Part shown: positions 1 to 64,000 of the stretch, in pieces
How positions within the stretch are numbered: position 1 is the stretch's first letter
How the letters are laid out: each line of letters opens with the position of its first letter
NCBI GenBank assembly: GCA_027946365.1
Contig: JAPEUQ010000007.1
Location: forward strand, 1,302,001-1,366,000
Length of the DNA: 64,000 bases
Direction: 5' to 3'
Source of the DNA: Kalmusia sp. IMI 367209
Lineage: Eukaryota > Ascomycota > Dothideomycetes > Pleosporales > Didymosphaeriaceae
Translations under genes and position numbers: made by a program
The notes under the pieces: model-generated
Databases searched by the model: none
What the model saw: only the letters and a program-made list of their open reading frames with translations
What the model was told of the DNA's origin: nothing

Positions 1-534
1 GATGGCGAATGGCCTATTGGCTTGACTCACCCTACGTGGTCCGCTGGAGATCTTCCTCTTGAAACTAGCAACTTAACCGATTCCGCTGTGCAACCCATCT
101 CTCATAGCGGTGAATCGAAGCACAGCGCTCCCGAGCTCTCAACGTCCTCGTCTCCGTCAGAGATCGGTGAAGCGGGCCTGTTCTCTGACCTCGCGCCTCC
201 TTCCGCCGTCAGTGAAACCTTGTTTTGGGAAGACAAATTACCAGTCTATCGCCCGACACCCACGAGCGAGATTCGCCCACCAACGTCTGCCCCTCACCAT
301 TCTGCTTCCGAAGCCCAAGGCCTAGAGCTCGATTTGTCAAAAACGCTGGGCTCTGTAGCAGCCATGACGGCAACCAGCGGCGTCAACATGTACACTGAGT
401 CACCAGCCATTGCTATGCCCAACAACATTGATGACGTCGCTCCAAACAACCCTTGGATGTTGGAGCAAGCCAACTTGGCCTTTACTGGATATGAAGCCTT
501 CGACATCCCTTCTACATTCCCAACCTGGATTTAG
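1..534 (+). CDS. C-terminal end of an unrecognised Ser/Pro-rich protein (5' part outside window)
   Basis: The frame is open from base 1 to a TAG at 532-534, so this is the last 177 residues of a gene that begins upstream of the window. The tail is rich in Ser, Thr and Pro and has no recognisable domain. It ends in a short aromatic stretch (residues FPTWI before the stop). Such disordered tails are common in fungal transcription factors and signalling proteins, but nothing visible proves a function. No Met near the edge can be taken as the start, because the frame continues through the boundary. Confidence 0.6.
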   Translation, partial: DGEWPIGLTHPTWSAGDLPLETSNLTDSAVQPISHSGESKHSAPELSTSSSPSEIGEAGLFSDLAPPSAVSETLFWEDKLPVYRPTPTSEIRPPTSAPHHSASEAQGLELDLSKTLGSVAAMTATSGVNMYTESPAIAMPNNIDDVAPNNPWMLEQANLAFTGYEAFDIPSTFPTWI

Positions 535-3500
535 TCTTCGTCAGACTAGTATCCGTATGTATTTTCACGACGCCATGATTCATGACGCCTGGGGCATTTT
601 TCCATCTATTGGAGTCACAATCGTTAATTTAGTTCGCGTTGTCGTGACCAAGCGACAACAAACCACTTCCGACCTTTGGTCGCTTGTGCATAGTTCACCT
701 TGACCTGAAGCAGCTTCCATCTGCGTTCAAGGCATTGTTTCATAGATTCTCACTCGCGTTGGCTATGGGGTTTAGCGAGCGAGCGTTTTCGTACATAACT
801 TATTGGCGGGTGTTTTCAAGAGTGGGTGGCTGTCTGCATGGGTGGGGGTGCTTAAAATTCTTAGACGGCATCGGCGTTTTGCATTGAATAGATCACTTTC
901 GGATTCCACTGCAGCGTGCGATGGCATTTGGTCGCTAATCGTTTCTCGATTGTGTGTATCGAAACTAGCATTGCTACTCCGGGGTATTTGCTGACGCCGG
1001 GGTTTCGCTGATGTCCTGAAGCTGCACTGCAGGGCTGACGCGAAATCCCACCAGCCGAGCGATGGTCACCCGCACATCGCCAGCCATCCAATGCAAGCGC
1101 AAGCAGAGATTTCTCGCATCCTGATTGACTGCGATTAGTCAAGGGTCTCTGGCGCGCCCCGAACGCTGCATCATAGTCGGAGGGCTCATAAGCTCTCCCG
1201 GTTGCTTTTTCTGGCTCGCCGGCGACGGGAGGCAGGCGTGCGGACATGAGCTCTGCAGAGTTTTATTCCCACGGCCACGCCCTGCCGTGGCTTGATGACT
1301 GTGCCTGTTATTCATCCGGCGTGCTCGAGGTGCTGCTTGTCTCTGCCAGCCGGACGCGCTGTCAGAAAAGCATGCATCCCATCCCACATTACGTCTATAG
1401 CTCCATCGTCCAGAGCGGCACAGCAAACTCAGCATGACGGTTTCCCGCCATGCTCGAATGCATTCGCAGCGAGGCACAGCCTCCTCAATTGCTGGCTGCC
1501 GAGGGAGCAGCCAATTGGGATCGTGACGATTGCCCAGGCTACCGAGTGGAGGTGGCCTCGGATGCTTGGATGCGGTATGGGTGGTTTGCAGAGCTTCCAA
1601 TGGCGAAAATGTCTCACGCGCATAAGGCTCTAGCGACGGATGCGCCCCATGCCAGCACAAGCCAGCGCGGATACGGTACTGTACATCGTCACGCAGGACC
1701 GCTTCACGAACAGGAATGGGCAGCTTCGTCAAGAGATGCAATTGAGCAGCCGCCGTAGCCTCGGGGGTTGAGATTGAGGGAGGAGGAGGGGGTCTTTGGC
1801 GAGAAAGCCACAGAGAAAGCCATCACCACCAGGACTGCGTGCTCAAGCCGCCCTCCTCCCCCCGCGTGCTCTTGACCAACCACCACTGCACGTCCAGATC
1901 TGCGTCGGTGATTCCGTAATAGAAGCCTCCTGTTAGCATCTGTAGACGCTCCTCCGACGTCTGCATTCTCCGTCCAGCGTTGTTCTGCAGTCGGTCGTTC
2001 CTTCTCTTCCTCCACACTTTGGATCCCACATCGCCACCCCACAGGGCTAACCCCAACACAACAACACCAATCCGTGCACCGACAGGCCTCCCAGGCACAG
2101 CGCAGCACATGGTCATGCCGTTGCGTCCCACGTTCAGTCAGAAAAACGGCCTTGTACCAAGACGCATAGGATGATACGGTACCTCGCACGTACTTGGCTG
2201 CACGCTTGGCAGGTCTCAGTCTTGTCTTTGCTTCCGTGCGTGCGAAACCCACCATCGCTACCTGTGCCGTCTGTTGTTTGGCATGCATGAACACTTCGCG
2301 ACGACTTTCTGCATTGGACGAGGGTGCGATGCGAGTGGTCCATTGCGCACGAATCGCTTCGCCAGCCCACCGGCAGATCGACCTCCAATCATGTTTCCAA
2401 GCGCTCGTGTCGGAGAATTTCTCTGTGTCACGACTCATCGGATCGCTGCCTGTGATCGCTAATGACGAAGGCGCATTGTGACCCAGAGTTAGGGCATGGG
2501 GCGATGTTGTTCTCCTCGCTCTCCCACGCTCGCGCTTTGGCCTGTATGATCACTACTGTATGCTGACTTTCCAAGTACGCAGACATGTTTTACACACCCA
2601 ACCATAGCTGGGCTGGTGGTCGCACGACCGTCGTTCGGGGAGCCTTGCTCACTCGTTCACCGGCCATGCTCAACCTTCCTTTTTCTCGCCTCGACTACTA
2701 CTTTCGGGTATGGCAACCGGGACAGCACATGCAAGAAATTTCCTCCTACCATCTCCACGCAATCCACGTTACGCGTGCATTTTTCATCCGCGACCGTCAC
2801 CAAGGTTCTTGATTCCGACGTCACAAGACCATAGCAAGAAGAGAAAAAAGCGTCTTGTTTGTACATCACTGGCGTCCAATAGGCCGTCTGCTGAGTGAGA
2901 TGGGCCTTCGTACCTACCGGTCACCCCACGGCCGATACGGCTGGCTGCTTTGCCCCGAGAAATCCTGCGAACCGTCTTCTAGAAGGCTCTTGGCCTTCTA
3001 TTGCAGCCGTCCTGCACATCCAACACGGCTTCGTTACGCACCCCATACCTCAGCCTGATCCAACATGGGAGGCGCCGCAGCCCGCAGCCCTCAACGCAGG
3101 CCATCGACGATCGCCAATCCTCGTGGATTCGACGTTAAATTTCTCTTTGGGGAATGCATATTCGCTGCTTATCGGTCAGGCTCAATTAGCTACCGAACGA
3201 TAGGGTACAGACTCTCCTCTCGTTTCTCTTCCATTCCTACAAGGCGAAATCAGCATCAGCGAGGGGATAGCGTCTCAATCAACTCGCATCCCTCCTGCTA
3301 AATCCCCATCAAGAAATGGCCCCCCCGAGCAGTGCAGCCTATGGTCTTAACAAAGGCACCCCCACGGTAGGTCAGATACAGCCAAAGAGTAAGCTTTCGG
3401 ACACAATGAATCCGTATGTACGACAGCCTACCCGCCTCCGCGCCGATACACGCAGGGCAACGAATTACCCACCAAGATCGAGCCTCCAACAACGCTAATG

Positions 3501-4449
3501 CAGCTGTATCCCAAGAGCCGCCACACCAGCTGAACCCTTCGACTACCTCTTCGAGACCACGCATGATCAGATATTAGCCCTTGTCTTGGTGGCACAATCG
3601 CGATCGCCCAGCTGTCCAACAATCTAGAATGCGCAAGTAGTACATATGGCAAGGACCGGAAGGTAAGGCGAGACATCTAGATGACCCCTGCAGTTGGGAA
3701 AGCCAGAAATCAAGAGAAATCGATCCCGATAATGTGGTTGGCAAGCGACATCGGAGTCGCGAGCTGCACCGACGCAAACGAGGGCTGCTTGTCGAATGCG
3801 GTAGTTGCTGAGCTGAAGTAGAGTGAGTCATGGCTGGTTGTCAAGTCAGTGTTCGATGCAACCATCCTGCATACCGAGACGACTTGCCCCTACTGTTGCA
3901 ATTCTCCAGATGAAGAGAACGATAGTGCTGAATGGTAGGGCGTCGCCGCTTGTGTTCCTGGTTTGATACGGCTTTTTTCTGGTACATGCTTCACAGAAAC
4001 GAGTAAAAGCTTTGTGTTCTCTAGAAGACATGTACTCTTTTGCTATGTGTCTTTTCAAAGCTCAAGAGTTTTATCATAGAGCTTAAAACAATGTTCATCC
4101 ATGTCTACTACACAGATCTGAATACATCACTTGAGAATCTGTCTTGAAACACCTGGAGCAGGCCGTGTATCATCTCTTGAGTCATACGCAGACTGAGCAA
4201 TCATAGGTTTCCAGCATCACGAATGCTACAGTTGTGCAATCATAGGCTTGAATTACTCATATTTTGTCCTCCATTTTCTTGCACCCGCACTTCAAATAGG
4301 AATGTCATGTCGTGCTGCTGTCGTTCTAGACTCTAAACAAACGCCAAACATGCCCACTGTAGCCATAAGTCGTAAATCGCATCCCCTGCACAATTCGAAC
4401 CCAGCGATAAAAGCAGCCCACCCAAACGCAACAAAGAGAACGGCACCGT
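535..4449. other. Long gene-poor interval between the left-edge gene and REI1
   Basis: About 3.9 kb without a convincing gene apart from one weak small spliced candidate at 3316-3533. The stretch 1100-2500 is GC-rich and holds long but uncharacteristic open frames. The stretch 1960-2070 is pyrimidine- and CAACA-rich on the plus strand, which is typical of fungal 5' untranslated leaders. I cannot connect it to a downstream coding exon. Confidence 0.5.
3316..3533 (+). CDS. Candidate small spliced protein, 59 aa, unrecognised
   Basis: An ATG at 3316 opens a short frame (MAPPSSAAYGLNKGT...). A GTAAGC donor at 3389 and a CGACAG acceptor ending at 3426 would remove a 38-nt intron. The product continues in a Pro-rich, Lys/Arg-containing frame (YPPPRRYTQGNELP...) to TGA at 3531. 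The joined reading looks more protein-like than the unspliced one. The intron is shorter than all others in the window, no branch site stands out, and I do not recognise a family. The first residues faintly resemble the start of ribosomal protein eL36, but the rest does not follow that family. Confidence 0.25.
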
Positions 4450-6183
4450 TCACTGCAGTAACGGATCGCGGAAGTGCTTCTGGAAGTTGGCGCGCCGCTC
4501 GTTGCCAGCCTGGTACTTTGTCCTTGCCCGCTGCTCGCGCTTCTGCTCTCGCTTCTCAACAGCGCGGATCTCGGCCTTCTTTGCGTCGCTCACGCCCACC
4601 ATACCGAGACCTCCGTTCGCGCGAGTGATGAGCTGCTGTCGGCCACGGCCACGGTCCTCCATGTCGACGTCGCCCTCGGAATCGGATTCTGCCGCACCTG
4701 CAATCATGCGTCGATTCGCGGCCTCCATACGCTCAGCAACGCCGGGGTAATTACGCAGGTTTTGGCGGTAGTATTTGTTTAGCGATCTATGACCAGCGGT
4801 ACGCCCAGTAGGGAGGTGAAGCTCATATTCGTCGTGATACACAGCCACAGGGGTAGCGTGCGCATGAGAATGGAAGCCATCGGCATTCTTATGTGGACGA
4901 GGATCTCCATGAGCGTGGTGTTTTGATTTGTTGAGGAGTTTGTGGCGATGGGAACGGTCAATAGGTACAGCCGTGATCTCGTCTGTGGGTACGCTCGACA
5001 CAGTACTGTCAGTCTCCCAGCCCTCGTCTTCTTCTCCTGACATGACAGCATCATCATCTTCGGTCGTGGTGACCGTCCTACGTGCCGCGCCCAGTTTCAC
5101 ACCCCCGCCTGCTGTCGATGTTGAATCATCTGAGTCGTCTTCCATGTCTTGTTCCATTTCATTGAACTTATCCGCGTCAGGATACGAGCTCCGGAAATCG
5201 TAGAACTCTCCAATCTCAACCAGCTCCTCGTCGGTCTCGAAGCCGATCATGCAGTGTCCCCGGTCGCGCATGTGAGTCTGGATGCCGTGAGAGGAATGTG
5301 CATGCTTGTGGCACTTCAGGCATTCATACTGTTCGTGAATCTTGACGTGGAGGTGCTTGATCAAATCCTCAGGCTCCACTAGGAACTCCTTTTCTGGGAT
5401 GAACATGCCGTGGTGGCGGCCCATGTGGTGGACGTTCAGCGAAAAATTTGGGGAACGATAGTTGCAAAATAAACAATCTTGAAGAGGATCCGTCTGCAGT
5501 TTGCTGGATGTGACAGAAGACTTATCGTCTTGCTCTTTACTCTCGTCCGTGGTGATTGGGGATAAGGGATGCTCAGGCTTGTGGCCCGCTTGCGAAGGAT
5601 GAGGTCGTGTAGGTCGCCGTGAAACAGGCTCTGAATTGTCCAGATTGGTGTTCTTGATACCATCTACAACCTCAGAGAACTCCTTCTCCGCTTCACGGTC
5701 CAGCTCAGTGGCTTCCGAGTCTACCGTTGAGGCCATTGACTCGCCTAACGAGAAGGCGGAGCTCATGACGGAGCCCGTCACCGAGGCCGCATCGTCCATA
5801 CCAGCTTTTGCTACATTGCTCCTGTGCTTCTGGCTATTCAGGTGGTTATTGTAGGCATTCTCGCTGTAGTAGGTTTTCTGGCAGGCGGCGCAGGACTTCT
5901 CGAAAGAGGCTTTAGCGGCAGTAGCGGCAGCGGACGCCTTATTCGCAAGCACCTTGTCGGTGAAGACTTCGGAGGAGAGGGGCGGGAGTGAAGCTACGCG
6001 GCGTTTGAGATTGTATCGACTGTCGAAATCAGCACAAACGGCCATTGTGGTTCTTAGTGTCACTCACTGCCAGTCCGTCTGCATGTGCCCCCTCTGCAGC
6101 TCGCTCGACCGGAAGGCGACCTGGCAGGTGTTGCAGGTAAACGGGTGCGTGGACTGCACCGAGGGGGCCGCTTGGGTCGCCAT
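4450..6183 (-). CDS. REI1: Cytoplasmic pre-60S maturation factor REI1 (ZNF622 family)
   Basis: Two exons: 6183-6068 and 6019-4450. The 48-nt intron (6067-6020) has GTGAGT and GACAG ends. The product is 561 aa. Splicing joins TDW to HRYNLKRRVASLPP, the family signature, whereas an unspliced start inside the intron would lose the first zinc finger. C2H2-type fingers are visible near residue 17 (CNTCQVAF), near 80 (CAACQKTY with HLNSQKH), and in the middle (CLFCNYRS with HHMGRHHG; CLKCHKHA with HMRDRGH). An acidic stretch lies between the fingers and the C-terminus, and the C-terminal half contains the LNKYYRQNLRNYPGV block typical of the family. REI1 acts on late 60S particles in the cytoplasm, where it is needed for release and recycling of shuttling factors. 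It is divergent from the HECT ligase gene. Confidence 0.95.
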
Positions 6184-6756
6184 GTTTACGAGAGGTTCGG
6201 AAAGAATGTGTTGTGTGGTGGGGGAAAGCGAGGAAAGAGAAGCGCGACCTGTAGATTTGGTGGAATTTCTAAGTGGGGTTAGTGGGCAAGCGCGCCCAGG
6301 TTGGGTTGCAATCAGAAGGCGAATATTTTCTACGAGGCAGTCGCCGCAGCTAGTCGTCGTCGTCGTCGTCGCCGTCCGCTTATCAAGCGCTTTGGGGCGG
6401 ATTCAAAAATGCCGTTGGCTGTGCGCGTTGCCGCAGGATAGGCGGCCGTTTGGTGGGTGGGATGGTGACGTTGTTCGCCTCGGCCCCGCCAAGCACAGAC
6501 AGACAGGCGCGATGGTTCCTGCAACCTGTTAAGCGGGAGAGCTAGGGTGCTTCGGTGAAAGTGAATTCTGCTGCCGTCAGCCCTACCGTTATGGACACCA
6601 CGTCGACACGGCCATGGCCCGCTTGATGCGCCCGAGGTGACGACTACGCGACGCGTGAGCCACGCTATGTTATCTCATTGTCTGCCCCGCTTTCGACTCC
6701 CGCCCGCGATTGTGCAGCTTCTTGTCGCAGTGTAACCTGAGACGACCGCCAATGAC
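6184..6756. promoter_or_regulatory. Divergent promoter region between REI1 and the HECT ligase
   Basis: 573 bp shared by two genes read outwards. It contains a short (GTC)n run and one ACGCGT element (6651-6656), which matches the MluI cell-cycle box bound by MBF in yeasts. A single copy is weak evidence for regulation. No clear TATA box was seen. Confidence 0.4.
6353..6370. repeat. (GTC)6 trinucleotide microsatellite
   Basis: Six perfect tandem copies of GTC in the intergenic region between REI1 and the HECT ligase. Outside coding sequence. Confidence 0.85.
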
Positions 6757-9700
6757 ATGACGGCGCCACACCGGGGGATGCGCGCTCGCCCACGCCCTCG
6801 ACCTCGCATCGACTTCGATACTGCCATAAACATCGACGATGCTAATCGTCTATTAGAATGGTCGCAGATAGAGCGGCAGCGCCAGTTCCAGCACCTGGTC
6901 CGACGGTGAGCCCTGTCCATGCTGCCTGAGCTACCCGTGCTAACTGCTATAGCTACATGTCACAGATATTGTACGGTTGTACGAGCACCTACTGCACCAC
7001 TCCAACATGTCTATCCTGCAACAAGCGTCTCGTGTCTAAGCCCTTCCGACCACCGACCCAGCTGACTGCTCGGGCCCTGGCCTTCTACCTCGCGAGCCAG
7101 GACCATCCGCACCGCCGTCTATGTCCACACGAATTAAACGTCGATCCCAGCACGTTAGAAATTGAGGGTGCAGATGGAGTACATCTACGCAAAGAGGGTG
7201 GAAGCGTTGGCACTGTCTGCCATGTATATCCTCGTGCACCCTCGCCTGCATCAACGGCTCGCGCTAAGGGTACATTTGAGAGCGGCTGTGACCATGGAGT
7301 AGAGCACGTCGCTGAAACGAAGCGTATATCAGACGCTATCGAGAATCGCCATCAGTCGCGAAAGGATCCGAAGTCACTTGGGCAGAATCTGTACGACACT
7401 GTTACCATGATATTCGCTTATTCCAAGCATATTCCTAACCCATTACTACCTCTCTTCGCCTCGCTTGCTTCATCTTCTGATCAGGAGCTTCCAACGAGTG
7501 GAGGCTCTCTGCGTCACGCATCAATGATAGTGATTGAGGGCAAACGACAGCAAGACTCCCATCAAGTCCCACCTACAAATCCCGCTAGTGCAAACACCAC
7601 ACCACCCCCTGTGAATAATGAGCGAGATTCTGAGCCGACGTCCACACAAAGCCCAAAACGCTTCGAGAGAAGACCGTCCAAAGTAAACGCATCGCACATC
7701 ACGTCCGAGGTTCTTAGCAATGGCCAGCGCATACACAAGATTCGTCATGTCGCCAGCGGTCTCGGGAATGATTTGCATTCGTATAAGCCTTCTAATGTTT
7801 CTTCGCTCAATGGAACTCTCGACGGAACACTCGATGGTGTCATCGCAGAGAAGCTTAAGATGCGGACTCCTCATGCGTTTACGAACATGCCTAGGAAGTC
7901 ATCAACGAGTGCTTTGTTGTCGGAGCATTCAAGTGACAAAAGCAATGCTTCCGTCGAAAGCTCCCGGGACGAGCTACACTCGACAGTACCAGTCATCTCT
8001 CACCTTACTTGTGATATCATGGACCAATTGAAGGAAGAGGTGTGTCGTCAGCCTAGGAACCGGTCTCGCGATTTCAACTTCGTTGTAGATTACGACGCCA
8101 ACCGACGGTTTCGACCCGCGAAGCCTTTTGTGAACAGATCCCTCTATTTCACTCTTAGCGACCCAGAAACACTATTGAAATCGTTCCGCGATATGAACAG
8201 TGACGAATATAAGGACTCTCCATTGCCTCATCTTGATGCGTACTGCTTGACGCACTCGTTCCGAGACTGGAATCAAAGGAACGGTGCTCTTGTGTTCGAT
8301 AGCTTGTGGATCGCATTGGAAGCCTTATTCAGACCTCCACCAGAGCTTGATACGCAAAAGAGTCCACGTCTGAAGCCTTCACGCAAGGCTGCCGCCCTAC
8401 AACAAGCATCTCAGCAGCCAGACCAGAACGAAAATTCAGCAAGTATGCCAGGACGGTATCTTTCTAACTTAGAGGCTGCTCATATCATCATGATATGCAT
8501 CCATGCCTTGACTGCCTTGGTGCCTTTCGGCTGGCCGCATACTTGGGTTCAAGTCCGCAAGCTCAGAGGCTGGGGGGTGGTCATACCCGGAGCGCCTCCA
8601 AAGACAGCGCATGCTGATAGTTTTGCGCATCCTTGGCTTGAGATAATAGACCATTTAGAGTACGAGCCAGCTATACGCTTAGCGACCCGATTGTTACAAG
8701 CTATTGGTACAAGAAGGTGTTTCGAGCATATACTCCAAAGTATTCGCACAGGAGATGGAACCTTTAGACAGACGGAGTCATCCTCAGGGCCAAACTCACT
8801 AATCCCAATATTAACAAGACACCTCGAGCAAGTCGAGAAGGCGGCCCTGCAAAGAAAGGCAAAAATGATTTCTAGCCAAAGTAACAATGATGACCCTGGT
8901 TGGACCGTCACCGCAACCTTCATGGAATGGCTCCGAACGGTTGTTGTCAAGCAGTGGGACGGCAACGTTGAAATCAACGCGTGGGGCAGCGTTGGTACTG
9001 CAGTAGCCATTATGAACTATCTCCGTTAGTTGCTCTTCTCACGCACTATTCTATACATATCCTAACAACAATAGACACTTTCATGGATGATTTGAATCTC
9101 CAGCCTGAAATGTTTCTCATACCTTGTTTCAGCGAGCAGATTGACTCGATACAGCAGCCGCTCGACTTTCTCAAGTACAAAGAACTCCCGAATTCTTTTC
9201 ACGTATTGCAACATCCCTTTCTCTTTCCTCAAGATATCCTAGTAGGATATTTTCGCGCTATCAATTTCAACCGCATGTTTAAGCAGTTTGAAAAATCAGC
9301 TCGCATCATCAACTTCCAGTCAAGGTGGGACCAGATTGTGAACGACCGCCGACATTGGGACGTAGTTATGGACCATCTCGATGTGGCGCTTACGGAATAT
9401 CTTGTTTTAGATGTCAGTCGACAGAATCCGCTTGAAGCGACTCTAGATCAATTATGGGGACAGGAGAAAAGAAAGCTCCTAAAACCCCTCAAAGTAAGGA
9501 TCGGAATCTTAGAAGGCGAAGTCGGTTTAGATCAGGGCGGCGTGACGTACGAATTTTTCCGACTTGTTCTCAGTGAAGCTTTCAGGCCAGACAATGGTAG
9601 GTTTTCATACTTTCAATCCTCCTATCGCTACTAACTTCCCGCAGGCATGTTTGTAGTCGACGCTCAGACCAGCATGACCTGGTTTCAGCCGGCCTCACTT

Positions 9701-10648
9701 GAGCCTCTCTGGAAGTTTGAGATGCTGGGTGTGATCTTCTCCCTTGCTGTATACAACGGCATCGTTCTTCCCGTAACCTTTCCGCTCGCGTTGTACAAAT
9801 ATCTTTTGAAAGACGAATCTAAACCTAGTGAACGGATCAGTCCCACTGACTATATCGCGGACGGATGGCCTGTACTAGCGAAATCATTCCGCGAACTTCT
9901 AGATTTTCCCGGCGAGGTCGCAGACGTATTCTTGAGGGATTATACCTTCAGCTTTGCGGTGTTTGGTCAAAATGTTGATGTTGATATGCGAGCTTTCAAG
10001 GGACGGGCGTGGCCTGATATAAGCTTTGACTCTGAAAACACAATCACTTCCATGCAACGCAAGTTTCAACTATATCCAGACCTCGACAGTTCTTCGTGGA
10101 GGCGGCCTAAGGATATGGAATCAGAACCAGCACTCGTGACGAACGCGAACAGGAAGGAGTATATTAGCGACTACGTCGATTGGCTTACATTCACATCTGT
10201 TCACCCACAACTCGAAGCCTTCGCTAAAGGCTTCCATACCTGTCTCCGTCACACCTCTCTAAAATTCTTTACACCCCGCACGCTCCGCGCTCTGGTCGAA
10301 GGCGGTCATACCATCTCGATCCCACTCCTCAGAAAAACCGTTCGCTACGAAGATGGCTACTCAGCCTACCACCACACCATTGTCGATTTCTGGTCTATTG
10401 TTGAAAAGTACAACGAAGAGGATAGAAAGCGTCTACTCGAATTTGTCACGGCGAATGAACGCATCCCTGTAACGGGGTATGACAGTATTCATTTCAGCAT
10501 AGTGAGGATGGGAGGTGATACGGAGAATTTGCCGACAAGCAGCACTTGTTTTGGGAAGTTGTGGTTGCCGGAGTACAGGAGCAGGGAAAAGTTGAAGACG
10601 AAGTTAGGGGTTGCGATTAGGAATAGTGAAGGATTTGGGATCGTATAA
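6757..10648 (+). CDS. HECT-type E3 ubiquitin ligase with N-terminal AZUL zinc finger (HUL4/UBE3A-like)
   Basis: Four exons: 6757-6905, 6953-9024, 9075-9596 and 9645-10648, with introns of 47, 50 and 48 nt, all GT-AG. The product is 1248 aa. Residues about 43-115 carry the AZUL zinc finger (Cys pattern in YGCTSTYCTTPTCLSCNKR). Residues about 120-450 are low-complexity. The last roughly 370 residues are the HECT domain, which contains GEVGLDQGGVTYEFF and ends with the catalytic LPTSSTC block; the active-site Cys is about residue 1216, near the C-terminus as expected. The enzyme takes ubiquitin from an E2 as a thioester on that Cys and passes it to substrates. The AZUL-HECT combination is the UBE3A layout; in fungi such proteins are usually called Hul4-like. 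A start at 6957 would delete the beginning of AZUL, so I chose the ATG at 6757. Confidence 0.92.
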
Positions 10649-11246
10649 GGGTGGAGTTTTTATCGGTGTCTGACAAGTGACCAATTATCCGTGCATGATA
10701 TTGTTGCATAGCTTGCGAGCATGTTGTGGAGTCATTGGTGCTTAATTATTGGAATGGATGCACGATTGTGCAATGGCGTTGTGGTGCTGCATGGTAGACC
10801 CGGTACGGAATACATGCTTCAATCAATGTATTAGTCTACTTGAATCGTGTGTGATAGATAGTTAGACACCACGCTTAAAATACTATCTTGATGGATAGAT
10901 CGCTAGGCGTTTTACTTTTGTAGTGACCAAGACTATGCATTGTGGGAAATCACAACAAAGCCCCACCAGGCTTATTAAGCCGCAGAGCATCAGGATCGTT
11001 ATCTAACTTTTTCAATGTACCAAATGGAAAGAGGTAGAGAAGCCTCATGTAACTACAACGTCTGTTTTCCAACATTCCGGAATTAATTTTGCTCCTCTAG
11101 TCCGCATTCGACACTTTTTGTAATCGTAGGGCGCGCAGAAGTTGCCGAATGCTAGCGCCTCTCAACTAGCGATTTCTATTCTCAGTGAACTGTTAATTTC
11201 TGTTCATCCGCGACAATCACACTCACGACGACACATTCCAATCCTC
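10649..11246. other. Intergenic region upstream of the serine dehydratase
   Basis: About 600 bp between two plus-strand genes. It is AT-rich and has no coding-like frame. It must hold the 3' UTR of the HECT gene and the promoter of the next gene. Confidence 0.5.
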
Positions 11247-12272
11247 ATGACTTCATCCACGCAAACACCAACCCTTCCTACTCCTTGGAGAGAAACACCA
11301 TTGATACACTCGTCGATTCTGTCGAAGCATGCAGAATGCCAGATCTTCCTCAAGCTCGAAAACCTCCAACCATCTGGCTCCTTCAAATCACGGGGCATTG
11401 GAAACTTTCTCTTGAGCCACCTCGAAGTTGTCAATGCTGAAGATCGGCACAGGACGCATTTCTACACCTCCAGCGGCGGCAACGCAGGCCTGGCATGCGT
11501 CCACGCCGCTGTAACTCTGAATGCACCCGCTTCCGTCGTAGTTCCCTTGACCACAACGCCGTACATGATCTCCAAGTTGCGTGCCGCAGGCGCCACTGAG
11601 GTCGTACAGAAGGGCGCGAGCTGGTACGAGGCGGATCGATACCTCAGAGAAACAGTCATCCCCCAGGCGAAAGAGAAGGGGGAGATACCCGTATATGTAC
11701 CACCCTTTGATGCAAAAGAGATATGGGACGGCCACGCTACTCTAATATCAGAAGTCTTCAGTCAGATGAAGGGAGACCAGAGCCCGCCAGATGCAATCAT
11801 ATGCAGTGTCGGCGGAGGCGGCCTCTTTTCTGGTATCATGCTCGGCCTTGAGAACGCCGGAAATTCTTCAACTACCGTTCTAGCCGTCGAAACCCAAGGC
11901 GCTCACTCGCTCGCCTTGTCGCTGGAGAAGGGACAGCTCGCGACGTTGCCGGCTATCACGAGCATTGCGACGAGTTTGGGTGCACGAACGGTGGCGCGCA
12001 GGGCGTTTGAGTATGCGCAGCGGCCGACGGTCAAAAGTGTCGTGTTGGGGGATGATGATGCAGTGGAAGGGTGTGTGAGGTTTGCGGATGATGAACGAAT
12101 TATGGTTGAGCCAGCATGCGGTGTAAGCTTGTCCTTATGTTATGGTGACAAGCTGCGGAAGTATCTTCCAACTCTCAACGAGCGTAGTAGAGTGGTTGTT
12201 GTCGTTTGCGGTGGGAGTAATGTGTCTGCTGAGACATTGGCTAAGTGGACTACGGCCACAGCTAAAAATTGA
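11247..12272 (+). CDS. L-serine/L-threonine dehydratase (ammonia-lyase), PLP-dependent
   Basis: Single exon, 341 aa, starting at the first in-frame ATG. It is a fold-type II PLP enzyme of the serine/threonine dehydratase group. The PLP-binding lysine lies in LQPSGSFKSRG near residue 50, the substrate loop SSGGNAG follows about 30 residues later, and the phosphate-binding glycine loop SVGGGGLFSG is near residue 190. It would deaminate L-serine or L-threonine to pyruvate or 2-oxobutyrate, as the yeast catabolic enzyme Cha1 does. There is no ACT-type regulatory domain, so a catabolic rather than biosynthetic (Ilv1-like) role is more likely. Length and motifs fit the CHA1/SDS family; the preferred substrate cannot be read from sequence. 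Confidence 0.88.
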   Translation: MTSSTQTPTLPTPWRETPLIHSSILSKHAECQIFLKLENLQPSGSFKSRGIGNFLLSHLEVVNAEDRHRTHFYTSSGGNAGLACVHAAVTLNAPASVVVPLTTTPYMISKLRAAGATEVVQKGASWYEADRYLRETVIPQAKEKGEIPVYVPPFDAKEIWDGHATLISEVFSQMKGDQSPPDAIICSVGGGGLFSGIMLGLENAGNSSTTVLAVETQGAHSLALSLEKGQLATLPAITSIATSLGARTVARRAFEYAQRPTVKSVVLGDDDAVEGCVRFADDERIMVEPACGVSLSLCYGDKLRKYLPTLNERSRVVVVVCGGSNVSAETLAKWTTATAKN

Positions 12273-12557
12273 ACGAACGACTCAAAGAAAGCGGCATTCT
12301 TCGGTGGCGTTCTTTGTCAATTTAGAGACGATAAAATGAGCCAGTCTTCATGTTCGATGTCGAAGAGCAGAATGGAGTAAGGTGGATGTCGGCAAAACAG
12401 ACGCGTAGATGACCACCTAAATGATTCATGGATCGATATAAACCTATGTGTAGCATAGCTCGAGTACATAGAAAGATCTCAGAGATGTCAAGTCATGTCA
12501 AAACCAGTATGCTCAACCAAAAGCAGATCAGGAGCCCTTCCACTCCTTGACTCCTCC

Positions 12558-13912
12558 TTAATCATGATTATACAGGCTCGTGATCTTCGTCCCATTCCCC
12601 GGCAACTTACACCTCAGAATTGCCCCCGGATACACTCTCCCATCCTCTCCAAAGTTCCAATCAGGTTGATACGGCAGCTGATTTATGTTCATATACAACC
12701 ATCCATCCTGCCCAACGCTCGCCCCATCCGGCCACACAATCCTCGGATCCCTCACAAACCCCTTAGTCATCCCATCCCTCGGATCAAAGGCATAGATCGC
12801 ATTATGCTCAGGCATAAGCATATAAATCAACCCGTTGGAGTCGCCCTCAAACCCATTCGCATCCCCACCGCGCTGTCCATGCGATGACACATTAGCATGT
12901 GCCTCGATTTCAGCAAGGGGATTGGAGTCCCTCGCGCGCAAATTATTTGTAGGGATTGAGTACAGCGTTCTCTGAGACAGAGGGGAGTAGTACATCGTCT
13001 CGCCATCTGGAGAAAGTTGTATGCCGTCGAGACCTTCCAGCTGCCAGGTGATGGGCATGCCGCTCTGGCGGAGGTAAAAGGGATGGCCCTGGTAGGATGG
13101 GACGTCGTTCTCACCGCGCAATACAGAAGCGTCCTGGGTAAGGCGGCGCCAGGTCTCGCCTGTGCCGAGATCCACCATAATGAAGCCGGGGCGACCCTCG
13201 TTGGAGGAGTCGACGAGATACGCGATACCCGCCCCCGCCGTGTTAGTGAGATTGGGATTGAAGTCAAATCGGAGGTCGTTGAGGTAGCTATCTGGATAGT
13301 GTACGCTCGCTGGGAATGTGTACGTCCGATAGATCGAATTGTTGGTCAGAGAAATAGCGACTAATTTTGGACCTCCGGGCTGCGCATACGGCATTGATGG
13401 GTCACCTTGGGCATTGTGAACTGTAGGACGACCGGTGTCGATTACCCAAAGGGTTTCTGGGCGCTGAGAGGTTGCGGATGTGATATAGATCGCCTGTACG
13501 CTGATGAATGCTGAGGAGTTTCCGGACCCGAAAGGGATGCCATTCCAGGTGATGTTCAGTTTGTTAGGAGGTAGATTCAGTTCAGCGGATGGGTAGGGCT
13601 CTTCGGCCGTTTCGTTGACAACTACACCCAGTGTGTAGGCATAAGCTCCGCGGGTATATGTGGTGAAGATCCGACTATCCGATGCGACCGCAATGCCGAT
13701 GGGCCATTGATCGTAGTCTTGATTTTTTAAATATTAGTCCAAATCCTCTTTACGGTGCTCAGATGAGGTTCCTTACAATAATGCACTTCTTCTATAGGAG
13801 GTCCGTACGTCCCATTGTCCACTCTCAACCGAGTGCCGGTGCTATTTTGAAATGTCACTTGGCCGGCGACTAATGTTGCCGTCAATAAGAGAGAGAGAAT
13901 CCTAGTTGCCAT
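12558..13912 (-). CDS. Secreted major royal jelly protein/Yellow-family protein
   Basis: Two exons: 13912-13777 and 13717-12558. The 59-nt intron (13776-13718) has GTAAGG and TCAAG ends. The product is 431 aa. Residues 1-17 form a signal peptide with a Leu/Ala core, so secretion is likely. The body contains the beta-propeller blocks of the MRJP/Yellow family, including YDQWPIGIAVASDSR, LWVIDTGRP, LNDLRFD and LEGLDGIQLSPDGETMYYS, plus several N-glycosylation sequons (for example NGT, NIT, NSS). In insects the family includes pigment and royal-jelly proteins; fungal members are secreted and of unknown role. The gene is convergent with the serine dehydratase, 285 bp apart. Confidence 0.88.
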
Positions 13913-14384
13913 TTCGTGTCGGGATAGTGAATGTTGCTGCCGTCATAGGCAGTGGAAGCTCATATAAATTCGTCCATGCCGATGTTTCCGGTCATGACGA
14001 CCCGCAACTAGTCCCGGAGGTCATTATTCACCAATCCATTGGCGATCTAATTGCAACACCCTTGTGCGCGAACGAGAACGCGGTCATGGTGATGCGACGT
14101 TGTAGCAGCATTCCTAGCGTTGTGATCGGCATCTGACGTCTTTGAATCATCGGAGTTAAGGCGATAGGGAGAGGACCACTTGTCACGCCTCACGACTGCA
14201 GGCTTCCCTTGAAACAGAATGACGCTTGTGTATACTAAGAGAACTTTGGGTATCAATCGTTACGTTATGACCTCGCTCAAGTGGGAAACCACATATTACG
14301 CAGCTTTATTCTAATTACACACCACCCTATCCGCCCCAACACGTATTGAGAGCCTAGATCGTGCTTCCATTAATATTCGGCCCC
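13913..14384. other. Intergenic region between the MRJP-like gene and the C3HC gene
   Basis: 472 bp separating two minus-strand genes. It holds the promoter of the MRJP-like gene and the 3' end of the C3HC gene. No coding-like frame or clear motif was seen. Confidence 0.5.
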
Positions 14385-15932
14385 TTAAGCGACACTGTCA
14401 TTCTCCTTGTCCTTCCCTACTACGCTCCTCCCACTTTTAGTACTCTTGATGCTTTTCGTGCTCTTCAGACTCTTTTTCGATGCCGTCCTCTTTAGCTTGG
14501 CCTTGAACTTCTTCCATTTCTCATGCAAGCCATCATCCTTGTCCTCCTTCATAGGGCTGCGCGGTTCACTATCGGTGCTACCTCGCGGGTATGTAAATTC
14601 ACTCCCTAGATCGACGCTTTCTACATTCTTTGTGTGCTCTTTCTCCTTCTTTTCCTTCCTGGTGCCTAGCAGCATAAATTCTTGAGTTTGCCAACCAGCC
14701 ATGTTTGATATAGGACCATCAGTGGGGTTGTGTTGAGTTTCAGGGTTCTTCCAGGGGCAGTGTTCGCGATGCGATTCGACTAGGTTGAGCCGAAGTGTTT
14801 CGATGGGGACATCAAGCTTCTTGCTCATCTCTTTCAATCGATCGTCTGCACAAAGCCACAAACCGACCCGTTGGAAGCAATGGGAACACACTGCCATTGA
14901 GATTTTCGACTCGGAGACACCAGTCCAGCCGAAGATAGAGAATAGGAAGGAGACTACATCTGTGGGTGAGGTAGGAGGGCTTTCGGTCATGTCGGAACCA
15001 AGACTGAAGAAGGTGGCCGGCACCCGTTTGAGGACGTCTTCTATCTTTGGATCGGGGTATATCAGGTTCTCTAGGACGGGTAGGTCGCTTATAATAGACT
15101 TGAAGGAACGGTAACGGGCTAGAAAGTCGGCTGTGCTTAGTGCGCGGTTCGGTATAGGTATGTGGTAGATGTCGTCTACCGTGTGTTAGCCACCAGAGAT
15201 ATTCAATAGACCACAGGGCTTACCTTGACAGCCGCGCCTCTTCCATAGACAGTCCTCGCGGTGCCCATCTACAATTAGGTCCCGGTACTTCTCTATTAAG
15301 GTATGATCCACCTCAGCAGATAGATCTTCACTCATGTCCAACTCCTTGCCATCCTTGTCCTTTCTCTTAGGTCGCAGCCTCACCACAAGCCTCTTCTCAC
15401 AACCACCTTTGCAGGTCACAGTATTCCATGATTCGCATATCCAGCCTCTCTTTGCCCACTCTACCTCCCCGAGGGCGTCCGGCTTGTTAGTCCACTTCTT
15501 GATATCCGCAAAAGTCTTCAGCCGCGCAAGGAACTGCTCCTGGCTATGCGGCTGATAGTTCGCTGGTTTCCGAGGAGTTGTAGACTTCACTGATGTCTGA
15601 TGTGATCCCACGACACGTACTCCAGCTGGACTGCCGGTGGTTTGGCCCTCTTTGCGCGGCGTCAACAGTTGCGATTTCAGCGCCTGTATCCGCTCGCTTC
15701 CTGACACTTGTCGCGAGCGGTCCATACCAGTATCTGAGAGTCGATAGCGCTTCGAGGCGGGTTCGGGCGTGGTGGGTTGGGCGAGGGAGGTTGTAGAGCC
15801 GTTGGAGTCGCGGAGGGTGCTTGCAAGGGAGGTGGTCGAAGCGCTCGCACTCAGCCTGTCCAGCAGCGTATCGAACTTTCGCTTCTGCGTAGCAAGCGCC
15901 GTCTCTTGCGCAGGCAGCGAGGAGGGCGCCAT
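14385..15932 (-). CDS. C3HC zinc-finger protein (NIPA/ZC3HC1, Rsm1-like)
   Basis: Two exons: 15932-15224 and 15175-14385. The 48-nt intron (15223-15176) has GTAAGC and GGTAG ends. The product is 499 aa. Residues about 130-235 are the C3HC zinc finger: FADIKKWTNKPDALG, then WAKRGW, CKGGCEKRLVVRL and HREDCLWKRRGC. After the intron a second zinc-binding block follows (CSHCFQRVGLW with HREHCPWKNPE). The C-terminus is a basic Lys/Ser repeat region with SLKSTKSIKSTKSG. Members of this family (S. pombe Rsm1, yeast Pml39, human NIPA) associate with the nuclear envelope or pores and are linked to mRNA export. The first in-frame Met is at 15932. The gene is divergent from MET22. Confidence 0.88.
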
Positions 15933-16479
15933 GGCGGTGCTGTGGGTGAGAGCGCACGTTGATCTACCTGGGTACAAGTTGATTCAAAGCTCTTGCGGCG
16001 TGCGCTTTGTTTACACGATCGTAGAAGGCAAGTGGCACCCAGACAGGGCCAAGCAAGGGTCTTCTGTAGTAGGGCCAGGTCGAGGTGAGCTTATTGCATT
16101 TCTAGTTCCACCCCAGAGTAGCCAAAAGCCAAGGTCGAGGGTGCATAAGTTGCAGAGCGATGCTAGTGCTGTTGTCGTGCAGCAACGCGTTCAAACCTCC
16201 GAGAGACGCCGCTGCCAAGGCCGCCTTACGTACTGGTGACAGCTCAAACCACCCCCACTGCGCCGTTCCATTGCGTGCATGCATCCACAAATCGTACCAT
16301 ATAAGTACTTTTTCTTCACCCTAGTCATTCTGGCGGTCTCACTTATTCCCTTCTCCTCCCTCCTCTCACGCAGCGTTGTTCGTCTAGCTCAATTGAAGCA
16401 ACACCTCTACCCCTTCCCCGCAATCGCCCTACCGAAAACTTCGACTTCATTCTTCAGCAACAACAAATCAACTGTGACC
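15933..16479. promoter_or_regulatory. Divergent promoter region between the C3HC gene and MET22
   Basis: 547 bp shared by two outward-reading genes. A TATAAG element at 16300-16305 sits about 175 bp upstream of the MET22 start and is followed by pyrimidine-rich leader sequence (16305-16400), consistent with a plus-strand core promoter. Confidence 0.5.
16300..16305 (+). promoter_or_regulatory. TATA-like element of MET22
   Basis: TATAAG about 175 bp upstream of the canonical ATG, followed by a CT-rich leader. It lies downstream of an earlier in-frame ATG at 16279, which argues that the earlier ATG is not normally transcribed. Confidence 0.4.
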
Positions 16480-17544
16480 ATGGCGTACGAAAAGGAGCTT
16501 GAGACGGCACTTCTCGCAGTTCAGCGAGCGACGCTCCTTACCAAATCAGTCTTCTCATCCCACTCCAAAGGCACCCTCACCAAGTCGGATGCTTCACCCG
16601 TCACAATCGGCGACTTCGGCGCCCAAGCCCTCATCATCGCATCGATAAAATATGTATTCCCCGAAGATGAGGTAGTGGGTGAGGAAGACGCAGACGACCT
16701 TCGCGCAAACGACTCCCTCCGCGACTTAGTATGGGACTTGGTCACGGCCGCCAAACTAGAGGACAGTGCGGCAGAGGACAAGATTGGAGGGCCAATCAAG
16801 AGCAAGGATGCCATGTTAGAGGCTATAGATAATGGTAGGAGCGCTGGAGGAAGGAAAGGCAGAATCTGGGCGCTTGACCCTATCGACGGTACAAAGGGAT
16901 TCCTGCGAGGTGGGCAGTATGCTGTTTGCCTGGCGCTCATGGTGGATGGCATCCCAACCGTTGGAGTGCTTGGATGCCCCAATCTTCCCGTAGATGATAA
17001 AGTAGCCCTGGATTCTTCGATTGGCACCGACGCGGACTCTGGAGAGGGCAAAGGCGTACTGTTTAGCGCTGTGAAGGGTGGAGGGGCTTCAAGTCGACCA
17101 CTGGGCAAGTCCGGACTGCAAGAGGCACAGAGAATCTCTATGAAGCCCATCACGGATATTAGCGAGGCCACATTTTGCGAAAGTGTAGAGGCAGGTCACT
17201 CGAGCCACGGCGACCAGGCAAGCATCGCTTCGAAGCTTGGTATCACAAAGGCTAGCGTTCGTATGGACTCACAAGCCAAATATGCATCCATTGCGAGAGG
17301 AGCTGGTGACTTGTACTTGAGGTTACCGGTCAGCAAGACGTACGAGGAGAAGATCTGGGATCACGCTGCCGGCGTTGTCATTGTACAAGAGGCTGGAGGC
17401 GAAGTCACCGATGCATGGGGTAAGCCGCTGGATTTTGGCATCGGAAGAACACTCAAGGAGAACAAGGGTGTCGTTGCCGCACCCAAGGCTGTCTTCCCCA
17501 AAGTCATCGAGGTGGTCAAGGAGGTACTTAGCGCAAAGGCGTAG
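16480..17544 (+). CDS. MET22: 3'(2'),5'-bisphosphate nucleotidase (MET22/HAL2)
   Basis: Single exon, 354 aa from the ATG at 16480, close to the yeast Met22 length. It is a lithium- and sodium-sensitive Mg-dependent phosphatase of the inositol monophosphatase superfamily. Metal-binding motifs are visible: VVGEEDADDL, the signature WALDPIDGTKGFLRGGQYA, and WDHAAGVVIVQEAGG near the C-terminus. It hydrolyses 3'-phosphoadenosine 5'-phosphate to AMP, removing an inhibitor made during sulfate assimilation, and is a known salt-tolerance factor in yeast. The frame is open for 67 more codons upstream to an ATG at 16279, with a hydrophobic stretch, but a TATA-like element lies after that ATG, so I keep the canonical start. 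Convergent with the PI-PLC-like gene. Confidence 0.93.
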   Translation: MAYEKELETALLAVQRATLLTKSVFSSHSKGTLTKSDASPVTIGDFGAQALIIASIKYVFPEDEVVGEEDADDLRANDSLRDLVWDLVTAAKLEDSAAEDKIGGPIKSKDAMLEAIDNGRSAGGRKGRIWALDPIDGTKGFLRGGQYAVCLALMVDGIPTVGVLGCPNLPVDDKVALDSSIGTDADSGEGKGVLFSAVKGGGASSRPLGKSGLQEAQRISMKPITDISEATFCESVEAGHSSHGDQASIASKLGITKASVRMDSQAKYASIARGAGDLYLRLPVSKTYEEKIWDHAAGVVIVQEAGGEVTDAWGKPLDFGIGRTLKENKGVVAAPKAVFPKVIEVVKEVLSAKA

Positions 17545-17721
17545 AGCTGAGCAGGCACAAAATATTTACCATCTGATACATGTATTCTACAGTAGCAGGT
17601 ATGACGCTCTTCAATGTAATATTCAATAGGCTGCTTGGTTTGGTTCCAGTATAGTACGCAACTGTCGTATTCATATTGAAGTATGGAGCCTAATAGACTT
17701 TGCTAATCTACATCCCTAATT

Positions 17722-19131
17722 TTATTTCAGCCTCTCTCTGCACAATTCAATCGCTACATCAGCAGTTGCCCCGTCAAAAAAATCATTCAGCAAAACCACA
17801 ACACTTTCCTCCCACGTCAAGCTTCTTCCACATTCCCCCCTCAACAGTGGCAAAATCTTCGCATCGCAAATCGCCTTCGTCGCCAAGATCGGACTTGTGC
17901 TGACATCCGAATCCATTATAGATGCAATAATAACATCTCTGATATTCGTCGCCGTAGCCTGGCACTGCAACAGCGTAATCGAGTGCCCCTTCGGCGGACA
18001 CTTTGCCATATCGTTAAGCTTGGTAACCATCGAGTCGCCATTCAACGTAGCGTTTGCCGCGTCATCATAGTTCGAGACCTGGTTTGCGTTCTGGAGGACA
18101 ATGAGGCGCTTTTTCTCATTTCGTAGGTCGCGGATGCTTTTTTGCATCATGTCGTCTTGACTTCCAACGTTTATGTCCTTGTCCTTGACCAACTCGTCTA
18201 AGACTTTTCGCAATTCGTCGGCATTGGGTCGCGGACAATCACCTGGCACGCCGTCCCATCGATTTTGCACCACAACAATCTCGTCTTTATGCTCGTCTAG
18301 AAACTTCACAATCTTGTGCAAGAACTCTTCATATGGCATTCCCGGGATCGCGCCGTGCTGGAAATACCACGTATCTTCTAGCGGAGAGACACGCTGCATC
18401 TGCCTGTGGCACTTTGCAGGTCTGAATTCGAAGTACCTTGCGCCAATCTTGAGGATAGTCTCGAGGCTGTCTTTCTGCGTGATGGCGAGCGCGCGGATGA
18501 TGTCTGGGGCTATGTGGTTGATAGCAGAATCGGAAACTTTGTTCATGATGTCGAAGGCGTTAGGCAAGCTTCTTCCGAGAACTTCCTTGATGATGCTAGT
18601 GCCTGCTTTGCGGAGCATAGCTGTTGCGGTAGTGAGGTTGTTCATACCGATGTCATGCGCGGCTGGGAGCACAACCTTATTAAATGCCTTCTTAGAAATA
18701 TCTTTATCTTAGGGAAGGGTGTCTCGCATCCAATTCTCCGCGTTCTTTGTCACAGTCACATAGCATATATGCTGCTTCGGTAGCCCTGCAACGCCCGGTC
18801 CGGCATCATAAAACCCGTAACAAATCACCAAGTCCTCGACGAGGATGCTGGGTGTTTGTTCCATATCTTTCATGGTGCCGTTCTCCAGGCTGCCAGTCAG
18901 GCTGTTGATGTCGACCCATTGGCAATTCACTTCGCGACCGCCACGGCGCACTTTGAACTCGAAGCGACCTGTGAATTTGAAGCGGGGTAGGTTGGAAGAT
19001 TCGACTTCGAGGTGATCGCATGTGTATGATTTTTGGTCCGTTTTGGTAATTGACTTGTTAGGGACGGAGAATTCGACAGAGGTGTCTGGGGCGGCGATGT
19101 AGGCAAAGCATTTCACCCCTTTGGAAGGCAT
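17722..19131 (-). pseudogene. PI-PLC X-domain-like protein gene interrupted by one in-frame TAA
   Basis: One reading frame runs from ATG 19131 to the stop at 17722, broken only by TAA at 18711-18709. The upstream part is a 140-residue beta-rich domain I do not recognise, ending in NAENWMRDTLP. Twelve codons after the stop begins a PI-PLC X-type barrel: LPAAHDIGM (first catalytic His), ARYFEFRPAKC, YFQHGAIPG (second His) and IVVVQNRWDG. Both catalytic histidines are kept. In bacterial-type PI-PLCs a W-M-x-x-L/I-P-D segment directly precedes the G-T-H-D loop, so the stop falls inside a conserved segment. This could be a nonsense allele, stop readthrough, a sequencing error or unusual splicing (a 69-nt in-frame GT-AG candidate exists). 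The rest of the frame is intact, so any damage is recent. Confidence 0.65.
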
Positions 19132-20904
19132 TCTGTATGATTCGTGTGGTGCTCGCTTCGGTGAAGGATACGCGACGTCCCGAAACTAAGCTCTTGAGAC
19201 TGTAAACCTTAGCTCTCCAAAGGGTCCCAGCTCTTTAGGACCTCGAATTTTCCAGTGACAACAGCAATGATCTAAGTCGTGCTCGGCGAGCAGGTTAGTA
19301 TGTAGGCAATGATACCTATGACAATGTCCAGCTATCAGCTCCAAGAGGGGTCCTACTTCCTCAGCCTCACATCCGAACTTCCATCCATCTCACGAAGAGG
19401 TCAGCTACCCGTGCTTGCCGACTTGGCCAGGCCAGTGGAGTTCATTCTAGTGCTATCGGACGGCTCCACTTCACCAGGCACACCAATTAAAATCTTGGCT
19501 AGGATCGTTCGGTAATTAGTACCAGCGGCGTCGTAGTGAGGGGCACGACAGCACGCGGGGTAGTACTCCAGAAGGTACATAGAATCGGAATAGCCTGTTA
19601 AAAGATGTACGTTCAAATGTATGCTTCTGTGGTGAGTTTCGTGCAATGAGTTTCACAATTATCGTTGTTTGCGCATGGGAGATCTTCGTATGCATGGGGA
19701 TCCTTGGTTGACCCATAGCATGCGAGACTGCTTTCAATGACTATTTTACGAGTACGTATGATTATCGAACGCCCTTATAGAGTCCAAAGCGATATAGGAA
19801 CAAATCATTATTCGCCTAGCCACGTCAATTGGGTATTCGATTATCGCTTTCTGATGTGTGTAGAGGCGTTGTTGAAGAGTATGGTAAATGCGCTTCAGTA
19901 TCGCTTCTGAGATAGATAAAACCACGACATATTTGTTCAAGCTCCTGAATGGAGCAAGAGCTATGCAAAGACGGTCCTCAGCTTCCCGACACAATCAAGT
20001 CAGAAGAAGAGGTGCATGCTGATCCAGTCAGGCTTCCATATCGTAGCTGTAGAAAGACATGATAGGTCGTTCACATATCTGTGTTCGCGTTATCAAATAA
20101 ATACTATAACCTGGACTGTCAAGACAACTAAGGGTGTCACCTAGGGTACAATCGAATTCTCCTCTCTAATTAGAAGAACGTAATTTCAATGTCCTAATAT
20201 TGAATGACTTCATCCTAGATCTATATAAGAACAGACATAACTTGTTCTGTTACACGAATCTCTACTCACCCTCAGCATACGTACCACTGGACCGCTTGAT
20301 GCAATCTGTCTTGCGAGGCACGCTGTCCTATATCTAGGTTGATCTCGCGTATTCGGCTTTAGACTTCATAGTGACGCATTCGACGAGACAAATCATAGTA
20401 TAAACGCTGGGCCATACGACGGGAGTGGCTCGATCACGGAGGAAGCGTAAATGTAAGATATAGAGTCAATTTGCTCATGGCGCATAGGCCCGACGCCGAA
20501 AATGCAATATCATTTGGCTACAATCTGGCCACGCTATGCTCCAAACCTTGCCTTCGAAAATGCCTACACAACTACGCTAGACGGCGCGTGAACTAATGCA
20601 AACATACAACTTATGCTATAGGGGGATCTTGCTTTAAATGCTGTGAATATATCCGAGAGTCAACCGCTGCAATTTGAGCCTCATCCGCACTTCTGCATTC
20701 AAATGTGGGTCTGAAACCCTGAGATGTATCGTGGACCGAGTTGCCTCAGGATATATAGCAAACAAATAGACTGTTTCCAATTTTTCACCGCTGGGTCTGT
20801 GATTGACCAAGCGGTGGTCGTGGTTTGTATTGATCCGAGAGGGCCCATGATGAGGCATTTGAAAATCTCTCCAGTATCTCGTCTCAAATATCAGTCGGCC
20901 GTTC
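19132..20904. other. Gene-free interval between the PI-PLC-like gene and the F-box-like gene
   Basis: About 1.8 kb with only short, unconvincing open frames. The part 19740-20640 is comparatively AT-rich (for example 25 G+C in 60 bases at 20101-20160). No repeat or RNA gene was recognised. Confidence 0.5.
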
Positions 20905-23900
20905 CTACACGTTCGACTCACTGGTGGTGGTCGACTCGTGGTCGCCGTGAATGAACGTCTCCAATTCCCAGCTTGGCTGTAATGTATCTACCTCCGCGAT
21001 TTCTGCTTCGAAATCAGGATCCGTGTCGATATCTGCGTCGCCGCTATCGTCCTGGATACCACCAAGAATTGAATGACCAGGCAACGAAGGTCCTGATATT
21101 GTTGTTACGTTGCTAGGCTCCTCATGAACCCCAAACTCGGTAGTAACCGTGATCGAGTCGGCACTGGGTGTCAGCTGGTCGTCGACGTCGACATTCTCTT
21201 GGTGAACGATGCTGATCAGATCGTCAATGTCCACAATGCCCTCATGGGTGTAAAGGGATTTGAAGAATTCAAAGACAGCGCCGGCCAGTTCATCAGCTGC
21301 TTCACGTCCCTCTTTTTCCTCTTCCATCCTCTTTCGTGCACGGAGCTCCTCCTCGATTTTCGCTTTAGTCTCAGCTTCGAGGCGGCATTTGACCCTGACG
21401 TCTAGCTTGCGACTGCATGTAGGGCAGTGAAAGTTTACAGTACAGTAGGAGCAAGTGCACGTGGGGTTTGCGACGATGCATTGCTAAACCACGTCAGCGT
21501 CATCCAATTGATCAAGGATATATCAGCTTGCAAGTTCTTATACGATCCAAATATGTTTTGTAGGATTTGCACCACCCACTGTAGCTGAGATAAGAAAAAA
21601 CTTACATCGCAGACAAGAACAGCACACTCAGTGCACTCTTTAAGAATCGTCGGACACTGTGGTCTATTGTCACCTACCGGCCTCGGATATTGACAAAAGT
21701 ACGCTCCACAGCCCTCCCACTGGACAGGATGCCGCGGATTGCAAGGAAGCGGGAGAGGATGTGCGATCGAAGTAGGTGCTCGCGATGAGTTTGACCAGGA
21801 TAATGCGATATTGCGACTACGAACTCCTGAGGCGCTCAAGGATCGTGGCCGTGACGAGCTAACCGGGACAAAAGGTACGGAAGCCGTATTAGAAAATGGA
21901 TCGAAGTTTGACGTATGTGAAGTGACTGAATTTGACGCTGACATCTCAACGGAGGAAGGCGTGACCTGTGAAACTAATATCTGAGACTGTGACATGGGTG
22001 TTTGTTCATCCCTTTCGAGTTCGGTGCTAAGAGAGGATGAAGATTGGGTGAATAATGCCGGTACGGTGGGTATCCGTTGGGTGTTTCTGTTCGGGTTGAA
22101 CTCTGGTATAACGAGACGAGGTGGATCGTTGTGCGCTCTCACGTGTTCTCGTTCGGTATGCATGTCCCGATAGCCACATTTGCGGAACTTGAGGCCCCTG
22201 AAATCGTGTTCTTTGCAAATCGGGTTTTTGCACGTTCGACATGTGACTTTCCATCGGAAACTCCGGTAACAATCCTGGCATAGGCCCCGTGGGCACGTTT
22301 GAGCCTGCAGATCGAGACTGTCTTGCTTCAAATAAGTTAGGAGATCAACATCTTCACCCAGAACGTATTCGTAAAGACCGTTATTCTTGAGCTCTCGAAT
22401 ATAGTCAACAGGCCGAAGTTGGTTAGAGAAATCAGGATCCTCAAATTGTTTGGTGCGTGGGAGTGGTGCTGCACGAATCTTGTCTGCTCCTCTTCCACCT
22501 AGGCCAGTGCCTAATACAGCTATGCCACCACCACCAGAGAATATTGGTTCTAGACAACACCAGTGCATATTGAGCTTTGGCGGATCTCGATTCGTGGGCG
22601 GTAGAGGCACAGCGTGATTCAAGTTACCAGCGTCGTCAGAATCAGAATCATCATCCTCCTGAGCGGTTTCGTTCATTAGGTTCGGCGAGCGAGTGGCTCC
22701 TGGAGCCCACCAGAACCGATCGTTCCTCTGGAACTGCGGGTTATTACTCTGATCCTGCAGCGAGACGTTTGAGCCGGATGCTTGACTGAGAAGGCCGCCA
22801 ACTGTGGAGCCGGGTCCAAATGCCAAGCTTGCAAAATGCCGCGTCTTTGCTCGCTTCCTGGGTATGGGTCGATTGAACGCACAACTTGCGCAAAGCGTCT
22901 TACGGCATCCCATGCAGTGCATTCGGACGCTACATGATTCGCATCTTTCCAGGATCTCTTCGTTGCATTGCGCGCACTGTACGTTTTCCACAAACGTCCT
23001 GTGGCTCTGTCGTAGGTGCGCCGGCACGTGTTTGCCTTCACCTTTGGATATGCCGCTGTCAGTTCCCAATGGTTCGCCGTCCTGGCCAGTCTCAGATATT
23101 TCCCAAAGCCTCCCATCTTGATGACCAAGTACACCCACGCCATCGATAGGCCCTATACGGTTGCTCGATCGCCACAACCGATCGTACGGCACCCACACCT
23201 CCATATTTTGCGGTCCTGCTCTTCCCGCATGGTAGTCTTTCCTGCGATAGCAGCGCCCACCAGGAGTTGGGCACCATGCCGTGTCGGTCCATATCCCTAA
23301 TTTGTGGCATATCTCGATCAGCTGATGTGTGGGGTCGGAATCGGAGTCTCTTCGCGTAAGAGAGGAAGGCAGGTACGGTCGTCTTCGATGGTGGCGGCAA
23401 CGGTACGCATAGAGGCTTTTCAGCGCGAGGTCCTTCGCCATATCGGGCATGTTCTCCATGGTGAATGGTTCCAGAAATGGCACAATGTGGTATTTTATCG
23501 ACACATTCTTGCACCCCCGAACTGAGAGGTGCCTGAGCGTGCTGCTCCGGGGCCCTAGAACATTCAACCCCAGCGCCGTCCCCGACACGGCCGTGTTACA
23601 GAGATCCAGACTGGTCAGCCGCGACCCGTTCGGGCCTATTATGCGCTTCAATAAGGCATCAAACGAGTACGCTTTCGACTGTCGCTCTCTGCCATCAGGT
23701 GTCTCGTTGCCAGGCGACCCTACTGCCACAGCGGGCTGTGGCAGCCGGAAAGATAGCGTCTTCCATGCGAGCGGATACGCTTTCAAAAAGTCGCGGAGAT
23801 ATCGCGAGGTATGATAAAGATCGAGAAGCGTGGCGGTGGATATCTGCGCAAGGAGCGACTCGAGGATGGGCGGGTGACTGGTGAAGACGGACTCGAACAG

Positions 23901-24119
23901 ACTCAGCGACGGGCCATCCCTCCCCCCTTCGCCCGCCTCTTGTGCCGTCGCAGCGTCGCCTGCGGCCAGCAGTGTCGCCCAGCGGTGCTCAGTATCCGTA
24001 GAGAGGTGGCGCTCGTCCAGCGGCAGACCCATGCTTTCCTCTGGCTCTGACAGGTTGAGGTACTCAGCAAGCTCGTTCCCGACCAGGCAGTCTTGGTGTC
24101 GCAATCGGCAGGGGAGCAT
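20905..24119 (-). CDS. Large Cys-rich F-box-like protein
   Basis: Two exons: 24119-21606 and 21483-20905. The intron is 122 nt (21605-21484; GTAAGT and GTTTAG ends). The product is 1030 aa. Residues about 70-120 resemble an F-box (LLAQISTATLLDLYHTSRYL...), followed by leucine-rich repeat-like strands (LTSLDLCNTAVSG, LRHLSVRGCKNVS). Three Cys-rich clusters look like zinc-binding fingers: CAQCNEEILERCESCSV...CMGCRKTLCASC, then CPRGLCQDCYRSF...CRTCKNPIC, then CTECAVLVCD|QCIVANPTCTCSYC spanning the intron. The tail is acidic. F-box proteins bring substrates to SCF ubiquitin ligases; the extra zinc clusters suggest nucleic-acid or protein binding, which is inference. The start is the first ATG after an upstream non-ATG open stretch; an undetected upstream exon is possible. 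Confidence 0.75.
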
Positions 24120-24823
24120 AAAGGAAAAGACACACACCTAACGAGATAGTAGCAGCTGGTGCACTGTGGGCGAAGAGGCCGACGAGCGTGTCGTGTGCCT
24201 AAGGGCTAGCCCTCTTGCAGGCGGCGCTGCGTTGCACGGGGTTGCAAGTGGCTGACCACGCTTTGCCGGAGGCGCGCCGCCGCTTTGGGAATCGCCATGT
24301 AAGCGATCGACGGCCGTCTCCGAAAAAAGAAGCAACGCCTGAATAACACGTGGATCAGCCTCGACAAAACGGCTCTGGTGCCTATCACTATTAAACATGG
24401 CACAACTAGCTATGACTAGTGCAGTAGGCAACATTTTGCAATGATACTCCTATTCAAATCTGTCCAATGCAGCCTATTTCGTTTGCCATGGGGCGACTCA
24501 TTTTCTTACGCGTCAAAAGCCTCAGTCCCCCAAATGGCCGCTGTAAATACTATCCCAAGACCATTAAAACAAGACCACTGGAGGCACTATTGAACATAAC
24601 ATACCCTAACAAATGCCAGTAAGTCCAATAGAGCGCCAGACTCCATATGTCAGCAACCAAACCAGATCCTGGTATCAAAACAGCCCAAAGCAACGCTATG
24701 CTGATGAATTTGACAAAAGAAATGGGAACATCCTGTACACCTCCCAAACAATCTCAACACAAAATCATTCAGTATGCAGTAAAAAAAATAAGTATGACCA
24801 GGCCCAATCTTGTGTTGGGCTTT
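24120..24823. other. Intergenic region upstream of the F-box-like gene
   Basis: About 700 bp between two minus-strand genes. The side next to the F-box-like gene is GC-rich (24140-24330) and the side next to the regulator gene is AT-rich. No coding-like frame was seen. Confidence 0.5.
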
Positions 24824-26933
24824 TCAAAACACCCAATTGCGGTCCACATCCAAGTCCTGCAGCCCGTCGAACAGAACAATGTCGAAGTCCAGGTCAGGAT
24901 TTCCAAATTCGTTCGTAGTAGGCCATAGCGCATTTGTAACAAAAGAAAAGACCGGGACGTGATTACCGGTACCATTAGAATTGAGTTTCTTCGCAGTGCC
25001 CGAATCGAGATCAAAAGCAGGACGCACAGGAAGCTTCTTGAAGTCCAATTCGATGGCACCAAAATACGGCACTGTCAATTTCGCCTTGCCTAACGCCTGC
25101 TTACTTGGATCCAACGAGGAGAGAATCTTCTTGAGGACGACCGCGCTGCGTGCGGCGATTCTTTCGCGCGTACTAGCTTTGCCTAATTTCTCCAATTCAG
25201 AAATAACGCGGCATATCATGGCGAAGTCGCTGCCTTTTGCCCTTTGAACTTCAGCCTTTTCTTTCGTCGCCATGTCGATTAGGATGTCGAGCGTGAGCGT
25301 CATGGCGGCGATGAAGACGCCCAGTTCGGCGAAGCGACAGCATGCCTGTGTGATGCCTGCGTTGCGGAGCGCGAACCACCGCATCACGATGTTGCGACTC
25401 GCTTGTAGCGCGGCAACCTTGGAGTATTCGTATCGGCTCTCCTGCGGCGCGCGGAGTAGGAAGGGAAGGTGAATGAAGATCTTGAGCTCGAAGTGCCACA
25501 TCTGGACCATCAAGCGCTCTAGAACATCGTAAGACTCGGCTGTCCGTGCTGTCGGTGGCACGTTAGGTACATCCCAAAAATCTTTTGGCTGCTCTTTCAT
25601 CATTGATTCCAACTTTTCATCGAGTGCCAATGCTTGCACGTAAGACTGGGACGTGACTTCACGGTCGAGGTCGGAGACTTGTCGGCATATCGTAGCGAGT
25701 CGAGAACGGTGGGTGCGGTGCGGTGCGACGTCTTCGGGGATGGGATAATCATCAGCGGCAAATGGGAGGCGTAGGTGTAAGCCAAGTATCCTATCCAAAT
25801 CAACGAGACACAGCCATATTGAGGCTGCCGATTCGATAGCTTCAACCGGTGGTATTTGCTGGACTTGGACGATGCGGTGGAAGCCCATGAGGTGCGCTAG
25901 ATTCATAGCTCGTCGGTTAATAAGCCAGGCTTGCCGGAGGTTGGCAATGTTGATCTGGTAGATAGACAGTAGAAGTAGAGTTTCCAAGCCAGGCAACGTG
26001 AGAAGCATCTCATCCGAGGAGGTGACTAGAGAGGTCACTGTAGTGACGTAGTTCTCCATCGTGGCTTCAAGATTCCAGATGTTCCTCAAGCGAGACGTGT
26101 TAAACTCGGGTGGGAGCGCGCATATACAGGCAGCCAGATGCAGAAGCGTGCGCGCTACAACAATGGCACGCTCTTTCGCGATTGCGGTCATGTCCAAGGC
26201 ATACGAATCAGGATCTTGGCCGACGAAGACTTCTTTGGAAGGCTTGTACATGCCATTTAGAATCATCCACCCGTTTGAAGACTCAAAGATAACGTCTGCA
26301 TCATGTTGTGAGGGAAGAAGAGCGACCAATGCCCGATGGACAGGGTCGGATGGCTGTGGAGTATCTTCTTTGTCAACTAGAGTCCTGATAGAAGGTGCAG
26401 AAGTCCATGAGCGTGGTCCGAGCTGAAGACGAATCAGTATAACATCGAGGTGCATACTCTCAGTGAATACTAACGATGCCATCAGCTAGTGTATGTCTAT
26501 CACTGCTTGGAAGAGTTGGAAGTCCGGTAAATTTGAATGGCTTCTCGTTTGACTGCGCCGATATTGCAGTCCGCTGAGAATCTGAAGACGAGGTGACATT
26601 GGAGGCGACGTTGGAAGCTTTGCGACACACGAATTTCTCGAAAAGCTGCTCTAACTTGTTGAGCCGTTCACCAATGTGAAGCTGACAAGCGTGATCTTCG
26701 CCATCGGGAGCAAAGCCATCCAGTGAGCTCACAGCCAAAGTGGTAGTCGAGTCGTTCTTCTCGCAAGCAGCCTGGAGCTTTCTCTTCTTGCCTGTAGAAA
26801 CGAGTTAGTGTCAAACAGCGATCCCAAGTAACGTTATGGTCGGAGAGTTAGTCTTACACTCCCAACACGCGCGAATGCGACTGGACGGCCGCTTCCTGTT
26901 GGTCTCGTGACTGGTCGTGCTACTCAAGTCCAT
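24824..26933 (-). CDS. Fungal Gal4-type transcription regulator with a degenerate zinc cluster
   Basis: Three exons: 26933-26858, 26791-26475 and 26422-24824, with introns of 66 and 52 nt (GTAAGA/CTACAG and GTTAGT/CTTCAG). The product is 663 aa. The N-terminus begins like a Zn2Cys6 domain (SSRIRACWECKKRKL), but the remaining cysteines of the C-x2-C-x6-C ... C-x2-C-x6-C pattern are missing. After KKRK the sequence becomes Ser/Thr-rich and runs into a linker helix (GERLNKLEQLFEKFV). The body has the fungal-specific transcription factor middle region, with LLLLSIYQINIANLRQ, NLAHLMGFHR and SIWLCLVDLDRILGLHL. It is probably nuclear. It may have lost independent DNA binding, or the second intron boundary may differ from my model. 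Targets are unknown. Confidence 0.78.
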
Positions 26934-28259
26934 GTCGGCTGGACCTGAGACGACTAGCACACTCATTTACTTGCTTCCGGCGTCGAGCAGGTGTTGACCG
27001 AAGCATAACGGGACAGCGTCTACTTTCATAGTGGGGATGTAGTTGGCGGCAAATGGGCAGGACGTAAGCGCGTCCCCGGTGCTTTTCGGCCGAGATTTTT
27101 GGGCCGCTGCGACGGGCTTTCTGACTGCAAAAGGCCGCACTACGATACGAACTTGGCACGCTCGGAAGCTCTACTTCGCATTTAAAGAAGCGGCGAGGCG
27201 CGAGCGCATGCCCTTTGGTGTATTCAGATTTCGTCCTAGTCGATTGAACATCGCGGCGGCGGAGTTCTTACACCGCAGTCATTTGTTGCGTAATCACTTG
27301 TTGCCTCGGTTGTTTACTGCTCAAAACTCCGAGGAGACTGCTGGGTTCGAGTCCAGATGCCGGACTTCCCTAGTTTTGCGAGGCTTACCTAAACTCGATC
27401 TTGGTGAAGGTGACCTTACGTCCGGTCCGATGCCTTGAATCGCTTTGTGACAACACCATGCGTCCGTAATCACAATGGCAGGGAGCAAACTCGGACGGGA
27501 TTTACCGGCCTTGTCAGCGCCCACTTGTTCCATCAGTCACGCATACGACGATTACGCCTGCTTGATTACTCAAGGGTATCGTAATATTATAGAAGACAAG
27601 TAATTGTGGATCTTCCTTCCGCTTGGATGCGGCGCTCTCACCCGCGAATGTCTAACGCTTGTCTTCGTTGAAAAGCACACGACAGCATTTCATGGGCATC
27701 TAACGATAGCACTAGAGTACTTCTTCGGATGATCAGGTGGGCCATTTTTCTGACATTGACAAGGAACAACTAGCTCTCCGGACCTCCGCCAGTATACACT
27801 AACATACTGTATGCGGTTTAAGCACACCCATTACAGTCACCACTGTTTCTAGGACCAGTGTGGAACGAGGCAGATAATAAATATCGCCGATGTCTTACAT
27901 AGGGGCGGCTAGTTGATTATGGAACTACCAATTGGAATAGGGATTTTGGTTAGTATGATATGCATAATTGGTCATTGGAATGTGTTCTTCGGCGCCTCGT
28001 GGAATGTGACCTGAAAAACGTCCGATATGGTCATTGCTGCAAAACGCATCGTGGCCGATAGATACGTCAAGTGATCGTGGCATTGTTGCCTGCAAAGTTC
28101 CTCCCGTTGGTTCCTGACCTGTGGTTTGGGCCACAGGCAAAGCCGCTCAACCAATGCATGTACAGCGGAAGTGTAAGCCGTGCACCAAAATGCTCCGAAG
28201 ATGATTGATACAATATATCCCAATCTTCATGTCGATGAGCTTTGTCTGGTCCCATTTCC
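26934..28259. other. Gene-free interval upstream of the regulator gene
   Basis: About 1.3 kb. A 131-codon non-ATG frame at 27043-27438 has no protein character. A B-box-like sequence near 27344 lacks the rest of a tRNA fold. The part 27560-27960 is AT-rich. Confidence 0.5.
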
Positions 28260-28979
28260 TCATGCGTACATATCATCATATTCTTCTTCGTCATCGTCCG
28301 CTGGAGGCGGCGGCGGCTGCTTCTTTCTAAGAAGCTCTTTCCGATCGAGGGGACATGTAGAGTTTAGCTTGAGCCAAGGCTTGATGCAGTCGAGATCGAA
28401 GCGGTGGTCCGGGTGGCAGGGTAATTCGACGACTAATGGATATTCATCTATCGCGAGAGCGGTTAGCAACACAACGAGCCACCTCTCCTAATGCTTCGCA
28501 ACCTACCCTCCAAAAATGGGTTGACGCAGATTGGACAGGTATCGGTTGGCTTCAGCGACTTCTTCGGCACCCGCTCCAGTTCGTCGAGGAAGCTGTCCGG
28601 CACGCCTTTCAACTCTGTCGGCGGATTGTCTGCATTCTCCCGCAGCTGTTCAATCATGCGTGCCAGCAGGTCCTCGTCGTCGGTCGTGCTGTCGCCGCGC
28701 TCGTCCGATGGTCGTCCGCGCATCATGTCGAAAGCGTTGGCTAGCAACCGGAATGCAGCCGCGACGTTTTCAGGCTGGGGCAGAGCGTGAGCATTGTGAT
28801 GCGCTTGCGGGTCAGACGTGTCGACCAGCTCGAGCGTCGAGAAGAAAGTGCTGAGGTCTGGACGGCGGGCGGGCTGCTCGGATTTCTCTTCCTTGGTAGG
28901 AATGTTGTGTTCGACTGTGACATTTGTCAGTTCTCGCTTGGAGCTGTAGGCAGTGCAGCTTGCCTTCGTAGCCAGACAT
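28260..28979 (-). CDS. RING-type (RING-H2-like) E3 ubiquitin ligase, small
   Basis: Three exons: 28979-28964, 28914-28507 and 28447-28260; product 203 aa. The 59-nt second intron is GT-AG. The first, 49 nt, is best read as a GC-AG intron: AAG|GCAAGC donor, a CTGAC branch site, CACAG acceptor. It joins MSGYE to VEHNIPTKEEK; no GT donor gives an in-frame start. Residues about 70-130 are acidic and helical. The RING domain is C-terminal: TCPICVNPF, VVELPCHPDHRFDLDC and CPLDRKELL. The last zinc ligand is Asp, as in Rbx1 (CPLD), and the second His position is also Asp. The tail is a Pro run followed by acidic residues. It probably binds an E2 and ubiquitinates unknown targets. Divergent from the HET-associated gene. 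Confidence 0.82.
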
Positions 28980-30088
28980 GGTGGATCGGCCGAGGGTGCG
29001 TAGGCTCAGCTTCAACGGTCACTGTCTGGACGCTGGTTTTGAAGGCGAGTACTGTGACGCGTAGCTCATTGGAGCCTGCGTCTTCGTTTCGCGTTCGCCG
29101 ACCCCGCCGTCGCGTACCAGTCAGTTGCTCGCTGAGGTGTCAAGCCACAATACCTCGATTATCGCTCACAAAGTACTAGCTCCCGGTTTGATATCTGTGG
29201 CTGTGCTGTGGCGAGTAGCAACACAAATCACCCAGCTAACATCTAGAAGCTCCCTTCTCTATCGCTGCCGACTAAGTTCCGAACACCCTCGCCTCGTTCC
29301 GAGTGCTCTCCTGGTCCCAACCCTGACACAGTGCCACTCGTCGGGCCGTTCGACCTATTCAACAAGTGTGAGCAAACGCACAAGCAAACTTAGCCCCCCG
29401 CTATATCATTCAAATGACAACTCATCCATGAAACAGTGGGTCATCTTCCGAGACTTGCATCATTGGGAGAGAAGAATCATTGTGTCTAGAAGCTTTCCTA
29501 GCCCGGCTGCTTGTCGCCCGCCCGTCATGTATGAGTGGCCGATTGCTGTAGATTCTGCACCTAGTGAAAATACAAATTAGATACCCTTGCAGCCAGTCAT
29601 GCTCCGGATCGTTTGTTTCCAAAAGTATAGCTAGGGATAACTCACCTACTTTACAAAAATTAGTACAAGTGCGGTGTCCGGCTATTCCGCTCACGCACTG
29701 CGTACTATGCCAACGCGTACCGTATTATCTCTACGAGGCCTCGTACGCAACACATGACCAGCTTACTAGTGACAATGTCCAAAAACGTTAATCTTGATTA
29801 GCTTTGGTTGGTCGAATGCAGGGGCCCGTTTCGCTGGCTAGACTTTCCTGTGAACCGTGCACAGCCACCTCGCTCAAACCTCCGCGTCAAGCTCCTTGCG
29901 CTGCCCCATCAGCGCGGCTTGCTCTCCTGAATTTTCGGCAGTCTTCGAGGCATAAACGGCGAGGCGCAGTCATTCTGGGCAGCAATGAAATAGCACAGTC
30001 ACCGCGCGTGTGGCACCCCTTAGAGCCACCACCTTCATTCTCACCTTTCAACTCTTTCCTGGACTTCACAACCTTGCTTCCTACGCTG
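28980..30088. promoter_or_regulatory. Divergent intergenic region between the RING gene and the HET-associated gene
   Basis: 1.1 kb between two outward-reading genes. The last 100 bases before 30089 are pyrimidine-rich leader sequence. The frame of the downstream gene stays open further upstream (ATG at 29816), but the composition there is leader-like. Confidence 0.4.
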
Positions 30089-31405
30089 ATGTCGCTACTC
30101 CTAATGTCTACTGAACCTCCACCCTCCAGGGGCTCATCGGCCTGGGTACCGGCAGTAACCGGTTTTTTTCGAGCGAATAGCAAATCTTTACAACCCGATC
30201 AACAACCTACCGACGGCCCCGGACATCTATCGCCTCCAGAGCCTGTCAGATCGCGAAGCAACTCGACGTCGCGCTCCATACGATCTATCAGATCGATCGG
30301 ATTAGCAAGAGCGAGAAGTTGGGTCCAGCATCTCAGTGGCAGATCGTCGTTGTCCTCCACCGGCACGACCGTCGATAGCACCAGCAAACCACTAACAGAA
30401 GATTCTTTCAAGGAAGCAGAAGGCCTCTTCAATGCTCTCGAGAGATATAACGAGTTTATCACCAATGAAGTCTCCGTGGATCAGAATTTCTCAGAAAAAC
30501 GACTTGCTGGGATACAGAAAATTCTTCGCAAATCACACGGCTGTGGCGTCATCAGCGACCTCCCGGAATCATTGTTCGATATAGCATTATTATGGTGTCC
30601 AGCGGATGATTTAACTAGAAAGCCTGCCGACGCTAACGAGCCGTCGTGGAGTTGGAGGGGTTGGAATGGCGCTATCAACTTCCCATTCGACCCCTTGACC
30701 TGCCCTGACGTACGGACGGACGGCGCACCGAAGACCTTCTTCGTGTCTTTAATCAGATCATTCAATCTTGGACCTACAGCTGGAAATGAGGTGTACACCG
30801 TCAGAAATCGTCCAGAGAAGTTGTACCGGCGTAGGATCGAATATCCCGATGGTCGATGGATCCCAACAGGTGATCAACTTCCAGCTCTCGAGAGCGGCAC
30901 TCTACGCTTCACTACAAAGAAATTATCTGCGGCAGCCTTCCAAATGGAGCAGCTTTACTACTACGAAGGCCAAGACGAACCACTCATCTGCACCGGACTC
31001 AGGGACTCACAAAACCGCAAATGTGGAGCTATCATGGATTACGAAAAGAACATCCGTGCCCATGATGGAGAGCTACATCTAATTCTCTTATCCATCAGTG
31101 TCCGCGTCAAGTCTAGTCCGAGAGATTTCAAGATCAATACGGCGCATCCTTCTGGGATACCGATTTGGCGCAACGGAGGATTTTTGGGTGAAGATGAGAT
31201 TGGTGACGCTGATGAAAGCTATGAATCAGGCGAATTCAAGATGTACAATGTCATGCTGATTCAGGAGTTTAACTTTGAGGATCAGACATTGCCGAATGGC
31301 CAAGTCAAGAAACAGCCTATCGCACGAAGAGTGGCTGTGGGACGCATCCACGAAGCTGCGTGGAACGCCGCAAACCCGGAGACTGCAAACATTGTCCTTC
31401 AATGA
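30089..31405 (+). CDS. HET-associated protein lacking the HET domain
   Basis: Single exon, 438 aa from the ATG at 30089; an ATG at 29816 would add 91 leader-like residues. The first 110 residues are Ser/Pro/Arg-rich with an RSIRSIRSIG repeat. From about residue 115 it resembles the region that follows the HET domain in fungal heterokaryon-incompatibility proteins: a YNEFITNEVS helix, RLAGIQKILR, LPESLFDIALLWCP and the hallmark PSWSWRGWNGAI. The HET domain itself, which would precede this with its Y-x-A-L-S-Y-x-W-G motif, is absent. HET proteins mediate non-self recognition and cell death; what a HET-less version does is unknown, and a regulatory or decoy role is only speculation. No break is visible, so it may be a functional derived form. 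Confidence 0.72.
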   Translation: MSLLLMSTEPPPSRGSSAWVPAVTGFFRANSKSLQPDQQPTDGPGHLSPPEPVRSRSNSTSRSIRSIRSIGLARARSWVQHLSGRSSLSSTGTTVDSTSKPLTEDSFKEAEGLFNALERYNEFITNEVSVDQNFSEKRLAGIQKILRKSHGCGVISDLPESLFDIALLWCPADDLTRKPADANEPSWSWRGWNGAINFPFDPLTCPDVRTDGAPKTFFVSLIRSFNLGPTAGNEVYTVRNRPEKLYRRRIEYPDGRWIPTGDQLPALESGTLRFTTKKLSAAAFQMEQLYYYEGQDEPLICTGLRDSQNRKCGAIMDYEKNIRAHDGELHLILLSISVRVKSSPRDFKINTAHPSGIPIWRNGGFLGEDEIGDADESYESGEFKMYNVMLIQEFNFEDQTLPNGQVKKQPIARRVAVGRIHEAAWNAANPETANIVLQ

Positions 31406-32522
31406 GATGCTTTTAGGCCGGACATCTTTCTTTCTTTTTCCTCCTCCACTGGTCTTCGGTTTCCACTTTGTTTTGTTTATACGCCGGTCCAAAGGTTTGG
31501 AAGCTTGTCATGCATTCAGTTACCCCAGGATACATGATGCAGCTTCCAAACTCTTGATACAGGCTATATTTCTGTATGAGTATTCTGCATTTTCAAATTG
31601 CTCATGAGTTCATGAGATTATGGTGGGTTGGGTCTGGGTTACGGCGTTCGGGCAGGCGGGCATATGTCAGGGCGAAGGGCGTTCGGAGTCTGGGAACTGC
31701 AGCGCGCAGTGCATGCATATACCCTTCAGGGATCGATGATACTTTGGAAATTGTACGATAGTATACCCCAACCATTCCGATGCTTCTTAAATCCGATCAC
31801 AAGCCCCCTTAACTCCCCATGAGCATTCTTATCCACTGTGCTCGTTGCGCTCCAATCGTCTTACTTCCCTGTCGCAACCCCACGCGAGTCTGCCTCACTA
31901 TATAGTAACACACCACAATCTTGCATCCCGCGCGGTTTGCGCCTGCTGTGCGACCCCCAGCCTCGCGCATCCATGCTCGTATTGTAAGCAAAGGCGCCCT
32001 GTCCTGCCTGCGCCGAACGCCGAGAATAGTTTGCTTACCGGGTGGCCAAATTGTGAGCCTAAGGCATCAAAAAGAGCATTTTGCGGAAGTTGCCGCGCGC
32101 TTGGGGCTGGACGATGGATTTGTTGAAGGATCAAGGATTAAGGATGGAGGAAATTTCGGAAAGGGTGGAACACTTGAAAGGTCTGTAATGAGCACAGCAG
32201 TGGTCAGTTTGACGCGTGGACGTTTTATCGAACTCTCGCACGAAATTCAATTTCTCCACTATGCTTTAGACACAGCTGCATCAACTACATTCTGAGACGT
32301 ATGTCCACCTCACAAATCAAGCTTAAAGACTCGTGAGATCGTTCAGAAACCCATTAGCAGCTCCCAAAACGTTCCTATGGGATCAGGACAACGCCATTTT
32401 CCGCGATACTGAGAGAACACACTCCAAGAGTTCCTCGCAAACGACCAATCTATATGGCCTGACTGTCTCCCATAGTCAATCACCACGCAAACCTACGACC
32501 GCGCAACGGGAAAGGAGTCCAA
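31406..32522. other. Gene-free interval downstream of the HET-associated gene
   Basis: About 1.1 kb between the 3' ends of two convergent genes. It contains only short open frames with no protein character. Confidence 0.5.
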
Positions 32523-33366
32523 TCAGTAGGATGGGTCGTCTCGATGTCGCCAAGCTGAACCACTTGCGCCGTAACCTCGTCCACTTGCACCTTGGATCCT
32601 AATAGAGCCAACTGAAAGATTAAGTATCACGCCCTGAACCATAACAAGAACGATCCTGATTCTTACCGTATTCATTTCCTTCCTCCTGGTGGACGCCCGT
32701 CATGCTCTCTGCCGCAGCAGCTGCGCCTCGAATCTGAATACCGACCGGCTGACCGTCTCCATCGACCTCTACCGGATACTTGTAGATAGCGATGTGCTGC
32801 TCAAGGCTGTTGATCATATGTTGAACCTCTAAACAATAGTCGCGAAGACGGGCAGCGTCGGACTGGATCCTATCCATGGTAACGATGTCACTGCTGATGT
32901 CGAAGCGAGCCGCGTGCTCACGCCAGTCGTCTAAAGCGCGCCTCTCATTCTCGAGATCCTTGCCAGTTTCACGGATCATTCCAATATGCTCGGGGGTCCA
33001 ACGGTGACCGTTTGGGCAGGCCGTTTGGTAGTTGACGACGAGGTTGTAAGCGCGTAGGGTGCGTCCCGCAAGCTGGTCGATCTCGCGGTCCCACAAGCGC
33101 GGAAGATCGGGGTTGTCTCTTACCTGGGTGTCCACGCTTTGGGCAAAGCTAGACGGCTTACGCTGGGTTCGCGAGGCTCCATGGTGGAAGCGCGGGTTGT
33201 CTTGGTGAGTAGCCGGCTTGCGGTCTGGAACCCAGTGATCACCTTGTAGAGGGGTGTTTCGAGGAGGATAACTACGTTGATCACGTTGCTGAGCATCTGG
33301 CGAGTAAGTTGGGCGGTATGCGTTCCAGTGATCAGGCACGGGTTGTCTATAAAATCGGTCGGCCAT
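32523..33366 (-). CDS. Unrecognised 262-aa protein with a disordered N-terminus and a helical C-terminal half
   Basis: Two exons: 33366-32667 and 32611-32523. The 55-nt intron (32666-32612) has GTAAGA and TTTCAG ends. Splicing replaces a frame ending shortly after the donor with a short basic tail ending RHRDDPSY. The first 85 residues are rich in Pro, Gln, Arg, His and Tyr. Residues about 90-210 look helical, with repeated charged and hydrophobic positions (LWDREIDQLAGRTLRAYNLV, HMINSLEQHIAIYKYPVEVD). There is no family I recognise and no signal peptide or membrane segment. The consistent splice signals and open frame support a real gene. Divergent from DBF4. Confidence 0.65.
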
Positions 33367-34390
33367 GGTTGCGCCTTGCGCCTCGGGATTGGGGTTGAGG
33401 GCGCGGTTGAGAAGATAGGTGATGACAATAAAGTGTCGACGAACGGAGCGTGGGGCTTTGATAGAAATATATCGAAAGCTCGGGGTATTTTGAGTGAATG
33501 TGAAATCGGTTGCGCCTAAGTTGCGAGGTCAAGTGCGAGTTTTCACTCTTGACGCCGAAGGAAAAGCAAACGCTTCACCGAGGTGTATCTGCTCTACAGT
33601 GTGCTAAAGTGCTAATTTTCAGCATAGTGAATGTATTGTCCAATATCTCAATGACTTTGCGAGCTTCTACGCTGTACATGCAACACGTGTGACGCCATCG
33701 CAATGTTTGGCTTCACCGAGCAGGGCAGGAATGAGAGCAATCCGAGCCATCCTGAGGAAGGCGCGATACTGCAATCGATAGGCGCGACGTCCTAATAACA
33801 CTGGAGCCCATATCATAGCTACAAATGTAGATCACGACGAGGTAGACTCCAACGTGATACAATGATGCACAAGGCGCGGTACGTGTTCTCCAAAGTCTGG
33901 CGCTCTGGCTGCATCGCGTCCATGGATCGTGAGGCCCGCATATGCGGGATTTCTTTCACGCAAGCGATTCACCACCATCTCTCTATCGACATCATCAAAG
34001 AAGCAAGACAACAAGGACGTCAACAGCGAACCCCACCGTGTTTTCCTCTCCGGCAAGGATCCGTTGCTGGGGCAGGCATCGCGCAACTAGCGTTGCGCAC
34101 GGGCGCAGCTCGCGTCCTGGTCGAGTGCTCATTGCCAGCCACAACAAACTCACCTCGTCCGATCCAAGACAGAGCTGTCCCAGCCCTGCGATTCGCCCTT
34201 CGCTCCGTCAATCGTGCTTCTTCGGCCCTCACACACCCTTCTCCAGTTCCTTGAGGCCACTATGGCTGCTGAGCGCTGCTAGACAAAGTCGACGTTCCCG
34301 TTCCGTCGCGTCAAGAGCTAGGAAACTCTACCCTGCCCCTCCACTCGCGTCCTCTCTCACGCCCTCCTCTACCCAGGCCTATTGCTACGC
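33367..34390. promoter_or_regulatory. Divergent promoter region between the 262-aa protein gene and DBF4
   Basis: 1.0 kb between two outward-reading genes. It contains a CACGTG palindrome at 33684-33689 (E-box type) and a CT-rich leader over the last 150 bases before DBF4. Regulation by either is inference. Confidence 0.4.
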
Positions 34391-36330
34391 ATGGCAGCAG
34401 TAGCTGTACCGCTCTCGCCCCAGGTCGTAGACACCATGGCTAACCGTCGCGTTCCTCTCGCAAACCTCCACAATGCCACAAATTCGCCCATGCGCGCAAC
34501 TGCCATCGGCGGCAAGCGTCAGCGCTCCCACGCCAGCGAGCAACGCGATCTTAGCTACGGGCAACCGCCCTCCAAGAAGCTTATTGTCGAAGCCGATGAT
34601 ACAGACGCACGTCGCTCTGGCCTTGTTCGCCGGAGTGGTGCTCCTCCGACAGCTCTTACAAAGAAGTTGGAAGCTGCACGCGAGCACAAGACCATACCTA
34701 GGTCAACCAGACCTGCACGGGCTCCTGAGGTAAATCAGAACATCGAGACCATTCGCAATTGGCAACGGCACTACCGCAAATTGTTTCCCCAATTTGTCTT
34801 CTGGTTCGAGAGTGTTCCCGACGACATCAAGTCTAGGATATCTAGACAGGCACAGATCCTAGGCTCCGTAAGTTTTGCTGGCTTGTTTCACGGCGTACAC
34901 TGCTAACAATATGGCAGCGTGAAGCCAAGTTCTTCTCCCGCGAAGTCACCCATGTCATTACCGCGCGCCCGGTCGGACCAGAATTCGATTCCAGCTCGTC
35001 GTCGACTGCTAAGGGCACCGTTAATCCAGCCCAGCTCGAATCGAAGAGGTCTGTGTTCGACGACGCGCTCCAGAAGACCCATGGAGACATACTACACAAG
35101 GCAAAGGAGCTGGGAATGAAGATATGGGCTATAGACAAGCTCCAGCGCATGATCGATGCCATGTTCAACACGGCTACTGGGGAGGACATTCCGCAATACA
35201 TTGCACGTAATGGGACTGCTACGTTGCAACCAACAGCGCGCCGTGATCTGCAGAAACTGCTGGAGCAGGAAAAGCTGAGTCGTCCCTCGGACCGTGACTA
35301 CTCTGTTGCATCACAGGACATGATCCCGCTTCGCGGCTTCTACATTTACATTCATGATATGGATGAAGTGACACGACCTGTCATGGTTCGAGAGTACTCC
35401 AAGGTAGTGAAGAAAGAAGACGGTAAATGGCCCCAATTCCGGGTCTCGGGCAACTACAAGTGTCCCTTCATTGAGGACAAGGAAGCAGTGCGAAGACAGC
35501 AACATGAGGAGCAGAACGCGCGTCAAGAACGTAGGATCGCGGCTGCCGCTCCGCGTACAAGGGCTGCCACCGCTTTGGAAGAAAAGCGTGCCCTGGGCGA
35601 CAACCCCAACCTCGCTCGCCGAAGTACCGCTCCTACCGTGCCTGTAAGAGAAGAGAATGCCAAGCCGCTCGGAGCACCGAAGGCTCTTCAAACAACACGC
35701 ACAAACCCGGATGGCATACCTCCCATGTTTGGCAGTGCTCAAGCTAGCCTGCGTGCTATGCCACGATTCATTGGGGGCGAACCCGTGGCTTCCGGCCTGC
35801 AACAATCGAACATCACGTCTGCCATCAAATCCCAGATGATCTCGTCTACTGCTGCCGCGCCAGGTGCACGTGCAGGCAATAGTAAAGAAGTCAATCAATT
35901 GAAGCGAAAAGTGCTAGAAAAGAATAGCGCACCTTCAGCGAACAGCTGCCATTCGTCTACCATGAACGATGCGTCTCTAAGGGCAGCTTTGAACCAAGAT
36001 TACTCTCAGCCTCCACGTGCTGCTAAACGCAAAGCCCAGGAAACCCTTGGGCACATTCGCGAGGACACAGACGAAGAGAGGAGACCTCAGAAAGCTGCAG
36101 CTATGCGTCGCAGGAGACCTGTTGAGAAGGAGCTCAAACCTGGCTACTGCGAGAACTGCAGGGAAAAGTTCAATGATTTTGATGAGGTGAGTGTTGTTGT
36201 TGCATGCTATTCGTCGCTTGAGCTAACACGACCTCAGCATGTTGTTTCACGCAAGCACCGCAAATTTGCAGTAACGCCGGACAATTGGACGGAGCTTGAC
36301 CAACTCATCGCCCAGCTCACGCGTGAATAA
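34391..36330 (+). CDS. DBF4: DBF4-like regulatory subunit of Cdc7 kinase (DDK)
   Basis: Three exons: 34391-34867, 34918-36186 and 36238-36330, with GT-AG introns of 50 and 51 nt. The product is 612 aa; the in-frame ATG at 34436 (MANRRVPLANLHN) is an alternative start. Family motifs appear in order: a BRCT-like motif N (NWQRHYRKLFPQFVFWFESV with FSREVTHVITARP), motif M (WPQFRVSGNYKCPFIEDKE), and the C-terminal DBF4 zinc finger formed across the last intron (GYCENCREKFNDFDE|HVVSRKHRKFA). Dbf4 activates Cdc7, which phosphorylates Mcm2-7 to fire replication origins. The middle is basic and disordered. The last intron is 51 nt and open in frame, so retention would insert 17 residues between the Cys and His ligands of the finger. 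Confidence 0.92.
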
Positions 36331-37105
36331 CTTGAAGACGACGAACGCACACGAGACACACTCTGCCTTTAGGCATTCGATCCACGACACGGCATAATAC
36401 GCACGACATAATTCTCTTTTGCCCTCCTATTCTCTTCTCGCAGCCCTCCGGCGCAAGGATCGTTTTCATTTTGCGAATACCCGTTACATAGCATTTCGGC
36501 GACCTGCAGCATTTCTTGAGGCGCATTTTGTTTCCTATACCAGCGCATGGCTTGTTGGTTATTTCCTACAAAGCATGGAACCGATGTTCTCAACGGTGGT
36601 TATGATGCATGAGTCCGTTGTATATACCTACTGCATCTCACTTCCCTTGTGGTCTATCTGGCGATTGTTGTGTGCGCCAGGAGCCGTCTAAGTAGCGTTT
36701 GGCGTTGTATGATTTGCGGATATCCTTTTGTGACGATGTGAAGGCTTGCGGGAGCCCCTACTAGAGGCTAGGACATTTATCGCTATCGTGTTAGGTGTAG
36801 ATACGTATCAATGCGAAAATGGATATCTCGAATCACCTCGCTCACAACGTTGGTCCGAAAGTGAACTACCAGTATAATGTTTGTCGTAAAGGGTTGGTGC
36901 GGGGTTCTGATTGGTCAGGTGCCGGAGATTTAGGGCTCACGACTTCCCTTCCTACTCAAGGCTGCCTTCTCTTTCACACTATCGCCCTCACTCGAATATA
37001 GTGTCAATCTCTCCATTTAACTCCATGCTATAAATCGTAGGATTGGTTTGGAGGGTGAATATTCGCTCCTGATTCATAGTTGCACACCCTACGTTGTCCA
37101 TTAAT
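36331..37105. other. Intergenic region between DBF4 and ATG12
   Basis: 775 bp between two plus-strand genes. It holds the DBF4 3' UTR and the ATG12 promoter. Nothing else was recognised. Confidence 0.5.
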
Positions 37106-37768
37106 ATGTCTCAGTCACCAGATCCACGGTTATCGGACGACGATGACAAGACGGAAGCACCCCTCACCATGGCCGCATCTGTCATTCTGACACAATTACC
37201 TCAGGATGCACGGAAAGCCCTCGAGACGGCAGGCGAGCTGAAGGTCGAGAAAGGTGAGAGTCCCCACTCAGCGAATCCTCCATATTAGACATCAAGTTTT
37301 GAACGCACTTCTCTCTCGCCATTCTTTACACCTCTTTCCATTCTTCCCTTTGATATTTACGAATGGTTTCCATAATCGCGATGCCCCCGATTCGCTTTCT
37401 TCAAGCACCCGCACACCAAGTACGTATATGTGATGGCTAATTTGCATAGTTCGCATCCACCTCACGCCCATCGGGAACGCGCCGCGCCTCACGCAGCTGG
37501 AGTTCCAGATCAAGCAGAACAACCGGTTCGAGGTGATCGTGAGGCAGATACGCAAGCGGCTGAAGGTGCAGCCGCACGAGAGCGTGTTTTGCTACATTGG
37601 AAATGTGTTTTCGCCGGGGTTGGATGAGAGCATCGGGAATCTTTGGAGGGTGAGTACGATGATGTGAAGGAAAGGGACGGGGAATGGGCTAACGGTGTGC
37701 AGTGCTTCAAGCAGGGGCAGAAGGAGGAGCTGTATGTGGGGTATGCGATGTCGCCTGCTTTTGGCTAG
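37106..37768 (+). CDS. ATG12: Ubiquitin-like autophagy protein ATG12
   Basis: Three exons: 37106-37253, 37450-37649 and 37703-37768. The introns are 196 nt (GTGAGA/GCATAG) and 53 nt (GTGAGT/GTGCAG). The product is 137 aa. The first 45 residues are acidic and disordered. The ubiquitin-like fold follows: VRIHLTPIGNAPRL, FEVIVRQIRKRLKV, VFCYIGNVFSPGLDESIGNL and CFKQGQKEELYVGYAMSPAFG. The C-terminal residue is Gly, as needed for activation by Atg7 and conjugation to Atg5. The Atg12-Atg5-Atg16 complex promotes Atg8 lipidation at the growing autophagosome. The first intron is the longest in the window; I saw no extra coding exon inside it. Convergent with PanB, 298 bp apart. Confidence 0.95.
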
Positions 37769-38066
37769 GGGAAATGTAGGGTTAGGAAATTCAAGAGAGG
37801 TATATTTGTGGTTGAAGAAAACTTTCCATTCATGTTCTTGGATACGGAGGCATTGCCATAAGTCGCCAACAGTTGAGTGTTCGTAGGATGAGGAGATTTT
37901 GAGAGAAACTGTTTAAGTGTTTGACGAGGCATTATACTCTAATTATCGAGACTACATGACAAAATATAACATCAAGGCGGGAGCAGTCGCAACTAACTAA
38001 GCGAGGGTATTCAAAACGCTCAACCGCCATTTTGAGCACGGAGTCTTAGCAAGAAAAAGGGACGGT

Positions 38067-39197
38067 CTATGAAGGGACACTGGGCAGCTTGTCGAACACT
38101 TCTTTCCCGGCGCCTTTTCGCTCATGTCCTTCGGCGTTGTGCTCTTCTCGCTTTCCTTGAATTAACCTTTCGAACTCGGAGAATACCTCCTTGGACATCG
38201 GGTAGGTATGTTCAGGGGCCGGATATGCTCGGCTCTTGACCTCGGTCTTGTACTCTTGCATGGCTCTCATAGCTTCCGACCACACGTTGCCGTATTGCTT
38301 GACGAACTTGGGAAGGAAACGTCCAGGCGGGAAGTTGCCCATCATATCAGTCTGCACCAGTACTTGGCCGGAGCAGCCGTTCCCAGCTCCAATACCGATA
38401 GTGGGAACGCGAAGCTTCTTCGTTACTGATGCGGCAATCTCTGCCGGTACTGCTTCGACTACCATGGCATATGCTCCTGCTTCCTGGACAGCTATGGCAT
38501 CCTCGAGCAGGTTGAGTGCCGATGAAGTACTCTTTCCTTGAACCCGGAAACCACCGAGGGCGTTCTGTCGCTGAGGGGTGAGACCAACGTGGGCAAGAAC
38601 AGGGATGCCAGCCGAAGTGATCTTGGAGATTGTAGGGGCCATCTCCTTCCCACCTTCTAGTTTGACAGACTTGACGCGACCCTCCTTGACCATGCGGATT
38701 GCAGAGGCGAGGGCTTGCTCCGGGCTTACTTCGTAAGAGCCCATGGGTAAGTCACCAACCTATCAGACAAGTAAGCATCTGTGGCAGCAAGGTAGGAACC
38801 ATGAAGTATGAAGCCCTACCGTGAAGGCGCCCTTAGTCGCGCGTGCCACAGACCGACAGTGCAGCAGCATCTCCTCCATCAAGACTTCACTGGTATCCTC
38901 CATGCCAAGGGCGACCATAGCCAGACTATCCCCAACCAGGATCATATCCATGCCGGCATGATCAGCGACATGTGCACTCGGAAAGTCGTGGGCGGTGATC
39001 ATAGTAATCGGTTCGTTCTTCCGGTAAAGGCTCTGGAGGGTGTTGATGGTAACGGGCTTGCGGGCATTGGCCGGGGGTGTACCCAACGGAGAGTGTGAGC
39101 TCCACCGGACCTGGATGACAGGTGATATGGTACGCGCGGGCGACGGCGACGACAACGAGGAAGCGGACCGCCCCGCTATCCTCCATGATGTCTTCAT
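38067..39197 (-). CDS. 3-methyl-2-oxobutanoate hydroxymethyltransferase (ketopantoate hydroxymethyltransferase)
   Basis: Two exons: 39197-38820 and 38759-38067. The 60-nt intron (38819-38760) has GTAGGG and TGATAG ends and splits KGAFTVGDLPMGSYEV. The product is 356 aa. The first 40 residues are Arg/Ser-rich without acidic residues, a likely mitochondrial presequence. The enzyme body has the family motifs: MITAHDFPSAHVADHAGMD, ILVGDSLAMVALGM, GDLPMGSYE, VKLEGG, PVLAHVGLTPQ and PTIGIGAGNGCSGQVLV. It uses methylenetetrahydrofolate to convert 2-oxoisovalerate to ketopantoate in pantothenate and coenzyme A synthesis (bacterial PanB, yeast Ecm31). Divergent from UBC8. Confidence 0.95.
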
Positions 39198-40422
39198 AGC
39201 GTTCGTGTTTATGGCGGCACGCGACAGCGCAACGGGGTCGTGGTGGGGTTGAAATTTTCCGACTCGGGGATTTTTGCGATAGCCCGGGAGAGGAGAAGGA
39301 AGCCAGGGTCGTCAGCCATGGTTTGGGCCGAGGGCGGCGCTTTTATTGAAGCTGTGATGGTTTTTGCGCAGTAGGTTTCAGTATACTCGAGCTTTCTGGT
39401 GGAGCGGAAGTACCAAGCGAAGCGAGACCTCGGCCGGTCGGTAGTGGGCAGGGGTCTTGTCTTCGAGCCTTGGCCGTATTTTGGCTCGGCTCTAGGAATC
39501 CTCAGCCTTAGAATTCCACCGTAAAACCCTTGTGAGTTGGATTAGAGCGATCTTAAGCTGAGATGTGTGCAAGACAGGTTATGTATGCAACTGGACGCTG
39601 CTTTGCACGAGGCGAAAGCGGCATGGTGTGGTCCAGCACTACGGGGAGCGACTGCAATGCCGGGATGCTGAAAGACTCCGATGATCAACAAAGAAACCAT
39701 CTCCTGCTATGTTCATCCTAAAGGTATCACACTTTCCCTAGTACAGTCGTGGATTTGGGCAGGACGATTTGGAACTCGAACGACGTTTGCTGGCGATGGT
39801 TGTGGAGTTGAGGGGCGAGTTGGGACGCCATGCTTCGGCGGTCCACGTGCTGTAAATGTCCGAATTGGGCAATCACCTCTTCAACAGCAACGGCTTAAGA
39901 TGACGTCTTTGCCGTGGCTGTCACGCCTTGCTGGTTGACTCAGACCTAAAGCGGACGGGGAGACGCATGACACCGCGGGCGCTGCAGTGGCGCCGACCAC
40001 ATCTCGGCGATTGATGATTAGCCGGGGTGGCAAGCGTGACTACCCGGCCCGGTTTACAGCGTCGTTCCTGGCCAGCCCTGGCCTCTCGTACATCACCTGC
40101 CAGCATCTTTGTCTCTTTATTATTACGACAGCAAGCAGTCTCTTCGCCCGTATCTACACGTAGCAACACTCTTTATAGATCCACAAGCGATACCGCGAAA
40201 GACCCCGCCGGCGAACAACATAGTAGCAAATCAGCCCCGCCATCGACTGCATTGCCCCACCGCCGCCAGCTCGACTGTCGCCGCTCCCCGCGCGAGACGT
40301 TGCTCCAGCACACCCAACACGCCGTACCCACCGTCAGGCTTCTGCGAAGCCCGCCGAAGACCATAATCATAAATATACCCATACCCATAGATACGCAGGC
40401 GAGGTGCCGATAGTCGCCCGCC
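39198..40422. promoter_or_regulatory. Divergent promoter region between ketopantoate hydroxymethyltransferase and UBC8
   Basis: 1.2 kb between outward-reading genes. CACGTG lies at 39844-39849 and a CRE-like TGACGTC at 39901-39907. The last 350 bases before UBC8 are C- and CA-rich, typical of a 5' leader; the open frame there (40027-40413) is read as leader. Confidence 0.4.
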
Positions 40423-41462
40423 ATGAGTAGTCCAAAGAGACGCATCGAGACGGATGTAGGTGATCCCAGAGACAAGGTGCTTCGGTCAAGATGTGGATGA
40501 ATGCTGACGCATGGCCTCTCGTTGCGTGTAGGTCATGAAGTGAGTAACGCCCGCTCTTGAATGTGTGTACTGGTGCTAATGTGTGAATAGGATGTATGTG
40601 AACAACAGCTTGCGCTACCTCGCTCTCTAGCAGTGACTAATACACAGCAGGCTTATGAGTGACTATGAGGTCACGTTGGTCAACGATAATAGTATGCCTT
40701 CCTCTTCCTCTTCTACCCATGTTCTAGCTGACAGTATCCTTAGTGTTCGTTCCGCCGCTAGCCGTCCCATCCTCGATGCGCCGTACAGCCACTGACATAT
40801 ACAAGGCAGGAGTTCTATGTGAGGTTCAAAGGCCCAGAAGAGAGTGCGTTATGTCGAACATTGCATGTGAAGTAGCTGACGCAGGCAGCACCTTTCGCTG
40901 GCGGTCTTTGGAAAATCCACGTCGAGCTACCCGACCAATATCCGTACAAGAGCCCTAGCATCGGCTTCGTAAACCGAATATTCCATCCCAACATCGACGA
41001 GTTGTGAGTCGTATCTCATTCCTTCCTCGTCCAGTGCATCAGCCATTGCGTTGTTGGCTCGCAAGAAGCTGCGGCTAATAATTCTGCAGGTCAGGATCAG
41101 TCTGCTTGGACGTCATCAACCAAACATGGTCACCCATGTACGATATGATCAACATCTTCGAAGTCTTCCTTCCTCAACTCCTCCGTTACCCAAATCCCAC
41201 CGATCCTCTGAACGGAGAAGCAGCCGCTTTGCTGATGAGGGAACCAAAGAGCTACGATGCCAAAGTGAAGGGTATGTCCAAGGTCGACTAGGCATTAGTG
41301 CTCAGGTCTAATTGTGTTGTAGAATATGTGCAAAAGTACGCATCCAAGGACACATCAGAAGACTCGGACAAGGACAACGATGACGATGACGAAATGAGCT
41401 CTGTTGGCAGTTACGAGTCCGGCGACGAAGACGAAGCGGCCGGCAACATGGAAGACATCTAG
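40423..41462 (+). CDS. UBC8: Ubiquitin-conjugating enzyme E2, UBC8/UBE2H type, with microexons
   Basis: The model giving the family protein has nine exons: 40423-40455, 40532-40539, 40591-40593, 40651-40691, 40744, 40806-40843, 40889-41003, 41090-41271 and 41323-41462; product 186 aa. All eight introns (45-86 nt) are GT-AG, most with CTRAY branch sites. Joined residues read IETDVMKMLMSDYEV and [19 protein letters not shown], matching yeast Ubc8 and human UBE2H in length and identity; unspliced reading is out of frame. The active-site Cys (about residue 85) lies in [14 protein letters not shown]. The tail is acidic (Asp/Glu/Ser), as in Ubc8/UBE2H. In yeast, Ubc8 works with the GID/CTLH ligase in glucose-induced degradation of gluconeogenic enzymes. 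A variant exon 5 of 40744-40748 with acceptor 40809 would give MF instead of MQ. Identity is firm; the exact microexon borders are inferred. Confidence 0.9.
40532..40539 (+). other. 8-nt exon 2 of UBC8
   Basis: GTCATGAA between an acceptor (GTGTAG) and a donor (GTGAGT). Encodes V, M and the first two bases of the next Lys codon. The preceding intron has a CTGAC branch site. Confidence 0.7.
40591..40593 (+). other. 3-nt exon 3 of UBC8
   Basis: GAT between an acceptor (GAATAG) and a donor (GTATGT). Both flanking introns (51 and 57 nt) have a CTAAT branch site. Inclusion yields VMKMLMSD, the same length as yeast VMKLLMSD; skipping yields a protein one residue shorter. Confidence 0.6.
40744..40744 (+). 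other. Inferred 1-nt exon 5 of UBC8
   Basis: A single T between an acceptor (CCTTAG) and a donor (GTTCGT). With the A ending exon 4 and the G starting exon 6 it forms the Met codon of NDNMQEF. No single intron over this interval preserves the frame at both ends. A 5-nt alternative exon (40744-40748) is also possible. Confidence 0.55.
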
Positions 41463-42305
41463 GCGACTTTTCTTCGCCCGGCGATTACATAGCCTCTCTT
41501 CTTTATGCGTTTCCTTTTGGTCACAGACTCACTGGGTGGACATTCAAGGCGCATCTTGGCGCTCATTTCACTCACCGGCTGCATCACATATTCCCCAGGT
41601 CATCGGTTTACACATTTGTCAATTTGGATCCTATTCATGACTATCTCTTTCTTGAAATTATACTTTAGGTGACTGTTTAGGGTGGAGGTATCCCCTGGCA
41701 GGTGGGAGTGGATCAGTAGTGCCCGTGCGTGATGGACTCGCGATGGGGTAGCTAAGATGGAGAGGTTGTTCCTGCGCTGTTCATGTAGAAGCGAAGATTG
41801 CATTTCTACTCTATATTGCCTTCTACCATTTTCATGTATGCTCTATTCCATCACGACAGACGCTGGAGTAGCCTAGCCAGTAGCATTCTGCTGCGCTCTA
41901 CGGGCAATTGACTTGTCTACAGTCGTGTCGCAAGTTCATTGTTAGAAACACCTTATGGGTAGAGAATCATTAGCTTGGGCTCCATGCCCGCATGTATGTT
42001 GTTTCTCTATGAGAGTTCAAAGCTCTCACTTCGGCCGTCAAATGCATACAAGGACCTGAGGTTTTGTACAAGGAATGTCATAGGGCTCAATGCTGCCTTT
42101 GACTTCGATCAAGCTCTGAGGAAAGTCGATCAAAGGAAAATAGGTATCTAACATGTTTGATATAATGGTCTACCTCTCACGCCCCGTGTTCCAGATGTCG
42201 TGCGGGGCGTGGGGGCGGACCCACATGACATTGCGGCTGAGCGCTAATTTTGGAGCTGATAGTGCCTTCCCATCCTCAATCTCCTGGGACGAGACTATTA
42301 CCGCG
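41463..42305. other. Intergenic region between UBC8 and the STAND-type gene
   Basis: About 840 bp between two plus-strand genes with no coding-like frame. The frame of the downstream gene is open above its chosen ATG, but the composition there is leader-like. Confidence 0.5.
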
Positions 42306-45050
42306 ATGGCGGATCCTCTGTCCATCACCGCCAGCGTAGTCACCCTCATTCAGGTCTCCATCCAGGTCAGCCTTCTCCTGAGGCAATTTCGCGACGACGT
42401 CAACCTTGCCGACGTTACGCTCACCGGCCTCTACAATGATGTAGAAGGCTTCCAGCGAGTGTTGGAGTCTACGAAGGAAACCTTTGACCAGCACGACATC
42501 AGATCTACGCTCCAAATTACCGGCCATGTTGGAAACCACTGGAAAAATCTTGCCAGATCACTGAAAGATGGGGCAGAAACGCTGCAACACCTGCGCGAGT
42601 TGTTGGACGGCGTAAACAAGAATCGTAGCTTCTTGGAGAGTTCAAGGAAGGCATTGAGGTTACGAGGGGTCAAAGAGCAGATTAAAGGGTATCGAGAGCA
42701 GATTCAGAGCTATCGAGGAGCCCTTCAACTATCATTAAGCACAGTGATACTATGGAACCAGGTCACATTTCAGAAAACCACCGATAGGATACCGGAACGG
42801 ATACTTCCCAATCTAGACAAGCTTTATGATGAATTTCGAAGCTTTGGCACTGTCCTCAACGACAAGATCGAGCAATTGCAAATCGAAGTATCTAGGGACA
42901 GCCAACAACAGTTAGAGCCAGTGCGGCAGATGGACACCAAAAAACAACTAAAGTCCATGCAAAACTTGAGGGACTGTGTTCGTTCCGCTGCTGACGTTGC
43001 CTCTACAGCTTCTACCACTATCAGCGCTGAAGCTAGCGACAATGTTTCTGTCAAGCACGGCTCCGATTTTGGTGACATATTTACAAGTGGACAGGACGAA
43101 ACAGTCTTGCAATGGGTGCAGTCAAATACCATACTGGAAGTTGAGAGTAGTCCCTTAGCAACATCAAATGGACTTGACCTACGCGAGGCTCCTGTATTGG
43201 ATCAGCCAGACAGTGAGTCGGACATTGAAAGTGACGTGAGTTTCACTAGGACTCATCTCATAAAGATAAACTAAGTACTCATCATAATCTTAGGTTGCTC
43301 AAGCTCTCTTAACAGACGGCAAGAAGCGCAAAGAAGGAGGCGATTTGGCAGGAGCAGCACGTCACTTCAGAAATTGCCTATCCAGGCTGCCATCAAATAC
43401 GTCGATTTCCACATCCTCAAGACGTGTTGAGTCAGGCAAGGTATCCAGAGACGAAGTTTTTGAGTTGCTTATTGAAACATACCGCCAACAGGGAGCGTGG
43501 GCGAATGCAAAGGCTGTCGTGCTTGAAAAATTGAAGGCCACTGAACGGCAACTTGGAACGAAAGATAAACGTTATCTACTGGACAATCTCCAGTATGCCG
43601 AGATCTTAATGTACAACAAAGAGAATGTCGAGGCGCACCTACAAGCTCGTAGGTCTTTACGTGGATTCAAGAAGCTTGGAGAACTGGGCCATACCGAGTA
43701 CGAACGATGCTTACAACTACTAATTCACCTAAGCAAAGCAGAAGGGAAGTCAGACGATGAGGAGGGTTATATTGCATTGTTAATCAGTCATCGTGCGCGG
43801 TTGAATGAATCTCTTGCGATGCCCGAAAAAGGCGAAAGTGAGCAACTAATTGCCAACGCGGCCCCCGTCCTGTCATTACGAAAAAAGTCTTCAGCCTTCA
43901 CTCCGTTGTCTTCGCAAATCTCTTCGAACGGAGCTGGAAAACTACAAGAGGGGAGTGCTTCGCCTGGTAAGGAACTTGCACAGCCTGAGGTACATCCGGA
44001 CCCTCAAGGAGCCCGATCTCCCACAGCACACCAAGTACCTACTTTGGTTAATCGAAACGAAGTGTCAGATGCAGTCAAGCGTCAGCCGTACTCTGAAAAA
44101 TATGATGTTGATGAGTATGGCCGTAAGATTCCTTCCGAAGTCAAGATGCAAAGAGTTCGTTCAGTCTCTCCTTCTCCTTACTCGAGGTCGGACCCGCGTA
44201 CGCGCCTCAAGGAAAGACTCGGACTTCAGGAAAAGCCATCATCTACAGCGGAAGAGAGCTCAGAAATTCTGTAGGTTAATTCCCTCATCTGCTTTTTGAA
44301 GGTATTCCCGAGGTGGCCAGCATGATAGTGACATCACAATGGTGTGCAGCTCAGTCGAACTCTCTACTGATACATGAGGAATGCAGGGAGCCATCATTAG
44401 AACCTTTTCTTACCAGCAGGGACAACTACGAAAAAATGTTCCCTTCACTGAAACTTTACGGCCCAAATCCCGACCCTGAAACCACACTCACGAAACCAAT
44501 ATTTCAAGTGAAGGCAACAGTGGATTACACTACGTATATCGAAGGTTATCTGGACTTTAAAATTGGCCAAATCATTTCTGTCGTCAATAACAAAGATCCT
44601 GAATGGTATGGAGGCTACACCGTCGACAAGAACGTGAAACATTTCGGGATGTTTCCAAGTTCTTTGGTCACGAGATATGAGCCAACGCAATTGTTCCCAC
44701 GACCTCCTAAGCCGGAAAGTATCGCACGCAAGTCTGAGAGTGCTTCGGTACCGCCTGTACGTGTGGTACAGTACGGTCACTCTGACCAGCACCGGACCAA
44801 TTCCAGAGGACCAGGTTCCTCAGGTTCATTGATACCAACTGATATAACGGCAGCCATACCCGCCAGTTACTACACAGGGCCAGTTTCCAAAGATACCTCA
44901 GCGAGTGCGTCGAATAGTTCATCGGCAACAAGAATACCTAAAGACAACTTGGTGCCATATATTCCTCCCTCACCTAAATGGAAGAGTGAGCGGAGTTGGT
45001 CAAATTTTCTGTATAACAGTTTCAAAAAGCAGGATCCAGAGAAGCGTTAG
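42306..45050 (+). CDS. Protein with fungal STAND N-terminal domain, TPR-like middle and C-terminal SH3 domain
   Basis: Exon 1 is 42306-43235 and exon 2 starts at 43294; the 58-nt intron is GT-AG. Exon 2 reaches TAG at 44272. A 50-nt GT-AG intron (44271-44320) would instead link it in frame to an SH3 block ending at 45050, giving 878 aa; a further 45-nt intron (44342-44386, with a branch-like CTGAT) may give 863 aa. Residues 1-210 resemble the helical N-terminal domain of fungal STAND/NLR proteins (MADPLSITASVVTLIQVS, FRSFGTVLNDKIEQLQ). After the intron comes a TPR-like stretch (GDLAGAARHFRNCL, LLIETYRQQGAWANAKAVV), then a disordered linker. The SH3 has ATVDYTTY, PEWYGGY and GMFPSSLV. No NACHT/NB-ARC ATPase is present. 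Two adjacent genes remain possible, but only about 50 bp would separate them. Confidence 0.6.
44485..44684 (+). other. SH3 domain coding block
   Basis: Encodes an SH3 fold with an ALYDY-like start (ATVDYTTY), the acidic RT-loop region, the WYGG motif and the GMFPSSLV end. The frame differs from the upstream STAND-domain exon, so a splice or a separate start is required. Confidence 0.75.
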
Positions 45051-48000
45051 TATCTAAGTCAAAGGGGCTGCACAGGCATTTTCAACCACGACCGTCGAAC
45101 TCCATTTATGAGATGCCCATTTCCTCAATATATACATGAATTAGGGATCCTTCATTTAGTAGCAGTGCACGGAAGGCTTGCACTTTGTGTCAGGACACGG
45201 CCGCTCGCAAATCTTTAAGGACATTTGTCTAGATCGACTTTACCTTGCTTAGGGTACCCTGGTGACCGCATTAAGACTGATAGTCTTCGACATAACCTCG
45301 TAATCGTGGGAATCTTGTGGAGACGGATCAGTCATGGGCTGGAGGATCGAAGGAAGTGTGCGCAGCTTCAACGAGCTTTACAGTGCCTGATCAATTCTGT
45401 AATACGCCAAATTCTCCCTGAAATTTGGGTTCGCGTAGCATGATCAAACAAGGTTAGTTGACCTATAAGATATTTGCATCTATCGAAGTTCTAAGACACA
45501 GGATAGCTCAGAACGATATTGTGGTTCTCAGATCCAGAATTTAAGAAAAGGTTATCCGCTGGGATGAATTTCTTTCCAGGCTGCCTTATCAAATCCCTCG
45601 ATGACCAGGCATCTGAATATCCGTCCGTAATGCAGAATTCTTCGTTGTCGTCTCCATTCCCTTTTTCAGGGAGTATCATGGGCCATTCTTCTCTGACAGG
45701 TCTTCTGAGCTCAGGTGTTTATTTGCATCCATGTACATTATGTTCAAAAACAGACCAGATACCCAAGGTGTGCAATTCATGAAGGACCATTTATCAAAAT
45801 ATATTAGCGGTCGAGGAAACCGTAGAAAACGTAACATTCATTCGGATGGACGAGTTACTAAGTTTAATAAGTGTAATGCAATACATTGATACATTTACGG
45901 CGAATGGTAGAGCGAGTGCCCAGGTAATTGCTCATGCATGTACTACGACTACGCTGAATACTGTATGCATGCACATTTTCGAATCAATGTAGTTACACGT
46001 ATATGACCCACTAAGAATTCGGATTGTCTGTTGCACACAAGCTGGTCAATCGATCTCCTTACTGGTTCTCTGTGGCTGTCAAGACGGAAGTTAGCGTGAG
46101 CCTACAGAAAACGGTGATTCGACCTGGTCGCATCGAGAAATAAACCAGCCATAGGGTGATATGAACAGTAGGTGTAGCTGGTGATGAGCAGTATCCAAGC
46201 TGGCTTTTAAAAATAGTAAGACTGCACTAATATTCACAAATTCAAACGAAATAGAGCGGTATTACCCTACGTATGATAATGTTCATTTCCTCGTGCTACG
46301 TGAAGCTATCGCTGGAATTCATTGATTCAACGTGAGCTATTACCTGCGAAAGTCTTAATATGATTCTCTATGCTACATTCGACCTCGTTGCCCCACCGTC
46401 CCTGGACGGGATATGAAGGCTGCAATATACGCATTTAAGCGCCTTATTAAACGCCAATCAATTAAAAGCGTCTGATTAGTAGCCGTACCTGCAAAACCGT
46501 TTGATCTGCCATCTATGTCGTATCTATCCGAATCATTGAAGCTATGCCGAGCAAGTGCCGCCTAACTTTACTGATTGAACCGAGCATCCGCTACCGGGAA
46601 TATCATCTCGGACGCATGGAATGTACCATTGTATGTACCCGGTGGAAGCCACATCGTAACCATGGAAGTACTTTCCCTAACGCATCTAGTAGCGCCGAAG
46701 TACCAATGTACGCTTTGCGACGGTGCTTTTCTTCTATTTCCGTAAACCGAAGTAGATACTTGCACGGTGCGGGCAGTATCAACACAAGCGCACGAAAAAC
46801 AACACGGTCAAAGGGATACACGTCGTACAAAGGTCAGATTGAATAGTATAACATGACCCCTAGGTTCCCCGGCCCTCTCAAACCCACCCAGCCCTGAACC
46901 CCAGAAAAAAAAATTACGCGCACGCGCATGCCAGCGCGCGGAAACTACACCTTAGCTCGTGCTCATCACCAAAACCTTAACCCTACCGACGCTCCTCATA
47001 TCGCTACTGCGGCATGACTCGCACGCGGAAAGTATGCCGAAGAAAAACGTTGCTTGGTACGTACCTAGCCGAGAGTTACTCGGAGCGTCCGCGAAGTTAA
47101 TTCTCGCCAGGGTGTCAGGAGCCGAGAAACCACCCCTCCGGAGCCGAAGGAGTGACAAATGAAGGTACTGTGAATTTGTTGAGATGATGGTTACAACTGC
47201 GGCGGCGGCGTTGGTTGGGATAGGCGGACTCGGGCTGTAGAGCTGGGCCCGAAAGATCTCATATCGGAAGAATGGCGTCGTGAAATGGTCTGAGGCCCCG
47301 GAGATGTGGAGGACAACGTTTTGCTGGTACTTCGGATGGTGCACCTGCTCGAGCACGTGATTTTAAAGGAGATTGGCACGTGACTATACCAGTCCGGTCC
47401 TACTAACGTCTGAACGTGAACGGTGACATATGCCATACAGCTTGACCAAGGTAAACGTTCTAGATCAGCCCATCTGTCGTCGGCACGTCGAAATAGCACT
47501 CCCACTCCATCCGTTTGGAACCTCCCAGCAACGACCATGTGCAGCGAACGGAAACGCTACCTGTCAGAAGCCAGCTCCGTTCAACGCGCATGATTGAAGC
47601 TGTGGTACTGTCTCGACATCACATGTAGTTGGCAATGCACGTCGTTAGCCAGGTCCAGCCTGCGGCGCTGCCGGACCTGATCGCAGATGAAGGATATAGC
47701 CTCGAGATGGCTGTTTGGATTTAGCATCGATATCCCTGGCAAAATGTGGGAAACATCAAAGCGGTGTATGTGCCGACTGGCATGTTTCCGAGCTGAATTC
47801 CATTTTGACGGCAGGCGCCGCAAGCGCAAACTGACCGTGATGAATGCGTAAATCTTGTCCTGGGGTAGGCTTTGCCTAGTTGATCAGGTCACTGTTCCAC
47901 TCATATGCGCACGTCATGCCACGTAAGATATTGAACAATAGGATATTGATGGGTATTCAAAGTTGCGATATCCTCAAAACGTAAACCATCCGTGCTTATC

Positions 48001-48412
48001 ATCTCTTACATGTTACTTTCTCTCAACTTAAAGCTGTCGCCTCTTTCTTAGCGATATCTGAAATGCTCAAATGTACAATCCTCCATCAGTAGAGCGGAAA
48101 ATATTCCACCAACTTGGATCCGCCCTCATTTGTAGCGTAGAGCTACTCCAAATCTGTACACCCAATATGCAAATTGCCTGTAATAGACAAAGCTCGACCC
48201 AATACATAACGCCGGTTACCAAAAGTGGTGGAGAGGCAGATGCGAAAGCTTTATGCAAAATACGGAAGTCGAATATCAACGGCGAGAGCCTCGCTGCTCA
48301 AAGGCATCGTAGCAGGGTTCCCGAAACACCGGGACTCCATGCAGGTATATTTGTATCGGAAGATGGTAGTAATAGAAATCGTCAAGGCGTTGAGGAGCGT
48401 GGGTAGAGGGAA
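45051..48412. other. AT-rich gene-free tract downstream of the SH3 block
   Basis: About 3.4 kb with no convincing gene. Parts are clearly AT-rich: I counted 20 G+C in 60 bases at 45841-45900 and 19 in 60 at 46201-46260. The 46860-47550 part is less AT-rich but its frames show no protein character. A decayed element is possible, but I saw no terminal repeats or transposase/reverse transcriptase remnants. Confidence 0.5.
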
Positions 48413-50392
<1,980 letters not shown>

Positions 50393-53300
50393 TGCGAGCT
50401 ACAGTGGCGATGGCCTCCCAATTATTGCAACGGCGATGAATGCATCAGCGGGGGGGGAGGTCGTGGATGACAGGGCGCAGACGGGCTAGTGAGCGGTGCG
50501 GGGACAAAGGTGCTCCAAAGGCAGCCTGGCGAGCGGTGGACGGCAGTCGGCAGCGGGCAGCGTGGGTAAGTATATCGCAGCTTGCAGACAGGCTCGGCGC
50601 TGGTGGAGTCGCACGGAGAGCCCTGAAAGGAGAGGCCAGGAGTTTTGACGGCCGTCGTGGTCGGGGCGCTGCAGGGAGGTTAGCTTGAGCGGACGGCGCT
50701 GAGCGTCCGTTCGCTGGCTGGCACGCCAGGAAAAATGCACGATAGGCGCACCAGGGCTAGCGCAAAGTCGGCAAGGATGGCCACGTTCTGATGGGAAGAG
50801 AGTCAAGCCCGTAGCGGCCGCGCTGCCCACTGGACGAACGCCTCTGCGCTCCAGCGCTCCAGGGCTGGGCGGGCATGCCTCGCGAACCTTGCGCGCTGCT
50901 GTTATGCGCTCTCGCCGGCCTCGCCTCACGCCTGCATGCCCACATGCGCCTGGTGAAGCAGCGCGAGCTTCTTGCTGTTGCGTCTGCCCCAACGCTGCGT
51001 CAGAGGTCGATGCACGCGTGCAGCTGGCGCATCCTGCTGTTAGATTGTCGCAACCGATTGCCCGTCCAGGAGCCGGGGGGGGTGGCTGACTACTCCTTGC
51101 ACTCCATGCACTCCTACACCCACGCTAGAGAGGGTCCGCACGTGTATACGTCGCACGCCGAAGACACAGTCAGCGCCCGGCCTGCCATACGAGCCTGGCC
51201 CTAGCTGCTTCGGGTCTGGCCGGCGGATACCCTGCCGTCACGAGACGCCGGCGACACCATACTGATCAGGCCTCGTTGCGCTCCCGTCTGATCTGCAGGC
51301 CTTGCTTGCTGCTTTCGAAACGCCAAAGCCGAGAGCAGGCCACCGAGAGCCCAGAGCGCTGTCGTGGAGCAGACCGCCAGTATCCCCAAGAATCCCCTAG
51401 TTATCCTGCCTGTCCGGATACGCCGTCAGCTCTGTTGCGTGTAGCACAACACCAGGACTCACTTTCCAACCGCGGCGGCGGCGCGTACGCTTTGCTTTGC
51501 TTTGCCGTCTCTTTTCTGGGCAGAAACGCCATCAGCGACTTTGCCACGTGGAGAAGAAGCATCGTGGGCTTCTGTGGCACGCTCCGGGCGCTGATGCGGT
51601 ACTATCGCGTCTCGTCCGGTTTCCGTGGCTCACACCCAAGCCCATGATAGCATGCCGCAGGACGACTGGCCGGGACCATCATTGGCCGCATAGGGGTGCG
51701 GCGAGCTCGCTAGGGCTGTCAGTCTCCAGGCTCGTGAGCGCACTCCCAGTTATACCAGTCTTCCATGCGTGTTCCAGAACCCGTGTATGCAAGAGAACCG
51801 AAAAAGAAAAGGTTGTGGCTGCATAGAACCTCGCGGTGGATATTGCCAGGGCGTCCAGACGAAGTGCGATCCGTCCCGCCCCAACAAAAAAGCATGGGCT
51901 ATTTTGAAGAGAAGAAAGCTTTGAGAGATGCAAAGACACCGAAGCAAAGACACCGAAATTGCGGCGTGCTGGCAAGAGCGAGCTGATGTGTCACTTCGTG
52001 GGCAGGTGCAACTGCCGTAACTAACGAGAAGCAGCCCATCCTCGCTTTCTAGACACCACTTTGGATATTGGACAGGAGCCTTTTATTCTACACGGGCCTC
52101 TACACGGGCCAACAGTAGTCACAGTGCTCTCTTCTTCCTTCATCAAAATGCACCATCCTCTTTCCCCGTCTCTCGCAGAGTGTCGTAACACCGCAACAGA
52201 GTTTTGCACTAGCATTCAAACGCTACGTACGATCTGAAAACTTCATCGCTGCGGCCCCTTGTGCGCAAAAGCTGCATATACTTTATTTCATTCCTACGCT
52301 GTCTGTCTTGCTTGTCCTATTCTGTCCTGCTACGATCCTGCTCCAAAACTCGTACGCGGCCTCAGCGTCTAGCGAGCGATAGATCGTCGCCAATTTTACC
52401 TTTCATTATGAATCTGCAGTTGGCGATGCGTGCCGTATCACAAACCCTAGTCAGCCCTTTGACGTGGACAAACGCTTAAGCCACCGGACGGCCAAAGTCG
52501 CCATTTGGCAAGTTACGAATGCGAGGAACGTCTACACAGTGTACTCGTAACGCCATTCATGCTGTAGTCCTCAATTGTTTTATAACATGAGGAAGCTAAA
52601 TGCTCCTTCGTGCTCCGAAAAAGTCACGGTCGGTGATGTATCATGACACAGCTTCACGTCCGATACATATCGGACGCCAATCCTTCCTGTCCAGTCTACT
52701 GGGTCAAATAATACGCTCGTGTAAGCGGAAATTGATTCTACCATTAGGGAGGTTTCCACTTTCTTCCCTAGTACGTGCGCGACCTGAAACCCACCCATCC
52801 AACCGCGCTAGCCGAGAAAGATACGCCTTTGTCTCTTCCACCATAGCAGCGTCAGTTTGTAAGACCTGACTACTAAAGTCCAAGATGCGCTTCTAAACGA
52901 CAACCCACCTGTGCAAGCACAGCGCACTTTCCGTCCTCTAGTCTTGCCTCGTCCGTTGACAACCTATGCAACACACCCAACAAGCTTTGGCTCTCAGCTG
53001 AACCCAGTGCCCTTGCCTCTTACAGCGGACTCCGGACCGTCCTCGTCACCATGGCTAGCATAGACGCTCGCCCAAGACTTTTTCATCACCACCGTCCGTG
53101 ACCCCAGACCATCGAGCTTCCAGAGCCTCATCTCAGCCCATGCATGTCGGGCACCTAAAATTAGCCCCTTTTGGATCAGAGCCAGGGTCGCGCTCACATC
53201 AGACATGCACAAGATCCATCAAAGACATGGCGTAGGGATTATATGAACTATAGGTGTGTTCACGCCACAATACGAACTACTAATAAGGCTGAAGAGGAGG

Positions 53301-55018
53301 TTGCTGGTTCGGTGGAAGACGGTTCGTCTCGTGGTTCGGTGTTGGCGTCGGTGACCAAAACGGACGCCACGGCCCGTAGCCAATCATGCTCACCAACCAC
53401 ATCGCTTAGCGTCCACACTTCAACGCTTGTCAGCCCCTACGGACAGCCCTATTATCGGTGAATGAGCTTCCCGGTAGCACCAGATGCTGTCCGACCTCTG
53501 AGCAGCGGTATCGTGTAAGGTGGGGAAGCTCAGATCTTCCGCGCGTCCTTGTCACATCCGACCGAGTACAGTAGCATGGTCTTGGTAAACCGCCATCGTG
53601 GCGAGGGAATCTGGCACTGCTGCTTTGAGTAACCGTCACACGAGGGAAACCACCGAAAGTGCTTGTCAAGTAGTTTCATCTTGTCCTTAGGTGTGACAAC
53701 AACGCCGTGGTAAACGATCAATGTCCGGTCATCAGGTGGTGGTGGTCAAGAACATGGACATCTCGTCCATGAGATTCGACTTTCCTATTCTCAGCCTTGC
53801 CTTTAGGCTCACCTTGTAATTCGGGCAATGTACTCCGTAAGGTGTGTAAGATACAGAGCAGTCTCGTTATCGCGTTACACTCCCACGTGGCTGTCTGACC
53901 ACTGTCAGAACCTACTTCTCTTCTAATCACGGCATGGAGACCTCGGGAGTATCAGCGCCACGTGCGAAGAAGACATACGGAAAGGGACGCATCACGACTT
54001 TGCCGTGCCACATCCCGAGTCTGGTGTGACCTGGTTCCATCAACAGAATTTTCAGAGACTCTACCCACGGTAAAGTACTACCTTCCTAGGCATCATGCTT
54101 GGCTTGATATCGAGCCTACATAACCACTCACATTGCGCATAGCAACAGATGCGAACGGATTTGGGAAGTAGCCGATCTAGTTGAAGCTATTGCCTATCCG
54201 GGCCAAACATTGGCCCCATACGTCACAACCAAAGTAAGCCGTACCTCTCACCCATCCTACAGCAAATGGCGTTTCTTGTCCTCCTTACTAGCACCAGTGC
54301 TTGGCTCCGTACTCAGTTCCACTTCTCGGATCCTTGTGTTGCGCAATATGTTCGTCGGCATCTCACCCAGTCTTCCCGAGCGATCAGCTTCCTAAACCAG
54401 CGCAACATGCATATCGCATAGAGATAGCCGCGCTTCTCAGCACATGCACGGCATGCCCCCCGAGTGGAGAAGCCGCAACGCCGTTGTACTACTGCACGAA
54501 AGCCGCCATACGAGTCTCAGGCTTCCACACTGCTCCTGGCAACGGAAAGGATCAAAGCCCGGGCGTAGAAATCAGTATTCTCCATCAGCACGGTCTCTCT
54601 TTCTAATCGACCAGAGAAAATTCTCCATTGTATTTGCGCTTTCGGCCTGCCTACTTGGTCGAATCAAGTCCGTCATTACGACGCCTGTCCGCATCGGGCT
54701 TTCACGCATCTAAACGACTAAGCGAACTACGACCGGTGCCTATTGCATCATTCGGCACCGTTAACCTAGGTCCAAGAATACTTTCTGCACTCTCTAGTCT
54801 CATTTTCGTCAGCTCTTCTGCGAGATGTTGTGTCACACCAACAACTTTTTTTTACCTAATGCTGGCAGTCCAGATCTCAATACGCCTCGACCCACTTTTT
54901 ACCCATCATTACCATTAATAGTACAGCTCGACCACTGCGTCGGGCCCGCGATCGGCCTCGCTTCCACAGGAGAGATCGTACCTTCTTTTTTGCGCACTTG
55001 CTTCTTCGGACCTTGCCG
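50393..55018. other. Long interval without convincing genes upstream of the YANK kinase
   Basis: About 4.6 kb. The first 1.3 kb (50400-51700) is GC-rich and should contain the kinase promoter. Several long frames there and beyond are Arg/Cys-rich and lack any family signature. The part 52000-55000 has average composition, with only short frames. No repeat or RNA gene was recognised. Confidence 0.45.
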
Positions 55019-55291
55019 TTATCGGGTAGGCTGTGATGAGAAGGGGAAAGGGTAGTGTTGGAGGTAAGTTGGGTTGCAGTTGGTGAGCGAGGCGGTGGGT
55101 TGGGCTAGAGGAGCGTAGTGGGGGCTGTTGGTGGGGTAGAGGATGGGAGGAAGGACGTCGTGTGCGTTGGAGTGGGTATGTTGTTGGGTGCATGTGACAG
55201 TGATGGGTAGGTAGGTCCGTGCTACTTCCTTCTCTAGTTCTTCTATGGGTTGGAGTTCGTAGTGGAAAGGCAAAAATTCGCCAAAGCTCAT
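55019..55291 (-). CDS. Candidate small protein, 90 aa, unrecognised
   Basis: An ATG-initiated frame (MSFGEFLPFHYELQPIEELE...) with C-rich third codon positions, unlike the surrounding frames. The second half is rich in Pro, Tyr, His and Thr. There is no signal peptide, membrane segment or known domain. An overlapping frame on the same strand is also open, so coding status is uncertain. Confidence 0.3.
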   Translation of the reverse strand: MSFGEFLPFHYELQPIEELEKEVARTYLPITVTCTQQHTHSNAHDVLPPILYPTNSPHYAPLAQPTASLTNCNPTYLQHYPFPFSSQPTR

Positions 55292-55501
55292 TCATAGTAC
55301 TTGTAGTTGGGGGGTTTTAACACTGCCTCTCGCGTGCCATCACTGAGGATCAACTAGATTGAGCCATAGCATGAACGAGCTTGCGGGCTTTTTTATACGC
55401 TTGTGCCAAGTAACGAGAATGTCTGTACTTTGGATCATGGCCTAGCTTCCCACAGCAAAAGATCTCCAAAGTTCGTTATAAGATGGATCTAGTAGGCAAG
55501 A

Positions 55502-56450
55502 CAACCACACTTTCACAATTCATCCTCATGGTCCCCGAAGTCGATGCTTGATCGGCTAATAGTAGAGCCTGCATCGTCTACGTCCTTAGTGTCAGCCTCG
55601 ACCACTCATACACCTAGAGATCTGCCTTGTGCCAATCTCGCTTCATTCTGCACTCCTTCGAATACCCACAACAGCCTTCCCACTGGCAAGAGTGCCCTTG
55701 ATAGCAATCTAGCTTACGGCAACGGCTTCCTTCATGGCACTGGCTCATTTCCATGAGAATATGAACAAGATGCAGTGCATCCAGCTCTAATGGAGTGTGA
55801 TGGAATAGGCATCCCCTATGCGTAATGTGGACTTGAAGCCGAATCAGAAATAGCGAAACTCCTTTCCCGAAGGAGTGACTCCATTTTCGTCGAGGATAAT
55901 ATATCTAGTCTGCCGACGTAACATGGCTAGTTCTATCCCCTTCGAGATCAGAACCGGGATGAGACGATGCTCACGCCTGTACCTACGATGTCCACCGGCA
56001 TTGTGGGTGGCAAAGCCAAGTACTCAGCTAGCAACTAAGCAGTGGCGGAAAACATTTCCATCGACCTTCGCAAACCGCACCAAATCGTTTTTTGGAGCAG
56101 CTACTACATATGAGAAACGTCTTCCGCTAAGAATCTTCACTGTCTCCTTGTTACGAGTAAATTTCAGCAGAGTGGCTCACAAAAGACAATTGAAAACCCC
56201 AAGACGTTTACTCGCATTGCATCTGGAGCTCAGGAAGACCGAGCATGCTAAAAAAGGCGCGCGGCCTAGAATAAGTGGAGGGAGCTTCATGATGCTATGT
56301 AAGCAGCGTCCACAGCAGCGGAAGAATACGGGACTACCACTGAAAGAGTCTATGGTGGGAATCCTAGGAAAGGTGTCTGAGGAGGAGACCATGCCAGAGC
56401 GTATGCTATCCTCCGATGAGGAATGAATACCCCTTTTATTTAGCTTCGTG
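55502..56450 (+). pseudogene. Degraded coding-like stretch with an overlapping 167-codon open frame
   Basis: One frame (phase of 55544) reads as protein-like segments separated by single stops, for example SPKSMLDRLIVEPASS, then MLTPVPTMSTGIVGGKAKY, then KTFTRIASGAQEDRAC. Several stops fit C-to-T changes of Gln or Arg codons. A second frame is open from ATG 55923 to TGA 56426 (MASSIPFEIRTG... ending ERMLSSDEE). A 40-nt GT-AG candidate inside could join the two frames. I do not recognise a family. It could be a decayed gene or a live gene with introns I have not solved. Confidence 0.3.
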
Positions 56451-56714
56451 TTCAGTTTCGAGGGGGTTCTGGACGACGAGTAGGTCTTTCTAGAACTTAT
56501 AGAAGGTTGAACATGCACACACTATTAGCAAAAGAAGGATTGAACAGTTCGTAAAATTTCCGTTATGTAGGGTTATGCACCAGGGTATAGTACGTGTTCA
56601 CATCTATGCAAACCCAAAGCAACGCGAAATACAACTCCGACTCCATAGCAAACAGTACCCAATCCACTGGCATGGCCTCATAATCTCGTAATCCCATCAC
56701 CATCATGCAGCCGC

Positions 56715-59700
56715 TCACCTCCTACCCCAAACACTATCTTCGGGCCTCTTCTTAAAGCCGAGGCTACCAGCTTTCTTCTTCGGCGCCGTACTCTCACCGA
56801 CATCATAGCTATTCTGACTATCTCCCCTCTCATCCAACACCCTCGTACGCGTGAAAATGTTGTGGTCGCTACCATCATCCACGTTCTGATGGTCGTACTC
56901 CGCATCGCGCTTGAAGAGGGCGAGGATGTCTTGCATACTAAGCTTGCCGACCGCTTTGCCGCCTTCGATAGCCGCCTGAGCGAGCTTACGCTTGGCTTCT
57001 TGTAGCGCGAGGATGCGCTCTTCGACTGAGTTATGGATAGAGAGACGGTAGACAGTGACGTCAACGGTCTGGTTGAGACGATGGACGCGGTCGATGGCTT
57101 GTTCTTCGACGAACTGGAAGTATGTTAGCGTTAGAACAGAGATAGATTAGACGTAGTGTACGCACCGGGTTCCAGAAGGGCTCCATGATAACTACGCGGC
57201 TAGCTGCTGTGAGATTTAGACCCAAGCTACCGCACTTCAAGCTACATATGAGCACACGGCAGCGTTTATCATTACGCAACCTGGCCAGACTAGCCTCGCG
57301 GTGGTCGTTGCGCATGCTGCCGTCGTAGCGTGTGAAGTTATAGCCTCCACGGCGAAGGAAGGGTTCTATGAGATCGAGCATAGATGTGAATTGCGAGAAG
57401 ACGATAACCTTGTGATCTGGAGTTTCCTTCTCTAAGATAGTAAGAAGCTGTCGGATTTTGGTTGAAGGCACTAAATCTGAAGCGTTATATTCAATGTCGG
57501 ATTCTTCGGTATCAGCGTCTTCTTCCGAATCGGCTTCAGAATCGGATTCCTCAGAACTGTTGTCGCTCTCTGACTCATCGTCTTCTGAATCCAAATTTGA
57601 TAGCTTGGCTGGTTTCGGCTGCTTCTTGACTTTCTGCTTGCGAACGATCGGGCCATCGTCCTCACTGTCTGTATCATGAACGACAAAGGAGCCAACCGAG
57701 TTCTCATCCTCACTTCCAACAGAGAGGGCTGAGTCAACGGAAGCGAGTGTGTCGCCGCCGCCCTCAGCGTCCTCGTCGTCGGTGCCACCAGCTTTGCCGA
57801 GATCCATAGGACCTTGCTCGTCCTCTCCTACTAACCACTCGCCACTAGCCTCATCTTCGTCGTCACTATCTACAATGACACGACGCTGTCGGGAAGCTGA
57901 CGAGGCCGTTGATCGCTCCTTCTTGTCCTTTCGAACTTTGTTTTTATGCTTGCTGCTCTTGGGCTTCTTCGGCTTCTTCACAGACGCGTTCAGGTCGGCT
58001 TCGCATTCATTGCATCGAATAGCACCGGAAGCAGCATTGTCACTGTGTAACTTGTTCTGGCAAATGTCGCAGCGCTTCGTCTCGACAGTAAGACCACCAA
58101 GGAGATCCGCGAGATCGTCAGCATCCGTGTCCTTTGCTTTGCGGGGTGTCTGGGGACCAGATTGTGGACCCGACTTTTGGCCGGTTGTCAGAGCATCTTT
58201 GTCGTCTTTGACGTTGCTCTTGGTCAAATTTGGGTGATTGCAAGCCTGCCGAAGCCGCAACAGTAACACCAAAGCTCCAATGTAGTCTCGCTTCTCACCA
58301 CCCATCATCTCTGCTAGACGTGATTCTGCACGATCGTTGAGACGGTCGTAGAAGGAACGCTCCTTAGCAGTAAATTCGCCGATGACCGTCTCTACGTTAC
58401 GTGCGACAATCTGGAAGCCGCCCTTCTGTTCTCCATCCTTTGTTTTTCCGCCAAAATTGAGAGCACCCTCCTTCTTCAGCACTTCTTTCGTTCGGCGTTT
58501 CATGAAGGCTTTGAGGAAGATTTGCAAACGTCGCATGGCAAGGTTACCTCGACCGTTCTTCATAGGACCTGTAATGGCGTCTTTCCAATTAGGCATGTCG
58601 CAATAAGGCTGGATGCGTAGGAATCTAATCAGACTCTGGAGCTCGTCTAAGTTGTTCTGCATAGGAGTACCAGTCAGGCACCATCGATAGTGGGATTGAA
58701 TTTCGTAGCAGGCTTTGGTCATCTTCGCATTGCGATTCTTGATTGTATGCGCCTCGTCTAGCATGACGCGGTACCAATGCACACCAAAACAGCCTTTCTT
58801 CAGACCGTTCGGACCATCGCCACAGCTTGCATGCTCTGATGCGAGAACTTGGTACGTTGTAATCACGACGTCGTAGCTCTTGAGCTTGTCAATGGACTTT
58901 GTGCGGCTAGGGCCGTGATGCACAAGAACCTTGAGGCTGTGCGTCTTACTGATCTTTGTGTTGATCTCAGACTCCCATTGCTTGATCAGGGCCAAAGGGG
59001 CGATGATGAGAGTGCCCTTCCCAACGACTGGAAGTATCTTGTTCTTTTTGTTCTCAGGCTCGACGCCTTTCTCTGGGCGAGGATTGGAAAGAATAACTGC
59101 AATAGACTGCACAGTCTTTCCGAGACCCATATCATCCGCAAGTATGCCTCCTTTAGGAAGCTTGGCCCGCTTGTTGTGCGCGCCAGTCTCTTTCTCAATC
59201 ATCCATGCGACGCCTTCGACTTGATGTGGTAACAGCTTCACCTGCATGCCATCGACGGTACCATCATCCTCATCGTCGTCCTCCTGTTCATCTTCGGCAG
59301 GAGCCTTCTCGGACTCTTTCATCTCGAGGGCTTGAAGACGTTCAGCTAATGACTTTCCGGTTGCGTCTTCCTCCTGCTGCTGTTGCTTCTTCTTGCGTCC
59401 TCGTGTGCGAGGGATCTTCTCGCTATCTTCGTCGAACGCGCCCTCAAGCAGCGCTTTGATGTTTTCATTCGCCTTGGATGAATCCACGTAAGCATATGCA
59501 TCTGGCGCGCCGAATTCTCCGCGCTCCGCACGAATGGCAGCATCCGGGTCGAAGTCGTCCTCATTGTCGCTCCCGGGCCGCCTGGGTACAACGTCGTCCA
59601 GGATCACAGTCTTCCTTGATTCGAGCGAGAACATGGGCTGGTTCCTATTGACGGGCTGGAAACCATTAGCGTGTCCTAAAGACGAGAAAATAGGACGAGG

Positions 59701-60441
59701 CGCCGCGTGTATGGTCCTTGGCTGGGGATTAGTGGGCTGTGGAACGGAGACGCCTTGGTAGGCTGGCCGGGGCTGAAATTGGGCCGCGGGAATTTCAAAG
59801 ACGTCTGAATCAACAGATGAAGCATTGCTATACCGTGAACCTACTTTGGGAGCGGTTGGTTGGGAAGGTTGCGAGTGGGCGGTTGGCCGGTGTATGGAAA
59901 TTTTGTTGGAGTCTCGGTGTTGCTCCGGCCTGGGCTGGCCTAACCTGGGCTGGTTGAATATATGCGAGTGCTGAGGCCTCTGCGACAGGTTCTTCAGGGG
60001 GCTCTGCATTGGGCTGGGCTTCCCAAACTCGGGCGCTGCATTTGCCATATCCTGCAGCGGCTTTGATGCCGGCGCTGTCGTTGTCGGCTGCTCATCAGGC
60101 GATTCATGTTTTCGAGCCATGCTTGCTGCCTTGGCTGTATGCTTGTTGTGAGCTGAGGCGAAGCCGGGTGTTGACGTGGGCGGGGTACGGTGTCGGGGCT
60201 CGTCGAATAATGAGCTGCTGTTGCCCAGGTGCTCGAGCTCGGACTGGTTGACGGAGAGATAGCCGGTGACGTCGCTCTCGCTTTCCGGAAGGTACGAGTT
60301 CTCCTCGTTGCCGAGTGAGGCTTCCCTTGTAGGCTTGTTCCGTCCTTTGTCTGTCCGACTGTTGAAGCTGGGCTTCTGTGGCGACAATATGCTGTCGACC
60401 GGACGAAAGGGCGCGCGCTGTTTCTTGGGACTATTGCTCAT
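56715..60441 (-). CDS. SNF2-family DNA-dependent ATPase/helicase of the Rad5/Rad16 group
   Basis: Two exons: 60441-57166 and 57113-56715. The 52-nt intron (57165-57114) has GTGCGT and TTCCAG ends. The product is 1224 aa. Residues 1-400 are disordered and Pro/Gln-rich. The ATPase core starts near residue 405 (QVKLLPHQVEGVAWMI), with motif I GGILADDMGLGKT near 430 and the DEAH box with IKNRNAKM near 560. Lobe 2 begins near 1005 (KVIVFSQFTSMLDL), and EPFWNP|FVEEQAIDRVHR spans the intron. Between the lobes a four-Cys element (CDICQNKL...CNEC) replaces the full RING of Rad5/Rad16, followed by a roughly 150-residue Lys- then Asp/Glu/Ser-rich insert. S. pombe Rrp1/Rrp2-like and Uls1-like proteins are the nearest candidates. 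Probable role: remodelling or strand annealing in recombination and repair. Ubiquitin-ligase activity is doubtful without a RING. Confidence 0.9.
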
Positions 60442-61588
60442 GTCTTGCCTCGGTAACGATATCAGCAACCATTTGCTCGTATGCAGGCTTAAATAGGTAT
60501 TGGGTATCACTTACGGGCTTGCTTTGTGTCATAGTTACTACCGTCGTGCTGTTTATTTCTTGATCTAGGCAGCGTCTTGGCATACGTTACCCCACGCAAC
60601 GGCGCTAAGCCCCCATGCTCTCAAACGCGTCACGGAAGCGCGCTGTCACGCGCTCCCCTCCACTTTGGCCATTATAATTTGAGGCGTAGAGATGCCGACG
60701 CCAAGCACCATGACTGACGCAGGTCAGAGACCATTTTATCTCCCTCATCCTCTCGTCGAATGTGCCGAACCGACCCTCAAACGGACCTCTTCTGCAATCT
60801 TCGACGGTATTCACAACAAGACAGATCAACGAGCTAATGGAACCTCTCAACAAAATGGAAGGATATATCAAATCCTAGAAGTCGAAACAGCTGCTTCAAG
60901 ACATACAGCAACTTGTTAGGCATTTTCAGGAGTTGGACCGGGAGACCACAAGCATGGTCTTGATTTGCAGCGGCCCTTCCCTAGCAATTCTTAACTCCTG
61001 CACGAGACGATACGTTGAGCTATGATCGTTCTTCTAGGAAGGTCTTTGCTGTGGTGTGACTGTGGCCTCTGCCTTTATATAGTCATTTCTTAGATGGTGT
61101 TTTTCATATTAACATAGATTTTGTCAAGTCCTTAGCATACGCATTCGAAATGAAAGCATTTGCTTGGGGTCCAAGTTGATCGCCCCCCTCCTCTGCGTTG
61201 GTCACGATGAAAACCAGCCCCGCTTTGTGCAACGTGATCAATACAGCCTCTCTTGTACTACCCGAAGTGTATATCGTTTGCCTTTTTTGCAACGGTAAGC
61301 CCGGTTTTGGCCCTCATCATATGGCATCTAGCCTTGCGGGTCGTACAAGTGTCTACAAATCAGGCGTGCAGAAGATCGACGAAAGCACTTTCTATACCAC
61401 AAGACACGATACAAGCGTACCACAGATGCAAGGACGGTTTTCCAGCCCCGAGGCTGAAGCCTTGTCTGTTGTACGATACGCTGTCGGGGTCGTCTTTTTG
61501 AAGAATCATTCGCGCCGGGCGTTCTCGTTCCCACTTTCCATTATCACCACAAAATTGCTAGCCACTCCATTTACATATCGCAGTCAAC
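60442..61588. other. Intergenic region upstream of the SNF2 gene and the membrane-protein gene
   Basis: 1.1 kb between two outward-reading genes. Around 60692-60990 two overlapping plus-strand frames look faintly protein-like (one starting MPTPSTMTDAG at 60692; another with LLQDIQQLVRHFQELD). Neither yields a consistent gene model. Confidence 0.4.
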
Positions 61589-63870
61589 ATGAATTCCGAG
61601 GCAATTCAAGCTACTGTGCAAGAGAATCTGATCCATCTTGGTTCTTGGACGGACTGGTCGCGAGGCTCAATTACTGGGGCGACTATCACCACGACACAAC
61701 GAAATGGCGGCTTCCTGATCGCCTTTATCGCTCTCTTCGTTGCAGTCACTGGAACAAGCTTTTGGACCATCGTCGCGTTCGTTCAACATCAAATTTCGTC
61801 TTCTGAAGCGGCCCAGGACGCTGTCTATCACCAACGACAAGCTATTCTCCGCAATTCAGACACGAGCGCCGCAGGGTTGTGGAAGCTCCTGCGGCTGTTA
61901 TGGGCATGGCATCGCCGCTATAAAAAGCTCACATTGTCCAGACGCATATGTCCGTCGTTGCTACTCAGCCTCGTCACATTATCGACTTTCGCAGTGGCCG
62001 GTATCTTCTCCTCGAAAGTCGCAATATCCAGAGGGAGCGTTGTTCTCGTTGATGGCACCAATTGTGGCATCACTAGCAGTACCAATGTTACAATTAACGA
62101 CACAGGGTCTTTCGGTTCGTACTCTGTACAGAGGCTACAATCCAGCTCAAACTACGCTCTCAACTGCTATCGAAACAACAGCTTTGCGCAGAATTGTCGA
62201 ACTTTTGTGCGACCTAGTCTCCCATTCAACATCACAAGAGGCGTCGCCTGCCCCTTTCCGGGTAAGAACAAGATATGTCGCAGTTCCGCTGGAGGTATCC
62301 GCTTCGATTCTGGTCTCATCAACAGCCATTCTGACCTCGGCATCAATGCACCTGGCGCAAACCGATTCGACTATAGATTAGTCAAAGAATGTGCACCAAT
62401 TCGCAACAAAGGATACGCCAAGGTCAACGATACCTCTTTTCCTGCAGTCATTGATTTCTTTTTTGGACCGACATACGATTACAAAAATTCAACCTACCAA
62501 TACGCCATATCGCCAGCACTCATACAATCAAATGGTACGAGTTATAAGATACTCGAGTATGTACTTTCGTAAGTCAAGCTGTATTTCATCTCATCTAAAT
62601 TTATTGGAAATTTCCTAACCTTAAGTCCAGCCCAGCTCAATATTATGCTTTAGCAGATCCGGACACTGATGCATACGACCAAATATGGACTCCTATCGAA
62701 GACCTCCTGGTCCCAAATGCGGACATGAGTATATTCTTCCTCTCTCCTAACGACATACAGTTCTTGGCGCCGGTGAACGATCCCTGGTTCTCTGCCACAA
62801 CACCGGCAACAGGTATCCAGGTTTCCAATCTAGATGGCCTACTGGATACATACATGGGAGACGACCCTACAAGAGCTGTCGTATGCGTCGAACAGTATCA
62901 GATCTGCAATCCCAATCTTCCTGCTGCTTCGCGATGCACTCCTTTAGAAGGAATTCAACAAGCGTGGAAAGGCGCTGTCGAGCTTTTTGCAGAGGGATCT
63001 CAAAGGGAAAAGTTTGTATGGTCTGGTGGTGCAATCTTCGACATGGCAGCAGGCTTACCGGAGATAACCGGGTGGTTAGGCGTGGCCGCGCTGCAGGCTC
63101 GAGGCTCACTTTCTGGTGGCATGCAAGACCCTCTGCCAGATAATCAGTGGGAATTCGAGTTCGAACACTGGTTCAAAATTGTCTTGGCCGAAATCCAAAG
63201 AGCGGTTCTGGACCATGCCACGGGACCGATAGACCCGAAGATGCGCCAGTACTTGATCACTCCCAATTCCACTGACGAGCGATCAGTATGCAGCAGCCAA
63301 AGGATTCGAAGTGATTCCTTCACCTCTTTCAGCCGTCTCGGACTGACTATAATCTTCTCAATTGGCGGAACCATCATACTTATATCGTGGGTGCTTCCCA
63401 CTATCGTCGAACGGGTTCAGCGCCGCCGAAGCCCCTTCAAAGCCCTTGAGTGGGCTACCAACGGCACTCTCCAACTACAGCGACTCGCTCACGAAGGATT
63501 GGAAGTAGGGACTTGGCAATCAACATGTGATACTTACCCGGTAACTGCTCGTGGCGAGCTGTTGGCCGTCCTCGATGTGAGCAATGCAAAGCACCCTGTC
63601 TTGAGAGCATTAAACTCTGGCAATAAGAGTCAAGCAACACCCGAGTCGACGAATCTGCCGTTAGATTCTCAGTCCTCTGACAGCAGCAAACATCCTGCCG
63701 CGCCAGACATCGAGCCGTTGACCCCGGCGGAAGACTTGGTGTCCTTCTTTGAGGACTATGTTCCTGTCTCTTTACGCTCGCCATCTCAATATTCTGTTAG
63801 CATTCGAGACAGTGAGGTGTCGAGACCTATTTTTAGGGAATTCAACGAAAATCATTCTTCAGGGTTTTGA
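61589..63870 (+). CDS. Unrecognised fungal membrane protein with three predicted membrane segments
   Basis: Two exons: 61589-62568 and 62631-63870. The 62-nt intron has GTAAGT, a CCTAAC branch site and a TCCAG acceptor. The product is 739 aa. Hydrophobic segments lie at residues about 40-64 (FLIAFIALFVAVTGTSFW), 120-145 (SLLLSLVTLSTFAVAGIF) and 562-588 (LTIIFSIGGTIILISWVL). Between the second and third lies a roughly 415-residue stretch rich in N-glycosylation sequons and Cys (NVT, NDT, NNS, NIT), so it probably faces outside the cell or the lumen. The last 150 residues are polar and probably cytosolic, ending near SPSQYSVSIRDSEV. The layout matches a recurrent family of fungal hypothetical proteins. 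I know no function for it; a surface sensor or transport-related role is only a guess. Confidence 0.8.
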
Positions 63871-64000
63871 GAGGTCTTGATGATCTCTAGGTGTCCCGCT
63901 ACCGCAACCCCCAAGCGAGACTTTCCTGAAATGTGCTTTGCTTTTTCTTTACCTTGCACCTCTTAGCGACTATTATATGACGAAATAATTAATAAGAGTT

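Follow-up and report, generated by a model that had tools for sequence, protein, structure and literature searches.

The UBC8 gene of Kalmusia sp. IMI 367209 very probably contains a constitutive exon of a single nucleotide, the T at position 40744, flanked by two introns that would be removed successively, in an arrangement that is probably widespread in Pezizomycotina. Positions refer to the window, the 64,000-nt stretch of contig JAPEUQ010000007.1 that we analyzed. The case for splicing through T 40744 in this strain is built on its DNA and on the proteins of its relatives.

The gene occupies positions 40423–41462 of the forward strand, and its nine exons (33, 8, 3, 41, 1, 38, 115, 182 and 140 nt) join into an uninterrupted reading frame of 186 amino acids. 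We placed exon 1 (40423–40455; 11 residues) from the spliced translation and the parse of the N terminus. Intron 1 (40456–40531; 76 nt, GTAGGT...GTGTAG) separates it from the 8-nt microexon GTCATGAA (exon 2, 40532–40539), which intron 2 (40540–40590; 51 nt, with donor GTGAGT, CTAAT and a GAATAG end) in turn separates from the 3-nt microexon GAT (exon 3, 40591–40593). Intron 3 (40594–40650; 57 nt, GTATGT, CTAAT, CAGCAG) leads to exon 4 (40651–40691), whose last base is the A of a split Met codon. The predicted exon 5 (40744–40744), a lone T that supplies the middle base of this codon, lies between intron 4 (40692–40743; 52 nt, GTATGC, CTGAC, CCTTAG) and intron 5 (40745–40805; 61 nt, GTTCGT, CTGAC, TACAAG), and exon 6 (40806–40843) begins with the G. 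The remainder consists of intron 6 (40844–40888; 45 nt), exon 7 (40889–41003), intron 7 (41004–41089; 86 nt), exon 8 (41090–41271), intron 8 (41272–41322; 51 nt) and exon 9 (41323–41462), which includes the stop codon. The first-pass annotation had located the end of exon 4, both flanking introns, the T and the start of exon 6 at the same positions.

We assign the product to the UBC8/UBE2H-type E2 enzymes from its UBC fold domain (Pfam PF00179), its full-length match to yeast Ubc8 and the active-site motif GSVCLDV in the spliced translation. With a query carrying one extra Ser, the match to yeast Ubc8 (PDB 8pmq_E) covers residues 1–178 with an E-value of 7.5e-69, and human UBE2H is matched as well. 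At the site of the split codon, yeast Ubc8 reads NDSMQEF and the gene described here NDNMQEF. Upstream of the gene, Pfam matches identify a Dbf4/Dfp1-like kinase regulator (35053–36330, forward strand) and a ketopantoate hydroxymethyltransferase (38067–38744, reverse strand); downstream lie a frame with a PigL_N match (42153–43274, forward strand; E-value 2.2e-09) and an SH3-containing frame (44313–45050).

At positions 40742–40746, a single base is flanked by AG and GT (AG|T|GT), with a complete set of intron signals on either side. The CTGAC motif ends 11 nt before the end of intron 4 and 9 nt before the end of intron 5. The other six introns of the gene measure 45–86 nt and carry a CTNAY motif 8–23 nt from their ends; introns 4 and 5 resemble them in donor, CTGAC and AG. 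The donor of intron 5, GTTCGT, differs from the common form, and this counts against the single-nucleotide exon. To gauge how readily such a configuration arises by chance, we generated 5000 dinucleotide-preserving shuffles of 40694–40803 and counted AG|T|GT only where it was flanked by 40 nt or more in both directions. The AG|T|GT string fell within this range in 196 of the 5000 shuffles, in 30 together with a GTNNG donor, and in just 1 when both branch motifs were required as well.

Enumeration of the possible splicing patterns leaves a single solution. No deletion of one segment at the locus, whatever its ends, produces NDNMQEF. The earlier claim that no acceptor rescues the donor at 40692 holds: within 40651–40843, none of the single introns of 35 nt or longer that keep the frame open uses this donor, and all of them add or lose residues. 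When two GT/GC-AG introns, each 35 nt or longer, are allowed, NDNMQEF results only if exon 5 is T 40744, although three near solutions exist, one of which reads MFEF. Allowing nested removal returns only the same two introns, in either order and with the same mRNA. The failure of every single deletion and the uniqueness of the two-intron parse support T 40744 as an exon, and the single-nucleotide reading proposed in the first-pass annotation is the only parse we found that gives the conserved protein. The frame of that protein requires the base: skipping T 40744 brings a stop at codon 34, and skipping it or retaining one or both introns leads to stops at codon 34, 63, 82 or 85.

Several other accounts of the region were tried and rejected. 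The introns do not form a stwintron, as the enumeration gives only a side-by-side pair and no nested GT-AG parse yields the protein. Positions 40680–40815 match only themselves in their own assembly, in a search that skips very common words, which speaks against an introner-like repeat. We likewise set aside the idea that introns 4 and 5 arose in tandem, as 238 of 1000 shuffles reached the score of their local alignment. The region 40670–40830 is unusually unstructured, with 199 of 200 shuffles folding at least as well; no special fold is thus suggested around the single-nucleotide exon, and we discarded the idea of a structural device.

We then compared the gene with its relatives. Three homologue searches, from each of which the best 120 of more than 5000 matches were kept, listed 266 distinct proteins. 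Close relatives among those listed, up to 95% identical, come from Pleosporales and from short contigs. None of the model counts includes P0001 or P0029, two plant-labelled proteins; P0001, a 302-residue E2 labelled Quercus suber, has the best E-value in all three lists at only 59–62% identity, and is probably a repeated domain. Forty-seven of the listed proteins are transcript-like, coming from environmental or read-archive sources and nearly all from contigs shorter than 4 kb (the exceptions are one on a 7.3-kb contig and one without a stated length). We take these 47 to be cDNA-derived, since on such short contigs they contain the complete reading frame, uninterrupted at five intron positions. 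In all 47, none of which comes from this organism and whose RNA origin we infer, Met occupies the site of the split codon. Their motifs are NDNMQEF (40), NDNMSEF (3), NDSMQEF (2), NNNMSEF (1, P0045) and HDNMQEF (1), the residue after Met thus being Gln in 43 and Ser in 4. A search of a genome contig collection for DNA of relatives returned three prokaryote records only, and a search of viral contigs gave four stretches, none of them a relative.

The listed proteins also include 211 genome-derived models that we assigned to Pezizomycotina by name. Only 17 of these are intact at the site; in 158 the sequence holds through NDN and fails at the codon after it, and the remaining 36 have lost the end of exon 4 too. 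Two of the three queries, P0113 and P0118, come from broken models and may favour broken relatives; with the intact query alone, whose counts are free of that effect, 11 of 70 listed models are intact (P0030 and P0090, which read NDNSMQEF, are not). All six listed models from Lipomycetaceae, Dipodascopsis and Saitoella, which we take to be outgroups to Pezizomycotina, are intact. The 17 intact Pezizomycotina models weigh on the other side: some lineages may have lost an intron, or been annotated with RNA.

The errors in the broken models carry an imprint of the same exon. In 26 listed models NDN-M is followed by an insertion, and in 25 of these the sequence continues as ATG TNN GNN (MYV 11, MFV 4, MYA 4, MSV 2, MYG 2, MLV 1 and MYD 1; the exception is MHP), the residues encoded when translation runs from the T into a GTNNGN donor left unspliced; the background of dipeptides of this type in inserted residues is 165 of 2180. 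The 25 fitting models include Aspergillus, Penicillium, Fusarium, Beauveria, Aureobasidium, Hortaea and Diplocarpon, genera that we take to span four classes. In a further 27 listed models the motif is NDNS-x-[QS]EF, where x is in every case a residue with an NNG codon, the product of a shift to a GT at +5 of donor 4 that is then joined to G|CAG. Seven read NDNR[QS]EF, which the DNA of the present gene would likewise give if the intron ended one base early. The 23 listed models reading NDNK-F would be the product of a CAAG within exon 6 used as acceptor, and 27 have other insertions. Among models with a long S...R insertion, 8 of 11 fit a template for complete read-through of both introns (A|GT...CTNAC...AG|T|GTNNG...CTNAC...AG|G) against 0.25 expected from shuffled insertions, although related models share history and are not independent, and such small probabilities overstate the case. 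These eight, from Parastagonospora nodorum, A. niger and several Fusarium, some of them the same species, imply introns of 47–56 and 52–67 nt; two of the three that do not fit are too short to do so.

Whether the same intron pair occurs elsewhere had been posed as a check, and the erroneous models answer it in the affirmative: they imply that four classes or more, as we assign them, share the T exon. The feature is therefore not special to this copy. The single-nucleotide UBC8 exon is probably conserved widely in Pezizomycotina and mostly mis-annotated, and automatic gene prediction usually misses it. To judge by the decoded errors, the arrangement may predate the radiation of Pezizomycotina.

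Four other readings of the site have to be weighed against the single-nucleotide exon. The first-pass annotation had named as its main alternative a 5-nt exon TGTTC (40744–40748), with exon 6 starting at 40810, which would give NDNMFEF, a protein of the same length. As an arrangement of GT-AG splice sites the suggestion is valid, its two introns measuring 52 and 61 nt. Its protein speaks against it, for Phe occurs at that place in none of the 47 listed transcript-like relatives, where only Gln and Ser are found, and MFEF is likewise missing from all 211 listed genome models. The donor would also be GTTCCG instead of GTTCGT, and we regard this exon as very unlikely. Equally unlikely is a single GC-donor intron (40696–40805), the nearest of the in-frame single introns, which would give NDNSMQEF with one extra Ser. 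Four listed public models do read NDNSMQEF, but such a result is to be expected from prediction programs that shift five bases into a GTATGT donor and use the GT at +5; none of the 47 listed transcript-like relatives has the extra residue, and the donor GCCTTC is far from what we take to be the usual GC-donor consensus.

Ending a single intron on a non-AG acceptor (40692–40804, ending in AA) would also produce an uninterrupted protein of the right length, NDNRQEF. The seven listed NDNR[QS]EF models agree with this, yet a better account of them is that the prediction programs forced the frame. Such an intron would have a non-canonical 3′ end, Arg is found in none of the 47 listed transcript-like relatives, and its probability is in our judgment minimal. 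We consider it just as improbable that the apparent need for a second intron was created by a one-base assembly gap or a damaged copy. One base missing before 40806 would indeed permit a single 114-nt intron, but the gene is otherwise intact across 186 amino acids, the same codon is the breaking point in 158 of the 211 listed models, which come from many independent genomes, and two full sets of intron signals appear in a single 114-nt region in only 1 of 5000 shuffles.

The single-nucleotide exon is not the only tiny exon in the gene. The GTCATGAA and GAT exons form the only solution with two or three GT-AG introns that we found for the N terminus, and GAT has left traces in the models of relatives. 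All 47 listed transcript-like proteins have the full N-terminal motif, as do 47 of the 211 listed genome models; in 60 the one residue that the 3-nt exon contributes is all that is missing. Another 14 of the 211 read K-M-Y-[VADEG] and 15 read ETD-DV, both of which would arise from reading GAT on into a donor that was not spliced; 11 of the 211 read through donor 2, and in 64 the N terminus is otherwise wrong.

For the single-nucleotide exon, we propose that two ordinary short introns, one base apart, would be excised one after the other by intron definition, with A (40691), T (40744) and G (40806) brought together as the Met codon within NDNMQEF. Splicing factors require room at a splice site, and the room required at the acceptor of intron 4 overlaps with that at the donor of intron 5. 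This overlap makes sequential removal, as proposed for the plant gene APC11, the most likely route. A more speculative idea, which we think doubtful, is that the 1-, 3- and 8-nt exons constitute a very old cluster that predates the radiation of Pezizomycotina and is kept as a checkpoint on UBC8 output; it draws on the fact that every splicing failure we examined gives an early stop.

We found two nuclear single-nucleotide exons in print, each in one gene of a narrow group, and UBC8 would be the third; a literature search in which subscription journals were thinly covered returned no report of a microexon in UBC8 or another E2 gene in fungi. The UBC8 exon is another case of a known exon class, unusual for its spread. 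If it does extend over several fungal classes, single-nucleotide exons can persist through very long periods of evolution, and UBC8 genes would offer a natural series in which to study what the spliceosome does when 3′ and 5′ splice sites overlap. In practical terms, 194 of the 211 listed UBC8 models from filamentous ascomycetes are probably wrong in their first third.

The first-pass annotation had correctly named a precedent in plant APC11: the Arabidopsis report describes a single-nucleotide exon demonstrated with cDNA and GFP constructs, for which the authors favour successive removal of two introns (PMC4674806). Both APC11 and UBC8 belong to the ubiquitin system, and in both one base that is essential for the frame lies between AG and GT. 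The plant exon is an A within a 422-nt intronic stretch, whereas that of UBC8 is a T within 114 nt, and the rice homologues of APC11 are described as having no introns, whereas the UBC8 imprint spans many fungal genera (PMC4674806). Among APC11, CYP621A and UBC8, APC11 is the only experimentally tested case.

The closer parallel is the Fusarium gene CYP621A, whose single-nucleotide exon was found by comparison of a conserved motif and is, according to its authors, the first in a fungal gene (PMC12940212). Like UBC8, CYP621A is a fungal nuclear gene in which the exon supplies the middle base of a codon between two short introns, and its public models are wrong; its intronic stretch is 139 nt in F. 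graminearum (PMC12940212). There the base is a G in AGGGT, reported from one genus and backed by RNA reads (PMC12940212), whereas the T of UBC8 is predicted from DNA and protein models; it belongs to the gene of a core E2 enzyme and has left traces in four classes or more. The stwintrons of filamentous ascomycetes are similarly described as two neighbouring introns that are removed in consecutive reactions. In a stwintron, however, a splice signal of one intron is interrupted by the other, with no exon base between them, whereas the two UBC8 introns lie side by side with a T in between.
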